DNA of 64,000 nt from Ginsengibacter hankyongi (GTDB lineage: Bacteria > Bacteroidota > Bacteroidia > Chitinophagales > Chitinophagaceae). Position 1 is the stretch's first letter. Each line of letters opens with the position of its first letter. A model generated the notes under the pieces. It had not been told where the DNA came from. It saw only the letters and a list, made by a program, of their open reading frames with translations, and did not search any database. Shown one piece after another: positions 1 through 64,000 of the stretch. The stretch lies in assembly GCF_008710285.1 (NCBI RefSeq), contig NZ_VYQF01000001.1, positions 310,001 through 374,000 of the forward strand. The letters are read 5' to 3'. The translations under genes were made by a program, and so were the position numbers.

Positions 1-295
1 CTACTTTGGTCCATAAGTGCGAACACTCTTCAACAAAATTTAAATGGACCGGATCGGTTTGATAACTATCCTGGTCTTCTTTATTATTAAAGAGTAATAA
101 CCAGGAAACGCTGTAAGTATTGTCAATAACATCGCGATTGGTATCTGCGGGCTTACCAATATGAAAATTCTTTATTGTTGAAACAACAGAAAGCTTTTTC
201 AATCCCTCTATGAGTTGGTTAAGGTCATTTACATTTCCGGGATTTTTTAGCCAGAAATAAACGTGATGGATAAAGCCATTTTTTTCAATAATCAT
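1..295 (-). CDS. Dabb (stress-responsive A/B barrel) domain protein, 3' end cut off
   Basis: The first 98 residues are in the window; the reading frame runs off the left edge without a stop. The translation begins MIIEKNGFIHHVYFWL and continues with a small alpha/beta pattern, ending near a DPVHLNFVEE segment. The early H-x-x-x-F/W motif and the late DP-H-x-x-F motif are typical of Dabb ferredoxin-like barrels, dimeric proteins of about 100 residues. Members range from stress proteins to small cyclases, so no substrate can be given. Only a few residues are probably missing, judging by usual Dabb length. It lies 48 bp downstream of the gene ending its own start side, with no sign of an operon partner on the left. 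Confidence 0.75.
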   Translation of the reverse strand, partial: MIIEKNGFIHHVYFWLKNPGNVNDLNQLIEGLKKLSVVSTIKNFHIGKPADTNRDVIDNTYSVSWLLLFNNKEDQDSYQTDPVHLNFVEECSHLWTKV

Positions 296-343
296 AAGAA
301 TTAATTTTTAGAGGTTGTTTCACTTTAGCAAAAAAAATATTTT

Positions 344-2011
344 TTAACTCCAGTCAAAGTCTACTTCCTGGCTATCCAGTTTCCATTTTGAAGGCAAAGC
401 GTTCGTAAGCCAATCGATTGGCTCTGCAATAGGTTGCCCACGGGCTGCTTCACTAAAACTCTTTTTTATAAATTCTTTTTGTTCCTCGCCAACAGCATCA
501 GGCTGTGCAGATATAAATAACGGCGCGCTGCTTTTTGCTAGCAGTTCCATCCATTGTTTGTTTTTACTCCATGGAATATCCTTCGTAAGACCAACGCAAT
601 CTCCATCGGCTTCGTAAAAAGTTTCGTGTTGCACCAGTCTAAAGCCTAATGTATTAACGCCCATCTTTCTTGTGCGATCCCAATCTTTTCCACTCGTGTC
701 ATCTCCTATCCTGTTTAACTCAAATACACCTGCTGATAAATGACTCATCGTATTGCAGCCTATCAGGTATATTGAACCAGCTGCTTCACGGATATTATTA
801 TACAAATTCAAAATAATCTCTGCATTGGTTTTGGTGTTATCATTAAACTGCCATCCCGGTGCTGTTAATCCGTCCTCCATTTGAAATCCCCATCGCCCAA
901 AAATATCATAGGTGGTATAATCATGCTTTACCATTTCAAAACCCCATTGATGGTATGTGTTCCAAAGATTTTTTATCCGTTCAATATTTTCTGATATAGT
1001 AGGATCAAGCAAAGGGGTTTTTGGATCATCACGTCCGGGGATAGACGCCATTAATAAACTTTTTTTATCATTATGCCTTGCAGATAAAGGCCTCGTCCAT
1101 AAACCGGGACGCATGCCAATCCTCTTTATATCATCTGCCAGTTTTTTCATGTCACCAAACTTATTATTGGATACCGCAAAATCATCACCCCAGCAACAAG
1201 CATCGGGCAGTAAGGGAGATTTTATCGCCCAACCCGCATCAATTACAGAAAAAGGAGGATTGTCTGAATCACTTGCCAGGCTTGCCATTAAAGAAGTTGT
1301 TTCCAAAATAAGCGCTGCCGAATTACTGCCATAAGCAAAATACCAATCGTTGATGCCATAAACAGGTTTCTCTGTTAATCGTGGGTTATCACACATCTGC
1401 GTACAAAATCTTCTTACAGTTGCAAACACATTTTCATTTCCTTCATTTTTTGTTGTAACAATATCTGCGGCATGCAACGTTCTGTTGTGTAACTGTACAC
1501 CATTCCCTCCGGTCCTTGTATCAAGTGCTAATTGCAATTTATCGTTTGCTATTTTCCAGGAACAAATAGTATTACATCCCGTTTTTACACCGAAACATAT
1601 TGTACTATTGGCATCATGAGCAATGCAATACCATGGTAATTTTTTTGTTTCATTAATTTTTTGCCAGCTTATTGTCCCATAAGTGCGTTCCCATGCATCA
1701 CCAAGAATTGTTGCCGTATTTGACGTTGCATATTTCCATGAAAGCCTTACTTCTTTTAAGACCAAGGTCGGCGATTGAACGTACACTTCAATTCTATCAT
1801 TCATTTTTTTTAAGTCAACAATTACATCTTTATAAACCCACTTTTGCTTATCAGATGATTGCAGTAAAATGTATTTATCTTCTGAAAGTATTTCAACACC
1901 GTCAGGCATTTGAAGAACATGAGTTTTTCTACTTCCCGCCTTTGTGAAATCGGCAATTAATAAACTTGCAAGTGAGAAAGAGGATATTTTAATAAAATTT
2001 TTTCTATGCAT
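344..2011 (-). CDS. Clan GH-D (GH27/GH36-like) glycoside hydrolase, exported
   Basis: A 555-residue protein with a basic, hydrophobic N-terminus (residues 1-25) that looks like an export signal. A beta-sandwich-like region (about 30-200) precedes a (beta/alpha)8 barrel (about 215-510). The barrel carries VIDAGW (about 256-261), VKHDY with the candidate nucleophile Asp364, and RIGDD with the candidate acid/base Asp437 or Asp438, in the order used by alpha-galactosidase-type enzymes. It probably cleaves an alpha-linked sugar outside the cytoplasm. No SusC/D pair or other glycosidase is next to it, so the substrate is unknown. It is close to the Bacteroidota enzymes often annotated simply as alpha-galactosidase; the family is seen, the specificity is not. 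Confidence 0.75.
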   Translation of the reverse strand: MHRKNFIKISSFSLASLLIADFTKAGSRKTHVLQMPDGVEILSEDKYILLQSSDKQKWVYKDVIVDLKKMNDRIEVYVQSPTLVLKEVRLSWKYATSNTATILGDAWERTYGTISWQKINETKKLPWYCIAHDANSTICFGVKTGCNTICSWKIANDKLQLALDTRTGGNGVQLHNRTLHAADIVTTKNEGNENVFATVRRFCTQMCDNPRLTEKPVYGINDWYFAYGSNSAALILETTSLMASLASDSDNPPFSVIDAGWAIKSPLLPDACCWGDDFAVSNNKFGDMKKLADDIKRIGMRPGLWTRPLSARHNDKKSLLMASIPGRDDPKTPLLDPTISENIERIKNLWNTYHQWGFEMVKHDYTTYDIFGRWGFQMEDGLTAPGWQFNDNTKTNAEIILNLYNNIREAAGSIYLIGCNTMSHLSAGVFELNRIGDDTSGKDWDRTRKMGVNTLGFRLVQHETFYEADGDCVGLTKDIPWSKNKQWMELLAKSSAPLFISAQPDAVGEEQKEFIKKSFSEAARGQPIAEPIDWLTNALPSKWKLDSQEVDFDWS

Positions 2012-2052
2012 TCGTCGAATAATTATTTATCCAAAAAAATATACAGCGTTAA

Positions 2053-2880
2053 TTATTCAAAATAAATTTTCACTGTTTGATACAACAACCTGTTCTGCAT
2101 ATATTGGGTCTGCATATTCACTTTTTCCGAATAACCCTCCAACCCAAACAAACCCGCAGCGTTTCCTTTATTGACGGCTATTTCAAGATAGTTAGCCGAA
2201 TTAAATAATGCCAGCTTTTCACTCTCGTGTACATCAGCATACGTCTCACTAATCTTCTCAATTATTTCATCCCGCTTAAAAACAATTTTAAAACTTCTTC
2301 CGCGGCGCTGCTCTTCAAATTCTTCTTTAGTAATGTTGATGATTACGTTTTCGAAATTATCAATGAAGATAATTTGTCCTTCAATATATTTTGGCCCAAG
2401 CAAAGGACGCAGCGGATTTTTTGTTTCTATTGAAACACTCCCATCGCCCACTTCATCCATTGTTTTTCCATCAAGAATTTCCTGGAATGCTCTGGCAAAA
2501 ACAGCAGCACAATACAACGTATTCTTTTTTTCCGAAGCCCGCAAGGGAAGCGCCACAATCTTTTCAGGAACTTCTTCAAGAATCATTGTTATTAATCCAT
2601 TATCTGCACAACCTATATATTGATTATTATGGTGAATGAGTAATAAATGATCAGGTCTTTTATCAAAAAGATTTACCAACACAATATGAAAAGTATTGGG
2701 TGGAAAATTTTTTATAGCATTGCGGCAAACATAAGCTGCCTGCGGATAATTAAATGGAGAAAGCTCATGCGATATATCAACAATGTTAAAACTACTGTTA
2801 ACCTGTAGCAACTGGCCTTTTACGGCTCCGGTTAAAAAATCCTGTCGTCCTATATCTGATGTGAGCGTAATTAAAGGCAT
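2053..2880 (-). CDS. S-adenosyl-L-methionine hydrolase (adenosine-forming), DUF62 family
   Basis: A 275-residue protein beginning MPLITLTSDIG, followed by an NxxFxIVDISHE segment and a D-x-R/K-P-DH segment (about 80-90). This matches the DUF62 family, in which SAM is hydrolysed to adenosine and methionine by an activated water; the same fold contains the fluorinase and chlorinase of actinomycetes. Residues GCADNGL (about 106-112) fit the domain-linking region. The C-terminal half (about 180-275) is the beta-barrel domain. The halide-loop insertion of true fluorinases is not apparent, so ordinary hydrolase activity is the best reading. The ATG at 2880 gives the conserved N-terminal strand directly. 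It sits 41 bp from the glycosidase and 63 bp from the SDR gene. Confidence 0.85.
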   Translation of the reverse strand: MPLITLTSDIGRQDFLTGAVKGQLLQVNSSFNIVDISHELSPFNYPQAAYVCRNAIKNFPPNTFHIVLVNLFDKRPDHLLLIHHNNQYIGCADNGLITMILEEVPEKIVALPLRASEKKNTLYCAAVFARAFQEILDGKTMDEVGDGSVSIETKNPLRPLLGPKYIEGQIIFIDNFENVIINITKEEFEEQRRGRSFKIVFKRDEIIEKISETYADVHESEKLALFNSANYLEIAVNKGNAAGLFGLEGYSEKVNMQTQYMQNRLLYQTVKIYFE

Positions 2881-2943
2881 TCAAATTTTGTTACTCAATT
2901 CTTAAAACTAAAAGGTAATAAAAAGCAATGAACGAAAATATTT

Positions 2944-3744
2944 TTACTTCACTAATTCACCGTTTTTGAAGAAAAACTTTCTCACCATTTTATCGGCTAA
3001 GGCTGGAAAAAATTTATTAAGAAATACTGTTTGCTTTCCATTTAATGTTAATACCAACGTACGCTTTCTTTTTTCAATTGCATTCAAAATATGCCGGGCG
3101 CATTCTTCCGCACTCATCATTTTTTCCTCATCCATCGGCGATTCTCCTTGTGGTTTTGCATCTTTATTCAACGCGGCATTTCTAATATTTGATGTTGTAA
3201 AACCAGGACAAACCCACATTACATTCACACCTGTTTCCAGCAGTTCTGTGCGCAATGCTTCCAGCCACCCGTTCACCGCATATTTGCTGGCGCTATAGCC
3301 ACTTCTTCCGGGCAAACCCCTGTAACCCGCAATGGAAGAAACTCCAACAATTGTTCCCTTTCTTTCGATGATGGAATTCAAAGCAAATTTGGTACAATAA
3401 ACGGTGCCCCAAAAATTAATATCCATTACATTCTTTAAAGTAGCAAGGTCTGTGTCTTTAAAAAGAGCCCGCATAGAAATGCCTGCATTGTTTACTAAAA
3501 TATCTATGCCTCCGAATTTTTCTATCGCAGCATTTATAAATTTTTTACAATCTTCTTCTTTACTCACATCCGCAGTCATTGTAAATAAAGGGAATGCCTG
3601 GTTTTCATTTACAAGATTTTCCAGTTTTTGTTGATTGCGCCCGCAGGTGGCTACCTTTGCGCCTTCCTTAAGCATAGCTTCTGCCAATGCTTTCCCGATT
3701 CCATCACTTCCGCCGGTAATAACTACCACTTTATTTTTAAACAT
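2944..3744 (-). CDS. SDR-family NAD(P)-dependent oxidoreductase
   Basis: A 266-residue classical short-chain dehydrogenase. The cofactor-binding TGGSDGIG lies at residues 10-17, NNAG at 85-88, the catalytic Ser at 136/137 (VSSIAG), and the YxxxK pair at Tyr150-Lys154 (YSASKYAVN). CGRNQQK after the second strand suggests NADP(H) preference because of the Arg. The C-terminal part, with a basic tail, resembles the DHRS7/YqjQ type sometimes found on membranes, but the substrate cannot be read from the sequence. A TATTTTTG promoter-like element lies 19 bp upstream of the start. Confidence 0.85.
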   Translation of the reverse strand: MFKNKVVVITGGSDGIGKALAEAMLKEGAKVATCGRNQQKLENLVNENQAFPLFTMTADVSKEEDCKKFINAAIEKFGGIDILVNNAGISMRALFKDTDLATLKNVMDINFWGTVYCTKFALNSIIERKGTIVGVSSIAGYRGLPGRSGYSASKYAVNGWLEALRTELLETGVNVMWVCPGFTTSNIRNAALNKDAKPQGESPMDEEKMMSAEECARHILNAIEKRKRTLVLTLNGKQTVFLNKFFPALADKMVRKFFFKNGELVK

Positions 3745-3762
3745 CTTTTAATTTATTATGAG

Positions 3763-3770
3763 CAAAAATA
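3763..3770 (-). promoter_or_regulatory. Bacteroidota-type -7 element (TATTTTTG) for the SDR gene
   Basis: The minus strand reads TATTTTTG here, an exact match to the Bacteroidota -7 consensus TAnnTTTG, with its last base 18 bp before the ATG at 3744. No good -33 TTTG is found at the expected 19 bp spacing, so the call rests on the -7 match and position alone. Confidence 0.45.
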
Positions 3771-3801
3771 ACAGAGATGGCGTTGTAATAAAAGACAATT
3801 T

Positions 3802-4038
3802 TTATTTTGGCTTAACCAACAATGCATATATAACATACAACCATCCCAATATGCCATGAATTATTGCCCAGAGAATTGATTTATTCCTGCTCCAGGAAAC
3901 CACAACAGCAATAATAGTTCCAAGCCCAACCGACGGGCCAATGTACACAGGCTGCACATAGCCGTTGTAGTTAGATGATGTACAGGCTGCGGCCATTAGG
4001 GCGAAAAAAAATAATAACAGGAGTATTTTATTTTCCAT
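3802..4038 (-). CDS. Small putative lipoprotein with C-terminal membrane segment
   Basis: A 78-residue protein with a hydrophobic N-terminus and a lipobox LMAAAC placing the lipidated Cys at residue 19. Residues 37-73 contain one or two hydrophobic stretches (around IIAVVVSW and ILGWLYVIYALL), followed by a basic tail KPK. The second half resembles the short membrane segment found in small Bacteroidota proteins of the superinfection-immunity/Imm-like type (short, Trp-rich, two helices), but this is only a resemblance. No function assigned. It is 57 bp from the SDR stop and 59 bp from the LOG gene. Confidence 0.65.
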   Translation of the reverse strand: MENKILLLLFFFALMAAACTSSNYNGYVQPVYIGPSVGLGTIIAVVVSWSRNKSILWAIIHGILGWLYVIYALLVKPK

Positions 4039-4097
4039 AATTTCTTATTTAGACTTTAAGTAATTAGTAACTTTTTTAATATAACAGAATTATTCAT

Positions 4098-4886
4098 TCA
4101 CATAATCGATGAAGAAATTTTTTGTAACCCTTTTTCGAAAAATCCCCAGAACGGCTTCCTGGGCTGCATATATTTTAGTCCAAATGCCATAATGCTTTTT
4201 TCTTTAATGTAGGCAATCGTATCTTCTATAGAGTCTGTTACAAGATATAGCTCTTCATCATGGAGTGATATTGTTCCTGCTGCAAGCATGCGGCTATTGT
4301 GTTCAAGAATATTATTATAAAAATCTTTATCAAAAATGATGATCGGAAAAGTGCTTATTTTTCTTGTTTGAACCAATGTCAGTGCTTCAAAAAATTCGTC
4401 TAAAGTCCCGAAGCCACCAGGCATCACTATAAACGCATAAGAATATTTTATAAGTAACGTTTTCCTCAGAAAAAAATACCTGATATCAACCCATTTATCC
4501 AGGTATGGATTATGGTGCTGCTCCCTGGGCAAGATGATATTGCATCCGATACTTTTTCCTCCAACATCCTTTGCTCCGCGGTTTGCCGCTTCCATAATAC
4601 CCGGGCCACCGCCTGTCATAATTGTGAATCCTAATTTTGCAATTTCACCGGCAAGCCTTCTTGTTTGTTTGTAATATTCATGATCTTCTTTAAAGCGTGC
4701 TGAACCAAACACCGTAACACATGGACCAACAAAGTGTAACGCTCTAAAACCCTTTATAAATTCGAAAAAAACACTCAGGGCATATTTAAAATCTTTCCAC
4801 CTGTCTTGAGGCCCTTCAAGGAATTGTATTTCTGTCTTTGTTGCCATTACTTTCTTTTTGTGATTGTTATTTCCTTCTTCATTCAA
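4098..4886 (-). CDS. LOG/TIGR00730-family protein (Rossmann fold nucleotide 5'-monophosphate phosphoribohydrolase-like)
   Basis: A 262-residue protein with the two family signatures: TGGGPGIMEA at 91-100 and PGGFGTLDE at 155-163. These form the AMP-binding site and carry the catalytic Arg/Glu region of cytokinin-activating LOG enzymes; many bacterial members were once mislabelled lysine decarboxylases. In bacteria they hydrolyse nucleoside monophosphates to base and ribose phosphate. The N-terminal extension of about 50 residues before the conserved VTVFGSAR strand is longer than in the minimal form. Met14 is a possible alternative start. The next gene on the right is transcribed divergently. 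Confidence 0.85.
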   Translation of the reverse strand: MNEEGNNNHKKKVMATKTEIQFLEGPQDRWKDFKYALSVFFEFIKGFRALHFVGPCVTVFGSARFKEDHEYYKQTRRLAGEIAKLGFTIMTGGGPGIMEAANRGAKDVGGKSIGCNIILPREQHHNPYLDKWVDIRYFFLRKTLLIKYSYAFIVMPGGFGTLDEFFEALTLVQTRKISTFPIIIFDKDFYNNILEHNSRMLAAGTISLHDEELYLVTDSIEDTIAYIKEKSIMAFGLKYMQPRKPFWGFFEKGLQKISSSIM

Positions 4887-5023
4887 ACTTAATTGATTTG
4901 CGGTATCCTATACAAATATTCCCAGATTATTCTAAAATTTATGATTATTTATTAATGGATTTTTAGAAAATAAATTACGGTTATATTTTCTGGTTTAAGT
5001 ATATTACCATTTCAATTCTAAAA

Positions 5024-6328
5024 ATGACTTCAGAAGGAAAACCTAAGGTCAAACGAAATAAATTTCTGAAATTTTTATCGATACTCGGACCGGGGCTTAC
5101 AACGGGAGCTGCAGATGATGACCCTTCCGGCATTGCTACTTATTCGCAAACAGGCGCACAATTTGGATATGGACAATTATGGACAGCGCTCTATATGCTT
5201 CCATTTATGATGGGGGTGCAGGAAGCATGTGCAAGAACCGGAATGGTAACGGGAAAGGGCATAGCCGCAATCGTGAAAGAACACTTTAATCCAAAAATTC
5301 TGTATACTGTTGTAGGACTTGTTGTGATTGCAAATGTTATCAACATCGGCGCAGATATTGGCGCTATGGCTGAAGCTGCAGTACTTATAATTCCATTACC
5401 GTTTGCGGTATGGACGTTACTTTTTACTACAAGCATCTTAATCCTGGAAATTTTTACAACTTATAAAGTTTATGCAAGAATATTAAAATGGTTAGCACTT
5501 TCTTTGCTGGCGTACCCTGTTACAGTTTTTATTGTCCGGATGCCATGGCTTGCAGTTCTTAAAGCAACTTTTATTCCACATATAGAATTTAATTTTGCAT
5601 TCTTTTTTATCATAACCGGTGTTTTAGGAACCACCATTTCACCATACATGTTTTTTTGGGAAACGTCGCAGGAAGTGGAAGAAGTAAAAGAAAGAAACCT
5701 GATAAAAAATGGAAAACCTTTAATTCACCGGGCCAATATTCGTTCAATGCGTATAGATAACAACGTGGGAATGATCATTTCTGAAATTACTACGTGGAGT
5801 ATAATGGTAGTGGCCGGAACAGTGTTGCACAACAGCGGTGTAACTGATATAAAAACGGCTGCTGATGCCGCTAAAGCAATAGAGCCCCTGGTACATTCAT
5901 TCCCACATGCCGGCTATCTCTCAAAACTTATTTTTTCTATAGGTATTATAGGGCTTGGCTTTTTAGCCATTCCAGTTCTTTCGGGCTCCGCAGCTTATGC
6001 AGTGTCCGAAGCTGCAAATTGGAAATCAGGATTGAATTTAAAATTAAAAAGAGCGCATGGCTTTTATGGCATCATTACGATTGCTACGCTAATCGGATTG
6101 ATCATCAACTTTGTCGGGATTGATCCAGTAAAGGCATTGGTTTATGCAGCAGTCCTAAATGGAGTAGCCGCAGTTCCCCTTATCTTTCTCATCATTAAAA
6201 TTTCAGGGAGTAAAAAAATTTTAGGAGAATATAAAAGTGGTCTGCTTTCTAAAATAATTTTATGGTTCACTTTTATAGGAATGGGAACAGCCGCAATTGC
6301 TATGTTTTTTATGATAGGAAAATCTTAA
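5024..6328 (+). CDS. NRAMP-like divalent metal transporter with altered metal-site motifs
   Basis: A 434-residue membrane protein with about 11 hydrophobic segments. It opens LGPGLTTGAADDDPSG (21-36), aligned with the NRAMP helix 1 motif, followed by the family's GAQFGYG. The Asp of the canonical D-P-G-N is kept (Asp33) but Asn is Gly36 (DPSG). In helix 6 the usual M-P-H is replaced by Ser206-Pro207-Tyr208. The Met and Asn normally ligate Mn2+/Fe2+, so this protein probably has different selectivity, perhaps like the Mg2+-transporting NRAMP-related branch; that is inference. Several acidic/polar residues follow helix 6 (WETSQEVEEVKE). It stands alone between divergent and convergent neighbours, with no MntR or Fur gene near. 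Confidence 0.85.
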   Translation: MTSEGKPKVKRNKFLKFLSILGPGLTTGAADDDPSGIATYSQTGAQFGYGQLWTALYMLPFMMGVQEACARTGMVTGKGIAAIVKEHFNPKILYTVVGLVVIANVINIGADIGAMAEAAVLIIPLPFAVWTLLFTTSILILEIFTTYKVYARILKWLALSLLAYPVTVFIVRMPWLAVLKATFIPHIEFNFAFFFIITGVLGTTISPYMFFWETSQEVEEVKERNLIKNGKPLIHRANIRSMRIDNNVGMIISEITTWSIMVVAGTVLHNSGVTDIKTAADAAKAIEPLVHSFPHAGYLSKLIFSIGIIGLGFLAIPVLSGSAAYAVSEAANWKSGLNLKLKRAHGFYGIITIATLIGLIINFVGIDPVKALVYAAVLNGVAAVPLIFLIIKISGSKKILGEYKSGLLSKIILWFTFIGMGTAAIAMFFMIGKS

Positions 6329-6359
6329 GAAGTAATTAATGAAGTGGCAAGAAATAAGA

Positions 6360-8426
6360 TCAATAATCCAATAATTTATTAATGATAACAGCAACCTTTT
6401 CTGCATTGGGCAACATAGCTTTTTCAAGAAGTATATTCATTGGCACTGCAGGCAAATTTAAAGCGCCCAATACTTCGACAGGTGCATCCAAAAAACGAAA
6501 GCATTCCTTTGAAATCCTTCCTGCCAGCGCTTCTGCAAAGGAATTATTCTCTTGTTCTTCAGTAAGCACCAAACATTTACCATGTTTTTTTACGGTTGAA
6601 AAAATCAAATCTTCGTCTAAAGGGAATAAAGTTCTCAGGTCAACAATTTCCACCTGCTTATCGAATTTTTTTGCGGCTTCTTTGGCCCAGTAAACTCCCA
6701 TTCCATAAGTAATAATACAACAGGTTTCTCCATTAATTATTTTTTCTTCATCAGCACTTAAAATAATGTTAGCCTTACCTAACGGTAACACATAATCGCG
6801 GGAAGGCTCAACAGATTTCGCATCTTCTGTACCGGGAACTTTACTCCAGTAAAGCCCTTTATGTTCTAACATTATAACGGGATTAGGATCCAGGAAAGCA
6901 GCCTTCATCAATCCTTTCATATCCGCAGCATTGGCAGGATATGCTATCATAATTCCTTTAATTGAAAGAAGTAAACTTTCTACACAACCACTGTGATAAG
7001 GGCCTCCACCGCCATAGGCGCCAACCGGAACACGAATTACAGTTTGCACAGGAAACTTTCCACAACTGAGATAGCAACTTTTTGAAACTTCAGTTGACAA
7101 TTGATTAATACCGGGATAAATATAATCGCCGAACTGAACTTCAACAATTGGTTTTACTCCTGTAGCAGACATGCCAACCGTTGAACCGATAATATATGCT
7201 TCCTGTATGGCTGTATTAAATACGCGGTGATCGCCAAATTGTTCAGCTAAAGTAGCCGCCTCTCTAAAAACACCACCCAGTCTGCGTCCTACATCCTGTC
7301 CATACAAAACGGCTTCAGGATTGTCTTCCATTATTTCACGAATAGCAAAAAGCGCCGCATCTACCATTAAAACTTTTTCATTTCCTGAAGGACTTCGTTC
7401 TCCTTTTTCTTCTGTTACAGGTGTCGGAACGAAAACATGCTGTTCAACTTTTGCAGGATCAGGTTCTGCTGCGGCTACTGCGTTTGCAAATTGTTGGGCA
7501 ACTTCTGTTTTAGCAACCGATTCAATTTCATTTAAATCATTTTCCCCAATACCTAAATCAAGCAGCTGTTTTTTTAATTTAGGTAAGGGGTCTTGTGCTG
7601 CATGTGAAGCAAGGTCATCTGCCGAACGATAAAATTCTTTTCGAACGCCACTTGTATGATGGGCCAATAAAGGAACTTTGGCATGTACTAAAAATGGCTG
7701 TCGGTTTTCACGAACCTTTTCAACTACACTTTTCATCACTTCATAGCTTTGAACGAAGTCACTACCGTCTATGCTTATACGCTGTAAGCCTTTAAAGCCC
7801 TGGGCAAATTCTGATGCATTCATTGTACGTGCTTCATCGGCACTTACACTTATGCCCCATCCGTTATCCTGCACCAAATAGATAATTGGAAGTTTTTTTA
7901 AAACAGCGAACTGAAATGCTTCACTCACCTCTCCTTCCGTTAAGCAGGCATCGCCTAAAGAACATATTACAACAGGTAATTCTCCGTCTTTACCTTTTTT
8001 ATAAAGGGGTGAATTTATAAATTCCAGGTATTGTAAGCCCTGGGCAATACCTGTTGTGGGTATAGCCTGCATGCCTGTTGCACTGCTTTGATGTATTATA
8101 TTTGGTTTATCTACCCCGCGATAATTAGGATGCGAATAATATTCTCTGCCACCTGTAAAAATATCTTCGCCTTTTGCAAGTAATTGCAACATTAAAGTAT
8201 ATGGTGAAAAACCAAGACCTAATAAAATACTTTCATCGCGATAGTAAGGACTAATATAATCACATGGCGAGAGTTGAAATGCTGTTGCGAGTTGAATCAC
8301 TTCGTGCCCCCTTGATGTTGCATGAACATATTTGCATATCTGGCGGTTAGCTTCATAAGTGTCTGTCATAGCTTTGGCAGTACACATCAAACGAAAAGCC
8401 TTTAAAAGAATTTTTTTATCAATCAT
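6360..8426 (-). CDS. 2-oxoacid dehydrogenase E1, fused alpha and beta subunits
   Basis: A 688-residue thiamine-diphosphate enzyme. The E1-alpha half (about 1-330) has YRDES and the cofactor motif starting GDACLTEGE and ending in QDNGWG. A short Pro/Glu-rich linker (about 330-350) leads to the E1-beta half (about 350-688), with LYGQDVG, RLGGVFREA and a transketolase C-terminal domain. Such fusions serve branched-chain 2-oxoacid or pyruvate dehydrogenase complexes, decarboxylating the oxoacid and acylating the lipoyl domain of E2. No E2 or E3 gene is next to it, so which oxoacid it uses is open; branched-chain is the commoner annotation for this fused form. It is the last gene of the minus-strand run with bioB, 29 bp after the bioB stop. 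Confidence 0.85.
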   Translation of the reverse strand: MIDKKILLKAFRLMCTAKAMTDTYEANRQICKYVHATSRGHEVIQLATAFQLSPCDYISPYYRDESILLGLGFSPYTLMLQLLAKGEDIFTGGREYYSHPNYRGVDKPNIIHQSSATGMQAIPTTGIAQGLQYLEFINSPLYKKGKDGELPVVICSLGDACLTEGEVSEAFQFAVLKKLPIIYLVQDNGWGISVSADEARTMNASEFAQGFKGLQRISIDGSDFVQSYEVMKSVVEKVRENRQPFLVHAKVPLLAHHTSGVRKEFYRSADDLASHAAQDPLPKLKKQLLDLGIGENDLNEIESVAKTEVAQQFANAVAAAEPDPAKVEQHVFVPTPVTEEKGERSPSGNEKVLMVDAALFAIREIMEDNPEAVLYGQDVGRRLGGVFREAATLAEQFGDHRVFNTAIQEAYIIGSTVGMSATGVKPIVEVQFGDYIYPGINQLSTEVSKSCYLSCGKFPVQTVIRVPVGAYGGGGPYHSGCVESLLLSIKGIMIAYPANAADMKGLMKAAFLDPNPVIMLEHKGLYWSKVPGTEDAKSVEPSRDYVLPLGKANIILSADEEKIINGETCCIITYGMGVYWAKEAAKKFDKQVEIVDLRTLFPLDEDLIFSTVKKHGKCLVLTEEQENNSFAEALAGRISKECFRFLDAPVEVLGALNLPAVPMNILLEKAMLPNAEKVAVIINKLLDY

Positions 8427-8431
8427 ATTGA

Positions 8432-8463
8432 CTAATTGGCTAATTAGTTAACCAGCTAATTAA
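8432..8463. repeat. CTAATT tandem/inverted repeat between bioB and E1
   Basis: The spacer holds three CTAATT copies (from 8432, 8440 and 8456) interleaved with GGTTAAC-like segments, so that the same words recur in both orientations. It spans the bioB stop. It resembles the low-complexity intergenic repeats common in Bacteroidota. It could act as a weak attenuator between bioB and the E1 gene, but no T-run follows. Confidence 0.5.
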
Positions 8464-9433
8464 CCAAAATTTTTTCATCTTTAAATGCTTCCCTTGGTTT
8501 TAATCCCAATAATTGAAACATGGCATTGTCTTCATCAAAAGCCGGATTGGGAGTAGTTAGTAATTTATCTCCTGAAAAAATAGAATTGGCGCCTGCCATA
8601 AAACATAAGGCCTGCTCCGCAATACTCATTTCCGCACGGCCTGCACTTAAACGAACCATTGCTGCGGGCATAATGATTCTTGCAGTAGCAATCATTCTAA
8701 CCATATCCCAAATATCAACCTTAGGATTGTCCTGCAAAGGTGTTCCTTTCACCCTCACCAATGCATTAACAGGAACACTTCCCGGATGGGAAGGGAGCGT
8801 AGCTAAGGTATGCAGCATGCCGATTCTGTCTTCATGCGTTTCTCCGAGGCCGATAATACCGCCGCTACAAACACTTATACCTGCTTTGCGAACATTACCT
8901 AATGTTTTTAAGCGATCATTATAAGTGCGTGTAGTAATAATGTCTGTGTAATGATCTTCAGAAGTATCTACATTATGATTGTAAGCATATAAGCCTGCAT
9001 TATATAATTTTTTTGCCTGTTCTTCGGTGAGCATCCCCATTGTGCAGCAAACTTCCATGCCCAACTCATTAACACCCTGAACCATTTCAAGCACGCGATC
9101 AAAGTCCCTGTTGTCCCTGACTTCACGCCATGCTGCACCCATGCAAAATCTTGTGGAGCCAGCATTTTTTGCTTTCTCGGCATATGCCAGAACTTCTTCT
9201 TTCTTCATAAGCGACTGCACATCTACACCGGTATTGTAACGGGCAGCCTGCGGGCAATAAGCACAATCCTCGGGGCACCCTCCTGTCTTTATAGAAAGAA
9301 GCGTACATACCTGGACTTCACCCGTTGCATGATACTCACGGTGAACAGTAGACGCTTTATAAATAAGCTCAAGCAAAGGAGTATTGTATATTTCTGATAT
9401 TTCTTCTTTTGTCCAGTTGTTTCTTATTTTCAT
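8456..9433 (-). CDS. bioB: Biotin synthase
   Basis: A 325-residue radical-SAM enzyme that inserts sulphur into dethiobiotin, the last step of biotin synthesis. The radical-SAM cluster cysteines are Cys53, Cys57 and Cys60 in CPEDCAYC. The second-cluster region and C-terminal substrate-binding strands are present ([21 protein letters not shown]). Length and motif order are normal for BioB. It is placed 27 bp after the M42 peptidase gene and 29 bp before the E1 fusion; no bioA, bioD or bioF is near, so the rest of the pathway must be elsewhere. A nearby biotin-dependent carboxylase subunit (34438-36108) would be a consumer of biotin. Confidence 0.96.
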
Positions 9434-9460
9434 TTATATAAATTTGATCTATGAAATTTA

Positions 9461-10567
9461 TCAAAAATAACTCAAATTAGTTTTCGGCGTAAGAGCAAGA
9501 ACACTTTCATACATAAGCCTGATCGTGTTTTCCACATCATCTTTATTTATCATTTCAACGGTGGTATGCATGTAACGTAGCGGAATAGAAATTAATGCAG
9601 AAGGGCATCCATCATTTGCATAAGCAAAAGAATCCGTATCAGTACCTGTGCTGCGGCTTACCGCTCTTAACTGCAAAGGAATTTTATTTTTTTCTGCAAC
9701 TTTTTCTATAACACCTAAAAGTTTATTATGAACTGCAGGGCCATAAACCAAAGCGGGGCCCTTGCCACATGAACAATCGCCTTCAATCATTTTATTAATC
9801 ATGGGTGTAGTTGAATCATGCGTTACGTCTGTTATAATAGCAATATCTGGTTTAATTCTACGGGCAATCATTTCAGCGCCACGAAGCCCAATTTCTTCCT
9901 GAACTGCATTAACTACGTACAATCCATAAAGAAGTGTTTTTTTATTTTCCTTTAATAAACGAGCCACTTCAGCAATCATGAAGCCACCTATCCGATTATC
10001 AAATGCACGTCCTATAATATTTCCATAAGATAATTCATCAAAACCTTCAGCATAAGTAACAACAGCGCCAATATGAATACCTAAATCTTCTACTTCCTTT
10101 TTGCTCCGTGCACCGCAATCAAGAAAAAGATTTTCCACTTTAGGCTGCTGTTCTTTATTATCGGCATTGCCCGAACGTGTGTGTATAGCGGGCCAGCCAA
10201 ACACGGCTTTTACTTCCCCTTTTTTACCATGGATTCTAACCCTTTGCGAGGGCGCAATCTGGTGATCAACCCCTCCGTTTCTTTTTAAATAAATAAATCC
10301 TTCAGGAGTAATATAATTTACAAACCAGCTTATTTCATCAGCATGGGCTTCAATCACCACTTTAAAAGTTTTAGAGGGATTAATAACTCCCACCGCAGTT
10401 CCGTAAGGATCCGTAAACGTAGTGTCCACATAATTTTTTATATAATTAAGCCACACTTTCTGTCCTCCGCTTTCAGCCCCCACAGCCGAGGGTGTATTTA
10501 TATAACTCTTTAAAAATTCAAATGATTGATCAGTTATTAATGAATTTGCTTTTTTGCTTTTAGCCAT
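9461..10567 (-). CDS. M42-family metallo-aminopeptidase
   Basis: A 368-residue di-metal cytosolic peptidase. Expected metal-site and catalytic elements are present in order: AHADE (74-78), AFDNRIGG (about 182-190), the catalytic Glu pair in VQEEIGLRGAE (about 220-230), TDVTHD and a C-terminal HTTVE with the last His. Family members are large assembled aminopeptidases that trim peptides (also annotated endoglucanase M or glutamyl aminopeptidase). There is no signal peptide, which fits cytosolic work. It lies 32 bp downstream of the UbiA-like gene and its stop overlaps a promoter-like element for bioB. Confidence 0.9.
   Translation of the reverse strand: MAKSKKANSLITDQSFEFLKSYINTPSAVGAESGGQKVWLNYIKNYVDTTFTDPYGTAVGVINPSKTFKVVIEAHADEISWFVNYITPEGFIYLKRNGGVDHQIAPSQRVRIHGKKGEVKAVFGWPAIHTRSGNADNKEQQPKVENLFLDCGARSKKEVEDLGIHIGAVVTYAEGFDELSYGNIIGRAFDNRIGGFMIAEVARLLKENKKTLLYGLYVVNAVQEEIGLRGAEMIARRIKPDIAIITDVTHDSTTPMINKMIEGDCSCGKGPALVYGPAVHNKLLGVIEKVAEKNKIPLQLRAVSRSTGTDTDSFAYANDGCPSALISIPLRYMHTTVEMINKDDVENTIRLMYESVLALTPKTNLSYF
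9463..9470 (-). promoter_or_regulatory. Candidate -7 element (TATTTTTG) upstream of bioB
   Basis: The minus strand reads TATTTTTG 29 bp before the bioB ATG, matching TAnnTTTG. It overlaps the last bases of the M42 gene. No convincing -33 element at the usual spacing, so bioB may be read both from here and from upstream genes. Confidence 0.35.
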
Positions 10568-10599
10568 AATATAAAATTCTTTTTAATTAAGTGTGCAAT

Positions 10600-11508
10600 T
10601 TAAAACTTTAAACCGATAAGATAAACGAGCACTGCCTGCAGTAACATCATTCCATCTATGCCGGCAAGGTATATGAAATCTGAATTTGTTTTTTTAGTTA
10701 TTTCTATTGTAAAAAATGTTAGTAGTGCCGAAATTAACATCGCTATTAAAACTCCCTCGTTACCGAAAAAATAAAACTGTATTATCGATAAAAACACGAA
10801 CACAGCAAGTGTGATATATGCAAGGTAGTAGGATCTTTTCTTTCCCAAAATAACGGGAATCGTCTTTATATTTTCCTTCCTATCTACTTCAATATCCCTT
10901 ATATCAAACAATAAGCAAAGGACGAACATGAAAACAAATCTTTTAAAAAATACAAATACAAAAATGTTTCTCTCAAAAGAATAATTTACTACCGGAAACC
11001 AGACTGTTACTAATGTCCATAGCAGCGCAAGCGTTAAGATTTTTACAAATCCATAATCTTTTATACGTCTTTTCTTTCCAAAGGGAATTATCGGCAAAGA
11101 ATATAAAAAAGCGATAACACCAAGAATGCCGAGAATAATAAAATGATGTAAACGAAAACTTAAAAAGCTAAAAAAAATAAGGCCAATACCAATTGCAAAA
11201 AGAATTTTATGAAGGTTTTTATTTTTTAAAGACCATGCAAGTCTTCGCGAATTTTTTACTGCAGAAGTTTTTACAAGATAATGAAGATTGTATTGAGCAA
11301 GCGTTGCGCCAAATACAAAACAATAGAAGCTAATAATATTTAGGGGAAGGTGTAATAATAAATTCGTTTCAATACACAAGGCAACTGCACAGCCAGCAAT
11401 AAAAATACTACTGAATAAAATAAATTCTACAAGCTTTTTCAGAAACACATTAATTATAGATAATGATTGTAGGAGAAGATGCAGTGTCACTAATATGGCC
11501 TGCATCAT
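10600..11508 (-). CDS. UbiA-like prenyltransferase-fold membrane protein
   Basis: A protein of up to 302 residues with about eight hydrophobic helices. The second Asp-rich motif of the UbiA superfamily is clear: DIRDIEVD (Asp202, Asp205, Asp209) followed by RKENIKTIPV, the usual charged loop that binds Mg2+-diphosphate. The first Asp-rich motif (N/DxxxD) is not recognisable; the matching loop reads QYNLHYL, so activity as a standard prenyltransferase is uncertain. The ATG start overlaps the preceding lipoprotein gene by 59 bp. A GTG at 11446-11448, directly after that gene's TAA, would avoid the overlap and keep all helices from LKKLVEF onward. Either start is possible. Confidence 0.7.
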   Translation of the reverse strand: MMQAILVTLHLLLQSLSIINVFLKKLVEFILFSSIFIAGCAVALCIETNLLLHLPLNIISFYCFVFGATLAQYNLHYLVKTSAVKNSRRLAWSLKNKNLHKILFAIGIGLIFFSFLSFRLHHFIILGILGVIAFLYSLPIIPFGKKRRIKDYGFVKILTLALLWTLVTVWFPVVNYSFERNIFVFVFFKRFVFMFVLCLLFDIRDIEVDRKENIKTIPVILGKKRSYYLAYITLAVFVFLSIIQFYFFGNEGVLIAMLISALLTFFTIEITKKTNSDFIYLAGIDGMMLLQAVLVYLIGLKF

Positions 11509-11896
11509 CTTTTAAAACAAAACGAAAAACGGTTGTATCATTTTGCGGGGGGCATTGTGGTGATATATCCCTATAACTGGAGCCCGCGTTATTCCCCAAC
11601 GTTACTGAAATTTCTCCTTTTTGATCCTTGGTAGTAGGAAAAACCGGCAATACATAAGTCTCATCGCCATTGCTATTAGGACAGTTAGCGCTTATTTTTT
11701 GTACAAAAATATTACCGCTGTCAGAAAAGTCCCCTTCGGCATCAGTAAACGATAAGGTAAATTGCAAAAGTGCGTGTTGGGGAAGCTGTGTAGTATTTAC
11801 CGATTTAAATTTTAAAGAAGGAGTAGAAGAAAATTTAGTCTTCGTACATGACGAGGTAATTATTAAGAGTATGGAAAATAACAGAGTGTATCGCAT
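11450..11896 (-). CDS. Putative lipoprotein of unknown function
   Basis: A 148-residue protein with a lipoprotein signal and lipobox ITSSC (lipidated Cys17), so probably anchored in the outer membrane. The mature part is beta-rich, with FTDAEGDFSDSG and FVLKDDAGHISDTA segments that look like an immunoglobulin-like or cadherin-like strand pattern with acidic Ca-binding-like turns. I do not recognise a named family. It is the first gene of the minus-strand run leading to bioB and E1. Confidence 0.7.
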   Translation of the reverse strand: MRYTLLFSILLIITSSCTKTKFSSTPSLKFKSVNTTQLPQHALLQFTLSFTDAEGDFSDSGNIFVQKISANCPNSNGDETYVLPVFPTTKDQKGEISVTLGNNAGSSYRDISPQCPPQNDTTVFRFVLKDDAGHISDTASSPTIIIYN

Positions 11897-11914
11897 CTTT
11901 GTATTTTAATTCTT

Positions 11915-11922
11915 CAAATTTA
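11915..11922 (-). promoter_or_regulatory. Candidate -7 element (TAAATTTG) for the five-gene minus run
   Basis: The minus strand reads TAAATTTG 18 bp before the lipoprotein ATG, an exact TAnnTTTG match. A clear -33 TTTG is missing. It is the only good candidate before the run 11896 to 6360. Confidence 0.4.
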
Positions 11923-12005
11923 AATATTAAAAACTGAATAACTTTTTAGAAATATCTAAATGGGAAGATAAAATTTTCTCAGCCAACCACTATAATTTTC
12001 AGTAT

Positions 12006-12953
12006 ATGGCTTTGGAAATGTTCAGGCTTCAGTATGAACACAACAAAATCTATAAATTATACACCGATGCGCTTCATATAAACCCGCTGCAGGTGAACAG
12101 GATAGAAGATATTCCTTTTCTACCTATTCAATTCTTTAAGACGAACCAGGTAACCACCACCAACTTTGAACCGGAAACTATTTTTGAAAGTAGCGGAACC
12201 ACCGGGGAAAATACAAGCCGCCATTTTGTGAAAAAATTATCGTTGTATAAAGAAAGTTTTCTCACTGGTTTCAAATTATTTTATGGTAATCCCCGGGAAC
12301 TTTGTATACTGGCGTTGTTACCCGGATATCTCGAGAGACAAAATTCATCGCTTGTAACTATGGCAGATCATCTTATAAAACTAAGCGATCGTTCTCATAG
12401 TGGCTTTTACCTTCACAATCATGAAAAACTTTACCAAACTTTAGTTCACCATGAAATAAGGAAACAACCTGTTTTATTAATTGGAGTAACTTTTGCGCTG
12501 CTTGATTTCGCCGAAAAATATTCTATAGACCTCAATTACACAACCGTTATGGAAACGGGCGGTATGAAAGGGCGAAGAGAAGAAATTACCCGTGAGGAAG
12601 TCCATACTTTTTTAAAACAAAAGCTTGGATTACAAAATATACATTCAGAATATGGAATGACAGAATTATTATCACAAGCTTATTCAACAGGAAAAGGATT
12701 ATTTAAATGTCCTCCATGGATGAAGGTATTAGCCAGGGAAGAAGATGACCCTCTTGAAATAACTGCATCCCCAAGAAAATATAAACCTTCTACGGGTTTA
12801 TTAAATGTAATAGACCTCGCAAATATTTATTCCTGCAGTTTCATTGCAACTGATGATGTGGGGAAATTGTACCATAATGGAAGTTTTGAAGTGCTGGGTC
12901 GGCGCGACATAAGCGACCTAAGAGGATGTAGTTTACTAACGGCAAGTGACTAA
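12006..12953 (+). CDS. LuxE-like acyl-protein synthetase / acyltransferase
   Basis: A protein of at least 315 residues related to LuxE and PaaK-type adenylating enzymes. It has IPFLPIQFFK (about 36-45), the nucleotide-binding ESSGTTGE (61-68), a SEYGMTEL motif (about 216-223) and a C-terminal RGCSLL with Cys308, eight residues from the end. LuxE carries its acyl group on a Cys close to the C-terminus, and this position fits. It likely activates a carboxylic acid as AMP ester and passes it to Cys308, but the acyl donor and acceptor are unknown; no luxC or luxD is near. The frame stays open back to a TAA at 11928-11930, and the extra translation KIFSANHYNFQY resembles the N-terminus of relatives, so the true start may be upstream at a non-ATG codon. 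Confidence 0.75.
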   Translation: MALEMFRLQYEHNKIYKLYTDALHINPLQVNRIEDIPFLPIQFFKTNQVTTTNFEPETIFESSGTTGENTSRHFVKKLSLYKESFLTGFKLFYGNPRELCILALLPGYLERQNSSLVTMADHLIKLSDRSHSGFYLHNHEKLYQTLVHHEIRKQPVLLIGVTFALLDFAEKYSIDLNYTTVMETGGMKGRREEITREEVHTFLKQKLGLQNIHSEYGMTELLSQAYSTGKGLFKCPPWMKVLAREEDDPLEITASPRKYKPSTGLLNVIDLANIYSCSFIATDDVGKLYHNGSFEVLGRRDISDLRGCSLLTASD

Positions 12954-13019
12954 TGGTTTAACAAACGAAATTACAGGCATGCGATTTGCATAGGCCTAAA
13001 TACATCAAAATTTATAACA

Positions 13020-13247
13020 ATGAAAAAACTCCTTTTTATTTTAGTTTTTGCCTTCGGCATCAGCCTTACCACACATGCGCAGGATAAGGATAAAACAAAA
13101 AACACCTCCACTGTTCCTCAAAAAGTGCATAACACTTTTAGTAAGAACAAAAAACATAACGGTTATAAAGTTAAACACCGTCATAATGGAGTAACCCACA
13201 AGCATATTGTAAAGAACGGAGAAGAAACTGACCGGATAAAAAAATAG
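13020..13247 (+). CDS. Small basic secreted protein
   Basis: A 75-residue protein with a clean signal peptide ending THA-QD (cleavage after about residue 20). The mature 55 residues are rich in Lys, His and Asn (KNKKHNGYKVKHRHNG), strongly basic and without hydrophobic stretches. No family is recognised; the His/Lys pattern could bind metal or polyanions, but this is only composition. It has its own terminator hairpin right after it, so it is probably a single-gene transcript, and its 75-codon length with intact signal peptide argues it is real. Confidence 0.7.
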   Translation: MKKLLFILVFAFGISLTTHAQDKDKTKNTSTVPQKVHNTFSKNKKHNGYKVKHRHNGVTHKHIVKNGEETDRIKK

Positions 13248-13262
13248 GTTTTTCACGACCAT

Positions 13263-13294
13263 AAACCGCATCCGAAAATGGAGCGGTTTTTTTA
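13263..13294 (+). terminator. Rho-independent terminator after the small secreted gene
   Basis: AAACCGC (13263-13269) pairs with GCGGTTT (13283-13289), with an inner TCC/GGA pairing and a short A-rich loop, followed by a run of Ts. It lies 16 bp after the stop of the small secreted gene. Confidence 0.85.
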
Positions 13295-13464
13295 TTTTCA
13301 AAATTGAATTATATTACTACCAAGCCTACACGAATCAATTAGTGGTTTAGTTATTTAAAACTTTTTTTCAACTGAATTTTACATAAACATAATATTGGAT
13401 TATTAATGCCATCGTATCCGGTTGCATCATAAAGCTTAATTTTAAATGTGATAACTTTAAAAAT

Positions 13465-13472
13465 TAAATTTG
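13465..13472 (+). promoter_or_regulatory. Candidate -7 element (TAAATTTG) for the antiporter gene
   Basis: TAAATTTG matches TAnnTTTG and lies about 80 bp before the antiporter start. The rest of the gap 13295-13552 is AT-rich and shows no other feature. The -33 element is not obvious. Confidence 0.3.
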
Positions 13473-13552
13473 CTTCTACTGCATTAAAAAAGGGACGTAA
13501 TTTTTAAGAATATCGGGTAGCCGAAAAGCCGTGATAAACAATAATCCAAATT

Positions 13553-14764
13553 ATGACAATACCAATTATTATAACATTGTGTGGTTTATTACTTATCGCC
13601 TATGTATTTGATCTCACTTCTTCGTTAACAAAAATTCCTTCTGTTCTTTTATTATTGCTTCTTGGTTGGATTGTACGCCAGGTTTCGCAGCTAATGAAGA
13701 TTAATATTCCCGACCTCACTGGCCTCTTACCTTTTTTAGGGACCATTGGATTAATATTAATTGTACTGGAAGGTGCGCTTGAACTCGACTTTGATAAATC
13801 AAAAAAAATAATAATCGTAAAATCTTTTTTTGTTGCCTTAATACCCATTCTATTACTTTCATTTTTGCTTGCATTCCTGTTCCAGTATTTTGAAAATATC
13901 TCCTATAAACTAAGCCTTACCAATGCTATTCCATTTTGCATAATAAGCAGTTCTGTAGCTATTTCCAGCGTTAAAAATCTTACAACTTCCAACAGGGAAT
14001 TTGTTGTATACGAAAGCAGCCTATCAGATATATTGGGAGTTTTGTTCTTTAATTATATTGCATTAAATAGTGTTATCAATTTACAATCAGCAGGTGCTTT
14101 TACTGTTCAATTATTAATAATTGCGCTTATTTCGTTTTTTGCCACATTAGCCCTTTCTTACTTACTCAGCAAAATTGAACATAACATAAAATTTGTTCCT
14201 ATTATTTTATTGCTTATCCTGATATACGCCATATCAGAAATTTATCATTTACCTGCGCTCATATTTATTCTTCTTTTTGGACTGTTCCTGGGCAACCTCG
14301 ACCAGTTGAAACAATTTAAATGGATACAAATGCTTCGACCACGAGAATTAAATAAGGAGGTGCACAAGTTCAAAGAATTAATTGTTGAAATTACTTTCTT
14401 AATCAGAGCGTTATTCTTTCTGCTTTTTGGATACCTCATAAAAAGGTCAGATATTTTAAATGCTGAAACTCTTATTTGGGCGATTACAATTGTAGCCTTG
14501 GTATTCCTATTCCGTGCTATTCTACTTAAACTTTTTAAACTTCCACTTTCACCATTATTATTTATTGCACCAAGAGGCCTCGTTAATGTCCTGCTTTTTC
14601 TGGCAATTATACCGTCGCAAAATATCTCGTTTGTAAATACCTCTCTTGTTATACAGGTTATAATTTTAACAGCATTAATTATGATGATAGGATTAATGTT
14701 TACAAAAAATCCTGTGACCATAACCATAAAAAATGAACAAATCACAGAAACCGTCGCTGAGTAA
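13553..14764 (+). CDS. Cation:proton antiporter (CPA family)
   Basis: A 403-residue membrane protein with about 12 hydrophobic helices. It has the KefB/NhaP-like early helix pattern (VFDLTSSLTKIPSVLLLLLLG), FLGTIGLILIVLEGALELD (about 62-80), a helix with AISSVKN where cation antiporters carry their substrate site, and ESSLSDILGVLFFNY (about 154-168) with the conserved Asp. It most likely exchanges Na+ or K+ for H+ across the inner membrane. There is no C-terminal RCK/TrkA-N domain, so this is the short form. The terminal hydrophilic tail is only about 15 residues. No partner genes are adjacent. Confidence 0.85.
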   Translation: MTIPIIITLCGLLLIAYVFDLTSSLTKIPSVLLLLLLGWIVRQVSQLMKINIPDLTGLLPFLGTIGLILIVLEGALELDFDKSKKIIIVKSFFVALIPILLLSFLLAFLFQYFENISYKLSLTNAIPFCIISSSVAISSVKNLTTSNREFVVYESSLSDILGVLFFNYIALNSVINLQSAGAFTVQLLIIALISFFATLALSYLLSKIEHNIKFVPIILLLILIYAISEIYHLPALIFILLFGLFLGNLDQLKQFKWIQMLRPRELNKEVHKFKELIVEITFLIRALFFLLFGYLIKRSDILNAETLIWAITIVALVFLFRAILLKLFKLPLSPLLFIAPRGLVNVLLFLAIIPSQNISFVNTSLVIQVIILTALIMMIGLMFTKNPVTITIKNEQITETVAE

Positions 14765-15036
14765 TCTAATTCTTCGTTTTAGTTTTTATTGCGGTAAATA
14801 GTTAACTAAATATCCACATTACAATTTTTCTGATGGCAACTAAAGCCATTGTTAATTGATTTTCAATTACTTGATACCTTGTAAAAGTGCTTATAAAAAA
14901 GCCATGACTCAAGGCAATTAAATATTTCTTTTCCCGTTTATAATTCAATGGCTAAGATTGAAGCTATTGCTGAATTCAAGATATCAGTTATCCAAGTTAT
15001 CGTAACCTGATTCAGAATTAAATTAACCTGGCTCCT
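14765..15036. other. Intergenic gap with no supported gene
   Basis: A 272 bp AT-rich spacer between the antiporter and the M23 peptidase genes. It holds an AT-only palindrome (TAATTGA/TCAATTA at 14853-14869) without a T-run and only very short reading frames. The M23-bactofilin promoter should be here, but no clear TAnnTTTG with -33 was found. Confidence 0.5.
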
Positions 15037-15876
15037 ATGAATACAAAAAAAGAAAAAACCACCGTCTTATTTGTAAATAAAAATGCACAGGCGTTAAAAC
15101 CCATGCAGGTTTCCAGTAAGCTTTTATTGAACTGGAAAAAATACCTCGCCGCCGTTTTATTAATCTTTTTTGGTCTTATTGGCACCATAGTATTTCTTAC
15201 TTCTAATAGTATTCAACAAAATAAAATTCGGGAAGCACTTGCAAAAAGAATCCAGTCGATACACGTTTCATACGCACAGGTTGATACCAATACAATTCGC
15301 GAAAAGTTTACCACAATTGATAAAGAACTTTTAACAATAAATGGATACTTAAAAGCAAGAGGTATTAAATCGAACTTAAAGGGCCCGGAAGGTGGTGAGG
15401 CAGATAACGACATTATTTCCACCGATGAGATCAGTAATTTTTACGAAGGATATTTAAAGAAAATAATTTACAATATTTCGTATACGCCTTTGGGTTATCC
15501 TTTTCCGGGAACTATCACATCTACGTTTGGGCATCGGGAAAATCCTTTTAGCGGTGAAGGTGTAGAAACACATAAAGGAGTAGATATAAGGGGCGCATGG
15601 GGCTCTCCTGTGAAAGCTATGGCCAAAGGTGAAGTGGAATTTGCAGGACTGCGTGGCGGTTTTGGAAACTGTATTATACTAAAACACGGAAATGGTTTTG
15701 AAACACTCTATGGCCACCTCTCAAAGATTTTAGTAAACGTAGGTGAAAAAATTGATATTGGTCAGCAGATAGGTAATATTGGCTCAACAGGCCGTTCAAC
15801 AGGACCTCACCTGCATTATGAAGTTCATAAAAACGGAGAAAAAATAGATCCTAAAAACTTTTTAACACTCAACTAA
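15037..15876 (+). CDS. M23-family peptidoglycan endopeptidase, membrane-anchored
   Basis: A 279-residue type II membrane protein: cytosolic residues 1-35, one transmembrane helix at about 36-56, a helical linker (60-140), then an LytM/M23 domain (about 150-275). Zinc ligands are present: His179 and Asp183 in HKGVD and His258/His260 in HLHYE, so it should be active. It would cut peptidoglycan cross-links in the periplasm. It ends one base before the bactofilin gene, so the two are surely co-transcribed. In other bacteria bactofilins position M23 enzymes to set cell shape (for example CcmA with Csd enzymes, BacA with LmdC), which suggests the same task here. Confidence 0.92.
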   Translation: MNTKKEKTTVLFVNKNAQALKPMQVSSKLLLNWKKYLAAVLLIFFGLIGTIVFLTSNSIQQNKIREALAKRIQSIHVSYAQVDTNTIREKFTTIDKELLTINGYLKARGIKSNLKGPEGGEADNDIISTDEISNFYEGYLKKIIYNISYTPLGYPFPGTITSTFGHRENPFSGEGVETHKGVDIRGAWGSPVKAMAKGEVEFAGLRGGFGNCIILKHGNGFETLYGHLSKILVNVGEKIDIGQQIGNIGSTGRSTGPHLHYEVHKNGEKIDPKNFLTLN

Positions 15877-15877
15877 T

Positions 15878-16270
15878 ATGTTTAAAAAAAACGACAAACA
15901 ACAGCAGGCGCTTGAAATTAACCAACAGGAAATTTCAACCATTATTGGTGAAGGATTTATTTTCACCGGTGAGCTAAGAGGATCATCAGCAATAAGAATT
16001 GAAGGAAAAATTATCGGCAATGTAATTGTTGACGGCGGCGTAATATTAGGTGAAAAGGGAAATGTTGAAGGTGATATTATTACCAAATCGGCTATCATAT
16101 TTGGAACGGTAAATGGCAATGTGAAGACAACGCAATTAGAAATTAAGAAGACGGGGTTTGTAAACGGAGAAATTACTACCGATACCCTCGAAATAGAATT
16201 AGGCGCACAATACAATGGTAAATTAAATATGAAAAGGCAACCGGCACAAGCATTAGCCGAAGCATCTTAG
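15878..16270 (+). CDS. Bactofilin (polymer-forming cytoskeletal protein)
   Basis: A 130-residue protein with the bactofilin beta-helix core: FTGELRGSSAIRIEGKIIGNV (split over about 28-48) followed by successive G-x-V/I-x-G-D/N turns (about 50-108). Short disordered N- and C-terminal tails flank the core, as is usual. Bactofilins self-assemble into filaments without nucleotides and recruit cell-wall enzymes to the membrane. The gene starts one base after the M23 endopeptidase stop. A terminator follows at 16325. Confidence 0.93.
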   Translation: MFKKNDKQQQALEINQQEISTIIGEGFIFTGELRGSSAIRIEGKIIGNVIVDGGVILGEKGNVEGDIITKSAIIFGTVNGNVKTTQLEIKKTGFVNGEITTDTLEIELGAQYNGKLNMKRQPAQALAEAS

Positions 16271-16324
16271 AGATTTTAAATTTTGAATTTAATTATCCGA
16301 ATTTTAAATTCGTTTTCGATAATA

Positions 16325-16353
16325 AAAATGCCCCGGAAATTCCAGGGCATTTT
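16325..16353. terminator. Bidirectional terminator between bactofilin and Oar-like receptor genes
   Basis: AAAATGCCC (16325-16333) pairs with GGGCATTTT (16345-16353), with inner GGAA/TTCC pairing. A/T runs on both sides let it serve both the plus-strand bactofilin operon and the minus-strand receptor gene. Confidence 0.88.
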
Positions 16354-16374
16354 AAGTTTTAAAAAATCAAATTA

Positions 16375-19300
16375 TTAAAAAATATACCTTAAGCCAATTT
16401 GCATTCCCCATGTGCTAAATGTAGAAATATCATTTTGATAGGGAGAAGTAACCAAAGCCTTATTAAATTCTGCAAGGTTGTAAACCGGTGTTCCATTTGC
16501 ATCGATAGATTTCAAAGAAAGTGGGTTATTGATAGTATAACGATCTTTTATACCCCAATTTTTGCTAAGTAAATTTGGAACGTTGAGCACATCTACGCTA
16601 AACTCAAGCGTGTGTTTGGTGCTGCCCGCCATAATAAAGAAATCTTGTAAAAATCTTGCATCGATACGGTCATACCATGGAGTTAATGCGGAATTCCTTT
16701 CAGCATATTGTCCTTTATGTTTCCGCAGGTAGGGCGAATTGCTTACAAACTGATCGTATGCGGCCTGTTGTTGTGCGATAGTATATTTTACAGTAGTAAC
16801 TCCACCTGAAGTGGTTGTAAAGTTAGAGAAAGGAACATCAGAACCTTTTGCATAAATATACATAAGGTCAGATGCATTGTTTCCATCCTTGTTAATATCG
16901 CCTCCAACTATATAGCTAAAACGTCCCTGGGCCTCGCCCTCATAAAACAACGATAAAGTGCTTGCAAAATGTTTTGCATATTCTTTCCTGTAAGAAATAG
17001 TACCCACTATCCTGTGAGGAATTGAATAGGCTGAATTATACAGTTCTTCTTCATTGGGAGTTCCCCTGTTTATAATGGACTGCCATGCAGAAGTTGCTTG
17101 TGAACCGGGGTTGGGGCTTACTTCAGTTGCCAGTGTATAAGTATAAGCTACTGAACCATAAAATCCATTAGAAAACGCTTTAGACAACTGGGCGGTACTT
17201 GAAAAAGAATATCCTTTTTTAGTATTCTCAAGAACAATTACTGACCCAACACTTGGGTTTACAAATTTGGAGGCACCCGTTTGTGATGTTGGATAATACG
17301 GCCTGTTATCTACTCCCGATAAAGTACCCGTTGGAGCAATAAGATTTGCATTACGCATTTTTACCGCATTCAAGTCTTTTGTATATAGGATGTCCACGTT
17401 AGCAGTAAAGCCATTTCCCAATTGTTTATCAATTCCTAAATTGGTTCTGAAAACCTGTGGAAATTTAAAGTTACGGTCAATCAATACAAAGCTTCCCGGC
17501 GCTTTAGCTGTAACAGTAGAAGGAAATTTTGAGAGATAAGCATCAGGGTTTGGATTAAATGTGATACCGGCTAAATCTGCAGCCTGGTTAAGTACTACGC
17601 CATTCTGATAAACACCGCTATTGCTTGGCATATTGGTTAAAAATACAAATGGTATTTTACCCGTAAACACACCTGTTCCACCTCTTAAAACTAATCCCTT
17701 TTCGTTTGGAACTTTCCACCTGAAACCTACACGTGGCGATAAAAGAATATTAGCTTTTGGCCATTTACCGGTGCTGTAACTTTTAAGGTTTCCGTTTTCG
17801 TCAGGAAATTGCAAGGCTGCAATTGCAGGGTTAGAAATCGGCTGTTTAAGATAAGTAGGAACATCGCCTCTTAACCCGTACGTAAGTTTGAAGTTGCTAT
17901 TAATGTTGAACTCGTCCTGGATGTAAGCACCTAATTGACCTATTTGCAAATTCGCTGAAAATACTTTCGGTTGGCCCGGCACTAAAGAATAATTATAAGA
18001 AAAGAATGCCGGTGGCGCATCTGTAACAAAATCATTCAGGCTGTTATAAATATAATAGCTTTCTGAACCCGGCATAAACGCATTGCCTACTTTTTGATAT
18101 TCATAAGTTGCTCCTGCTGTTAATGTATGTCTTCCGGCGAAATAAGTAAAATTGTCTGTGATGTCGGCAATGTTATTAACCACTTCATTGTTCCTGGTGA
18201 AAGGATCAGTACCTGCACTCATATAATTACGACCCTTAGTTACTCCCGGTACAGTTCCGTCAGCATCAAAAATTTCTATTGTAGGGAAAATGCCGGCAGG
18301 GCTGTTTCTTTTGTCATCAATATGGGTATAGGCAAACAATAATTGGTTGGAAACCCTGCTATTAAAATTGCTGTTTAATTCAAGTGTTCCTGATTGAACA
18401 ACATGATCCGTGGCATAATCAGAATTAGCAAACCCGATTGATTGATCACTGTTTCTATTATTAGGCAATCTGAATTGTGCGCTTGAAGTTCCCCTGATTG
18501 TGAACCCGCCAGCGCCACTGTTGGGCACGCTGCTGCCGTTTAATGGCGATTGATCCGAACCTTTAAAATCACTATATTTTAAAACCAGTTTTTGCTTATC
18601 GCTAATGTTCCAGTCAATCTTGCCCAATAATTTACGGTTTTTGGTAACATAGTTTGGCCGGTTATCATATGTTCCGGCAGCGTAAGCATATTTAGATTTT
18701 AATACAGAAGCAAATTTATCCAGCGAATCTTTTGGTGCCGCAGACGGAAGTCCCGAAGCTGAAGATCCGGCCGGCACGTAGTCGTTTCCGTTAGGTACAG
18801 ATTTGTTTTCCCATTCGGCATTTACAAAGAAAAATAATTTGTTCTTGATGATTGGCCCCCCAAGGCTGGCGCCATATACTTTATTCTTTTGTGGTGTTTG
18901 AGTAAGGTCTACATTTCCAACATGCTTACCGTTAAAACTCTGATCCCGGTAAAAACCATAAGCCGTTCCGTGAAAGGTATTAGTACCACTCTTTGTTATT
19001 ACATTTAATCCTGCACCTGTGAAGCCTGATTGCCTCACATCATAAGGGGCAATGTTTACAGAAATTTCATCATAAGCATCTATTGATATCGGACTGGCGC
19101 CTCCTCCTGGTTGTGGGTCTGTAGATAAACCGAAGTTATTGTTCAAATTAGCTCCGTCAATTTGCAGGTTATTAAATCTTCCGTCTCTGCCTGCAAAACT
19201 ATTGCCACTACTTGCTTGTGGAGTAAGCCTCGTAAAGTCCGTTATGCTTCTTGATATAGAAGGTAAAGTAGTAATTTGCCTGGCATTAAACACAGTGCTG

Positions 19301-19698
19301 GCACCGGTTTTGGCGTTAGCCGAACTTCTTCCACCGGCGATAGTTACCTCTTGTAATACGGTGGTACTGGTAGCGAGCGTAATATCAGTTGAAAAAGGTT
19401 CACCAAGGTTTAAGGTAACATTATCTATAGTTTGAGTTTTATATCCAACATAGCCTACTGTTATAGTGTAAGGTCCGCCAACTCTTGTGTTGGGAATTGT
19501 GAAGTTCCCGTCTTTTTTTGTGATGGTCTGATATTTTGTGCCGGAAGGCTGATGCACCGCTTTAACCGTGGCGCCATCTAATGGGCTTCCTGTATCAGAT
19601 TTTACAAATCCTGTTATGCTACTGGTAGTAACCTGGGCATTAACAGAAAATGAAATAAAAGCAAGAATTATAAATAGTAATAGTTTTCTAAGATTCAT
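16375..19698 (-). CDS. Oar-like TonB-dependent outer-membrane receptor
   Basis: About 1107 residues from the chosen ATG at 19698 (an in-frame ATG at 19725 lies in a promoter-like site and is less likely). Signal peptide to SVNAQ, then a carboxypeptidase-regulatory-like (CarboxypepD_reg) domain with ITGFVKSDTGSPLDGATV, a plug domain with FAGRDGRFNNLQIDG, and a large beta-barrel ending in aromatic YIF. It lacks the SusC signature, and the size and plug sequence match the Oar/OmpA-like receptor group that transports or exports proteins or large ligands. It is a stand-alone gene with no SusD partner. An ATTTGTTAAC element lies about 60 bp upstream. Confidence 0.88.
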   Translation of the reverse strand: MNLRKLLLFIILAFISFSVNAQVTTSSITGFVKSDTGSPLDGATVKAVHQPSGTKYQTITKKDGNFTIPNTRVGGPYTITVGYVGYKTQTIDNVTLNLGEPFSTDITLATSTTVLQEVTIAGGRSSANAKTGASTVFNARQITTLPSISRSITDFTRLTPQASSGNSFAGRDGRFNNLQIDGANLNNNFGLSTDPQPGGGASPISIDAYDEISVNIAPYDVRQSGFTGAGLNVITKSGTNTFHGTAYGFYRDQSFNGKHVGNVDLTQTPQKNKVYGASLGGPIIKNKLFFFVNAEWENKSVPNGNDYVPAGSSASGLPSAAPKDSLDKFASVLKSKYAYAAGTYDNRPNYVTKNRKLLGKIDWNISDKQKLVLKYSDFKGSDQSPLNGSSVPNSGAGGFTIRGTSSAQFRLPNNRNSDQSIGFANSDYATDHVVQSGTLELNSNFNSRVSNQLLFAYTHIDDKRNSPAGIFPTIEIFDADGTVPGVTKGRNYMSAGTDPFTRNNEVVNNIADITDNFTYFAGRHTLTAGATYEYQKVGNAFMPGSESYYIYNSLNDFVTDAPPAFFSYNYSLVPGQPKVFSANLQIGQLGAYIQDEFNINSNFKLTYGLRGDVPTYLKQPISNPAIAALQFPDENGNLKSYSTGKWPKANILLSPRVGFRWKVPNEKGLVLRGGTGVFTGKIPFVFLTNMPSNSGVYQNGVVLNQAADLAGITFNPNPDAYLSKFPSTVTAKAPGSFVLIDRNFKFPQVFRTNLGIDKQLGNGFTANVDILYTKDLNAVKMRNANLIAPTGTLSGVDNRPYYPTSQTGASKFVNPSVGSVIVLENTKKGYSFSSTAQLSKAFSNGFYGSVAYTYTLATEVSPNPGSQATSAWQSIINRGTPNEEELYNSAYSIPHRIVGTISYRKEYAKHFASTLSLFYEGEAQGRFSYIVGGDINKDGNNASDLMYIYAKGSDVPFSNFTTTSGGVTTVKYTIAQQQAAYDQFVSNSPYLRKHKGQYAERNSALTPWYDRIDARFLQDFFIMAGSTKHTLEFSVDVLNVPNLLSKNWGIKDRYTINNPLSLKSIDANGTPVYNLAEFNKALVTSPYQNDISTFSTWGMQIGLRYIF

Positions 19699-19757
19699 GA
19701 TTATAGTTTTAGTTTTAAGCCGCAAAGGAAATAAATAAAATGTTATTTGTGATCATC

Positions 19758-19780
19758 ATTTGTTAACATTTATTAACATT
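19758..19780 (-). promoter_or_regulatory. ATTTGTTAAC-type element upstream of the Oar-like receptor
   Basis: Two TTAACATTT direct copies (within 19763-19780 on the plus strand) begin with ATTTGTTAACATTT at 19758-19771. The same 14 bases are at 54364-54377 upstream of the histidine kinase, and an 11 of 12 match lies at 48788 before SusC. The first copy is about 60 bp from the ATG. A regulator-binding role is inferred. Confidence 0.35.
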
Positions 19781-19904
19781 TGCAAGGCAAGCTTTGCACT
19801 GCAAAAGCTGCTTTTAGTATATTAATAAATCATTAAGACATTCTCAACATTTTACGAATTAAGCAATTTTCGCGAGCTCCCTTAATTGTGGATTTACATT
19901 CATT

Positions 19905-19912
19905 TATCTTTG
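19905..19912 (+). promoter_or_regulatory. -7 promoter element (TATCTTTG) for ribBA
   Basis: TATCTTTG matches TAnnTTTG 17 bp before the ribBA ATG. A TTG at 19886-19888 is spaced 16 bp upstream, a little short of the usual 19. The 5' leader is too short for an FMN riboswitch, and none was seen. Confidence 0.5.
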
Positions 19913-19929
19913 CAAAATAATTATGCAAT

Positions 19930-21141
19930 ATGTTAGATACAATTGAAGCGGCTATTGAAGATATAAAAAACGGGAAACTCGTAATTGTTGTAGACGATGA
20001 GGATCGTGAAAATGAAGGAGACTTTATTACCTCTGCAAAAAATGTAACTCCTGAAATTATAAATTTTATGAGCAAGCATGGCCGTGGCCTTATCTGTGCG
20101 CCTCTTTCGGAAAAAAGATGCGATGAACTAGGACTTGACCTTATGGTGAATGAAAATACCGCTTTGCATGGAACACCCTTTACGGTAAGTGTCGATCTTC
20201 TCGGCAATGGATGTGCTACCGGAATTTCTGCCCATGACCGTGCCAAAACCATCCAGGCATTAATTAACCCCGAAACAAAACCAACAGAACTGGGAAGGCC
20301 GGGGCACATATTTCCGCTGAGAGCAAAAAACGGCGGAGTTTTAAGAAGAACCGGCCACACCGAAGCAACAATAGATCTTGCAAAACTTGCCGGCCATGGA
20401 GATGCTGGTGTTTTAGTCGAAATAATGAATGAAGATGGCACAATGGCCCGGCTCCCTCAGCTTAAACTCATTGCTAAAAAGCATGATTTAAAGATTGTTT
20501 CAATTAAAGATCTAATTGCTTACCGCCTTAAAAAGGAAACGCTTATTAAAGAAGATGTACGGGTAAAAATGCCCACAAAATATGGCACTTTTGAACTGAT
20601 AGCATATAAGCAACTTAACACAGGAGAGGAACACATGGCACTCAAAAAAGGCGATTGGGAAAAAGATGAAGCGGTATTAGTTAGGGTTCACTCCAGTTGT
20701 ATGACCGGCGACATTTTAGGCTCCCTGCGTTGCGATTGCGGAGACCAGCTACATGCGGCAATGAAAATGGTAGAGGAAGCGGGAAAAGGTGTGGTGCTCT
20801 ATATGAACCAGGAAGGAAGAGGAATTGGCCTACTAAATAAACTAAAAGCGTATAAACTGCAGGAAGAAGGTTTTGATACCGTTGAAGCAAACATAAAATT
20901 GGGCTTCGGAATGGATGAAAGAGATTACGGCGTGGGAGCACAAATATTGAGGGAACTTGGCATTTCTAAAATAAAACTCATTTCCAATAACCCGAGAAAG
21001 AGAGCAGGTCTATTCGGCTACGGGCTTGAAATTGTGGAATCTGTTCCCATTGAGATTACGCCCAACCAGCATAATAAAAAATATCTTACAACAAAAAGAG
21101 ATAAGCTGGGGCACAATATTTTACAAACCGGTAAAATATAA
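19930..21141 (+). CDS. ribBA: RibBA: DHBP synthase / GTP cyclohydrolase II
   Basis: A 403-residue bifunctional riboflavin enzyme. The RibB half (about 1-200) converts ribulose 5-phosphate to 3,4-dihydroxy-2-butanone 4-phosphate and has [12 protein letters not shown] (about 21-32) and the SKHGRGLIC strand. The RibA half (about 205-403) opens the GTP imidazole ring and has [19 protein letters not shown] (about 255-273), holding the three zinc cysteines, and NQEGRGIGL. All key residues of both halves appear intact. It ends 5 bp before the convergent tamB stop. Other rib genes are not in the window. Confidence 0.95.
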
Positions 21142-21146
21142 TTGCA

Positions 21147-24100
21147 TCAATTAGCTGAAGTTGTGTCAATAACCCGCTTGTTGATCCTTCTTTTTTGATT
21201 GGTAAAAAACTCGGTGAATGTATCAAATTCTTTCCTGTAGGAAAGCTGAACACCCGTTCGGTTGCGGCGGGTAATACCTGATATATCCCCAAGGTCTGCG
21301 TCGCTGTGGTTAAATCCAATTACCCGCAGCCTACCATCCGGGGAAATTAAATATTCAAACGATACATCCGGAGTAAACAAAAAATTAGCGTTGGAATTAG
21401 AAGCGCCTTGCGCAAGCCGGTAATCCACATTGCCGCCAAAATTAACCAGCAACCTGTTTTGAAGAAATGCAGTTTTCACACCAAAATTTCCAACATTTTG
21501 TATTTCTTTTTGCGTACCGCCTTTTTGAAAATTAAAATCTGATGTATTTATATTGGTATAAAGATTAACCGAATTTGTATTCAGCAATTTTTGCAGCCAG
21601 GTATTGAGTGAACTGGAAAGAGTAGATGACAATATCTGGCCAACACTTCGTGTTACAAAATTTCCTGTATTGTTACCCGTGAGCAATCCCTGCTGGCTGC
21701 TCATAAATGTATTAAAAAGTAGCAGGGATGTTACCTGCCTGTTCAATTCATTTTGATCGGATTGGAAAGTTTTTAAATATTCAATCGCGATTGGATCAGA
21801 CTTTAAGGCATTGTCAAAAGGAAATTGAAATTCAAATGTGGGCGTAGGCTCTCTTAATGTTCCTCTTAATTTAAAAATTATATCAACATCTCCCTTTACT
21901 GAACTTCGCCCGGCGCTGGTAGGTATGTTGCTTAAATCTACGTTAGAAGCCCTGTAAATGGCGTCGATATTAAGGTTGGCAAGATAAGGATCCCCTTGCC
22001 ATTCAATATATCCTTTTTGTAAATTGAATGGCGTCTTTAAAAAAGTTTGAAAATTAAAAGTGTATTGCCCCTCTTCTATATCATACCTTCCTCTTATGGT
22101 TAAAGGATCTCTTGTTCCTGCCGTAATATTTAATTTCCCATTTCCCTGTGCTTTTATAACATCCCCGGTAGTTTCATCCAGTATTACATCAATTTTTGCG
22201 TACGGGTTTGCCGTTATCGCCATATCAACTTTTATATTTGAGCTTTTACGCGATACAAGATCAGCTTTCATTTCACGCCCAAATTTTGTAAACTCGATAT
22301 AATCTAATGGCCCAGTCTCAGCGGTTTCCCCGGTAGGTAAATAAATATGGCTGCTATCTGTTGGCTGCCCTCTTATACTCATTTTCATATCAGTCACAAA
22401 ACCATTAAGAGATAACTCAGCTTCGCCTACCAAGCTTCCATAAAATTCCTTGTTGTCTTTTGAAGTTGTATTTAATAAAACAAATTTTGCCGGCCCGTTT
22501 CCCCTTGGATCAGTTTTTAAATGCAAATCATTAAAGAAAAAATTATCAAAAAAGCTATGATATAATTTTCCACTTACTGTAGCAGTATTATTAAGCGTAT
22601 CTTTTATTTTAATCGTTCCAAAATCAATTTCGTCTGGGTTAAAAGTTATAAGCGTATTATTTTCCAAAATATAACGGCATTGCGTGTAGTCTACCGTTAG
22701 TGATGTGCTGTCAAGCCGCACTTTGCCCGTAAGCTTTGTATCTGCAGTGGTACCGGAAATATGCAAGTCGCCGGTAGCTCTTCCTGAAATGTTACTGAAA
22801 ATATCACCCAGGTATTTATCCAAAATATTAATGCCGGAATTATTAAGTGTAATAGTTCCATTTAGTTGATTACTGCTTGAATCGTTAGGCGTATAAGCGA
22901 AGTCGCCCAAAAAATTATATAAACTATTGTCTGAGACAACATGAGCTTTTACCTGGCCCGAAGCTGAGATGTATTCTCCACTGGTTGATAAGATTCCAAT
23001 TGAATCACCTTCAAAGTGAAACTGTTCTGTTTTTGTGTCGAAGTTTACAGCAAGTTTTCCAAACGGATCTGCAATGCGAATGCTGCCGCTCATAAATCCG
23101 TTTATCTTAGGTGTCTTAAAAAATAACGGGGCAAAATCAGCAATGTCCAGCTTTTTTATTCCTATCAAAACGTCGTTGCCTGAATCTAAGGCTGACGGTT
23201 CGGTATAAACGCTTATTTCCTGGCCATCGTGATCAAACTTAACATTACTGGCAAGCAGTGTATTTTTATTGAGTTCAAGAATACCACCTTCATTAATTGT
23301 CCATTGCTTTTCGTTTATTGTAAAGGTTGATGAGTTAAACATCAGCCTGAAGCCATTTGAATTTGTAACAACCTTGGCAGAGAGGTTCGCAGCATTTAAT
23401 GTTTTGTTGGTAGACGTATTTATTACTACATCCGAAATATCGTTATGAGCAATAACCTGCAATTTTGTTCCGGGTGCATGTAAGCTGTCGTTTATAATTA
23501 CATCATCAATGTCGCCGTTAAAAGCAAGGGTGTCTTTCGTTCCGCGGCCAGCGAAATGAATATTATTAAAACTTACATTACTGAAATTAAATTGCGGCAC
23601 GTCTGCCTGGACGTTTAAAATATTTTCGGCTACATTAATATTTCCTATAACAATCGAATTATCCAGTCCGCTTAATTTTTTATTTATAAGGGCAATGTAA
23701 TCACTCACATTTCTTGTTTTAACCAAAAAGGTAAAATCCTGGTTTTCTATTTTTCGTCTAGGCTTATTGATATAAGCAGGATAATACCGGTTGAGAAATA
23801 ACTGGAATGCATCAGGTAATTCAAGAATCTTAAAATTGCCGTTTAGCGTAATTTCCAATTCATTTGTTTGCAGGGCTAAATATTTCTTTCCATATTGAAC
23901 AGAGGAATTAATTGTGAGTGAATCAAAGGAGAGGTGCTGGTCATTATCCAGCAAAATAGCATTATAAATTTTTGCTGATCCCAAAAAATTATCAATATTA
24001 TTTCCTGTAAAGTGAAGATTAAAATTACCGGTTAAAGAAATACTATCATTGGTAAATCCCAGGTTTTGAAGGTTTAGCCGTCCAACACTCGCATTCAGGT

Positions 24101-25958
24101 TAAATTCAGGATCTGTTCTGCTAAAGTTAATTGAACCGGAAAGTGTGTCAATTTTAATGTTAGGATCATCAATACTAGCATTACCCGAAAACAATTTTTT
24201 ACGGAAATTCCCATGCGCAATTATATTCGTGTAGGCATATCCGTTAAAAATTACGCGGCTTATATTTCCGTCAATACCAATATCTACATCTTTCGCATTA
24301 AACCCTTTACCATTTATTTTTCCATTAAATGCTATGGTACCAATCTGGCTGTTCATAATAAATTTCCCCAGTTGAAAATTATCAGTTGAAATGGTACCGT
24401 TATAAACAGGGTTGCCATCACGCGGAACTTTCATCTGCACATCTGTTTGCAAAGTTCCAATGTCGGTCTGCAACGTTCCATAGGTTACAAAGTCGCGGAT
24501 GAAACCGGTGTAGCTTCCGGTAAATTTAATATTGCCAAAGGCGCTTAAATTGGGATTGGTAATATCTTTAAGCGCGGGAATAAGGCGGGCCAGCTCATTA
24601 TAATTTGTTCTCATATCCCTTGAGCGAAAGTCGATGAATGTCTGGTCTATATCTGGCAGTCCGCGTAAATTTATGTCACCATCCAGGTAATTATCATCAC
24701 CTGCTTTTATAATCATTTTTTTGGCTGACAGATTATCTATTGTTCCTCTGGCAGTTCCACTCAATACAAAATTTTCCTTCCATGTGGCAGCATCGGGCGC
24801 AAAAAAAGCAAGGTCATCACTATTTAATTCACTTTTTTCAAACCTGCCTTCAACGGTTACTTTGTGCACAAAATCCTGCATGTCATCATTGAAATTTTTA
24901 TACCGCATGGAATAATAATTTGTAAGATGACTTTTACTCGTAACCAGATCGAATTTATTAAACTCCATGATAGTTGGCGTAAACTTAAACTCAGCGGCAA
25001 TATTCTTAATTGTAAAACCGCTTCTGTCTTTACACGAGAGTTGAATGTTAGCTTTTAAAGTATCTTGTAAAAAACTGAAATTTTTAAAGCTTCCATTAAT
25101 GTTTGAAATAATGATATGCTGGTCGTCAAACTGGTTAGTATAAACCGGCCGCACTGTTTGCTGTTCTATAGCTAATCCTCCATCATTAATCTGCAAATTT
25201 TTTACTGCTATCTTCCATCCATCAGTATTCCATTGCAAGGTGTCTCTATTATCCACTTCGGCTAACGGGGCAGCAGCGGCAACGGTGGTATCTTCCGGCT
25301 CGTTGCCATCATAATCATATTGTGAAAACAGCGGATGGCCGATGGTAACAGATTTAATATTAATAATATGATTATTTAAATCAAAGGTATCTGCGTTACA
25401 ACTAAAATTGTCTAATGATACAAGCAGGTTGGTTCCTTTCCATTCATCCTTTTGCCACACTTTAATCCTGTTCAATTGAATTTCTTTTAAATTCAATTGA
25501 ACAGCGCCCGAGGAAGTATCTTTTGCTTTTTTCGGCCCTGAAAAATAATCCACTAAGAACTGGTAATTCCAGGTAGCATCTTTCCTGTTTAAATTTATCA
25601 CTGCATCATCAAGACCAATGTATTCAAGCGTGATATTATTTTTAAAAAAGAACCAATCAGTAAGGCTCACTTTTACAGCACCTGCGTACAACAATGTGTC
25701 GTGTTTTTGATCAAGCACTAAAGTTTGTTCTAACAGCATTTTATCAAAAAGCTCAAAATCCACATGCTTAATAGAAACGGTAGTATGGAGGTCTTTAGAA
25801 AGACGATGAGTAACCCTGCGAACGATATAATTCTGAAAAAAACTTGTATGCAGTAAAATCCAAAGCACAAATATCAGTGCAAAGAATGCCAGCAAAATTC
25901 TTAAAGATATTTTATAAACTTTTTTCAGGAGAAAAAATTGATTGGCAAAAATAATCAA
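21147..25958 (-). CDS. tamB: TamB-like translocation and assembly module protein
   Basis: A 1603-residue protein with one N-terminal transmembrane helix (about 16-36) and a very long beta-rich body of AsmA/TamB repeats (about 50-1250), with many short repeated GNFNLHFTGN, GSIRI and SGKL-type strands. The C-terminal DUF490 domain (about 1300-1560) is recognisable from IRGRYDIEEGQYTFNF and the YLKTFQSDQNELNRQV region. Such proteins bridge inner and outer membrane, guiding lipid transport and outer-membrane protein assembly. No TamA/Omp85 gene is adjacent. The gene converges with ribBA and is transcribed away from gamma-glutamyltransferase. Confidence 0.9.
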   Translation of the reverse strand: MIIFANQFFLLKKVYKISLRILLAFFALIFVLWILLHTSFFQNYIVRRVTHRLSKDLHTTVSIKHVDFELFDKMLLEQTLVLDQKHDTLLYAGAVKVSLTDWFFFKNNITLEYIGLDDAVINLNRKDATWNYQFLVDYFSGPKKAKDTSSGAVQLNLKEIQLNRIKVWQKDEWKGTNLLVSLDNFSCNADTFDLNNHIINIKSVTIGHPLFSQYDYDGNEPEDTTVAAAAPLAEVDNRDTLQWNTDGWKIAVKNLQINDGGLAIEQQTVRPVYTNQFDDQHIIISNINGSFKNFSFLQDTLKANIQLSCKDRSGFTIKNIAAEFKFTPTIMEFNKFDLVTSKSHLTNYYSMRYKNFNDDMQDFVHKVTVEGRFEKSELNSDDLAFFAPDAATWKENFVLSGTARGTIDNLSAKKMIIKAGDDNYLDGDINLRGLPDIDQTFIDFRSRDMRTNYNELARLIPALKDITNPNLSAFGNIKFTGSYTGFIRDFVTYGTLQTDIGTLQTDVQMKVPRDGNPVYNGTISTDNFQLGKFIMNSQIGTIAFNGKINGKGFNAKDVDIGIDGNISRVIFNGYAYTNIIAHGNFRKKLFSGNASIDDPNIKIDTLSGSINFSRTDPEFNLNASVGRLNLQNLGFTNDSISLTGNFNLHFTGNNIDNFLGSAKIYNAILLDNDQHLSFDSLTINSSVQYGKKYLALQTNELEITLNGNFKILELPDAFQLFLNRYYPAYINKPRRKIENQDFTFLVKTRNVSDYIALINKKLSGLDNSIVIGNINVAENILNVQADVPQFNFSNVSFNNIHFAGRGTKDTLAFNGDIDDVIINDSLHAPGTKLQVIAHNDISDVVINTSTNKTLNAANLSAKVVTNSNGFRLMFNSSTFTINEKQWTINEGGILELNKNTLLASNVKFDHDGQEISVYTEPSALDSGNDVLIGIKKLDIADFAPLFFKTPKINGFMSGSIRIADPFGKLAVNFDTKTEQFHFEGDSIGILSTSGEYISASGQVKAHVVSDNSLYNFLGDFAYTPNDSSSNQLNGTITLNNSGINILDKYLGDIFSNISGRATGDLHISGTTADTKLTGKVRLDSTSLTVDYTQCRYILENNTLITFNPDEIDFGTIKIKDTLNNTATVSGKLYHSFFDNFFFNDLHLKTDPRGNGPAKFVLLNTTSKDNKEFYGSLVGEAELSLNGFVTDMKMSIRGQPTDSSHIYLPTGETAETGPLDYIEFTKFGREMKADLVSRKSSNIKVDMAITANPYAKIDVILDETTGDVIKAQGNGKLNITAGTRDPLTIRGRYDIEEGQYTFNFQTFLKTPFNLQKGYIEWQGDPYLANLNIDAIYRASNVDLSNIPTSAGRSSVKGDVDIIFKLRGTLREPTPTFEFQFPFDNALKSDPIAIEYLKTFQSDQNELNRQVTSLLLFNTFMSSQQGLLTGNNTGNFVTRSVGQILSSTLSSSLNTWLQKLLNTNSVNLYTNINTSDFNFQKGGTQKEIQNVGNFGVKTAFLQNRLLVNFGGNVDYRLAQGASNSNANFLFTPDVSFEYLISPDGRLRVIGFNHSDADLGDISGITRRNRTGVQLSYRKEFDTFTEFFTNQKRRINKRVIDTTSAN

Positions 25959-26042
25959 ACGACTGCGTTAGCCAAATGAAGATGCGTTAATATATAACAA
26001 AACATTTCCTTTTTATAAGTTTCTGGAAAGCCTCATCAATAA

Positions 26043-27752
26043 TTAATAACCTGCAGCGCTGTCGTCGCCTCGCCCGTCACCAACAGCAATTAATGAGCCG
26101 CCAGGCTTTACCATAATTACTTCTGTTCTTCCGATACCCGATTTTATTACTATTTTATATCCTATTTTTCTTAACTCATCCGCCACATTTTTGTCAAAAG
26201 TATTTTCAATATAGAGTTCATCCGGCAACCATTGATGATGAAACTTCGGCCAATTAACTGCGTCTTCAGGACTCATATTAAAATCGATGATGTCAATCAA
26301 TGTTTGATATACACTCGTTGGAATCGTTGTGCCGCCCGGCGTTCCCACAATAATCCATGGTTTATTATTTTTTAAGACTATCGTTGGCGTCATACTGCTC
26401 AACATTCTTTTATGGGGAGCAATCGCATTGGCCTCAGCGCCCACAGCGCCAAACATATTGGGGACTCCTGGTTTTACACTAAAATCATCCATTTCATTAT
26501 TTAGTAAAAAGCCGGCGCCTGCTACCACAACCTTACTTCCGAACCAACCATTTAAGGTCGTTGTTTCAGAAACAGCGTTGCCTTCTTTATCAATTACGTC
26601 GAAGTGCGTGGTTTCATCGCTTTCTACATTTATTACACCTTCCTTTGTATCCTTACTGTTGCCTGCTTTCCCCGGCGTATAATCACGTAATCTCTTTTTT
26701 AAATATGCATCGCTTACCAAAGTTTTTACCGGCACTTTTACAAAATCAGGATCGCCTAAGAACTTTGCCCTGTCTGCAAAAGCACGGCGTTCTATTTCTG
26801 TCATCAATTGCACTGATTGGGGAGTTTCAAATTTCATTTTGCCAATATTTTCAAAAACGCTCATCTTCATCATTTGTTCTAAAATAATTCCACCGCTGCT
26901 GGATAAAGGCATTGTTACAACTGTATTTCCTTTATAATTAAAAGATAAAGGTTCACGTATGATAGGTTTATAATTTTTCAGATCATCTTCGGTAATAATT
27001 CCATTCCCTCGGTTCATTTCTTCCGCAATAAGCTTTGCAGTTTCACCTTCATAAAATCCTTTAGCGCCGTTATCTCTTATTCTTTTTAAAGTATTGGCAA
27101 GATCTTTTTGAACAAGCGTGTCACCTGCTTTCCATACTTCATCCTTTACAAAAATTGGAAGTGTTGTATTTAATTTTATAAATTCATTTTTCGACCCATT
27201 AAAACTTTTTGCTTCTGCATCTGATATCACAAACCCTTTTTCCGCAAGATCAATGGCAGGTTGTATTAATTTCTTAAAAGGAAGTCTTGCATATCTCATA
27301 GCTGCGAATATGCCGGCAACGGAACCCGGCACTCCCACTGCAAGATATCCGTCCTGCGATAAATGCATTTGTGCATTACCGTTAGAATCAAGATACATGT
27401 CCCGCGATGCTGCGCCCGGAGCCACTTCCCGAAAATCAATGGCAACATTTTTACCATTCTTTAAATGTACAATCATAAAACCTCCACCTCCAATATTGCC
27501 TGCACCGGGAAACACCACAGCCAAAGCAAGTTGGGTTGCAATTGCTGCATCAACGGCATTACCTCCTTCCTTTAAAATATTTACTCCCACCTGGCTTGCC
27601 AACGCGTTCGCGGAAACTACAGCGCCATTTCTACAAATAATTTGTTTTACAGGATGGTAATTGTAAGGATTTAAATTTGATTGCTGGGCATACGTGAATT
27701 GAACGGAACATATAAAAATAACCAGCAAAAAAAGAAGAGGGGGTTCTTTCAT
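26043..27752 (-). CDS. ggt: Gamma-glutamyltransferase
   Basis: A 569-residue precursor with a signal peptide (to YAQQ, about residue 23). It has the gamma-glutamyltranspeptidase order: an N-terminal large subunit with GGNAVDAAIA (64-72) and the catalytic Thr381 in DETTHFDV, at which the precursor self-cleaves, then the small subunit with GWFGSKV and LSSMTPTI. It hydrolyses or transfers the glutamyl group of glutathione and glutamyl compounds in the periplasm. The key Arg region (IDFREVAPG) is present. It is divergent from the PIG-L gene, with a 146 bp gap. Confidence 0.93.
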   Translation of the reverse strand: MKEPPLLFLLVIFICSVQFTYAQQSNLNPYNYHPVKQIICRNGAVVSANALASQVGVNILKEGGNAVDAAIATQLALAVVFPGAGNIGGGGFMIVHLKNGKNVAIDFREVAPGAASRDMYLDSNGNAQMHLSQDGYLAVGVPGSVAGIFAAMRYARLPFKKLIQPAIDLAEKGFVISDAEAKSFNGSKNEFIKLNTTLPIFVKDEVWKAGDTLVQKDLANTLKRIRDNGAKGFYEGETAKLIAEEMNRGNGIITEDDLKNYKPIIREPLSFNYKGNTVVTMPLSSSGGIILEQMMKMSVFENIGKMKFETPQSVQLMTEIERRAFADRAKFLGDPDFVKVPVKTLVSDAYLKKRLRDYTPGKAGNSKDTKEGVINVESDETTHFDVIDKEGNAVSETTTLNGWFGSKVVVAGAGFLLNNEMDDFSVKPGVPNMFGAVGAEANAIAPHKRMLSSMTPTIVLKNNKPWIIVGTPGGTTIPTSVYQTLIDIIDFNMSPEDAVNWPKFHHQWLPDELYIENTFDKNVADELRKIGYKIVIKSGIGRTEVIMVKPGGSLIAVGDGRGDDSAAGY

Positions 27753-27898
27753 TATAAAATTTCATCGAATTTAAGTCATTAGAATAAAAATAAACTTTAC
27801 CGGATAATGGTGTTTACAATATCCTGTTATTGTTTTTTATTTAAGCGGAGGCACTTAAAAACTACATTCCCTTATTTTCGTAGAATAATTTTTAAAAT

Positions 27899-30376
27899 AT
27901 GCGCAAAATCGTTTTTTTATTTTTCACTCTTCACCTTTCATTTTTTGCTTTTGCTCAATCGCCTGAAACTTATACCTCTTCAGAAGTTTTTCAACAAATA
28001 AAAAAATTAAATGTTCTTGCATCTGTCTTGTATGTTGGTGCGCATCCTGATGATGAGAACAATGCATTGCTTCCTTATTTTGCCAAAGAAAAATTGTGGC
28101 GTACAGCTTATTTAAGTTTAACGAGAGGCGATGGCGGACAAAATTTAATTGGTGATGAACAAGGCATAGAACTCGGCTTAATACGCACCCAGGAATTATT
28201 AGCTGCAAGACGTGTTGATGGAGCAGAGCAATATTTTACCAGGGCGTATGAATTTGGTTTTAGTAAAAGCGCCGCTGAAGCATTGCGCATCTGGGATAAA
28301 GAAAAAATATTAAGTGATGTTGTTTGGGTAATAAGAAAGTATCAGCCCGATGTTATTATAAAAAGATTCCCTCCTGATAAACGTGCGGGGCATGGCCACC
28401 ATGCAGCATCCTCTATTTTAGCACAGGAAGCATTCACTGCTGCTGCTGATCCGACTAAATTTCCTGAACAATTTAAATATGGTGTAAAACCCTGGCAGGC
28501 AAAAAGAATTTTATGGAACACTTATAATTTTGGCGGAAACAATACAACCAGCGAGGACCAGTTAAAAATTGACATAGGCGGTTATAATCCCCTGATAGGA
28601 AAAAGTTACGGCGAGCTGGGTGGCGAAGCAAGAACAATGCATAAAAGCCAGGGAGAAGGAAGGCCCAGAAGAAGAGGTGAATCGTATGAGTATTTTGCAA
28701 CAACAGGCGGAGAAGCGCCAAAGAATGATTTGATGGATGGAATTGTTACTGACTGGAAAAGAATACCCGGGGGCGAACCGATAGAAAGTATGATTAATGC
28801 TATCATTAGTAATTATAATATTGCTCAGCCCGATTTATCAGTGCCATCTTTAGTAAAATTATACCAGGCAATTAAAGCATTGCCGGAAGATAACTGGCGA
28901 AATAAAAAATTGGATGAAGTAGAAGAAATCATTATTGAATGCAGTGCGCTATATGTTGAAGCAACATCATCACAATCGCAGGTAGTGCAAGGCGGAAACC
29001 TGAGCATCTCTTTTAATTTAATTAAAAGAGAAAATGTAAATGTGTCTTTTAAAAATATAAGTGTTGAAAATTTTGATTCATCATTTTCAACAGCTTTGCC
29101 TACCAATCAAAATGTTAACATCAATAAAACTTTAGCTGTCGCTGATGATAAAAAAATATCACAACCTTACTGGCTCGTGTACCCGCTAAAAGGCGGGACA
29201 TTTGATGTAAGAGATCAGACGTTGATTGGTAAAGCAGAAAATGCCCCTTCGTTTGAGGCATCATTTTTAGTAAATATTGATGGTGAGGATTTTACTATTA
29301 AAAAACCTGTTCAGTATAGATATATTGATCCTGTAAAGGGCGACACTTATGAGCCAATACCGGTATTGCCAAAAATTGAGTTGAGTTATACGAAGGATAA
29401 TTTCATTTCGTTGAATGGCGCTCCTGTAAAAGCCATTATTCATTTAAAGTCAAACTTAGATAATTCAGAAAGTTATAAAGTTCTGCAGGATTATTCGAAA
29501 AACTGGGCCACCGATATTCCATCTATTACTTATGATACAAAAGGTAGCAAGGAAGTTTACAAAACAGCAACTTTCACATCAAAATCTAATGAAACAAATA
29601 ACTCAGAAGAAATATATTTAAAGACCAGTGATGGCAACTATAACGGTTACACGAAAACAATTTCATACAATCATATCCCCACCATCACTTATTTCCCCGA
29701 AGCAAAAGCAGATATTGTAAAGCTTGACATAAAGATCGTCGGTAAAAAGATAGGTTACATTATTGGCGCGGGCGATAAAGTACCTGATGCATTAAAAGAT
29801 ATGGGCTATGATGTAACAACTCTATCAGAGAAAGATATTACCGATGAAAATTTGAAGCGATACGACGCCATCATGACTGGAATAAGAGCGTATAATTTAT
29901 ATGAATACTTAAGTGATAAAAATGATGTATTGATGCGTTACGTAAAAAACGGCGGCAACATGATCGTTCAATATATGAAGAGCAACCAGGTAGGTGATAA
30001 AAATATAACGGTCGGCCCCTACCCTTTTAAGATCAGTTCCGGTTCACGTGTTACAGAAGAAGATGCCAAAGTAAATTTTTTATTGCCGGCTAATCCTGCA
30101 TTAAATTATCCGAATAAAATAACGGAAAAAGATTTTGAAGGCTGGGTGCAGGAAAGGAGTACTTACCAGGCCGTTCAGTTAGATTCGCATTATGAAACAC
30201 CGCTCGGCATGCATGACGCGGATGAAGAAGAAAGCAATGGAAGCCTTGCCATTGCAAAATATGGGAAAGGCAACTTCGTGTATGCGAGCCTTGTTTTCTT
30301 TCGCCAACTACCTGATGGCGTTCCGGGCGCTTACCGCCTGATGGCTAATTTAATTGCGTTACCAAAAAATAAGTAA
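27899..30376 (+). CDS. PIG-L family deacetylase with C-terminal GATase-like domain
   Basis: An 825-residue exported protein (signal peptide ending AFAQ, about residue 20). The N-terminal PIG-L/LmbE domain has the zinc motif GAHPDDEN (about 48-55) and a distal AGHGHHAAS; it is followed by QELLAARRVDGAEQYF. A beta-rich middle (about 330-610) precedes a C-terminal class I glutamine amidotransferase-like fold (about 615-720), beginning IGYIIGAGDKVPDALKDMGY. PIG-L enzymes remove acetyl from N-acetylated sugars or related amides. The gene is followed at 28 bp by a 37-residue membrane protein and then a sodium:solute symporter, so the deacetylated product or its substrate may be the imported solute. 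The substrate itself is unknown. Confidence 0.88.
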   Translation: MRKIVFLFFTLHLSFFAFAQSPETYTSSEVFQQIKKLNVLASVLYVGAHPDDENNALLPYFAKEKLWRTAYLSLTRGDGGQNLIGDEQGIELGLIRTQELLAARRVDGAEQYFTRAYEFGFSKSAAEALRIWDKEKILSDVVWVIRKYQPDVIIKRFPPDKRAGHGHHAASSILAQEAFTAAADPTKFPEQFKYGVKPWQAKRILWNTYNFGGNNTTSEDQLKIDIGGYNPLIGKSYGELGGEARTMHKSQGEGRPRRRGESYEYFATTGGEAPKNDLMDGIVTDWKRIPGGEPIESMINAIISNYNIAQPDLSVPSLVKLYQAIKALPEDNWRNKKLDEVEEIIIECSALYVEATSSQSQVVQGGNLSISFNLIKRENVNVSFKNISVENFDSSFSTALPTNQNVNINKTLAVADDKKISQPYWLVYPLKGGTFDVRDQTLIGKAENAPSFEASFLVNIDGEDFTIKKPVQYRYIDPVKGDTYEPIPVLPKIELSYTKDNFISLNGAPVKAIIHLKSNLDNSESYKVLQDYSKNWATDIPSITYDTKGSKEVYKTATFTSKSNETNNSEEIYLKTSDGNYNGYTKTISYNHIPTITYFPEAKADIVKLDIKIVGKKIGYIIGAGDKVPDALKDMGYDVTTLSEKDITDENLKRYDAIMTGIRAYNLYEYLSDKNDVLMRYVKNGGNMIVQYMKSNQVGDKNITVGPYPFKISSGSRVTEEDAKVNFLLPANPALNYPNKITEKDFEGWVQERSTYQAVQLDSHYETPLGMHDADEEESNGSLAIAKYGKGNFVYASLVFFRQLPDGVPGAYRLMANLIALPKNK

Positions 30377-30404
30377 GAGAATTTAATGAAATAAAATTGC
30401 TGAT

Positions 30405-30518
30405 ATGTTGTCTTCTGAAAAAAAGTATTGGAATAAGTGGTACTTACTGGTGCTGGCATTCCTTTTATTTCAGATTATACTATATTATTTTCTTTCAGTT
30501 TATTTTAATGGCGGATAG
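30405..30518 (+). CDS. Small single-pass membrane protein before the symporter
   Basis: A 37-residue frame from the ATG at 30405: a charged start with a K-x-W-N-K-W-Y motif, one hydrophobic helix of about 18 residues (LLVLAFLLFQII), and a short FNGG tail. It lies between PIG-L (28 bp gap) and the symporter (39 bp gap), all on the plus strand. Codon choice and clean start/stop fit a real gene. Similar tiny helix proteins often precede solute symporters in Bacteroidota, as far as I recall; that is remembered, not checked. It could be a transporter subunit or assembly helper. Confidence 0.6.
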   Translation: MLSSEKKYWNKWYLLVLAFLLFQIILYYFLSVYFNGG

Positions 30519-30557
30519 ATTTATTCCACAATTAAATTATCACAACAGGTAAGGCTT

Positions 30558-32186
30558 ATGAGTATTATTGATTGGATAGTTCTGATTACTTCACTTACGA
30601 CCATTATTTTTTATGGAGTTTATAAAAGCCGTACAACTAAAAATCTAGATGGGTATTTTTTAAGCAACCGCGATATGCCATGGTATCTTGTGTTGTTGAG
30701 CATTATGGGAACCCAGGCGAGCGCTATCACTTTTTTAAGCGCACCTGGCCAGGCTTATACAGATGGCATGCGTTTCGTTCAATACTATTTCGGACTGCCA
30801 TTAGCCATGATCGTTATATGCGTTGTTTTTGTACCTGTTTTTAATAAACTGAAAGTTTATACCGCGTATGAATTTCTAGAAAACCGCTTCGATCTTAAAA
30901 CAAGAACGCTCACTTCATTTCTGTTCCAAATATCCCGTGGCTTATCAACCGGCATCAGTATTTATGCCCCTTCATTAATATTAAGTTCATTGCTTGGCTG
31001 GAACATCTATGTCACCAATATTATTATGGGTGGCTTACTAATTATATATACAGTAAGTGGCGGCGCCCGGGCGGTCGCTCATACTCAAAAATTACAATTG
31101 ATTATAGTATTTGCAGGCATGTTTATAGCCGGTTATATTGTTGTTCATCTTATGCCTGAAAATACCGGCTTTATTGATGCATTGCACATCGGAGGTAAAA
31201 ATGGAAAAATGAATATCATTACTTCAGGAAGAACCGCGAATGGTTTTGACTGGAAGGATAAATACAATATCTGGAGTGGAATAATAGGGGGCTTCTTTTT
31301 AGCGCTTTCTTATTTCGGTACTGATCAAAGCCAGGTTGGCCGTTACCTAACAGCAAAGAATAACCGGCAAAGTAAAATGGGATTATTAATGAATGGCATT
31401 GTGAAAGTTCCGATGCAGTTTTTAATTCTATTACTGGGCGTATTGGTTTTTTCGTTTTACCAGTTTCATAAAGAACCCATTTATTTTAACGAAACGCAGG
31501 TGGAACTTGCAAAAAAAACTCCGTATAAAGATTCACTTATAGCGCTTGAATCCAATTATGCAAAAGTTGCGCCCGCTGCTAACGCTGAAAAAGCCGCAAT
31601 TAAGGCCAAGTACAAAAATATTTTGTCAAGTGCTTTGCCTGGCCAGGAAATCAGTGATACCAATTATATCTTTTTAAGATTTGTGCTGGATTACTTACCA
31701 AAAGGCCTTATCGGCCTATTGATAGCAATAATCTTTTTATCCGCATGGGGAAGCATCGCTGCTGCATTGAATGCATTAGCGTCGTGTACGGTTGTTGATA
31801 TTCACAAAAGATTTTTTAAGAAAGAGCTTACGCCGAAAATGGATTATGACCTGGCAAAAGTTTATACATTGGCGTGGGGCCTCTTCAGCATTGCAGTTGC
31901 TGAATTTGCAAGCAATTTAGGCAATAGCCTTATTGAAACTGTAAATATCCTTGGCTCATTATTTTATGGAGTAATACTAGGCATTTTTTTAGTAGCATTT
32001 TGGATTAAGGGTATAAAAGCTAATGCAACCTTCTATTCATCGGTTATCTCAGAAATATTTATTATAATTATTTATAAAGCAGATGTGATTTCTTTTTTAT
32101 GGCTGAATGTTATAGGAGCGCTGCTGGTAATAATTTTCGGGTATGCCATACAGTTATTTATTAGAAAAAAACAATCACAGCAATAA
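30558..32186 (+). CDS. Sodium:solute symporter (SSS family)
   Basis: A 542-residue membrane protein with about 13-14 helices. It starts with IDWIVLITSLTTIIFYG, has GTQASAITFLSAPGQAYTDG (about 51-70), the SSS signature region, and GTDQSQVGRYLTAKN (about 254-268), a motif of the family's Na+/substrate region. It imports a solute with Na+. A long hydrophilic loop with EKAAIKAKYKN (about 345-355) is seen in many Bacteroidota members. Context with PIG-L and gamma-glutamyltransferase suggests a sugar, amino sugar or amino-acid derivative, but this is inference. It converges with the AsmA-like gene with a 6 bp gap. Confidence 0.92.
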   Translation: MSIIDWIVLITSLTTIIFYGVYKSRTTKNLDGYFLSNRDMPWYLVLLSIMGTQASAITFLSAPGQAYTDGMRFVQYYFGLPLAMIVICVVFVPVFNKLKVYTAYEFLENRFDLKTRTLTSFLFQISRGLSTGISIYAPSLILSSLLGWNIYVTNIIMGGLLIIYTVSGGARAVAHTQKLQLIIVFAGMFIAGYIVVHLMPENTGFIDALHIGGKNGKMNIITSGRTANGFDWKDKYNIWSGIIGGFFLALSYFGTDQSQVGRYLTAKNNRQSKMGLLMNGIVKVPMQFLILLLGVLVFSFYQFHKEPIYFNETQVELAKKTPYKDSLIALESNYAKVAPAANAEKAAIKAKYKNILSSALPGQEISDTNYIFLRFVLDYLPKGLIGLLIAIIFLSAWGSIAAALNALASCTVVDIHKRFFKKELTPKMDYDLAKVYTLAWGLFSIAVAEFASNLGNSLIETVNILGSLFYGVILGIFLVAFWIKGIKANATFYSSVISEIFIIIIYKADVISFLWLNVIGALLVIIFGYAIQLFIRKKQSQQ

Positions 32187-32192
32187 GGATTT

Positions 32193-34355
32193 CTACGGCA
32201 AGCCCACCGTCTTCTTCATCCCGGTAAAAATGGTTTTCCAGATAAGATTGAAAAAAGATTTCTGCACATCACGATCAAAGTGAGGAGTTTCCTTACGCAG
32301 ATTTCCATTCTCAGGGTTATTATTTTTCACAATTATATTTGCTACCAGGCTGGTGAGGCCTTTCTTTTTAATTTCTTTGGAATCTTTATCACGCTTTAAT
32401 ACATCAACTTTTAGCTTGTTATATTTCATAACAAAGTCTCCTTTCGCAATTGTGTCATTGCCGGTAAAATTGAAATCTATCGCATTTATTTGGCCTGTAT
32501 TCAAACGCATTAAAGCCATTGGCACAGACACTTTATTTAACGATAGTGCGTCAAAAGCAGATACATGACCTGTTGCGATAAAACTCCCAGTATTGCTATT
32601 TAAAAAAAATTTGAACGTTCCTTCAGCCGGAATTTCATTTAGTATTCTGGTTTTATATGAAATGGTTGTAACTCCATTTCTTTCTATTGCATCTTTCACG
32701 TTAGTAATATTCGAAATATTAATTGAAGTACCATTAAACGTAACTACACCAGAGCTGTCACTTATTTTTTCATGCTCTGTATATTGTATAAATGCATTTG
32801 ATAAAGTTGCGTGAGAAATATTAACAGGCATATTCGCCTTGCCAAGCATTTGGGATGGATAATTACCCACTTTATTTTTGCCACTTAACGGCTTTCTGAT
32901 ATCGCGGTAAATTTTTGCAGAAATATTATTGACAACCAAATCAGATGCAAATATTTTTTTATCCAGCAGATTTTTCATGTCTATATTCTTCAAAGAAATA
33001 TCTTTTAAATCCACTTCATAACGGTCTTTTTGAAAATGAGCTTTATTAGCAAATGCCTTTTCACTCAATAAAGGTTTTATACCAACTGAGGCAATCTTTA
33101 ATTGTTTATGCAAAGAATTAATAGATGCATTTCGGAAAGTATAATTGTAAAAGCCGTCTTTGGAATTCATTGTTATATTATCGGTGGTTATTTCAACTTC
33201 CTTGCTATAATCCAGCGGATTATTTTGAACATCTATAACCTCATCGGCTTTTACTTCGTTTATTGTCACAGCTATATTGCCGATGCTTATACCACTTTTT
33301 TTGCGGGGTATAAATGAAATTTTGGGAAAGCCCAGGTGTGTCATTTCAATACTGTAAACATGCCTAAAGCCGGTGGTATCTTTCTTCTGCTGATTATTAT
33401 CACGTGGCATTTTTAATTTTTTTAAGGGTGGCTGGTATACAGAAATATCTTTACATTGAATAGTATCGACGATTATATTTTTATTTTTTACAAACTCATT
33501 AGCATCAATACCTTTAAGAACAAGATTACTTGCACGCAATAATTTACTGCTGTCACCATTGGAACTTTCAAATCGGTTTACGTCTATGTTACCAAAAGAA
33601 AGTAAATTATCTGCGCCCGAATAGTTCAAATTTTTTACCCGGATCTCAGGTCTTGAATTATCATATTCTACAAAAGAAGCAACCTGCAATCCGATTTGTT
33701 TACAAAATAATGTACGTGTTGTATCAAGGTTATGGGCGCTGTCAACCAGTACATCAGTTAATTGAATATTACCATTGGTGAGATCAAATACTTTTCCCTT
33801 TTCAAAATAATTGATTCCTTGTATATGCACATTATTGATGAAAACGCGGCTTACCTGTATGCGTTTCAGGTTGCCAAGAATTTCATTATAAATTGAAGTA
33901 GCTTCTTCATTAATGTTTGTTTTCTTTTGCAAAGGTTTTATAAAATAAACGACTACATCGGGGTGATCAATTATCACGGAGTCGCCTTCCATCTGCTTTC
34001 CCAGCAAAGCTTTATCTGTTTTAACTCCGTTTACTTTTAAGGTTGAAATGGTAATATCCAATAAAATATAAGGAAGATCATCCAGCTTTGTTCTTTTAAT
34101 AATAGTTGTATCCGGCCCTATATGAATGTTTTTAAGATATGCCTCTCCCGTTATCTCATCAAAATAAAGTGAATCATATTTTATTTTATAAAGGCTGTCT
34201 GTTTGTTCTGAAACGGTGCTTTTAAGTTTATCTCTTGCAAACCGATACTTATTATTTTGCCAAACAAAATAAAGAGAAACAGCAACAAGAATAACTCCTA
34301 AGATTATAAATAATAATTTCCGGGATATAGATTTAATGATATTTCGTAGGTGCAT
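32193..34355 (-). CDS. AsmA-like membrane-anchored periplasmic protein
   Basis: A 720-residue protein with a basic start, one helix at about 14-31, then about 690 residues of beta-strand-rich repeats with the amphipathic pattern of AsmA/DUF748 proteins (VDTIQCKDISVYQP, VKADEVIDVQ). The C-terminal end after about 600 returns to strands such as GQINAIDFNFTGN. It is probably a bridge-like outer-membrane or lipid-handling protein. With TamB about 6 kb away, this region has two such proteins. No catalytic residues. Identification is by overall pattern, not a sharp motif. Confidence 0.65.
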   Translation of the reverse strand: MHLRNIIKSISRKLLFIILGVILVAVSLYFVWQNNKYRFARDKLKSTVSEQTDSLYKIKYDSLYFDEITGEAYLKNIHIGPDTTIIKRTKLDDLPYILLDITISTLKVNGVKTDKALLGKQMEGDSVIIDHPDVVVYFIKPLQKKTNINEEATSIYNEILGNLKRIQVSRVFINNVHIQGINYFEKGKVFDLTNGNIQLTDVLVDSAHNLDTTRTLFCKQIGLQVASFVEYDNSRPEIRVKNLNYSGADNLLSFGNIDVNRFESSNGDSSKLLRASNLVLKGIDANEFVKNKNIIVDTIQCKDISVYQPPLKKLKMPRDNNQQKKDTTGFRHVYSIEMTHLGFPKISFIPRKKSGISIGNIAVTINEVKADEVIDVQNNPLDYSKEVEITTDNITMNSKDGFYNYTFRNASINSLHKQLKIASVGIKPLLSEKAFANKAHFQKDRYEVDLKDISLKNIDMKNLLDKKIFASDLVVNNISAKIYRDIRKPLSGKNKVGNYPSQMLGKANMPVNISHATLSNAFIQYTEHEKISDSSGVVTFNGTSINISNITNVKDAIERNGVTTISYKTRILNEIPAEGTFKFFLNSNTGSFIATGHVSAFDALSLNKVSVPMALMRLNTGQINAIDFNFTGNDTIAKGDFVMKYNKLKVDVLKRDKDSKEIKKKGLTSLVANIIVKNNNPENGNLRKETPHFDRDVQKSFFNLIWKTIFTGMKKTVGLP

Positions 34356-34437
34356 ACTAAGGTTTGATGAAAGGTAGTGTTCTATTTGTATAACATAAAT
34401 TTAAAGTTTTAGTTTTGAGATATATATTGAAATTTTT

Positions 34438-36108
34438 ATGAATATAGATTATAACAGGAATGAAGATGTAATGAAACTTTCTTTGAGCAACCTAAAAAAA
34501 TTAGTTACTACAATTGAAGAAGGAGGCGGAAAAAAAGCGATAGCAAAACAAAAAGAAAGAAATAAGTTAACCGCCAGGGAACGTATACACTACCTGCTCG
34601 ATGATAAAAAACCTTTTATTGAAATTGGTGTCTTTGCTGGCTACGGGATGTACGAAGATTATGGCGGATGCCCCGCTGGTGGCACTGTTGCTGGCATTGG
34701 TTATGTAAGTGGCAAGCAATGTATTGTTATTGCAAATGATCAAACTGTAAAAGCAGGTGCATGGTTTCCGATTACAGGTAAGAAAAATTTGCGTATGCAG
34801 GAAATAGCCATGGAAAATAATTTACCTGTAATTTATTTGGTTGACAGCGCCGGTGTGTTCCTTCCTATGCAGGATGAAATTTTTCCCGATAAAGAACATT
34901 TTGGACGCATCTTTCGTAACAATGCAAAAATGAGTGCAATGGGCATTACACAAATTGCCGCGGTAATGGGGCCTTGTGTGGCCGGAGGCGCCTATCTTCC
35001 AATAATGAGTGATGAAACTTTAATGGTTGAAGGAAATGGTTCCATTTTTTTAGCAGGGCCTTATCTTGTAAAAGCAGCTATTGGCGAAAATACCGATAAT
35101 GAGACATTAGGCGGCGCCGTTACGCACACAGAGATAAGCGGTATTGCCGATTACAAGTTTAAAACAGAAGAAGAATGTCTTGATGAAGTAAAAAGGATTA
35201 TGAGTAAACTTGGAGATTTTCCTAAAGCAGGTTTTAACCGCATTGCTTCATTGCAACCAGCAAAAGATCCATCAGAAATCTATGGCATTTTCCCTGAAGG
35301 AAATACCAGGCCTTACGATATGCTCGAAATTATTGACAGAATCGTAGATGCCGAACCTTCCGATGCTTCACCAGGGAAAGATGCAACCAATAAAAGCTCG
35401 TTTGAACAATTTAAAGAAGGCTATGGAAAAACAATCTTATGCGGCTATGCACGAATTGACGGATGGGCAGTGGGTATTGTTGCCAACCAACGGTTGAACA
35501 TTAAAAACAAAAAAGGTGAACTACAAACGGGCGGCGTTATTTATAATGACAGCGCAGATAAAGCTGCCAGGTTTATATTGAATTGCAACCAGAAAAAAAT
35601 TCCGCTTATTTTTTTACAGGATGTTACCGGTTTTATGGTGGGTAGCAGGAGTGAGCATAGCGGCATAATAAAAGACGGGGCAAAAATGGTAAATGCTGTT
35701 GCTAATTCTGTTGTCCCCAAAATAACCATCATACTTGGAAACTCTTATGGAGCCGGCAATTACGCCATGTGTGGAAAGGCGTACGATCCAAGATTTATTT
35801 ACGCATGGCCATCAGCGAAAATAGCCGTAATGGGCGGTGAGCAGGCCGCAAAAACTCTATTGCAAATTGAAGTAGCATCGCTTAAAGCAAAGGGCAAAGA
35901 AATTACCCCCGAAAATGAAGAAAAGCTTTTCGCTGAAATGACCAGTAAATATACCCGGCAAACTACTCCTTTTTATGCAGCATCACGTTTGTGGGTAGAC
36001 GCAATTATTGACCCTTTAGATACAAGGTCTTTTATTTCAGAAAATCTTGCGGCTGCAAATAACAATGGTAACATTGCCGATTTTAAAACCGGCGTGTTCC
36101 AGGTGTAA
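34438..36108 (+). CDS. Acyl-CoA carboxylase carboxyltransferase (beta) subunit
   Basis: A 556-residue biotin-dependent carboxyltransferase. It starts with a helical segment and KQKERNKLTARERI, then two crotonase-like halves: FAGYGMYEDYGGCPAGGTVAG (split over about 67-87) and GPCVAGGAYLPIMSDE (about 178-193), and in the second half NSYGAGNYAMCGKAYDPRF (about 437-455) and MGGEQAAKTL. The pattern is closest to propionyl- or methylcrotonyl-CoA carboxylase beta, which transfer the carboxyl from biotin to the acyl-CoA. No biotin carboxylase or BCCP gene is adjacent. It could act in leucine or propionate metabolism, or in malonyl-CoA supply. Confidence 0.88.
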   Translation: MNIDYNRNEDVMKLSLSNLKKLVTTIEEGGGKKAIAKQKERNKLTARERIHYLLDDKKPFIEIGVFAGYGMYEDYGGCPAGGTVAGIGYVSGKQCIVIANDQTVKAGAWFPITGKKNLRMQEIAMENNLPVIYLVDSAGVFLPMQDEIFPDKEHFGRIFRNNAKMSAMGITQIAAVMGPCVAGGAYLPIMSDETLMVEGNGSIFLAGPYLVKAAIGENTDNETLGGAVTHTEISGIADYKFKTEEECLDEVKRIMSKLGDFPKAGFNRIASLQPAKDPSEIYGIFPEGNTRPYDMLEIIDRIVDAEPSDASPGKDATNKSSFEQFKEGYGKTILCGYARIDGWAVGIVANQRLNIKNKKGELQTGGVIYNDSADKAARFILNCNQKKIPLIFLQDVTGFMVGSRSEHSGIIKDGAKMVNAVANSVVPKITIILGNSYGAGNYAMCGKAYDPRFIYAWPSAKIAVMGGEQAAKTLLQIEVASLKAKGKEITPENEEKLFAEMTSKYTRQTTPFYAASRLWVDAIIDPLDTRSFISENLAAANNNGNIADFKTGVFQV

Positions 36109-36225
36109 ATAACCCTGAAGTTTTATGCTTGCGTATGAAGAAGATAAATTTATGAAGGCTGGCCATAAATTATTAATTTCACTTTGTATTAATTACCAGG
36201 AACCTACCAGGGAAACAGAAAATTT

Positions 36226-36960
36226 ATGAGAAAACCATTTGGCGCCAAATTACTTTTTATCAGTAGCCTCGCAACATTCATAATTTATTCCTGTAAAGAT
36301 GATCATCACCTTACAGTGGCCCCGCCTGTTCCCAATCAATCTTTTGTTGAAGAATTTGATACCGTTACCGCCGCTGTCGCAAGGGGATGGCAATTTATCA
36401 ATGCCAGTGATCCAAAAGGAACCGGTGAGTGGCAAAACGGCGGAGGCAATCCGCCCCTTTTTAATGCCTACTCAAATAAAGGAAAAAATGCAGGCTTTAT
36501 CGGAGCCGATTACCAGTCCACATCTGCGCAGCAGGGAACTATCAGTAACTGGCTCATTTCGCCATCCATAACCATGCAAAATGGCGATAGAATAATTTTT
36601 TATACCCGCGCCTGGCAGCTTTTCGATGGAGTAAGCGATACTACTGACTTTGGCAACAGCCTGGAGCTAAGGATGAATCCGATAAAGGATACTGTTGACG
36701 CAGGAAACGGGCTTAGCACCGGGGGCTTTTCAAAACTGCTTCTCGATATTAACCCTGATCTTGTTTACAGTAGTGTACTGCATCCTGCTCTATTTGCATA
36801 CCCATCTCAATGGACACGTTTCGATGTAACTGTTACCGGGTTAACCGCTCCGTTAAAATCGCGATTCGCATTCAGATATTTTGTTACAAACGGAGGATCC
36901 AATGGTAATGCTTCGGGAATTGGTATCGATTCCGTTGCTTATAAAAGTACAGGATATTAA
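36226..36960 (+). CDS. Choice-of-anchor J domain lipoprotein
   Basis: A 244-residue lipoprotein with lipobox IIYSC (Cys23) followed by DDHH. The mature part has FVEEFDT (about 41-47), a jelly-roll-like pattern of strands with SNWLISPSI and GDRIIFYTRAW, and a C-terminal FAFRYFVTNGG. This is the choice-of-anchor J/MAM-like domain, a carbohydrate-binding-like fold found in many surface proteins of Bacteroidota. No catalytic centre; ligand unknown. A 34-residue frame overlaps its start but is not supported. Confidence 0.75.
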   Translation: MRKPFGAKLLFISSLATFIIYSCKDDHHLTVAPPVPNQSFVEEFDTVTAAVARGWQFINASDPKGTGEWQNGGGNPPLFNAYSNKGKNAGFIGADYQSTSAQQGTISNWLISPSITMQNGDRIIFYTRAWQLFDGVSDTTDFGNSLELRMNPIKDTVDAGNGLSTGGFSKLLLDINPDLVYSSVLHPALFAYPSQWTRFDVTVTGLTAPLKSRFAFRYFVTNGGSNGNASGIGIDSVAYKSTGY

Positions 36961-37040
36961 TAATAATTAAACGTTTGTGCTTTACCGTTATATGTTCCCG
37001 CTGACGAAAATTAAATGTACCTTAAAAAATATAGCTTACA

Positions 37041-37523
37041 ATGAACGAACAGGCTGTAAAAATATATACGGATGGCGCATCTCGCGGAAACCCCGGCCCG
37101 GGCGGCTATGGCGTTGTGTTGCTGTGGGGAAAGCATAAAAAAGAATTATCAAAAGGCTACAGGCTTACCACCAATAACCGCATGGAACTTATGGCTGTTA
37201 TTGCTGCTTTGGAAGCATTGAAAAAGAATAACCTTGAATTGGTAATTTATTCTGACAGTAATTATGTGGTAAAGGCTGTTATGGAAGGCTGGCTAAAGAA
37301 ATGGATCAAAACAAATTTCAAAGGAAATATAAAAAACCGTGACCTGTGGGAAAAATACCAGGAGCTTTCAACAAATCATCGTATCCATTTTAAATGGGTG
37401 AAAGGCCATGCGGAAAATATTTTTAATAACCGCTGCGATATACTTGCCACAGAAGCTGCAGATGGAAAGCACCTTTTAATTGATGAAGGATATGAAGAAG
37501 CAAAAAATAATAAACTACTTTAA
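37041..37523 (+). CDS. rnhA: Ribonuclease HI
   Basis: A 160-residue RNase HI. The four catalytic acids are present: Asp11 (YTDGAS), Glu49 (NNRMEL), Asp72 (YSDSNY) and Asp133 (NNRCDILA), with His123 (KGHAEN) also in place. The basic handle loop WLKKWIKTNFKG (about 84-95) binds the RNA/DNA hybrid. It cuts RNA in RNA-DNA hybrids during replication. The gene is transcribed alone and converges with the DUF6580 gene. Confidence 0.95.
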   Translation: MNEQAVKIYTDGASRGNPGPGGYGVVLLWGKHKKELSKGYRLTTNNRMELMAVIAALEALKKNNLELVIYSDSNYVVKAVMEGWLKKWIKTNFKGNIKNRDLWEKYQELSTNHRIHFKWVKGHAENIFNNRCDILATEAADGKHLLIDEGYEEAKNNKLL

Positions 37524-37539
37524 TCCTGAAATTATTTTT

Positions 37540-38112
37540 TTAAAAGATTTCTTCCGTTTGCATCGAAGGCCTGGTTACAAGAAAATAACTACCAAATAAA
37601 ATTGCAGAAAATATTAAAGTAGCTGCAATGCTCCATGCGTAAAAAGGCAAGCCATCGTTGAGCGTTAATAAAAGACCATCAAAAGTTTTTGGCCTTCCCA
37701 AACCTGCCAATGGGGAATTGCTCATCCACACCATAAAATTGGATACAAAGAAATAAGCGGTTGGCGCAGCTACAGAAGCCAAAGCAATTCTGCGAACATT
37801 GAAATTCTTAATTAAGAACCCGAAGAAAGTCATCAGGCCGAATAAAATATAATTAGTAAACTGGCCTTCATAAAAACCCTGTATGTTACCAACTCCATTT
37901 CTATATAAAACTTCATACAGACCATCTGAAATAAACATAGACAGAAGCGGAAGAATAAAAGCAAGTTTTTTATCTTTTATAATAGCTCCTCCAAAAATTG
38001 CCATAGCCCATTGTGGTGCAAAACCATAAGGCCTTCCTGGCATGATACGGTATAAAGATGCAATTACTATTAAAAGAAGAAAACTAATTACAACCTGCCT
38101 TGATACTTTCAT
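37540..38112 (-). CDS. DUF6580-family membrane protein, ECF-S-like
   Basis: A 190-residue membrane protein from the ATG at 38112 (an ATG at 38130 would give only six extra residues). It has five to six helices, with YGFAPQWAMAIFGGA, FILPLLSMFISDGLYE and NYILFGLMTFFGF segments. The pattern of small, six-helix folds with ISDG and no catalytic motif resembles substrate-binding components of energy-coupling factor transporters, which the DUF6580 group is thought to resemble. No T or A component is near; a substrate cannot be stated. It converges with rnhA. Confidence 0.7.
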   Translation of the reverse strand: MKVSRQVVISFLLLIVIASLYRIMPGRPYGFAPQWAMAIFGGAIIKDKKLAFILPLLSMFISDGLYEVLYRNGVGNIQGFYEGQFTNYILFGLMTFFGFLIKNFNVRRIALASVAAPTAYFFVSNFMVWMSNSPLAGLGRPKTFDGLLLTLNDGLPFYAWSIAATLIFSAILFGSYFLVTRPSMQTEEIF

Positions 38113-38258
38113 AACTGTTATTTGATGCAAAAGTAAGTAATAATAATTTTTTTATAAAAGAGCTTTGTCAACAATATGTTCATAGTAATTGATCAAACTT
38201 TTGAAAAGTTTAAAACTTTCCAAAAGTTATTGCAGTATTTTGTTTACTAAATTGTAAT

Positions 38259-38615
38259 ATGGCACATCACAATACCACCGGAAAGCTTGGAGAACAAATG
38301 GCACTGGAATATTTATTACAAAAGGGATTTGTAATTCTCCATCAGAACTGGCGGCATAGCCATTGGGAAGTAGATGTGATTGCATTTTATAAAAATGTGT
38401 TGCATTTTATTGAGGTTAAAACAAGGAGAACGAAAAAATTTGGTTATCCCGAAGAAGATGTAACAAAAAAGAAAGTTACCAATCTCATCAATGCTTCTGA
38501 AGAATTTTTGTATTTGTATCCTGAATGGAAAAGAATTCAGTTTGATATTCTTTCCATAAACTTATTAAGTAATGAACCTGCTGAATTTTTTTTTATTGAA
38601 GATGTGCATGTGTGA
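38259..38615 (+). CDS. YraN family (UPF0102) nuclease-like protein
   Basis: A 118-residue protein with the YraN fold. Motifs: GKLGEQMALEYLLQKGF (about 8-24), WEVDVIAFYKN (about 36-46), with the Asp of the PD-(D/E)xK-type site, and LHFIEVKTRRTKKFG (about 48-62) with Glu-x-Lys. Usually the short helix reads E-I-D; here E-V-D is present. Members may be Holliday-junction or endonuclease-like proteins; the physiological role is uncertain. It is convergent with aroC, with an imperfect inverted repeat between them. Confidence 0.9.
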   Translation: MAHHNTTGKLGEQMALEYLLQKGFVILHQNWRHSHWEVDVIAFYKNVLHFIEVKTRRTKKFGYPEEDVTKKKVTNLINASEEFLYLYPEWKRIQFDILSINLLSNEPAEFFFIEDVHV

Positions 38616-38622
38616 CCTAACA

Positions 38623-38686
38623 GTTACCAGTTATGGGTTATTAGTTGCAAGTCAAAACTCTTTACTGATAACTCATCACTTATTAC
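38623..38686. repeat. Imperfect inverted repeat between yraN-like and aroC genes
   Basis: Left arm 38623-38645 and right arm 38664-38686 are complementary at 17 of 23 positions, built on TTATCAGTT/AACTGATAA-type words. It overlaps the aroC stop. Such tandem TTAGT/ACTAA-type words recur in Bacteroidota intergenic regions and may serve as convergent terminators. Confidence 0.55.
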
Positions 38687-39675
38687 TTTTTTGTAATAAG
38701 CATCAAATCTGCTATAACCATAGCTGTTACTGCTTCGAGAATCACTGGCACTCTTAATGCAATACAAAGATCGTGTCTTCCTTTTACTGAAAAAGGTTCA
38801 ACGTTTCCAGTTTCTGAGTTTAATGTTTGCTGCTCTTTAGGCGTAGAAGAGGTTGGTTTTACTACAATGCGAAATACCAAATCGTTGCCATTGGTTATTC
38901 CACCCAAAATTCCACCTGCATTATTAGTTTTGGTAGTTCCATCTGCGTTTATGAGCGCATCGTTATGCTGGCTTCCAAACATTTTTGCTGCTGCAAAACC
39001 AGCTCCAAATTCAATTCCTTTTACTGCAGGAATAGAAAACACTGCGTGACTTATTATAGATTCCGCAGAATCAAAAAAAGGCTCACCTAATCCAATGGGT
39101 AAATTATTTACCCGGCATTCCACTATCCCTCCAACAGAATCTTTTTCATCAATTGCTTTTTGCAGGCCTTTTTCAATATCCGTTTCTCCGCCTATTTCAA
39201 GAATAGTTGAATGAATTCCAATTTTATTTCCCGTAGAAATGGATTCAATTATTTTTTTTGCAACAACGCCTGCAGCAACTATTGCAACAGTAAGCCTTCC
39301 GCTGAAATGGCCGCCACCACGATAATCTTCAAAGCCATTAAATTTTTTATGAGCAACAAAGTCTGCATGGCCCGGCCTTGGCACCGCTCTTTGTTTTTCA
39401 TAATCACCACTTCTTGTATTGCTGTTTTTAAATAAAATAGTTAACGGAGCACCTGTAGCTTTTTCATTAAAAACTCCACTTATAAATTGGGGAATATCAT
39501 CTTCTTTACGCGGTGTTGTTCCTTTTGCTCCGGGCTTACGTCGTTCAATATCTTCTGCAAAATCAGCTGCAGCCATACCTATTCCCGCAGGACAACCATC
39601 AATATTAACGCCAACAAAATCGCCATGCGATTCTCCAAAAATACTTACCCTGAACAGTCTTCCAAATGAATTCAT
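38683..39675 (-). CDS. aroC: Chorismate synthase, short GHFSGRLT variant
   Basis: A 330-residue enzyme that turns 5-enolpyruvylshikimate 3-phosphate into chorismate using reduced FMN. The N-terminus FGRLFRVSIFGESHG (4-18) and the C-terminal GRHDLCIALRVPV are intact. The flavin-binding middle motif reads RGGGHFSGRLTV (about 118-129) instead of GRSSARET, a form I associate more with Firmicutes, and the protein is 20-30 residues shorter than most Bacteroidota AroC. Key His, Ser and Arg positions appear present. Transfer from another phylum is possible but not shown by the sequence alone. It stands between yraN and era. Confidence 0.92.
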   Translation of the reverse strand: MNSFGRLFRVSIFGESHGDFVGVNIDGCPAGIGMAAADFAEDIERRKPGAKGTTPRKEDDIPQFISGVFNEKATGAPLTILFKNSNTRSGDYEKQRAVPRPGHADFVAHKKFNGFEDYRGGGHFSGRLTVAIVAAGVVAKKIIESISTGNKIGIHSTILEIGGETDIEKGLQKAIDEKDSVGGIVECRVNNLPIGLGEPFFDSAESIISHAVFSIPAVKGIEFGAGFAAAKMFGSQHNDALINADGTTKTNNAGGILGGITNGNDLVFRIVVKPTSSTPKEQQTLNSETGNVEPFSVKGRHDLCIALRVPVILEAVTAMVIADLMLITKK

Positions 39676-39720
39676 GCTTGTGCTTAATATGTTACGAAGT
39701 TAAATAATTGCATGTACGAA

Positions 39721-39800
39721 GTACGATGTCGGATGTACGATGTTAAATCACTTCAAATAATTTCAAAACTATGTATTACCTCGTACATCACACATCATAC
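39721..39800. repeat. Imperfect inverted repeat GTACGATGT between aroC and era
   Basis: Arms 39721-39742 and 39779-39800 pair at 18 of 22 positions, with words GTACGATG and TACATCACAC around a 36 bp loop. The motif TACGATGTACG recurs within each arm, so it is also a tandem repeat. It ends 4 bp before the era stop codon, so it probably forms a transcript 3' hairpin for era. Confidence 0.65.
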
Positions 39801-39804
39801 ATCG

Positions 39805-40671
39805 CTAGTATCCGTATTCCTTTAATTGTATTTCATTATCTCGCCACTTTGGCCGCACCTTTACAAACAACTCCAAAAAAACTTTATTGCCAATAAATGC
39901 CTCAATGTCTTTCCTGGCCTGCGTTCCCAACTCTTTAATCATTTTTCCTCCCTCGCCCAGCACAATGCCTTTTTGAGTTTCTCTTTGCAAAATTATATCG
40001 GCAGAAATTTTTGTAAGCGTTGTCTTTTCTTTAAACTCCTGCACCAGCACTGTGGCATGATAAGGAATTTCATCCTGGTATAAATAAAAAATTTTTTCTC
40101 TTATAATTTCACCAACAAAAAATTTCATGGGGAGATCACTCAGGTTATCATCCTGGTAAAACGGTTCTCCTTCGGGTAACAAAGAAATTATTTCGTCTAA
40201 TAATTCTTTAATTCCCGTTTTCTTCAACGCTGAAATAACAATAACCTTTTTACAATATTTTTTTTCTGAAAAAAAAGTCTTTGCTTCTTCAATCTTCTTT
40301 TTGTCGGCAACATCAATTTTATTGAGAACTACAATTGATGGCACTTTTAAAGAGAGGGAAGAAAATATTTCATCAGTTTCTGCAAGATCATCCTTTATAT
40401 CAACAATGAGTAAGGCTACATCTGCATCTTCCAGGCTATCTTTCACAGCCTTCATCATCTTTTCGTGCAGCTTATATTTGGGTTCGATTATACCGGGGGT
40501 ATCGGAAAAAATAATTTGATAGTTATCATCCGTTAATATGCCTTTAATGCGATGCCTTGTCGTTTGCACTTTTGGTGAAACGATAGCCAGCTTCTCTCCC
40601 ATCAATGCATTGAGCAAAGTACTCTTACCCGCATTAGGCTTACCAAAAATATTTACAAACCCTGATTTCAT
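39805..40671 (-). CDS. era: GTPase Era
   Basis: A 288-residue Era GTPase. G domain: G1 GKPNAGKST (10-18), G3 DTPG (about 58-61), G4 NKID (about 116-119); KH RNA-binding domain with GKMIKELGTQARKDIE (about 243-258). It binds 16S rRNA near the 3' end and assists 30S assembly. The gene follows the initiator tRNA gene on the same strand, but a strong terminator at 40704-40725 lies between them, 32 bp before the ATG. It is followed by a repeat hairpin at its 3' end. Confidence 0.96.
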   Translation of the reverse strand: MKSGFVNIFGKPNAGKSTLLNALMGEKLAIVSPKVQTTRHRIKGILTDDNYQIIFSDTPGIIEPKYKLHEKMMKAVKDSLEDADVALLIVDIKDDLAETDEIFSSLSLKVPSIVVLNKIDVADKKKIEEAKTFFSEKKYCKKVIVISALKKTGIKELLDEIISLLPEGEPFYQDDNLSDLPMKFFVGEIIREKIFYLYQDEIPYHATVLVQEFKEKTTLTKISADIILQRETQKGIVLGEGGKMIKELGTQARKDIEAFIGNKVFLELFVKVRPKWRDNEIQLKEYGY

Positions 40672-40703
40672 AATTGGCGCAAAATTAATTCATTGAAAAT
40701 AAA

Positions 40704-40725
40704 AAAGCCCCGTTAAAGGGGCTTT
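40704..40725 (-). terminator. Terminator after the initiator tRNA
   Basis: AAAGCCCC (40704-40711) pairs with GGGGCTTT (40718-40725) around a 6 nt loop; on the minus strand a T-rich tail follows. It lies just past the tRNA 3' end, before era. Confidence 0.9.
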
Positions 40726-40726
40726 G

Positions 40727-40798
<72 letters not shown>

Positions 40799-40809
40799 AT
40801 TTTTGATTG

Positions 40810-40840
40810 CAAATGTAAGGTTTATAATTTTTAAACCAAA
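40810..40840 (-). promoter_or_regulatory. Bacteroidota sigma-A type promoter for initiator tRNA
   Basis: On the minus strand: TTTG (40837-40840), exactly 19 bp of spacer, then TACATTTG (40810-40817), 11 bp before the tRNA 5' end. This is an exact fit to the TTTG-19-TAnnTTTG consensus. The spacer contains GGTTTA-N7-TAAACC (40819-40837 on the plus strand). Confidence 0.8.
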
Positions 40841-40857
40841 TTTTAATACATTAGCAA

Positions 40858-41721
40858 ATGCAAAACACATCATATTTACATAAATTTTTAACATCCCTTT
40901 TTTTTATTGCGGCATTTGCATCCTGCCATCATAAAATAAAAGAAGCAAAAGATTCAATTTATTCACGCCATCTGCAAAAGCACATTGACCTAACTATTAT
41001 CAACACCCCGGTTCCTAAAGAAAAAAATTCATTCAATCTTCTTTTATTAAACGATGGACAGGATATTGCACAGCTCCGCATAAAAGAAATAATTGACAGC
41101 CTGTATAAAAAGAAATTGCTGCAACCTTTATTGGTTGTGGCTGTTACTCCATTTGACCGCATGCAGGAATATGGAGTTGCCGGATATGCTGATTATAATA
41201 ACAATGGAACCGCCGCGGAAAAATATGCAGCGTTTGTTGATGACGAATTGATCCCTTTTATTAAAAAAAGATCAGGGGTTAGAAAGTTTAATTCTATAAC
41301 TATTGCCGGTTGCTCTTTAGGCGGACTTTCAGCATTTGACGTTGCATGGGACCATGCTGATAAAATTGATAAGGTGGGCGTATTCTCAGGTTCTTTCTGG
41401 TACCGTGATAAAGATGCATCGGACTCAACTTATTCAGATGACAAAGACAGGCTTATCATCAATAAAATAAGATCATCCCGGAAAAGACCTCATTTAAAAT
41501 ATTGGTTTTATGCAGGAGGAAAAGAAGAAACAGCAGACCGTGATAAAGACGGAATTATTGATGTAGTTGATGATACCAAAGATTTGATTGATTTAATTAA
41601 AAAGAAAAATGTTTGTCCGCCAGGGGATATCAATTATACCGAAGTAAAAGACGGCACACACGATTATAATTCGTGGAGCCATGTGCTTCCGCAATTTTTA
41701 ATCTGGGCCGGTGGGAATTGA
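40858..41721 (+). CDS. Esterase-family alpha/beta hydrolase, lipoprotein
   Basis: A 287-residue protein with lipobox FASC (Cys23). The mature part has the esterase D (putative esterase PF00756) fold: LLLLNDGQD (about 61-69), the nucleophile Ser153 in GCSLGG (151-156), and DADKIDKVG. A distal His in GTHDYNSW (about 270-277) completes a candidate triad with an Asp in the DRDKDGIIDVVDD acidic segment (about 224-236), which might also bind calcium. It may hydrolyse esters of siderophores, sugars or polymers at the cell surface. It converges with the TPR gene with one base between stops. Confidence 0.8.
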   Translation: MQNTSYLHKFLTSLFFIAAFASCHHKIKEAKDSIYSRHLQKHIDLTIINTPVPKEKNSFNLLLLNDGQDIAQLRIKEIIDSLYKKKLLQPLLVVAVTPFDRMQEYGVAGYADYNNNGTAAEKYAAFVDDELIPFIKKRSGVRKFNSITIAGCSLGGLSAFDVAWDHADKIDKVGVFSGSFWYRDKDASDSTYSDDKDRLIINKIRSSRKRPHLKYWFYAGGKEETADRDKDGIIDVVDDTKDLIDLIKKKNVCPPGDINYTEVKDGTHDYNSWSHVLPQFLIWAGGN

Positions 41722-41722
41722 T

Positions 41723-42640
41723 TTATTTTTTCTTTCTAATATAAGTAAGGTCGTAGGAAACGTTCCACGTTTTTCCATCATCCATTGAGTATTCCTGGAA
41801 CTGGCGCACCTGGTCTGTTCCCTGGTTAAAAAACCTGAATCTTATTTTCATTGTTCCCTTAGGTGTTGCCGAAGAAGATTCAAATTGCATAACACTGTCT
41901 TTATAAACTCCGTTTACATATTCTGTTACCGCACCACCGGAACCTACCCAAACCTGTTTCCATTTATTAGTAACGGGATCAACGAAATTCATGCTTTTGC
42001 CTGTATTAGGATAACCAATAGCAGTCCAATTTTCAAGGATAAAACAACCACTGGCCTCCATTTCAATTTTACTTGAACCAACGATTTGATTGCCCCCGGT
42101 TGGATACACATCCCAGTCTCCTATCCAAAAATCAAATTCACGGGCATGAGCATTATGCAGGCACGGATAAAGTTTATCGGTAGCTTGTGAAACTAAATTC
42201 TTAAACGTTGTATCGTTACGGATCTTATCGTATTCTTTTGAAGTTTCTATTTCAGGAACATTCGAGTAGCCGTGAGCGATAGCACTGTCCAATTGCTCCA
42301 ATGCTTTATCCTTTTCACTATTTGCCGCGTAAGCTCTTGCAAGCCGCGAATGAATAATTGATAACCCTGAAGGCAAGGGATTTTTGGTTAACGATAGCTC
42401 AAGATTTTTAATTGCAAGGCCATATTGGCCAAGATTAAAATAAGAAAAACCAAGTTTGTTACAAGTGAGAGCGGTTTGTGTTTCTCCATTGGCAAAAGCA
42501 TTTTCATAAGCCTTTGCTGCTGCCCGCCAATCCTGCTTTGCATAAAATGTATCTGCTTTCGCAATTAAAGGTTGGCTTGGTTGCGCCTTAACAGCACAAG
42601 AAAAGAAAAGCAAAATTGAAAAAAAATAAAAACTTCTCAT
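41723..42640 (-). CDS. TPR-repeat protein with lipocalin-like C-terminal domain
   Basis: About 305 residues from the ATG at 42640 (a start at 42673 adds 11 charged residues and seems less likely). Signal peptide ending KAQPS, then about three tetratricopeptide repeats (about 25-130) and a beta-rich C-terminal domain starting FDFWIGDWDVYP (about 172-183), with ECFILENW- and WKQVWVG-like strands. That second domain resembles the DUF1579 group in secreted Bacteroidota proteins. Function unknown; possibly binds a hydrophobic ligand. Confidence 0.7.
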   Translation of the reverse strand: MRSFYFFSILLFFSCAVKAQPSQPLIAKADTFYAKQDWRAAAKAYENAFANGETQTALTCNKLGFSYFNLGQYGLAIKNLELSLTKNPLPSGLSIIHSRLARAYAANSEKDKALEQLDSAIAHGYSNVPEIETSKEYDKIRNDTTFKNLVSQATDKLYPCLHNAHAREFDFWIGDWDVYPTGGNQIVGSSKIEMEASGCFILENWTAIGYPNTGKSMNFVDPVTNKWKQVWVGSGGAVTEYVNGVYKDSVMQFESSSATPKGTMKIRFRFFNQGTDQVRQFQEYSMDDGKTWNVSYDLTYIRKKK

Positions 42641-42755
42641 AAAATCGTTTTTAGTAATTAAATCAAAGTGCAATCTAAAATTTTACCCGATCGTAAAATA
42701 TCTGTTCATTTATCCGGCATAAAATCAATCATCAAAATCGTTTTAGTGAAAATAA

Positions 42756-42784
42756 AATAAGGCTACAATTACTGCAACCTTATT
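42756..42784 (-). terminator. Terminator of the SusC/D operon
   Basis: AATAAGG (42756-42762) and CCTTATT (42778-42784) form a stem with further G-U-rich inner pairing; on the minus strand TTATTTT follows. It lies 35 bp after the last gene of the operon. Confidence 0.75.
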
Positions 42785-42818
42785 CATTGTATATCCTTAA
42801 CTCTGAAATAGAAACTCC

Positions 42819-43310
42819 TTAATAATCGTCTTGCGGGAACCTCGTTCTTTCCACACCATTCATTTCATAAATGTTTCCGGGATCGTCTGAAAATTCAACT
42901 TTCATATGGATACTATCGGCAACGTTGCCGGATTTGGAATGTCCTGCCTTGGGCAGTATTTTACCGTCAGTTTGATTTACAGTAATGTTATAATATTCAT
43001 TTTGAGCAGCATTGGCAGAAAAGGTTAATGTTTTATAATCAACCTGGGATTTAAATTTAACCTGCCAGCCATTTTTATAATCATCAATCCAGATATTATT
43101 ATCATTTGCTGATGTATTATAAGTTGCAATTCTAAAATGCCCGAGACCAAATACATCTTTCGTACTCCCAAGGTCTAAAGTTACCCACCATTCATTAGCA
43201 ACTTTTACAGCAGAAGTTGCGCCCGCATCCTTTACCTTCTGGCACGAGTTCAATAAAGATATTCCTGCCACGATTATTAATATTAAAATTATTCTTTTCA
43301 TTTTTTTCAA
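42819..43310 (-). CDS. Lipid-binding-domain lipoprotein of the Sus locus
   Basis: A 163-residue lipoprotein, lipobox LLNSC (Cys23). The mature part has VANEWWVTLD (about 37-46), FRIATYNTSANDNNIWIDD (about 59-77) and GWQVKFKSQVD, matching the lipid-binding putative hydrolase group (PF12888) that commonly sits after SusC/SusD pairs in this phylum. It is the last gene of the operon, 19 bp after the preceding gene. Probably a surface-exposed ligand or lipid-handling accessory. Confidence 0.75.
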   Translation of the reverse strand: MKKMKRIILILIIVAGISLLNSCQKVKDAGATSAVKVANEWWVTLDLGSTKDVFGLGHFRIATYNTSANDNNIWIDDYKNGWQVKFKSQVDYKTLTFSANAAQNEYYNITVNQTDGKILPKAGHSKSGNVADSIHMKVEFSDDPGNIYEMNGVERTRFPQDDY

Positions 43311-43329
43311 TTGAATTTTTATTGAATTT

Positions 43330-43983
43330 TTATTGCTTTATAAAAGTCCTTAACCCTGTTCCATAACCTGGGTTTACAATTTTCCATGAATATTTTGCAG
43401 GATTAGAATTAGTATAACTTTCATTAGTGGAACTTGTAGGTGATCCATCACTGGCAAGCTGCTCAGGAATAGATATATTAAAACCTGATGGATTGATTGC
43501 CACAACAGTTAAATTAGTTCCAGGCGCGCCACCGGGATTAAAGACGGTATAAACACCCGGCGCAATTTTAGTCCATGTAGCTACGGAACCGTTAGTTGTT
43601 CTCGCATAATTCCCGGATAGATCATTTGCAGCAGCATCCGCGGCGGTTGTATAAACCACAACTTTCCGGGTTGCGCTGGCACTATAACCATCACTATTAA
43701 CTGCCGAATAGGTCAACGTATAAACTCCGTCCGTCTTTACATCCACTGTTCCGGATGTGGTAACAGGTACGTCTACGCCTGCTGCCTGGGCTTTCACCCC
43801 GGGGTCAGTATAGGCGGTTCCATTTGGAATAGCGACTATTGCATTACCGGTTAAGGTTAAAATAGGGTAATAGGTAACTTTTGAAATACCTACTCTATCA
43901 TGAGTGTTTATTATTTTGTCTTTACTACAGGAAGCAATTATTGAAAGAAAACTTATCAATAGAAACAAATATCTTTTTTTCAT
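43330..43983 (-). CDS. Ig-like (DUF5011) / BT_2262-type lipoprotein
   Basis: A 217-residue lipoprotein from the ATG at 43983 (an earlier start at 44022 would overlap susD-like coding sequence). Lipobox IIASC. The mature protein has a DUF5011 Ig-like domain (PYTDPG-type strand AYTDPGVKA then DGVYTLTYSAVNSDGYSASATR, about 60-120 from the long start) and a C-terminal BT_2262-like beta domain (about 130-230). It should sit beside SusD on the surface as a ligand-binding or spacer protein. 23 bp after the SusD gene. Confidence 0.78.
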   Translation of the reverse strand: MKKRYLFLLISFLSIIASCSKDKIINTHDRVGISKVTYYPILTLTGNAIVAIPNGTAYTDPGVKAQAAGVDVPVTTSGTVDVKTDGVYTLTYSAVNSDGYSASATRKVVVYTTAADAAANDLSGNYARTTNGSVATWTKIAPGVYTVFNPGGAPGTNLTVVAINPSGFNISIPEQLASDGSPTSSTNESYTNSNPAKYSWKIVNPGYGTGLRTFIKQ

Positions 43984-44006
43984 TTTTCTAATTTTTAGTT
44001 TTAAAA

Positions 44007-45497
44007 TTATAAGCCCCACCAAACCGGAGTTGTAATTGGAACCTGTGCAGGCGTATTTGGATTGGTTGATATTTCAGCATCCGGAAATACAAGGCGTTTC
44101 GGATATTGGCTACCTATTACTGAATTCTTTGGAATAACAAATTCACCAGGTACGTAAGAGGCATCTGTTGAGTAAACGGGGCTACTTTTTGGAAATCCTG
44201 TTCTATTTCTTTCAAACCAGCCTTCTATAAAATGTACCCCGTAAGCAAAAGATGCCCATTTTTGAACAATTATCGTTTCTATTTTTTGAGCTGTTGTACC
44301 TGACGGATATTCGTATTGACCGCCCGGGGCTATAAATGAACTGCCATCTGCGCCTACATCGTGAAATGCTGCGAGAACACCGTTATCATATGGGGTTTTG
44401 GCACCGTTGCCACTAAAATAACGCTCTCTTGCTTCAGCCTGCATAAAATAAGATTCAGCCGCAGAGATAAAAACTACGGGATCTGTTGGGCTTTCCTTAA
44501 ATACTGTAGCACTAAAAGCAGCCGAAGAAGGATTTGTAAAATCCCCCTGGTCAAGAGCAGTGGGATTAGGTCCAAAAGAATAATTAATCCTTGGGTCGTT
44601 ATGTGCCTGCAGGTAACTTACAAAAGTTTTACTCGCTACCAGGTTATTAGGAAAATTCAGTTGACGAACATTTTGTTCATATAAAGGATTGGAGAGGCTT
44701 GGATTATCAGTAAATCCTGTAACCTTCGCATCTTCCTGAAGAAATTGAGCATTCCTCGCATACAGAGCTTCAATACCGGCTTGTGCTTCAGCTGGTTTTG
44801 CATTGATCATCCGCAGGTATAATTTTAATTCAACTGTATTAGCAAATTCTTTCCATTTTTCAATATCGCCTCCAAATAAAAGATCAATATTTCCTTCATT
44901 TGTCGCTCTTAAATCAATTGCCGTACTGGCGCTGAAATCTTTATTTAAGGCAGAATCAATACCTGCTATAAGCGATTTGTAGATGGTATAGCCATCATCA
45001 AAATGCGGAGTAAGATTTCCCAGCCCTTTTAATGCATCTGTATAAGGGATCTTATCATAAAGATCTACCAATAAAGCGGTTGAATAGGCTTTCATTACAT
45101 TTCCCATCAGGTAAAAATTCCAATCCTGAGTTTCGTTTGCTTTGTCAATAACAAATTGAAGATTCTTTAATCCGTATGTAAATAGAGTAGTGTATTGCGC
45201 ATTGTAATCTGTAGTCTTCATATCAAACTGGTCAATATTTTTATATTGGTTTGATGTAGCGCCCTGCGTTATGTATTCTCCCCATAATCCCCCAATTAAT
45301 GCAAGGTCTCCGCCCTCTACGCCAGCTACTCCCATTACTGCTACAGGAAAAACTATTTTTGGGGTACCAACTTCCAGCCCCGGATTATTAGGATCATGAT
45401 TGATGTCGAGCGCTTTTTTACATCCGGCCCCAACTATCAACACAACTGAAATAAATGCGGCTATTATTTTTTTATTCTTAAATAAATTCATTTTCAT
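44007..45497 (-). CDS. SusD/RagB-like outer-membrane lipoprotein (SusD-like_2)
   Basis: A 496-residue lipoprotein (Cys26 in VGAGC) with the SusD superhelical fold. It has INHDPNNPG (about 32-40), YLMGNVMKAYSTALLVDLYDKIPY (around 130-153), a tetratricopeptide-like conserved segment, and C-terminal RLVFPDAE (about 468-475). This resembles the SusD-like_2 branch, which often binds oligosaccharides or peptides. It caps the SusC barrel; the gene is 12 bp downstream of SusC. Confidence 0.9.
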   Translation of the reverse strand: MKMNLFKNKKIIAAFISVVLIVGAGCKKALDINHDPNNPGLEVGTPKIVFPVAVMGVAGVEGGDLALIGGLWGEYITQGATSNQYKNIDQFDMKTTDYNAQYTTLFTYGLKNLQFVIDKANETQDWNFYLMGNVMKAYSTALLVDLYDKIPYTDALKGLGNLTPHFDDGYTIYKSLIAGIDSALNKDFSASTAIDLRATNEGNIDLLFGGDIEKWKEFANTVELKLYLRMINAKPAEAQAGIEALYARNAQFLQEDAKVTGFTDNPSLSNPLYEQNVRQLNFPNNLVASKTFVSYLQAHNDPRINYSFGPNPTALDQGDFTNPSSAAFSATVFKESPTDPVVFISAAESYFMQAEARERYFSGNGAKTPYDNGVLAAFHDVGADGSSFIAPGGQYEYPSGTTAQKIETIIVQKWASFAYGVHFIEGWFERNRTGFPKSSPVYSTDASYVPGEFVIPKNSVIGSQYPKRLVFPDAEISTNPNTPAQVPITTPVWWGL

Positions 45498-45509
45498 AAT
45501 TATTTAGTT

Positions 45510-48500
45510 TTAAAAATTTGCTTTTAAAGCAACTCCGAATTGCTTGGAAATTGGAGCAGTTTCAAATTCGCCCAATTGGCTGGTGAGGTCATTACCAAAA
45601 TTGGAAGCTTCTGGGTCGATATACAAATTGGAAGCGGGAGTCCAAAGCAGTAAGTTTCTTGCATAAATCGTCAATGATAAATTATGCATTTTTATTTTCG
45701 AAGCGATCTTTTCATTCAAAACATAAGACAGTGACACATCCCTTAACTTAAGGAACGACCTGTCGATAATATCGTGGCTATATGCGAGCGCAGGGTTATT
45801 TCCTTCGGGGAAAAAGTCCTGCAGACTATTTTCAGTTATTGGTAAAGTATTTTCAACATATACCGGCTTACCATTCCCGTCTACTCCATTTTGAATTACA
45901 GAATTAGGATAAATAAATGGCCTGCGATCGTTGTAGGTTGTAGGGACTGCACCACCTGTAAATAGAAGCTGCTCTGCAGTTTTACTGTAGAACTTACCAC
46001 CATCGCGGTAATCCAGTGAGAAATTAATCTGCCATTCTTTAAACTTTAAAGTATTTGAAAATCCCATTGAAAAATCGTTTTCAGCATTTCCATAATAGAT
46101 TCTATTGGTAGTGGGAAGTGGCTTGCCGGATGTGGGACTAACAATTACTTTTCCGTCGGGAGTCATTTGAGGCCCAAAGGCATAAATACCGGTAGCTGTT
46201 TTGCCGGGAACGGCATCTAACTCTGCACCACCAATAATTCCGAAAATGGTAACTTTAGTAAGACCATTTGTTAGATGTTCTACTTTATTTACATTCTTTG
46301 TATAATTATAATTAAAAGACCATGTAACATTTTTGGTTGAAACTGGCTTTACGTCTAAAGAAAGTTCTATCCCTTTGTTATCTATTAACCCTATATTCTC
46401 AGTTAAAAAATTATAACCTGATCCGGGTGAGATGGGTACATTTAATATCTGTCCATCTGCTGATTTATCATACAATGATACATCCAGTCCAATCCTGTTA
46501 TTTAAAAATCTGATGTCCATTCCTAATTCAGTTTCAGTTGTAATTACCCCTTTAAGATTTGCGTTCGCAATAGTATTCTGTATCCTGAATGAGCTCACTC
46601 CGTTAAATGGAAATGCTATATTTCCAAATGGTAAAGGCACTGATCCAGCGACCAAAACAGGGTATACTGAATAAACAGGTGCAGTTGTACCTGTCTTGCC
46701 ATAGCCTGCTCTGAATTTCAAATAAGAAATAGGCGAGCTCTTTAAATTAAAACTGTTAGATGCTATCCATGCTAAGTCTCCACCGGGGTAAAAGAAATGA
46801 TTACTGTTTATTGGTAACGTCGAAGACCAGTCGTTACGGGCATTTAGGGTTAAATAGAGCTGGCTTTTATATCCTAATGTTGCCTGGCTGTAAACCCCAA
46901 TTAATCTTGTGCGACTCCTGGCCCCGGCAGTAGTTGGTTGTTTCGTTGAGTTAGAAAGATTATAAAAACCTGGTATCAGTAAATTGGTTATACCTGCAAA
47001 ACCAGTTTTAGTATCTGCCTGATTGTAATTAACACCCCCGATAATATCCAGGTTAAAATTATTGCTGATGTCTTTATTATATTTTAAAATAAAATCACCG
47101 TTGATACTTCCTACATAATTATTGCTTTCAATTACCGAACCAACATCGGCTGTCCTGGGCGCCCCCTCTGTATTGCCTCCGGCATCCCAGCTTCCCGGGT
47201 CAGGGGCATTTTTTGCGTTGTAAGCAAATCCTCTTGCATTTTCTACGTCGCCGCCTACCCGAAGCTGGGCTGCGAACGCAGATGTAAACTGATAATTCAT
47301 ATCAATATTTGCAAAGAACCTGTCTGATGACTGGCTGTTGCTGTTATTATGCAAACCATAATATGGATTTTCAGCATAGGGAGTGAAATAGCTATTCACG
47401 TCAAAGAATTTATTAGTATAATCTCTGAAATCATGGATCGGTATGTCTACAGGTATTTGCAAAATATCCTGGAAGATCGTTGACCCCGCAGTGCTGCCCT
47501 GCCCTGTTGCCGGCTGGTTTACTTTCCTGTTCACATAATTGAAAGAGGTATTAATTGAAAAGTTCTTGAACTTGTTATTAGTCCTGAGTGATAAATTATT
47601 GCGGGCCAGGTAATCAGATTTTGTGGGAATTACTCCATCACTTTCAACATTACCATAAGAAAAGTAGAAGGTAGATCTGTCATTTCCACCTGAAACAGCT
47701 ATAGTATTATTTAATTCAAGCCCCGTAGTATAGAACTTCCGGATATTATCATTAATAAATGAAAATGGTTTTATTAATTGTGAATTATCTACAACAGAAC
47801 CCCAGGGCCGCACAATACCATCAAGGCGGGGTCCCCAGCTTCCATTCTCGCCCGGTATAAAGGTTGCATTCCATCCCTGGCCAAATTTATTTTGTAAGGT
47901 TGGTAATTTCCCCACCTTGCTAAAGTTGGCTGATCCTGCATAATCAATACTTATCTTGCCTGCCTTCCCTCTCTTGGTGGTAATCATAATAGCTCCGTTT
48001 CTTGCTGCCGAGCCATATAAGGACGAGGCAGCAGTGCCTTTAAGTACGGTGATGCTTTCAATATCATTGGGATTAATATCATTGGCTCCATTACCAAAAT
48101 CGTTTTGCCCTGTTAAACCAACCGTACCCACATTGTTTGCCCCCGACAAAACATTAGATCCCGAATTTAACCTTGCATCCAGTAAGGGAACACCATCTAC
48201 AACGTACAGCGGTTGATTTCCACCCTCCGTGAGTACACCGTAACCCCGCATCACTATTTTGGTAGATGAGCCCGGGCCACCTGTGTTAGATATTTCGGCG
48301 CCAGGTATTTTACCTGCAAGCCCGTCAAAGGCATTTACATTGGCTGTGCGGTTGATGGCTTCACTCGTAAAAGTGGTGGTAGCATAACCGAGTTTGGCCT
48401 TCTTACTTGTTTGACCCAATGCTGTAACAACAACCTCTTCCATTACATTGCTGGCAGGCTTTAAACTTATAGCTAAACTGTTTTGATTACCTACCCGCAC

Positions 48501-48740
48501 CTCGCTTTTACCGAAATTGGCTGCGGTAATTACCAGAACGTCATTGGGTTTTGCACTGATAGAAAAAACACCGTCTGCATTTGCAGGTATGCCTTTGGAA
48601 GTACCTTTTATAATAACAGATGCCCCACTTACAGGATCCCCTTTATCATCGGTTACCCTGCCGGTAACCATATGGGTTTGCGCAAGTGCCAGTACTCCGC
48701 TAAGTATTAGCATCGTAAATAATGTCAGAAATCTTTTCAT
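45510..48740 (-). CDS. SusC/RagA-type TonB-linked outer-membrane transporter
   Basis: About 1076 residues from the ATG at 48740; an upstream start at 48806 gives a Cys-rich leader that does not fit a signal peptide. Signal peptide to LALAQ, a CarboxypepD_reg-like domain with VTGRVTDDKGDPVSGASV, a plug domain with VVDGVPL, and a beta-barrel with a final F. The SusC signature LYGSAARNGAIMITTKRG (about 240-257 from the ATG) is intact. It transports a glycan- or peptide-like solute using TonB energy together with SusD. No glycosidase, peptidase or regulator is in the operon, so the substrate is open. Confidence 0.93.
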   Translation of the reverse strand: MKRFLTLFTMLILSGVLALAQTHMVTGRVTDDKGDPVSGASVIIKGTSKGIPANADGVFSISAKPNDVLVITAANFGKSEVRVGNQNSLAISLKPASNVMEEVVVTALGQTSKKAKLGYATTTFTSEAINRTANVNAFDGLAGKIPGAEISNTGGPGSSTKIVMRGYGVLTEGGNQPLYVVDGVPLLDARLNSGSNVLSGANNVGTVGLTGQNDFGNGANDINPNDIESITVLKGTAASSLYGSAARNGAIMITTKRGKAGKISIDYAGSANFSKVGKLPTLQNKFGQGWNATFIPGENGSWGPRLDGIVRPWGSVVDNSQLIKPFSFINDNIRKFYTTGLELNNTIAVSGGNDRSTFYFSYGNVESDGVIPTKSDYLARNNLSLRTNNKFKNFSINTSFNYVNRKVNQPATGQGSTAGSTIFQDILQIPVDIPIHDFRDYTNKFFDVNSYFTPYAENPYYGLHNNSNSQSSDRFFANIDMNYQFTSAFAAQLRVGGDVENARGFAYNAKNAPDPGSWDAGGNTEGAPRTADVGSVIESNNYVGSINGDFILKYNKDISNNFNLDIIGGVNYNQADTKTGFAGITNLLIPGFYNLSNSTKQPTTAGARSRTRLIGVYSQATLGYKSQLYLTLNARNDWSSTLPINSNHFFYPGGDLAWIASNSFNLKSSPISYLKFRAGYGKTGTTAPVYSVYPVLVAGSVPLPFGNIAFPFNGVSSFRIQNTIANANLKGVITTETELGMDIRFLNNRIGLDVSLYDKSADGQILNVPISPGSGYNFLTENIGLIDNKGIELSLDVKPVSTKNVTWSFNYNYTKNVNKVEHLTNGLTKVTIFGIIGGAELDAVPGKTATGIYAFGPQMTPDGKVIVSPTSGKPLPTTNRIYYGNAENDFSMGFSNTLKFKEWQINFSLDYRDGGKFYSKTAEQLLFTGGAVPTTYNDRRPFIYPNSVIQNGVDGNGKPVYVENTLPITENSLQDFFPEGNNPALAYSHDIIDRSFLKLRDVSLSYVLNEKIASKIKMHNLSLTIYARNLLLWTPASNLYIDPEASNFGNDLTSQLGEFETAPISKQFGVALKANF

Positions 48741-49139
48741 TGATATTTTTTGAGTTTTGATAAATGAAGTGACGATAAGGCAACAATATTTGTTAATATG
48801 TGTCAAAACTTAAAAGCTTAGTTACCGAAACATGAATTTATATGAACGAGGCATGGATAATTATTTCTGAAAAAAAATATTGAAGATGTTTATTAAAATC
48901 TAAAAGTGAAAAATCCGTATTCAATCATGAAAAAAACTAAGTAGAAAGCTTGCGGAGTTAGAATCTCTTAATGAATATGCAAACCCTTCTTCGGAGTTTT
49001 TTTCAAATCGACCGAAAAAAAATATTTATTTCAAAATATCTGAAAGTCTGTAATAGCGTCTGTCACTTTACTTCTCCTTATTCATTTCTACTTATCTTAG
49101 AAGCTTCATTCAGTTTAAAACCAGGTTTACCTCAATAAC
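48741..49139. other. Divergent intergenic region between SusC and Asp-box genes
   Basis: A 399 bp gene-free gap. Minus strand: TTTTG at 48804-48808 and TATTGTTG at 48781-48788 form a rough -33/-7 pair for SusC, 41 bp before the ATG. ATTTGTTAATAT at 48788-48799 is close to the element before the Oar receptor and the kinase. Plus strand: a 6 bp hairpin with one bulge followed by seven Ts (48981-49003) looks like an orphan terminator. No RNA gene or long frame is supported. Confidence 0.4.
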
Positions 49140-52100
49140 ATGAAAAAAAATATTTACCCTGCCTTCTTTCTATTAATTGTAATTGCATTTTTTATTTCTT
49201 CCTCTTCAATTGCACAACTGTACGATACTTCCTTATTCAATAGTTTGCGATGGAGAAGCATAGGCCCATATCGCGGTGGCAGAACAGTTGGCGCTGCAGG
49301 TGTTCCGGATCAGCCTAATATTTTTTATATCGGTGTAAATAACGGAGGTGTATGGAAAACTACCGATTATGGCAGAACATGGTTCCCGGTTTTTGACGAT
49401 CAGCCTACCGGCTCGATCGGTACAATTGCGGTGGCTCCTTCCAACCCGGATATTATTTATGTAGGGAGTGGTGAAGGTTTACACCGACCTGATCTTTCAA
49501 CGGGTAATGGAGTTTACAAATCAATTGATGCCGGCAAAACCTGGATGCACCTTGGTTTAAAGGATGCTCAACAGATTCCAAAAATTACAATTGACCCAAA
49601 AAATCCTGATAGAATTTTTGTTGCTGTGTTAGGCCATCCATATGGCCCAAATGAAGAAAGGGGAATTTATCGTTCAGTTAATGGCGGTAAAACATTTGAA
49701 AAAATTCTTTATGTAGACGAAAATACCGGGGGCGATGATGTAGCAATAGACCCCGCCAATCCAAACGAAATTTTCGCAACATTATGGGAATCCCGTGAAG
49801 GGCCTTGGGAAAATGGCGAATGGGCTGGCACAAAAGGAGGAATTTATAAATCAACCGATGGCGGTAACACCTGGAAAAAATTATCAAAAAATATACCGAC
49901 CAATATGGTCCAGGCACACATAGCTATTGCGCCTTCTTCGCCTAATATTGTATACGTGGTTCTTGCAACTACAGAAGAAAATGAATATGGGACCGGCTCA
50001 GGCATGGGATTGTACCGCTCAGATGATAGCGGAGAAACCTGGCATGAAATTACTGATGATGGCAGGCCCGAAGCAAGAATCGGCGGGGGCGACGTTCCTG
50101 AAATAATGGTGGATCCAAAAGATCCTGAAACATTATATAGCACCAGCATTGTTGTTTGGAAATCTGTTGACGGCGGGAAAAAATGGAAGGGTATCCGCGG
50201 CGCCCCGGGTGGTGATGATTATCAAAACATCTGGATTAATCCAAACGATACAAAGATTATGCTGGTTACCGGCGACCAGGGCGCTATTATTTCAGTGAAC
50301 GGTGGCAATACCTGGAGTTCGTGGTACAATCAACCTACGGCACAATTGTATCATGTAAGTGCAGATAATGCTTTTCCATACAATGTATATAGCGGGCAGC
50401 AGGAAAGTGGCTCCGTTGGAATTGCTTCGAGAGGTAATGACGGTGCAATAACGTTCAGAGATTGGCATCCGGTAGGTGCCCAGGAATATGGATATGTTGC
50501 ACCTGACCCGCTTAACCCAAATATTGTTTACGGTGGCAAGCTATCAAAATACGATAAACTAACAGGTCAAGTTCAGGATATAACGCCGCCGGCTACCCGA
50601 AACGAAGCGCAGCGTTTTGTAAGAACCGAGCCGGTTGTTTTTTCGCCCGTCGATCATAAAACTTTATTTTTTGCAGGTAACTTTTTGTATACAACCAAAA
50701 ACGGCGGAAATAGCTGGCAGGCTATAAGCCCGGATTTATCAAGAACTACCTGGGATATTCCGGCAAGTGTCGGAATTTATAACGATGACGCCGTAAAAAA
50801 AATGCATCGGCGTGGAGTAATATATACAGTCGCGCCGTCCCCGCTTAACATCAACACTATATGGGCCGGAACAGACGACGGGTTAATTCATGTTACAAAA
50901 GACGGAGGCACAAGCTGGAAAAATGTAACACCGCCGGAAGTAAGCTCGTGGAGTAAAATTTCGTTAATAGATGCAGGACATTTTAATGTGAATACCGCTT
51001 ATGCAGCCGTTAACCGGCTGCGTTGTGATGATTTGCGTCCTTATATTTATAAAACAAATGATGGAGGTGCAAGCTGGAAAAAAATAACGACAGGATTACC
51101 TAACGACCCCATAAACGCAGTTAGAGAAGATACTGAAAAGAAAGGTTTAATGTTTGCCGCCTCGGAAACACAAGTGTATGTTTCTTTTAATGATGGAGAA
51201 AACTGGGAATCACTCCGTTTAAATATGCCCGCAACTTCTGTAAGGGATTTGATCATTAAAGACAATGATCTTGTAGTTGCAACTCATGGAAGAGGTTTCT
51301 GGATATTAGACGACATCACATCACTTCGCCAGGTAAATACAGAGTTGACTACCCGCAATTTTTTATTTAAACCATCTACAGCAATAAGGGTAAGATGGAA
51401 TAACAATACAGATACTCCGTTGCCTCCCGATGAACCCGCAGGACAAAATCCTCCTGATGGCGCTATCATTGATTATTATCTTAAGGGCAAAACTAACGGT
51501 GTGGTAACACTCGAAATTTCTGATGAAAAAGGAAATATAGTGAGGCACTACAGCAGTAACGATACTTTATATAAAATCCCCGAAGTAGATATCCCGCTTT
51601 ACTGGATTCGCCCGCAACAAATTTTATCAGCAGAAGCAGGCTCACACAGGTTTATATGGGATTTGCATTATACTCCTCTCAATCTTCCTCCATCTTACCC
51701 TATTGCCGCAATTTATAAAAACACAGCTCGCGCACCCACTTCGCCATGGGTTATGCCGGGCACTTATACAATTAAATTAAAAGTAAATGGCCAGGTATTT
51801 TCTCAACCGCTCATTATTAAAATGGATCCAAGAGTAAAAACACCTTTAAAAGATTTACAGAAACAACATGATCTTTCAATGTTGTGTTATGAAGGAAGGT
51901 TGCTGATAACTAAAATATCGGGAGAAACCGTTATTATACAGAATCAAATAAAAAATTTAGTTGATAATGCGCAGGGCGATCTTCATGCATCGCTGGATTC
52001 CCTGGAAGAAAAAATATCGAAAGTTGAAAATGTAAAGCCAAATAATTCATTGAAAAACTTTAACCAGGTTTATGGTTCATTTGCTTCGTTATTTAATCAT

Positions 52101-52271
52101 TTACAAGAGGCTGATGTTTCTCCAAATATTATTACTACGGAAGCTGTTACTACTAATGAACGCAATCTTAAGCAACTGGTGGAGGCGTGGATGAAAATAA
52201 AGAAGATTGATATACCTGGAATAAATAACAAATTAAAAAAAGCAGGTGTTTCACCTATTGTTTTGGAATAG
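49140..52271 (+). CDS. Asp-box (BNR/sortilin-VPS10-like) beta-propeller protein, secreted
   Basis: A 1043-residue protein with signal peptide to SSIAQ. About eleven Asp-box turns of the S/T-x-D/N-x-G-x-T/S-W type are spread over residues 70-720 (for example STDGGNTWKK, SVDGGKKWKG, TKDGGTSWKN), giving one or two beta-propellers like those of VPS10/sortilin and bacterial sialidase-like proteins. A C-terminal region (about 750-1043) has an Ig-like segment and a helical tail. No sialidase catalytic Arg triad was recognised, so a binding or scaffolding protein at the surface is more likely. Common in Bacteroidota but its target is unknown. Confidence 0.82.
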   Translation: MKKNIYPAFFLLIVIAFFISSSSIAQLYDTSLFNSLRWRSIGPYRGGRTVGAAGVPDQPNIFYIGVNNGGVWKTTDYGRTWFPVFDDQPTGSIGTIAVAPSNPDIIYVGSGEGLHRPDLSTGNGVYKSIDAGKTWMHLGLKDAQQIPKITIDPKNPDRIFVAVLGHPYGPNEERGIYRSVNGGKTFEKILYVDENTGGDDVAIDPANPNEIFATLWESREGPWENGEWAGTKGGIYKSTDGGNTWKKLSKNIPTNMVQAHIAIAPSSPNIVYVVLATTEENEYGTGSGMGLYRSDDSGETWHEITDDGRPEARIGGGDVPEIMVDPKDPETLYSTSIVVWKSVDGGKKWKGIRGAPGGDDYQNIWINPNDTKIMLVTGDQGAIISVNGGNTWSSWYNQPTAQLYHVSADNAFPYNVYSGQQESGSVGIASRGNDGAITFRDWHPVGAQEYGYVAPDPLNPNIVYGGKLSKYDKLTGQVQDITPPATRNEAQRFVRTEPVVFSPVDHKTLFFAGNFLYTTKNGGNSWQAISPDLSRTTWDIPASVGIYNDDAVKKMHRRGVIYTVAPSPLNINTIWAGTDDGLIHVTKDGGTSWKNVTPPEVSSWSKISLIDAGHFNVNTAYAAVNRLRCDDLRPYIYKTNDGGASWKKITTGLPNDPINAVREDTEKKGLMFAASETQVYVSFNDGENWESLRLNMPATSVRDLIIKDNDLVVATHGRGFWILDDITSLRQVNTELTTRNFLFKPSTAIRVRWNNNTDTPLPPDEPAGQNPPDGAIIDYYLKGKTNGVVTLEISDEKGNIVRHYSSNDTLYKIPEVDIPLYWIRPQQILSAEAGSHRFIWDLHYTPLNLPPSYPIAAIYKNTARAPTSPWVMPGTYTIKLKVNGQVFSQPLIIKMDPRVKTPLKDLQKQHDLSMLCYEGRLLITKISGETVIIQNQIKNLVDNAQGDLHASLDSLEEKISKVENVKPNNSLKNFNQVYGSFASLFNHLQEADVSPNIITTEAVTTNERNLKQLVEAWMKIKKIDIPGINNKLKKAGVSPIVLE

Positions 52272-52326
52272 GTTTAATTTAAACTAAGAAGATTATGGTA
52301 AATAGTTTGATTGTATATATGGCAAT

Positions 52327-54309
52327 TTATTCAGGGTTGTTAATTTGCGTTTCAGCAACGGGAATACTGAAATAAAATGTTGTTCCCTTCCCTACTTCAC
52401 TTTCAAACCAAATTTTCCCATCGTGTCTTTCTATAATTTCCTTTGATATAAAAAGCCCTATTCCTAAACCAGGATAAGTATGTAAATCGTTTCCCGTTAC
52501 ACGATAGAACCGTTCAAAGATTTTGTCTTTTTGCGTTTCATTTATTCCATCACCAAAATCCTGGACAGAGCAAATTGCCCCTTTCCCAACCTGCTTTAAA
52601 TTAACAATTATTTTTTCGCAATCCTTGCAATACTTTACTGCATTGGACAGAATGTTACTTAAAACCTGGCCTATTCTTTCCTTATCTCCATATAATTGAA
52701 CAGGCGTATTATTTTCTATAATAATTTTATGTTTACTGGCATGTATTCGAATCTCCTCCACAATTTCTTCCACAAGATGATTTAAAGGAAAGAATTGTTT
52801 GTTGTAAATCAATTTTCCGTTTTGCATTTTTGAGGTATCTAATAAGTCGGATATTAAAGCGGTCAACTTATCCACCTGCAAATCCATTTTAGAAAGCATC
52901 AATTCATTTCTTTCATTTGTGTTGGCTTTTGCCTCCATTTGCAAAAGTTGAGTGTAGGCTTTTAAAGAAGTTACAGGCGTTTTTAATTCATGGCTTGCTA
53001 TACTCAAAAAATCGTCTTTCCTGTCCATAAGTTCTAATGTCTCTTGTTGTATCTTATCCTTTTCCATTGTAAGCTTATGTAAATCTTCTTTCATTTTTTG
53101 AATGGAGTTACCCAGCAAATCTTCATTGCTTCTTGGATTTACCGGCACATTGAAATTGCCTGCGCCAATGGCATTGGCAGCGTATGCAAGTTCAATATTA
53201 TTTTTATCGATCTCCAGAATTGAATCTGTAAGGCTTCCCATTACATCTTTAGGCATGTTCTGAAACTTAAGCCCGGTGCCCCCAACCGAAATTTTTTGAG
53301 CAGCTATTTTAAGCTCACTTAACATTTCACTAATTACCGTGATCGTATAGATAACAAAAGTTATAACGAAAATAATAGCAGCAATTAAAAACGCAAGAGT
53401 CTTATTTTTTGATTTTATTTGTTGCTGATAGATTTTATCTATCCCGGTTTCAACATTCTGCCATAAGTTTAACTGCTGTTTCCTTAAAATATGAACGCCC
53501 TGCGATGAAACCTCCCACCAATCTTTGGCATCGTACGTACTATCAAAGTTAAATGTGGCAAAGAGTTTATCAATGTATGCCAAAACGGGTTTTAGAGATG
53601 AGGTATCTTTTTCTGTATTGTATAAATTAATAGAAGACGGGGAACCTTTCAGCAAAAATTCTTTTTCATAACTTTTAAAAATATTAAAAACACCAAGAGT
53701 TCCCAAAAGTGTTTCAACTTTATATTTCCCGGTATATAGCACATTATAAATATTTGTACGAATGATGCTAAGGAAAGTAATCATCTCAAAAAGCGTTTTC
53801 TGCGAAAGCAAATCTTTATACACCGGTTCTAGATAAGTACTGCTCATAGACGAAACCGGGTTCAGTGTATTCAACCGATAAATTGCATTTGTATAAAACT
53901 GCATGATAGCATCGGCCCGATAAAAAGGCGAATTGTCTAACGAGTTGCGCACAGAGGAGAGACTATCGAGGAAAGTGTATCGGGGAAAATTAACGATAGC
54001 CAGGTCTTTACTTTTTTCCAGCAACTGCATAGCCTTGTCTGTATGTGGCCGTTGAAATATTACTTTGCTATAGTTGTCTTTTCTTAACGCATATTCATAA
54101 CTAACTTTCCGCTCCTTTTCCAGCTCATAAATGAGGTTCGAAATGTTACCCTCTTCATGCACGTGCAAAATATAATCGCCTATTAATTTTACGGTTTGTT
54201 TTTTTTCGCTGTATAGCTGCGCAGATAAGTAGATAAGAAATAATAGCGGTATGAGACCGATCAACATCAATTTTATAGAAAGAGGTAATTTTCTGAAAAA
54301 GGAATTCAT
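52327..54309 (-). CDS. Sensor histidine kinase with nitrate/nitrite-sensing-like (NIT) domain
   Basis: A 660-residue orphan kinase. Transmembrane helix 1 (about 12-32), a helical periplasmic domain (about 33-305) with an NIT-like signal region, helix 2 (about 305-327), HAMP-like linker, then HisKA with the phospho-His440 in SHELKTP and a HATPase domain with N-box NILSNAVKY, G1 DFGDGI and G2 GLGIGLF. Autophosphorylation and transfer to an unknown response regulator follow from the family. No response regulator is adjacent. The promoter region holds an ATTTGTTAACATTT copy at 54364. The ligand could be nitrate/nitrite, but the NIT call is by pattern only. Confidence 0.8.
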   Translation of the reverse strand: MNSFFRKLPLSIKLMLIGLIPLLFLIYLSAQLYSEKKQTVKLIGDYILHVHEEGNISNLIYELEKERKVSYEYALRKDNYSKVIFQRPHTDKAMQLLEKSKDLAIVNFPRYTFLDSLSSVRNSLDNSPFYRADAIMQFYTNAIYRLNTLNPVSSMSSTYLEPVYKDLLSQKTLFEMITFLSIIRTNIYNVLYTGKYKVETLLGTLGVFNIFKSYEKEFLLKGSPSSINLYNTEKDTSSLKPVLAYIDKLFATFNFDSTYDAKDWWEVSSQGVHILRKQQLNLWQNVETGIDKIYQQQIKSKNKTLAFLIAAIIFVITFVIYTITVISEMLSELKIAAQKISVGGTGLKFQNMPKDVMGSLTDSILEIDKNNIELAYAANAIGAGNFNVPVNPRSNEDLLGNSIQKMKEDLHKLTMEKDKIQQETLELMDRKDDFLSIASHELKTPVTSLKAYTQLLQMEAKANTNERNELMLSKMDLQVDKLTALISDLLDTSKMQNGKLIYNKQFFPLNHLVEEIVEEIRIHASKHKIIIENNTPVQLYGDKERIGQVLSNILSNAVKYCKDCEKIIVNLKQVGKGAICSVQDFGDGINETQKDKIFERFYRVTGNDLHTYPGLGIGLFISKEIIERHDGKIWFESEVGKGTTFYFSIPVAETQINNPE

Positions 54310-54363
54310 ACACCGATCCTTGGATTGAGGTTAAAGTTACATAAGTAGAATTTAAATCGGCTT

Positions 54364-54377
54364 ATTTGTTAACATTT
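54364..54377 (-). promoter_or_regulatory. ATTTGTTAACATTT element upstream of the histidine kinase
   Basis: Identical over 14 bases to 19758-19771 upstream of the Oar-like receptor. It lies 55 bp upstream of the kinase ATG and 168 bp before the cytochrome gene on the other strand. A regulator site is inferred. Confidence 0.35.
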
Positions 54378-54544
54378 TTTCTGTAATGTCGTCGATCAAT
54401 ACTTAATATAATTTGAAAAATATATAATATTAAAAAGCTATCGGTTTTATAAAAAATGAAAATTAATTTCGGTTATAAATTGCGATTAATCTATCTTTAA
54501 TCATCGTTTTATTTTAACCAAAAATTTTAAAAAAATATTAAGCA

Positions 54545-54946
54545 ATGAAAAAATTCCTGGCACTATTACCCTTATTAATTTTATTAGCAGCATGCGGCGG
54601 TAACAGTAATGAATCTACCTCAAGCACAACTACTGACAGTTCATCAACAACGCAAGCCGCGGCAAATGACATTTCTTCTAACCCCGATTATCAAAAAGGA
54701 TTAGCGCTTGTTGCCAAATCGAATTGCCTTACCTGCCATAAAGTTGAAGAGAAATTAATTGGACCGGCTTATAAAGATGTTGCAAACAAATATGCTGGAA
54801 ATGATACAGCCGTTACCTATCTTGCCCATAAAGTAATTGCAGGCGGCAAAGGAGTTTGGGGACAAGTGGCAATGACGCCTCATCCTGATTTAAGTGAAGC
54901 GGACGCAGAACAAATGGTAAAATATATTTTGTTACTGAAACAATAA
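54545..54946 (+). CDS. Monoheme c-type cytochrome lipoprotein
   Basis: A 133-residue lipoprotein: lipobox LLAAC (Cys17), a Ser/Thr-rich linker (residues 18-40), then a class I cytochrome c domain with CLTCH (Cys61, Cys64, His65) and a distal Met110 in WGQVAMTPHP. It carries electrons at the membrane surface, e.g. to a terminal oxidase or reductase. A TATCTTTA element lies at 54492-54499 and a strong terminator follows at 54972. Probably transcribed alone. Confidence 0.9.
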   Translation: MKKFLALLPLLILLAACGGNSNESTSSTTTDSSSTTQAAANDISSNPDYQKGLALVAKSNCLTCHKVEEKLIGPAYKDVANKYAGNDTAVTYLAHKVIAGGKGVWGQVAMTPHPDLSEADAEQMVKYILLLKQ

Positions 54947-54971
54947 CCTTATTCAATTTCTCCGTTTTAGT

Positions 54972-54998
54972 AAAGCCCTGCCCAGGGCTTTTTTTATT
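54972..54998 (+). terminator. Rho-independent terminator after the cytochrome c gene
   Basis: AAAGCCCT (54972-54979) pairs with AGGGCTTT (54984-54991) around GCCC, followed by a T-rich run. It lies 26 bp after the cytochrome stop. Confidence 0.9.
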
Positions 54999-55110
54999 AA
55001 CCACATTTATTGTCTTGATTACATCATCCTGATTTAAACATTTTTGTTCTGAACCTGTTAATGTACCTACCGCAAATAATTCAGGCAGGTTATTTGTAAC
55101 TTTTATTTAA

Positions 55111-56142
55111 ATGAGTAATCTGATTTCTTTTACTGATAAAGGCCTTTATTGCGTACAGGGAAATTTTTATATTGATCCCTGGAAGCCTGTAGATAAAGCC
55201 ATCATAACACATGGACATGCAGATCATGCATATTTGGGACATAGGAATTATTTATGTCATCCGTATACAAAAACAATACTTCAATTACGGTTAGGCGATA
55301 ATAATTATCAAACGTTGGAATGGAATGAAATAATTAACTTAAATGGTGTAAAAGTTTCCTTACATCCCGCAGGTCACATTATAGGTTCGTCACAGGTAAG
55401 ACTCGAGTATAATCATGAAGTCTGGGTAGTTAGCGGCGATTATAAGGTAGAAGATGATGGAATCAGCGGGCAATTTGAACCACTTAAATGTACCACATTC
55501 ATTACAGAATCAACCTTTGGTTTACCAATTTTTAAATGGAAGCCGCAAGAGGAAATTTATAGCAATATTATAAACTGGATTAGTAAGAATAAAGAGAATG
55601 GAAAAACGAGCGTGTTATTGGCCTACAGCCTGGGCAAAGCCCAGCGCGTATTACAGGCGATTAAAGAAACCACTCAAACAATTTTTGCACATGGCGCAGT
55701 ATTTAACTTACAATCAATGTTAATAGACGATGGATGGAATTTAACACCTGTGGAAAGAATAACACCCGAAACTCCTGCCGAACTTTTAAAGGGCACGGTC
55801 GTAGTGGCGCCGCCGGGCGCAGATGGAACGCCATGGATGAAAAAATTTAATCCATATTCTGTCGGCGTTTGCAGCGGATGGATGCAGGTAAGAGGAAATG
55901 CACGACGAAGAAATGTTGATGCAGGATTTGTATTAAGCGATCACGCGGATTGGAATGGCTTAATACAAACCGTAAAAGAAACCGGCGCTGAAAGGATTTT
56001 TGTAACTCACGGTTTTCAATCTGCGTTTAGCCGTTACTGTAATGAACAAAATATCGCTATTGCTGCAGAAGTAAAAACACAATATGGCAACGAAGATGAA
56101 GAAGCGGTCCAGGAAAATGTTAAACAAGAAAGTGGTATTTAA
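55111..56142 (+). CDS. Ligase-associated DNA exonuclease (metallo-beta-lactamase fold)
   Basis: A 343-residue protein of the beta-CASP/metallo-beta-lactamase type. The metal motif HGHADH is at 34-39, followed by LHPAGHIIGSSQ (about 90-101), a Asp in VSGDYK (about 109-114) and a late DHADWNGL-type segment (about 280-290). This group is always found next to an ATP-dependent DNA ligase and a helicase, and is predicted to trim DNA ends before ligation. Start is 13 bp before the ligase gene start of its partner's upstream limit: the ligase begins 13 bp after this stop. First gene of the repair cassette. Confidence 0.93.
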   Translation: MSNLISFTDKGLYCVQGNFYIDPWKPVDKAIITHGHADHAYLGHRNYLCHPYTKTILQLRLGDNNYQTLEWNEIINLNGVKVSLHPAGHIIGSSQVRLEYNHEVWVVSGDYKVEDDGISGQFEPLKCTTFITESTFGLPIFKWKPQEEIYSNIINWISKNKENGKTSVLLAYSLGKAQRVLQAIKETTQTIFAHGAVFNLQSMLIDDGWNLTPVERITPETPAELLKGTVVVAPPGADGTPWMKKFNPYSVGVCSGWMQVRGNARRRNVDAGFVLSDHADWNGLIQTVKETGAERIFVTHGFQSAFSRYCNEQNIAIAAEVKTQYGNEDEEAVQENVKQESGI

Positions 56143-56155
56143 ATACCATATTTAA

Positions 56156-57823
56156 ATGAAAGAAGAGAAAGTACATATTAACCATCCGGTGTTATTAACC
56201 GAAAAGCATGATAGCATTTCGGGTCTTGCATTATTTGCGCAACTTGTTACAGAATTAAGTTCATCAACCAAAACAAATGATAAGCTACAAAGTCTTGTAG
56301 ATTATTTTGCAACAGCGCCCGATGCAGATAAGGTGTGGGTAATTGCCATATTCAGTGGGCGCAGGCCCAGGCGAGCCGTAAATTCCAGGCTAATGCGTGA
56401 ATGGTGCGCCGAAATTACTAACTATCCGTCATGGCTATTCGATGAATGTTATCATTCAGTTGGCGACCTTGCCGAAACACTTGCCTTACTCCTGCCGGAA
56501 ACAAAAGAACAGGATCAAATAAATAAAAGTCTTTCTTATTACCTTGAAACATTTATTTCAATCGAAAAACAAGACGAAGCAATAAGAAAGAAATTTATCG
56601 TGGATAGCTGGAATCAAATGAACCGCGACGAAAGATTTGTTTTTAATAAATTAATAACAGGAAGTTTTCGAATCGGTGTTTCACAAAAAACAATTGTAAA
56701 TGCATTGGCCAAAATAGTTGACTTATCATCTTCAGTAATTGCTCATCGCATCAGTGGAAACTGGGATCCTTCAACAACATCATTTAATGATTTGCTAAGC
56801 GAATCTGCGTCTATAACTGATTTTTCGAAGCCCTACCCTTTTTACCTGGCGTATGCATTAGAAGAAGAACCACAAAATTTAGGTGATCCAAAAGGTTGGC
56901 AGGCTGAATGGAAATGGGATGGTATTCGTGGACAATTAATAAAGCGTAACAATGAATTATTTGTATGGAGCCGCGGCGAGGAATTAATGACAGACAAATT
57001 TCCTGAATATTTTATCCTGAAAGATTTATTGCCTGATGGCGTAGTTATTGACGGAGAAATAATTCCAGCTGTTAATGGAAAGCCGCTACCCTTCTCTGTT
57101 TTACAAACACGAATTGGAAGAAAAAATATCGGCAAGAAACAATTGCAAGAAGCGCCCATTGCGTTTTTTGCTTACGATCTCCTTGAATTCCATCAACAAG
57201 ACTTTCGCGAAAAATCATTAACAGTAAGGAGGAACAAACTGGAAGAGATAGTTCAGCCTTTAAAAAATAATGCAATTCAAATTTCGCAGATTATAAATTT
57301 CAATACATGGGATGAGCTTAAAGAAATAAGAAAAGGGGCAAGAGAAATGAACAGTGAAGGTATTATGTTGAAAAGAAAAGATTCTAATTATAAAGTTGGG
57401 AGAAAACGTGGCGATTGGTGGAAATGGAAGATTGATCCTTTAACGATTGACTGCGTGATGGTGTATGCACAAAAAGGAAGTGGAAGAAGAAGTAACTTAT
57501 ATACAGATTATACTTTCGCTGTTAAAGATGGCGATAACCTGGTGACATTTACTAAAGCATATTCAGGCTTAACCGATAAAGAGTTTGCACAGATTGATAA
57601 TTTTGTAAAAAGAAACTCTCTCGAAAAATTCGGACCCGTACGCACCGTAAAACCAGAACTTGTTTTTGAAATTGCTTTTGAGGGAATTGCAGCAAGCAAT
57701 CGTCATAAAAGTGGAGTGGCTTTACGTTTCCCAAGAATGAGCCGCTGGCGGAAAGATAAAAGTGTAGATGAAATAAATACCCTTGACGACCTCAAACAAA
57801 TGCTAAATACTTATGGAAAATAA
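56156..57823 (+). CDS. ATP-dependent DNA ligase
   Basis: A 555-residue ligase of the bacterial accessory type. N-terminal DNA-binding region (about 1-220), the adenylation lysine Lys253 in KWDGIRGQ, then VIDGEIIPAV (motif III region), motif IV ..EGIMLKRKDSNYKVG (about 402-416) and motif V WWKWKIDPLTIDCVM. The C-terminal OB-fold is present (about 440-540). It closes nicks using ATP as part of a repair pathway with the exonuclease, helicase and PdeM; it is not the essential NAD-dependent LigA. Placed 13 bp after the exonuclease gene. Confidence 0.94.
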   Translation: MKEEKVHINHPVLLTEKHDSISGLALFAQLVTELSSSTKTNDKLQSLVDYFATAPDADKVWVIAIFSGRRPRRAVNSRLMREWCAEITNYPSWLFDECYHSVGDLAETLALLLPETKEQDQINKSLSYYLETFISIEKQDEAIRKKFIVDSWNQMNRDERFVFNKLITGSFRIGVSQKTIVNALAKIVDLSSSVIAHRISGNWDPSTTSFNDLLSESASITDFSKPYPFYLAYALEEEPQNLGDPKGWQAEWKWDGIRGQLIKRNNELFVWSRGEELMTDKFPEYFILKDLLPDGVVIDGEIIPAVNGKPLPFSVLQTRIGRKNIGKKQLQEAPIAFFAYDLLEFHQQDFREKSLTVRRNKLEEIVQPLKNNAIQISQIINFNTWDELKEIRKGAREMNSEGIMLKRKDSNYKVGRKRGDWWKWKIDPLTIDCVMVYAQKGSGRRSNLYTDYTFAVKDGDNLVTFTKAYSGLTDKEFAQIDNFVKRNSLEKFGPVRTVKPELVFEIAFEGIAASNRHKSGVALRFPRMSRWRKDKSVDEINTLDDLKQMLNTYGK

Positions 57824-57905
57824 GTTAAAAATTTCTTTCATGGAAAACTGTTAGGCGTTGTTAAACCATAAAATAATTCTTGATTATAAAATAACTTTGA
57901 TTGTA

Positions 57906-59282
57906 ATGAAATCCGTATTTATAATATTTATTTTATCTGCTGCATGTGCATTTTGCAGCTTTTTTATCAAAAATAAAAAACCGACAGATCCGGTATATAT
58001 AGAAGCGTCACAACAACGAACTGGCGATGCAGAAGCCGGCTATATTTACCTTACAGAAGGCGATTACTTAAAAAGCGGAATTCCAATCGGGCTTTTTAAA
58101 ATGGGCTTTGGTAAAAGTGGTAACGACCTGGGAAGAGAAGGCATCAATAAAAACATTCCCTATTCTTTCAATGCAGTAATTGCGCCAAATGGAGAAAAAA
58201 TCGTATCGCCCAATTGTCTTCAATGCCATGCACAGGAATTCAATGGTAAAATTGTTATTGGCATGGGAAATTCTTTATCTGATTATACCAGCAATCGCAC
58301 TTCTACCGCCAAATTATTAGAAAGGTTTCTTAAAGCAGGACCTGGAAAAGAAAAGAAATACGAAGCTGCAGAAAACTTCATTCGTTCGGTTGAAGCGGTT
58401 TCACCATATCTTGTTACGGAGACTAAAGGAGTAAATATAGCAGACAGGCTTGCCGCTCTTCTCGCAGCTCACAGAGATCCTAAATCTTTTAAATGGTCCG
58501 ACAGCTTACTATTATCCATACCCGAAGAAATCATACCCACAGATGTTCCGGCATGGTGGCTGCTCAAAAAGAAGCATGCAATGTTTTACAACGGATTTGG
58601 AAGAGGTGATTTCGGAAGATTTCTAATGGCATCAAACTTACTAACGGTTACGGATACAAGTGAAGCCGCAGAAGTTGATAGCCACATTAATGATGTTCTG
58701 GCATATATCTATTCCCTTCAACCTCCCGCTTATCCTAAGCCAATTAATGCAAAACTCGCAGATAAAGGTCAGCTCATTTTTGAACAATATTGCATGGATT
58801 GCCATGGTACTTATGGCAAAGATTGTTCCTACCCTAACCTCCTTATTCCTGAAGAAGTGATTCAAACAGATTCTTTATTATACTCCTCTAATTACAGCAG
58901 CCCGCAATTTGTAAACTGGTTTAACCAAAGCTGGTTTACTTCAGGCGATCACCCGGCGAAACTGGTACCTTTCAGAGGCTATATTGCACCACCCCTTGAC
59001 GGAATCTGGGCCACGGCTCCCTATCTTCATAATGGCTCGGTGCCAAATCTTGAAACCTTATTAAACAGTAAGCTAAGGCCAAAGTATTGGGACCGGAATT
59101 TTGATGATCCCCAATATGATGTTGATGCCCCCGGATGGAAATTTAAAACAGAAACTTCCGCCTCCGGCAAAAACACTTACAATACCACGCTGAAAGGCTA
59201 CAGAAATACAGGCCATACTTTTGGAGATCAACTTTCCGATGACGAAAGAACAGCACTTATAGAATACCTGAAAACTTTATAA
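57906..59282 (+). CDS. Diheme c-type cytochrome inside the DNA-repair cassette
   Basis: About 458 residues from the ATG at 57906 (a TTG-started reading from 57858 adds 16 residues). Signal-like N-terminus MKSVFIIFILSAACAFC. Heme sites CLQCH (Cys120, Cys123, His124 by the long numbering) and CMDCH (Cys312, Cys315, His316). MGFGKSG, WWLLKKKHAMFYNGFGRGDFGRF and LDGIWATAPYLHNGSVPNLETLL are the conserved segments; the last is found in diheme peroxidase-like and dehydrogenase-associated cytochromes. The two hemes suggest a peroxidase/electron-transfer role in the periplasm. It is out of place between ligase (83 bp gap) and helicase (6 bp gap); the helicase likely depends on its transcription. Confidence 0.85.
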   Translation: MKSVFIIFILSAACAFCSFFIKNKKPTDPVYIEASQQRTGDAEAGYIYLTEGDYLKSGIPIGLFKMGFGKSGNDLGREGINKNIPYSFNAVIAPNGEKIVSPNCLQCHAQEFNGKIVIGMGNSLSDYTSNRTSTAKLLERFLKAGPGKEKKYEAAENFIRSVEAVSPYLVTETKGVNIADRLAALLAAHRDPKSFKWSDSLLLSIPEEIIPTDVPAWWLLKKKHAMFYNGFGRGDFGRFLMASNLLTVTDTSEAAEVDSHINDVLAYIYSLQPPAYPKPINAKLADKGQLIFEQYCMDCHGTYGKDCSYPNLLIPEEVIQTDSLLYSSNYSSPQFVNWFNQSWFTSGDHPAKLVPFRGYIAPPLDGIWATAPYLHNGSVPNLETLLNSKLRPKYWDRNFDDPQYDVDAPGWKFKTETSASGKNTYNTTLKGYRNTGHTFGDQLSDDERTALIEYLKTL

Positions 59283-59288
59283 ACCATA

Positions 59289-61787
59289 GTGAAATTAAAA
59301 GCTACAAAAGGTTATGATGTTGTCCATGCGTGGCTAAAGGAAAAAAGCCTGTCGCCTTTTCAATTTCAACAGGAAACATGGCAACATATCATCGACAAAA
59401 AATCGGGTCTTGTAAATGCGCCAACCGGTTGCGGTAAAACCTTTTCAGTTTTTCTCGGATCTGTTATTGATTTTATAAATGAACATCCAAAAAATTATAA
59501 AACAAAATCAAAAAATAACTTGCAACTTTTATGGGTAACACCGCTGCGTGCATTGGCTACTGATATCGGAAGGGCTATGGAAGAAGTTATTGATGAATTA
59601 GGAATGAACTGGAAAGTTGGTATTAGAAATGGAGATACCAGCATCAGCGACAGGCAAAAACAAAAAAGGCAGGTGCCTGAAGTGCTTATTATAACTCCTG
59701 AAAGCCTTCATCTTTTATTGGCGCACAAAAATTATACGGATGTTTTTAAATCTCTTAAAATAGTAGCAGTTGATGAATGGCATGAATTACTTGGATCAAA
59801 AAGAGGTGTGCAGGTTGAGCTGGCAATTTCAAGATTGGCTGGTCTGAATCCAAAATTTTGCCTTTGGGGAATATCAGCAACAATAGGAAATCTGCAACAG
59901 GCAAAAGAAGTATTACTTTCTCCAATTGCAAATTTATATCAACAATCACCTGATAAATTTGGAGAAACCGTAACCGCACAGATTGATAAGAATATACAAA
60001 TCGAATCAGTGTTTCCTGATGAGATTGAAAAGTTTCCATGGGCCGGTCATTTAGGAATTAAACTGGTTGATAAAGTAATTCCTATAATAATGAACAGCAG
60101 AACGACGCTCATTTTCATAAACACACGTGGCATGAGTGAAATGTGGTACCAGGCGTTGCTTACTGCTTGTCCTGAACTTGCCGGAGTAATTGCATTGCAT
60201 CATGGAAGTATTGAACAGGATTTAAGAAGCTGGGTCGAAGAAAATTTGCATACAGGAAAATTGAAAACAGTGGTATGCACGGCAAGCCTTGACCTCGGAG
60301 TAGATTTTCGCCCAGTCGAGACCGTTATACAAGTTGGTTCGCCAAAAGGTGTTGCAAGGTTTTTGCAACGGGCAGGAAGAAGTGGGCACAGACCCGGTGA
60401 AATAAGTAAGATTTATTTTCTCCCAACGCACTCCCTGGAACTGATGGAAGCTGCTGCATTAAAAGAAGCTACAGAAATTAAATTGATAGAAAGCCGGGAG
60501 CCACGGCTTTTATGTTTTGATGTGTTAATTCAATACTTGAGCACACTCGCTATTTCTGATGGATTTTATCCGAAAGATATTTTTGAAGAGATTAAAACAA
60601 CGTATTGTTATCGTGATATAAATGACGAAGAATGGCAAAAAATCCTGCAATTCACAACGGCCGGTGGAGTGGCATTGCAGCAATATGATGATTACAAAAA
60701 AATAGAAATAATTGATGGCTTGTATAAAATAAACAACAGGCGCATTGCCATGCGTCACCGGATGCACATTGGCACTATCGTTAGTGACCCTATGATGAAA
60801 GTAAAATTTATCAGTGGAGGATTCGTCGGTGTTATAGAAGAATGGTTTATTGCAAGGCTGCAGCCAGGAGATATATTTACATTAGCAGGCAGAACGCTTG
60901 AATTTGTGATGATAAAAGAAATGACTGCTTTGGTTAGGAAATCAAATGCAAAAAAATCTATTATCCCAAGCTGGCAGGGAGGAAGGATGCCATTATCAGC
61001 AAACCTTGGGTTTATGCTGAGAAAGAAATTTGATGAGGCCGGCTTGCTTCTGCATAAAAAAAATAAAAAAGGAATTGACAGAGAAATAACAGAGCTGCAA
61101 CCTTTATTTGAACTGCAGGAATATCTTTCTCATATTCCAAAACAAAATGAGTTATTAATTGAACATATTGAAACCCAGGATGGTTTTCATCTTTTTGTTT
61201 TCCCTTTTGAAGGAAGACTCGTGCACGAAGCCATGGCTGCCGTTTTAGCATACAGGATTAGCCGCATTACTCCGATCACTTTTTCACTGGCAATGAATGA
61301 TTATGGCTTTGAACTATTAAGCGATCAGCCTATACCGTTAGATGATACCAATTCGTACGGATTATTTTCTCCCCAAAATCTTTTTGCAGATATTCAGCGC
61401 AGCTTAAACAGTGTTGAAATGGCTAAAAGGAAATTCAGGGATATTGCTGTGATAGGGGGATTAATTTTTACAGGTTTCCCTGGTGAGCAGAAAAAAGCAA
61501 GACATCTTCAATCATCAGCTTCTCTTTTATTTAATGTGTTCGCAGAGTATGAGCCAGGAAATCTATTACTCCGGCAATCTTATAACGAAGTAATGGAGCA
61601 ACAAATGGAAGAAGAACGTTTAAGAAAGATGCTTGAAAGAATTCAAAAAAGTAAGATCATTATTACCTTTCCTAACAGGCTAACTCCTTTTTGCTTTCCA
61701 ATTAAAGTTGATAGCATGCGTGAGAATCTTACATCGGAAAAATTAGAAGACAGGGTAAAGAGAATGCAAATGCAATTGGAGAAATGA
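59289..61787 (+). CDS. Ligase-associated Lhr-like DEXH-box helicase
   Basis: An 832-residue helicase with GTG start at 59289, 6 bp after the cytochrome stop. Walker A APTGCGKT at 44-51, DEWH at 162-165, SAT-like ISATIG, and a second RecA domain ending QRAGRSGHRPGE (about 359-370). A C-terminal winged-helix/accessory region (about 410-832) resembles Lhr. It is the ligase-associated DNA damage response helicase group, which partners with the adjacent exonuclease, ligase and PdeM. It probably translocates on single-stranded DNA to unwind damaged DNA for end processing. Confidence 0.94.
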   Translation: MKLKATKGYDVVHAWLKEKSLSPFQFQQETWQHIIDKKSGLVNAPTGCGKTFSVFLGSVIDFINEHPKNYKTKSKNNLQLLWVTPLRALATDIGRAMEEVIDELGMNWKVGIRNGDTSISDRQKQKRQVPEVLIITPESLHLLLAHKNYTDVFKSLKIVAVDEWHELLGSKRGVQVELAISRLAGLNPKFCLWGISATIGNLQQAKEVLLSPIANLYQQSPDKFGETVTAQIDKNIQIESVFPDEIEKFPWAGHLGIKLVDKVIPIIMNSRTTLIFINTRGMSEMWYQALLTACPELAGVIALHHGSIEQDLRSWVEENLHTGKLKTVVCTASLDLGVDFRPVETVIQVGSPKGVARFLQRAGRSGHRPGEISKIYFLPTHSLELMEAAALKEATEIKLIESREPRLLCFDVLIQYLSTLAISDGFYPKDIFEEIKTTYCYRDINDEEWQKILQFTTAGGVALQQYDDYKKIEIIDGLYKINNRRIAMRHRMHIGTIVSDPMMKVKFISGGFVGVIEEWFIARLQPGDIFTLAGRTLEFVMIKEMTALVRKSNAKKSIIPSWQGGRMPLSANLGFMLRKKFDEAGLLLHKKNKKGIDREITELQPLFELQEYLSHIPKQNELLIEHIETQDGFHLFVFPFEGRLVHEAMAAVLAYRISRITPITFSLAMNDYGFELLSDQPIPLDDTNSYGLFSPQNLFADIQRSLNSVEMAKRKFRDIAVIGGLIFTGFPGEQKKARHLQSSASLLFNVFAEYEPGNLLLRQSYNEVMEQQMEEERLRKMLERIQKSKIIITFPNRLTPFCFPIKVDSMRENLTSEKLEDRVKRMQMQLEK

Positions 61788-61800
61788 TTTTAATAATAAC

Positions 61801-61880
61801 AGATTAAATGAACGAATTATAATATTGAATTGAATTGTATTAATTCATGTAATTCGTATCTCAAAATTCGTGTAATAAAA
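61801..61880 (+). repeat. Tandem ATTCGTGTAAT repeat between helicase and pdeM
   Basis: Two 11-base copies, ATTCATGTAAT at 61843-61853 and ATTCGTGTAAT at 61866-61876, within AACGAATT/AATTCGTA words that repeat in both orientations. It precedes a new promoter for pdeM. Words of this type are frequent between genes in Bacteroidota. Confidence 0.5.
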
Positions 61881-61883
61881 AAT

Positions 61884-61891
61884 TATCTTTG
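61884..61891 (+). promoter_or_regulatory. -7 element (TATCTTTG) for pdeM
   Basis: TATCTTTG is an exact TAnnTTTG match whose last base is 9 bp before the TTG start of pdeM, so transcript 5' end and start codon would be almost coincident. The -33 element is not clear. Confidence 0.5.
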
Positions 61892-61900
61892 CTTTAAAAA

Positions 61901-62563
61901 TTGTTTTCTCCACAAAAATTTATTCTTCATAAAGAAACACTTTGGCTTTCGCCTGCCCGCTGCGTTTATTGGGAAGACGAAAAAGCATTAATACTTTCCG
62001 ATCTTCATTTTGGAAAGACAGGACATTTTAGAAAAGAAGGAATTGGAGTGCCTCAAAATATTTTTAAAGAAGACCTGCAAAGATTATTTACACAGATTCA
62101 ATTTTTTAAACCTTCCGTTTTACTCATTGCGGGAGATATGTTTCACAGTAAGGCTAATAAAGAAATTGATCTTTTTTTAAAATGGAGAAATGATTTGCAT
62201 GCAATAGATTTTCATTTAATAAAAGGTAACCATGATGTGCTCCCTGATAAATTTTATGAAGAAGCTGGTATAAAAGTTTCAAAAAAGAAATTATCGGTTA
62301 AGAACTTTTGCTTTACACACGATATAAATGAAGAATGTGAAAATGATGATGAAATAACTTTTACTTTTTCGGGGCATATACATCCGGGCATTAAAGTTAA
62401 TGGAGTTGGCAAGCAATCATTCATGCTTCCCTGTTTTTATTTTAGTGATACGTATGCGGTGCTCCCGGCGTTTAGTTATTTTACCGGTTTATATAAAATA
62501 AAACCTGGCAAAAAAGACAATGTATTTGCGTTGGTTGAAAATAAGGTTATAAAAATGCAGTGA
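61901..62563 (+). CDS. pdeM: Ligase-associated DNA damage response endonuclease PdeM
   Basis: A 220-residue metallophosphoesterase. Motifs: SDLHFGKTGHF (33-43), GDMFHS (78-83), GNHD (109-112) and SGHIHPG (about 158-164), all five metal-binding sites of the calcineurin-like fold. Start codon is TTG at 61901: the in-frame TAA at 61895-61897 and the early position of SDLH force this choice, as no ATG precedes the first motif. It is a predicted nuclease for the ligase-helicase-exonuclease pathway, last gene of the cassette, with its own promoter. It meets the proline dehydrogenase gene head to tail with a 3 bp gap on the opposite strand. Confidence 0.93.
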   Translation: MFSPQKFILHKETLWLSPARCVYWEDEKALILSDLHFGKTGHFRKEGIGVPQNIFKEDLQRLFTQIQFFKPSVLLIAGDMFHSKANKEIDLFLKWRNDLHAIDFHLIKGNHDVLPDKFYEEAGIKVSKKKLSVKNFCFTHDINEECENDDEITFTFSGHIHPGIKVNGVGKQSFMLPCFYFSDTYAVLPAFSYFTGLYKIKPGKKDNVFALVENKVIKMQ

Positions 62564-62566
62564 TAT

Positions 62567-63778
62567 TTATTCTGATGACCGGCGCAATAATTCTTGCTTT
62601 ATTAATAAGAGCTCGCGCCCGGTTTGCCCGCTTACAGAAGCATTCTCCTGCGCTCTTCTCATGAGATATGGAATTACATCTTTTATGGGCCCGAATGGCA
62701 AATATTTGCTCACATAACAACCGGCTTTTGCGAGGTTAAATGAAATATTATCACTCATGCCATACAACTGCGAAAAATGAACACGATCATAATGTAAAGG
62801 CAGGCCAAATTTTTCCATTAATTGAGTGGCATATAAATTACTGTATTCGTTATGCGAACCAACTATTATGTAAACACCATTCGAAGGATTAACACAAAAT
62901 TCAATTGCGGCATTATAGTCAGCGTCTGTCGCCTGTTTCGTTTCATTTATTGGGGAAGGATAATTTAATAAGGCAGCACGCTCACGTTCTTTATCCATGT
63001 AAGCACCACGCACCAATTTCATTCCCAACTTAAAATTATTTTCTTTCGCAAAGTGGCAGCTATCTTTTACAAATTGCAAACGATCTTTTCTGTAAAGCTG
63101 GGCAGTATTATAAACAACGGTTTTTTCAATGTTATATTTCTGCATCATTTGTATGGTTAATGCATCCACGGGATCCTGTATCCATGTTTCTTCCGCATCA
63201 ACCAGCACCCCAATGTTTTTATTTTTTGCAGTTGAGCAAATTATATCTAGCCTGTTCACAATTCTATTCCACTCTTCTTTTTCATTTTCATTTAATGAAT
63301 CCAACGGAACTATGCCCCGGATAATATCATTATAATTTGAAGCTTCATGTAATTTTTGAAGTAAACCAAAGCGGGCGTAACCAGTGAGTTTCACACTCAT
63401 AAACGGAATATTGCTTTGAGTGGAAGCATATTGAATTGATTGAATGAATATATCTCTTGCCTTGTCAAAATTTTCTTCACCTTCTTTTCCTTCAACTCCA
63501 TAATCGAGGATTACCTGCACATTAAATTTTCCTAATTTATTAGCAACGACAGATGTTTCCTGCAAAGATTCTCCGCCAACAAACTGGCTAAAAATTGTCT
63601 GCCTTATCAAACCCTTAACTGGCAAACCCACTTTAAGCGCCCATGGCGTAAGTTTTAAACCAATATTTACTAACCAGGCTTTTCCCATGGAAGCAAAAAG
63701 GAATTTTGCTTTTTTCAATTCTTTATCGGTTTTATACTCAAAAGCTATTTTGGTATTGTCGAAAGATATGTTTGCCAT
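62567..63778 (-). CDS. Proline dehydrogenase
   Basis: A 403-residue FAD enzyme from ATG 63778 (an earlier start at 63805 adds nine residues). It has the PutA-like (beta/alpha)8 barrel: SVKLTGYARFGL (about 148-159), GVLVDAEETWIQDP (about 200-213), KLVRGAYMDKERERA (about 262-276), AAIEFCVN, VGSHNE (about 316-321) and a C-terminal LPYGP/LMRRAQENASV region (AAs 372-392), with the YxxRRxxE sequence of the active site. It oxidises proline to pyrroline-5-carboxylate and passes electrons to quinone. It lacks the aldehyde dehydrogenase half of long PutA, which must be a separate gene elsewhere. Confidence 0.95.
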   Translation of the reverse strand: MANISFDNTKIAFEYKTDKELKKAKFLFASMGKAWLVNIGLKLTPWALKVGLPVKGLIRQTIFSQFVGGESLQETSVVANKLGKFNVQVILDYGVEGKEGEENFDKARDIFIQSIQYASTQSNIPFMSVKLTGYARFGLLQKLHEASNYNDIIRGIVPLDSLNENEKEEWNRIVNRLDIICSTAKNKNIGVLVDAEETWIQDPVDALTIQMMQKYNIEKTVVYNTAQLYRKDRLQFVKDSCHFAKENNFKLGMKLVRGAYMDKERERAALLNYPSPINETKQATDADYNAAIEFCVNPSNGVYIIVGSHNEYSNLYATQLMEKFGLPLHYDRVHFSQLYGMSDNISFNLAKAGCYVSKYLPFGPIKDVIPYLMRRAQENASVSGQTGRELLLIKQELLRRSSE

Positions 63779-63858
63779 AATTGAAGGCCGAAATTCCAAA
63801 ATCAAAAACTAATAACCAAATAAATAAGTTGGCAAAAAAAGGCGCTGTTATTTTGGAG

Positions 63859-64000
63859 CTAATTCCCCAGCAACTTTATTACAGCGGCTATATTCTTCTT
63901 TTCGAATAGCCTTATAAGTTTTACAATAAATTTTAGTAGAAAACCATGAGGATTAGCAATGCTGCTTCCTAATTGCTGAATGCTTTCATCTCTTGTGCTG
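63859..64000 (-). CDS. C-terminal end of an unidentified protein
   Basis: The other two minus-strand frames hit early stops, while this one reads 46 residues (with QQLGSSIANPHGFLLKFI and a basic, helix-like tail KLIRLFEKKNIAAVIKLLGN) to a TAG at 63859-63861. It runs off the right edge. Composition and the downstream gap before proline dehydrogenase suggest a real 3' end, but no family is recognised. Confidence 0.4.
   Translation of the reverse strand, partial: STRDESIQQLGSSIANPHGFLLKFIVKLIRLFEKKNIAAVIKLLGN

Follow-up and report, generated by a model that had tools for sequence, protein, structure and literature searches.

The analysed window, 64,000 nt of Ginsengibacter hankyongi (GCF_008710285.1, NZ_VYQF01000001.1 positions 310,001-374,000, forward strand), contains five genes in the order exonuclease, ATP-dependent ligase, diheme cytochrome, Lhr-type helicase and PdeM, all on the same strand (Table 1). 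Open reading frames (ORFs) were called mechanically at a minimum of 70 amino acids, and profile searches placed all four repair genes above their curated TIGR cut-offs. The cytochrome ATG is nested in a longer ORF opening with TTG at position 57858, and its stop is separated from the helicase GTG by 6 bp (59283-59288). The original prediction had given this gene order and this gap, and both match the ORF coordinates to the base. A single-heme, lipoprotein-like cytochrome (54545-54946) is the upstream neighbour, and a terminator-like hairpin separates it from the cassette. In total, 10 terminator-like sites were counted in the region (7.5 in shuffles).

Table 1. Genes and candidate regulatory elements of the cassette region, in positions of the window
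Feature	Position	Strand	Remarks
Terminator-like hairpin between small cytochrome and exonuclease	54972..54991	+	8-pair stem
MBL-fold ligase-associated exonuclease (TIGR04122)	55111..56142	+	468.5 bits, cut-off 325
ATP-dependent DNA ligase, LigB type (TIGR04120)	56156..57823	+	622.2 bits, cut-off 400
TANNTTTG box (TAACTTTG), possible -7 element of a cytochrome-helicase promoter	57892..57899	+	6 nt before cytochrome ATG; tentative
Diheme c-type cytochrome, RoxA fold, probably exported	57906..59282	+	two CxxCH, PF21419, AlphaFold2 model
TANNTTTG box (TACTTTTG), possible helicase promoter	59216..59223	+	within the final part of the cytochrome gene; GTG 65 nt downstream
Lhr-core-type DEXH helicase (TIGR04121)	59289..61787	+	GTG start; 1089.2 bits, cut-off 850
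TANNTTTG box (TATCTTTG), probable own promoter of pdeM	61884..61891	+	before pdeM
PdeM / MPE phosphoesterase (TIGR04123)	61901..62563	+	TTG start; 201.8 bits, cut-off 150

A bacterial repair gene cluster of LigB, Lhr-core, MPE and exonuclease was reportedly described by Ejaz and Shuman in 2018. All four families are also clustered on one strand in the window, but here the ligase-helicase order is interrupted by the cytochrome. We regard ligase-helicase continuity as common in the cassette and not as defining; of 30 helicase loci from outside the family Chitinophagaceae, 12 have a ligase in the 1.5 kb before the helicase. None of these 30 loci, the top-scoring ones in a phylum-wide helicase search, has the cytochrome at the helicase. 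In the accessible text of PMC10140301, the operon is given as ligase, Lhr helicase, phosphodiesterase and a metallo-beta-lactamase-fold protein, and its role and the damage repaired are stated to be not known; according to the corresponding part of PMC8301817, 276 of 319 genomes have MPE close to bLhr. Among open-licence papers, we found nothing on a cytochrome at this ligase-helicase position.

The cytochrome carries CxxCH motifs at residues 104-108 and 296-300 and matches PF21419 (RoxA-like_Cyt-c) with 82.8 bits (cut-off 26.7). A structure search with its AlphaFold2 model (pLDDT 89.3) retrieved RoxA (4b2n) with a Z score of 25.5 and an rmsd of 3.0 over 409 residues. Judging from this model, the fold, the two CxxCH motifs, the MauG motif and the second-heme histidine are common to the cytochrome and the RoxA/RoxB rubber oxygenases. 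The MauG motif, PYLHNGSVP (372-380), fits the RoxA/RoxB list P(Y/F)(F/L/M)HN(G/S)SVP, and one RoxB in the accessible part of PMC6311187, from which the list is taken, has the identical motif; H437 aligns with RoxA H641, the bis-His ligand of the second heme, and is invariant in 63 sequences.

These likenesses speak for a rubber or terpene dioxygenase in the RoxA/RoxB sense, for which the locus would be merely the place where it is encoded. However, the cytochrome is about 200 residues shorter and has Ser243 at the site of RoxA Phe317 (a position counted along a phmmer sequence alignment, not a structural one), the equivalent of which is present in every RoxA and RoxB tabulated in the part of PMC6311187 available to us. 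At the RoxA Trp302 site the cytochrome has Tyr228, and RoxB, according to the same source, has Val. NCBIfam scores for RoxA, RoxB and RoxC (110.6, 114.4 and 140.7 bits) fall far below the cut-offs of 1000, 900 and 900. In a further difference from RoxA/RoxB, cytochrome-like matches at E <= 1e-60 were confined to one order in the phylum search (11 of 395 genomes). The pocket residue and the curated scores together rule out a rubber oxygenase identity, and we consider the dioxygenase reading as a whole very improbable. The gene represents a RoxA-fold subfamily that is apparently uncharacterised and, going by the sequence alignment, lacks the rubber-oxygenase pocket residue.

The bCcP/MauG peroxidases, which are likewise diheme, show a remote fold likeness (Z 11 to 12 for MauG chains, 9 to 11 for bCcP chains), but they carry PF03150 (CCP_MauG), for which the cytochrome gave no match at E 0.1; in the same genome, PF03150 matched two other loci. 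The score against di-heme cytochrome c peroxidase NF040606 was 132.5 bits, under the curated 150. Hydrazine synthase chain C (5c2v) ranked next after RoxA among the structural matches (Z 13.6 over 222 residues), with the likeness spanning about half of the cytochrome at 18% identity. The oleate-diol synthases PA2077/PA2078 (FadCcp), compared by description only, are likewise exported RoxA-like diheme enzymes with altered pocket residues and are longer than the cytochrome, as far as the accessible text of PMC4496055 describes them. With its RoxA fold and a signal-like helix at the N-terminus, the cytochrome is probably exported and would function beyond the cytoplasm, apart from the repair enzymes; it would receive two covalent hemes. 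Most likely it is a periplasmic oxidase or peroxidase, in which O2 or H2O2 would be met at the N-terminal heme and electrons would pass via the bis-His C-terminal heme.

The cytochrome was present in 76 of 294 Chitinophagaceae genomes. The helicase occurs in 72 of these 76, compared with 136 of the 218 genomes without the cytochrome (Fisher P = 9e-9, tallied by hand and without control for phylogeny); conversely, no cytochrome match was found in 136 of the 208 helicase-bearing family genomes. The gene order was compared in 80 cytochrome neighbourhoods, the window included; G245 (two contig-end pieces) and G210 are outside this set, although both belong to the 76 genomes. As the comparison across the family suggested by the original prediction shows, the cytochrome in front of the helicase recurs: the helicase follows directly in 39 of the 80 loci, from at least 17 genera. 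Direct order is seen, for example, in Flavihumibacter cheonanensis, F. solisilvae, Pinibacter aurantiacus, Paraflavitalea sp. CAU 1676 and Terrimonas sp. RI_572. The helicase lies within three genes in 10 more and farther downstream in 3, is not found downstream in the stretch in 24 (two of which, L085 and L086, have it upstream), and 4 loci end at a contig edge. Two loci fetched later stand outside the counts, one from G210 with cytochrome then helicase (L259) and one from G036 with no helicase seen (L258).

Direct ligase-cytochrome-helicase order was found in 17 of the 80 loci, including the window; therefore, the arrangement exceeds chance. Helicase-linked loci are scattered over the cytochrome tree, which does not include the two L119 pieces. 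Within Ginsengibacter itself, only 4 of 19 other genomes gave a cytochrome match, and of these four matches one is weak and another is a divergent copy. Among the genomes matched in the phylum searches, three from another family of the same order carry both genes; in two the genes are on different contigs, and in the third they are on opposite strands with about 13 kb between them. Together with the lack of the cytochrome at the 30 non-family helicase loci, this rules out that the cytochrome belongs to the repair cassette in general.

The linkage between cytochrome and helicase is loose, since the helicase lies within three genes of the cytochrome in 38 of 44 loci keeping the guaA/f1 context but in 8 of 25 that have lost it (8 of 23 without L122 and L123, which are from other families). 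By contrast, the gene f1, which weakly resembles periplasmic-binding proteins, follows guaA in 42 of 42 cases. In G. hankyongi, the two genes are adjacent on another contig and the cassette is not beside them. All 33 exonucleases found in cytochrome loci are followed by the ligase, which does not imply an exonuclease beside every ligase: among the printed rows, L125, L160, L161, L162 and L182 have a ligase without a recognised exonuclease. The cytochrome-helicase pair is kept in 8 loci with altered upstream context, of which L050, L051 and L054 are close relatives. The order guaA-f1-exonuclease-ligase-helicase also exists without the cytochrome (L134, L136, L137, L141, L143, L148, L150, L151 and L152, of 40 cytochrome-less family loci). 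Inspection by eye showed no other recurring partner beside unlinked cytochromes, with clusters required to span at least 4 loci.

The original prediction had held co-transcription of cytochrome and helicase to be probable, and the comparison agrees. The gap has a median of 17 bp (n = 34) and is at most 50 bp in 21 of 34 loci, and no plus-strand terminator-like site was found within or after the cytochrome and before the helicase. As the gaps are short, read-through from the cytochrome into the helicase is likely. Counted against shuffles that preserve base composition alone, TANNTTTG boxes are only weakly enriched before the cytochrome (10 of 78 loci; 4.7 in shuffles, sd 1.9), so the promoter role of the box in front of its ATG is tentative. 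Within 110 bp before the helicase, 8 of 51 loci have a box (2.0 in shuffles, sd 1.3; 6 of 51 against 1.6 in another count with shuffles of the same kind), and near the pdeM start 33 of 45 (2.7 in shuffles). The whole window contains fewer copies of TANNTTTG than its shuffles do (62 against 96.5). A search with the longer pattern TTTG-17/23-TANNTTTG gave 8 matches (6.6 expected), none in the cassette, and a sigma-70-type promoter scan yielded 26, no more than shuffles (27.2). Co-regulation had been called unlikely should relatives lack the cytochrome and a promoter or terminator intervene; relatives do carry it, and the promoter-like box at 59216-59223 is weak evidence for separate expression.

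We favour, with modest confidence, the view that the cytochrome gene is an ancient neighbour the cassette can do without, that it is probably transcribed together with the helicase, and that its product serves as an oxidase or peroxidase in the periplasm; the excess of helicase-side boxes over shuffles, one of them in the window, lowered this confidence slightly. Because the arrangement recurs in many related bacteria, the placement is an old gene-order habit of the family and not yet evidence of a repair role. The cassette of the Chitinophagaceae often stands in an old conserved block (a DUF2807 gene, guaA, f1, exonuclease, ligase, cytochrome, helicase, pdeM and an HDAC-like gene), which the cytochrome gene would have joined at an early stage of the family, directly in front of the helicase. 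The cytochrome has this place in at least 17 genera and is missing at that point or located elsewhere in others. In G. hankyongi, the five genes are still together, whereas guaA and f1 are elsewhere, and the cytochrome is probably transcribed with the helicase through read-through. The suggestion that the operon had absorbed an unrelated gene thus holds over the long run, given the cytochrome-free helicase loci outside the family, but not as an isolated event. A recent chance insertion private to the G. hankyongi genome would fit the direct ligase-helicase contact in 17 of the 40 cytochrome-less family loci; however, it is refuted by the recurrence in other genera and the scatter over the tree, and we give it next to no credence.

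Some observations speak against a mere passenger, namely the helicase excess in cytochrome genomes, the short gaps across genera and the pairs persisting in changed context. The first two could reflect a functional bond in which the exported cytochrome clears envelope peroxides or oxidised lipids, while shared expression with the helicase would let the removal of oxidants increase along with the repair of oxidised DNA. In 11 of the 80 rows, the helicase is followed by another heme-binding family (f9, representative PF14376), which points the same way. We nevertheless consider such a bond unlikely: most helicase genomes gave no cytochrome match, as did most other genomes of the genus; many cytochrome loci have no downstream helicase or a remote one; the linkage tracks chromosome context; and the proteins would act in different compartments. 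The coupling of redox stress to repair raised by the original prediction finds no direct support, given the lack of a cytochrome match in most helicase genomes, the probable export and the cytochromes located apart from the helicase. Slightly more doubtful still is a true two-gene unit of helicase and exported RoxA-fold cytochrome, in which a lineage-specific oxidant-handling enzyme from a new RoxA-like subfamily would be co-expressed so that oxidative envelope damage and nucleic-acid repair answer to one signal. If true, it would be a first hint of the type of damage served by the LigB/Lhr/MPE cassette. The natural presence and absence across the family offers a comparison of species with the cytochrome-helicase pair, with the helicase alone and with the cytochrome elsewhere.

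Profile scores of the exonuclease, ATP-ligase, Lhr-type helicase and PdeM genes in the window each exceeded the respective NCBIfam cut-off, and the window ORFs confirmed the five-gene arrangement of the original prediction, with a diheme cytochrome between ligase and helicase. The cytochrome starts 82 bp after the ligase and stops 6 bp before the helicase GTG, and helicase and PdeM are 113 bp apart. Directly upstream of the exonuclease lies a lipoprotein-like single-heme cytochrome (54545-54946), set apart from it by a terminator-like hairpin (54972-54991). At the threshold used, the window was the only one of 80 loci with this single-heme cytochrome at this place.

Features of the repair cassette and TANNTTTG boxes in the window
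Feature	Position	Strand	Remark
Exonuclease	55111-56142	+	repair gene of cassette
Ligase	56156-57823	+	repair gene of cassette
Diheme cytochrome	57906-59282	+	between ligase and helicase
Helicase	59289-61787	+	GTG start
PdeM	61901-62563	+	repair gene of cassette
Convergent gene	62567-63805		follows PdeM; product presumably resembles proline dehydrogenase
TANNTTTG box			6 nt before cytochrome ATG
TANNTTTG box	59216-59223		inside end of cytochrome gene
TANNTTTG box			before pdeM

The cytochrome protein (P0001, 458 aa) carries CLQCH at 104-108 and CMDCH at 296-300. In the Pfam scan, RoxA-like_Cyt-c scored above cut-off, as did two general families of cytochrome c, and CCP_MauG had no match. The rubber oxygenase RoxA (4b2n) was the only solved chain matching by sequence at E <= 0.001 (2.9e-24). 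It also ranked top in Foldseek (E 6.5e-16, sole match under 0.001) with an AlphaFold2 model built from 63 sequences (pLDDT 89.3, pTM 0.86). VIA-align placed RoxA first (Z 25.5, rmsd 3.0, 409 residues), followed by a hydrazine synthase chain (Z 13.6), MauG chains (11 to 12) and bCcP chains (about 9 to 11). Residues 2-22 of the model form a helix, which would fit a signal peptide or anchor. Because of this helix, and since c-type heme attachment occurs outside the cytoplasm, P0001 is most likely separated from ligase and helicase by the membrane.

Residue equivalences were counted along the phmmer alignment with RoxA. H437 of P0001 aligns with the histidine at RoxA chain position 641, in agreement with the heme ligand H641 given in PMC6311187. 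RoxA F301, W302 and F317 correspond to F227, Y228 and S243. According to PMC6311187, F317 helps to bind O2 and is conserved in RoxA and RoxB, and PMC4496055 calls it essential; P0001 lacks this phenylalanine and has S243 at the position. Across the alignment of 63 relatives, F227 never varies, and Y228 and S243 hardly do. Therefore, we conclude that P0001 is a RoxA-fold protein of a kind other than RoxA and RoxB; its chemistry is probably that of a peroxidase or an oxygenase.

Comparison of gene order across Chitinophagaceae showed that the cytochrome recurs before the helicase. The cytochrome was matched in 15 of 59 relatives including the own genome (two weakly, 4e-5 and 8e-4), in 4 of 19 other genomes of the genus, several of them incomplete (one match weak, one a divergent copy), in 76 of 294 family genomes (E <= 1e-40) and in 11 of 395 phylum genomes (E <= 1e-60), the last all belonging to the same taxonomic order. 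We read 80 cytochrome neighbourhoods of up to 20 kb, covering 74 of those 76 genomes together with three further genomes of the genus and three from other families within the order. The helicase was directly next in 39, spanning at least 17 genera by the labels of the family search, within three ORFs in 10, farther downstream in 3 and not downstream in 24, with a contig edge in the remaining 4; the ligase lay to the left in 30. Among 80 named-contig loci, which overlap with these neighbourhoods, 36 were direct and 15 within three, 27 were neither and 2 met an edge. Linkage is missing in, among others, Cnuella takakiae, Segetibacter and Hydrotalea, and Niastella has an additional gene between cytochrome and helicase. 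In a tree of the 80 cytochromes, helicase-linked loci are scattered over the whole family, an early-branching group among them. Unlinked loci were clustered too (9 changes vs 17.1 in shuffles), 10 of 19 falling in one clade of 20. One locus (L084, genome G212) has tandem divergent RoxA-like cytochromes after exonuclease and ligase, with no helicase in the stretch.

Clustering of neighbouring genes revealed a usual order of a DUF2807 gene, guaA (GMP synthase), f1 (a family with a sub-threshold periplasmic-binding match), exonuclease and ligase where present, cytochrome, helicase, pdeM and an HDAC-like gene. Presence or absence of the cytochrome concerns one and the same point of this block, since 9 of 40 cytochrome-less helicase loci show guaA-f1-exonuclease-ligase-helicase with nothing intervening. 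In the own genome, guaA and f1 are neighbours on another contig (C31), in a stretch lacking the cassette, and the block is therefore broken upstream of the exonuclease. A second heme gene in the block belongs to family f9 (12 loci; scanned representative a Haem_bd protein, PF14376) and follows the helicase in 11 of the printed rows (e.g., L053:10385-10894, L073, L078, L088). The pdeM and HDAC-like genes lie within 600 bp in 29 cytochrome loci (among L044-L123), with a gap of 50 bp or less in 29/29 (median -4 bp), and are paired in 8 of 26 cytochrome-less loci; in the window, pdeM has no HDAC-like gene next to it.

Selection for the linkage is favoured by the short cytochrome-helicase gap (median 17 bp; 50 bp or less in 21 of 34 measured) and by the presence of the helicase in 72 of 76 cytochrome genomes vs 136 of 218 without (hand counts; Fisher p 9e-9, inflated by related genomes). 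Against it counts that the helicase was within three genes in 38 of 44 loci whose stretch contains guaA or f1 vs 8 of 25 without (8 of 23 with two loci of other families set aside; 4 loci that ended too soon at the right and 7 at the left are omitted). By comparison, the exonuclease was followed by the ligase in 33/33 cases and guaA by f1 in 42/42. From these counts, the cytochrome behaves as a neighbour that persists as long as its surroundings do. In another family of the order, three genomes carry both cytochrome and helicase, unlinked. The 30 best helicase loci among 78 genomes of the phylum search, none of them from the family, had the ligase within 1.5 kb upstream in 12 and pdeM downstream in 25; in none of the 30 was a cytochrome match or any CxxCH found (forward frames, 1.5 kb upstream). 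A coupling of redox stress to DNA repair, as raised in the original prediction, is a possible but not the likeliest reading; mechanistically the arrangement is unremarkable, and its interest is that of a variant found across a family.

Co-transcription of helicase and cytochrome is probable: the short gaps across loci and the lack of any + strand terminator-like site from cytochrome start to helicase start in the window scan speak for it, whereas the TANNTTTG box within the last part of the cytochrome gene speaks weakly against it. We take TANNTTTG to be the Bacteroidetes -7 motif. Across loci, its counts (33/45 before pdeM vs 2.7 in shuffles; 2/31 before the exonuclease vs 1.4; 0/33 before the ligase vs 0.8) suggest a promoter of its own for pdeM and a shared upstream promoter for exonuclease and ligase. 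The box precedes the cytochrome in 10/78 loci (4.7 in shuffles) and the helicase in 8/51 (2.0, sd 1.3); some helicases may thus have their own promoter, which would argue against pure read-through there. In the whole window TANNTTTG is rarer than in shuffles (62 found vs 96.5 expected), a deficit that selection against stray -7 boxes would produce.
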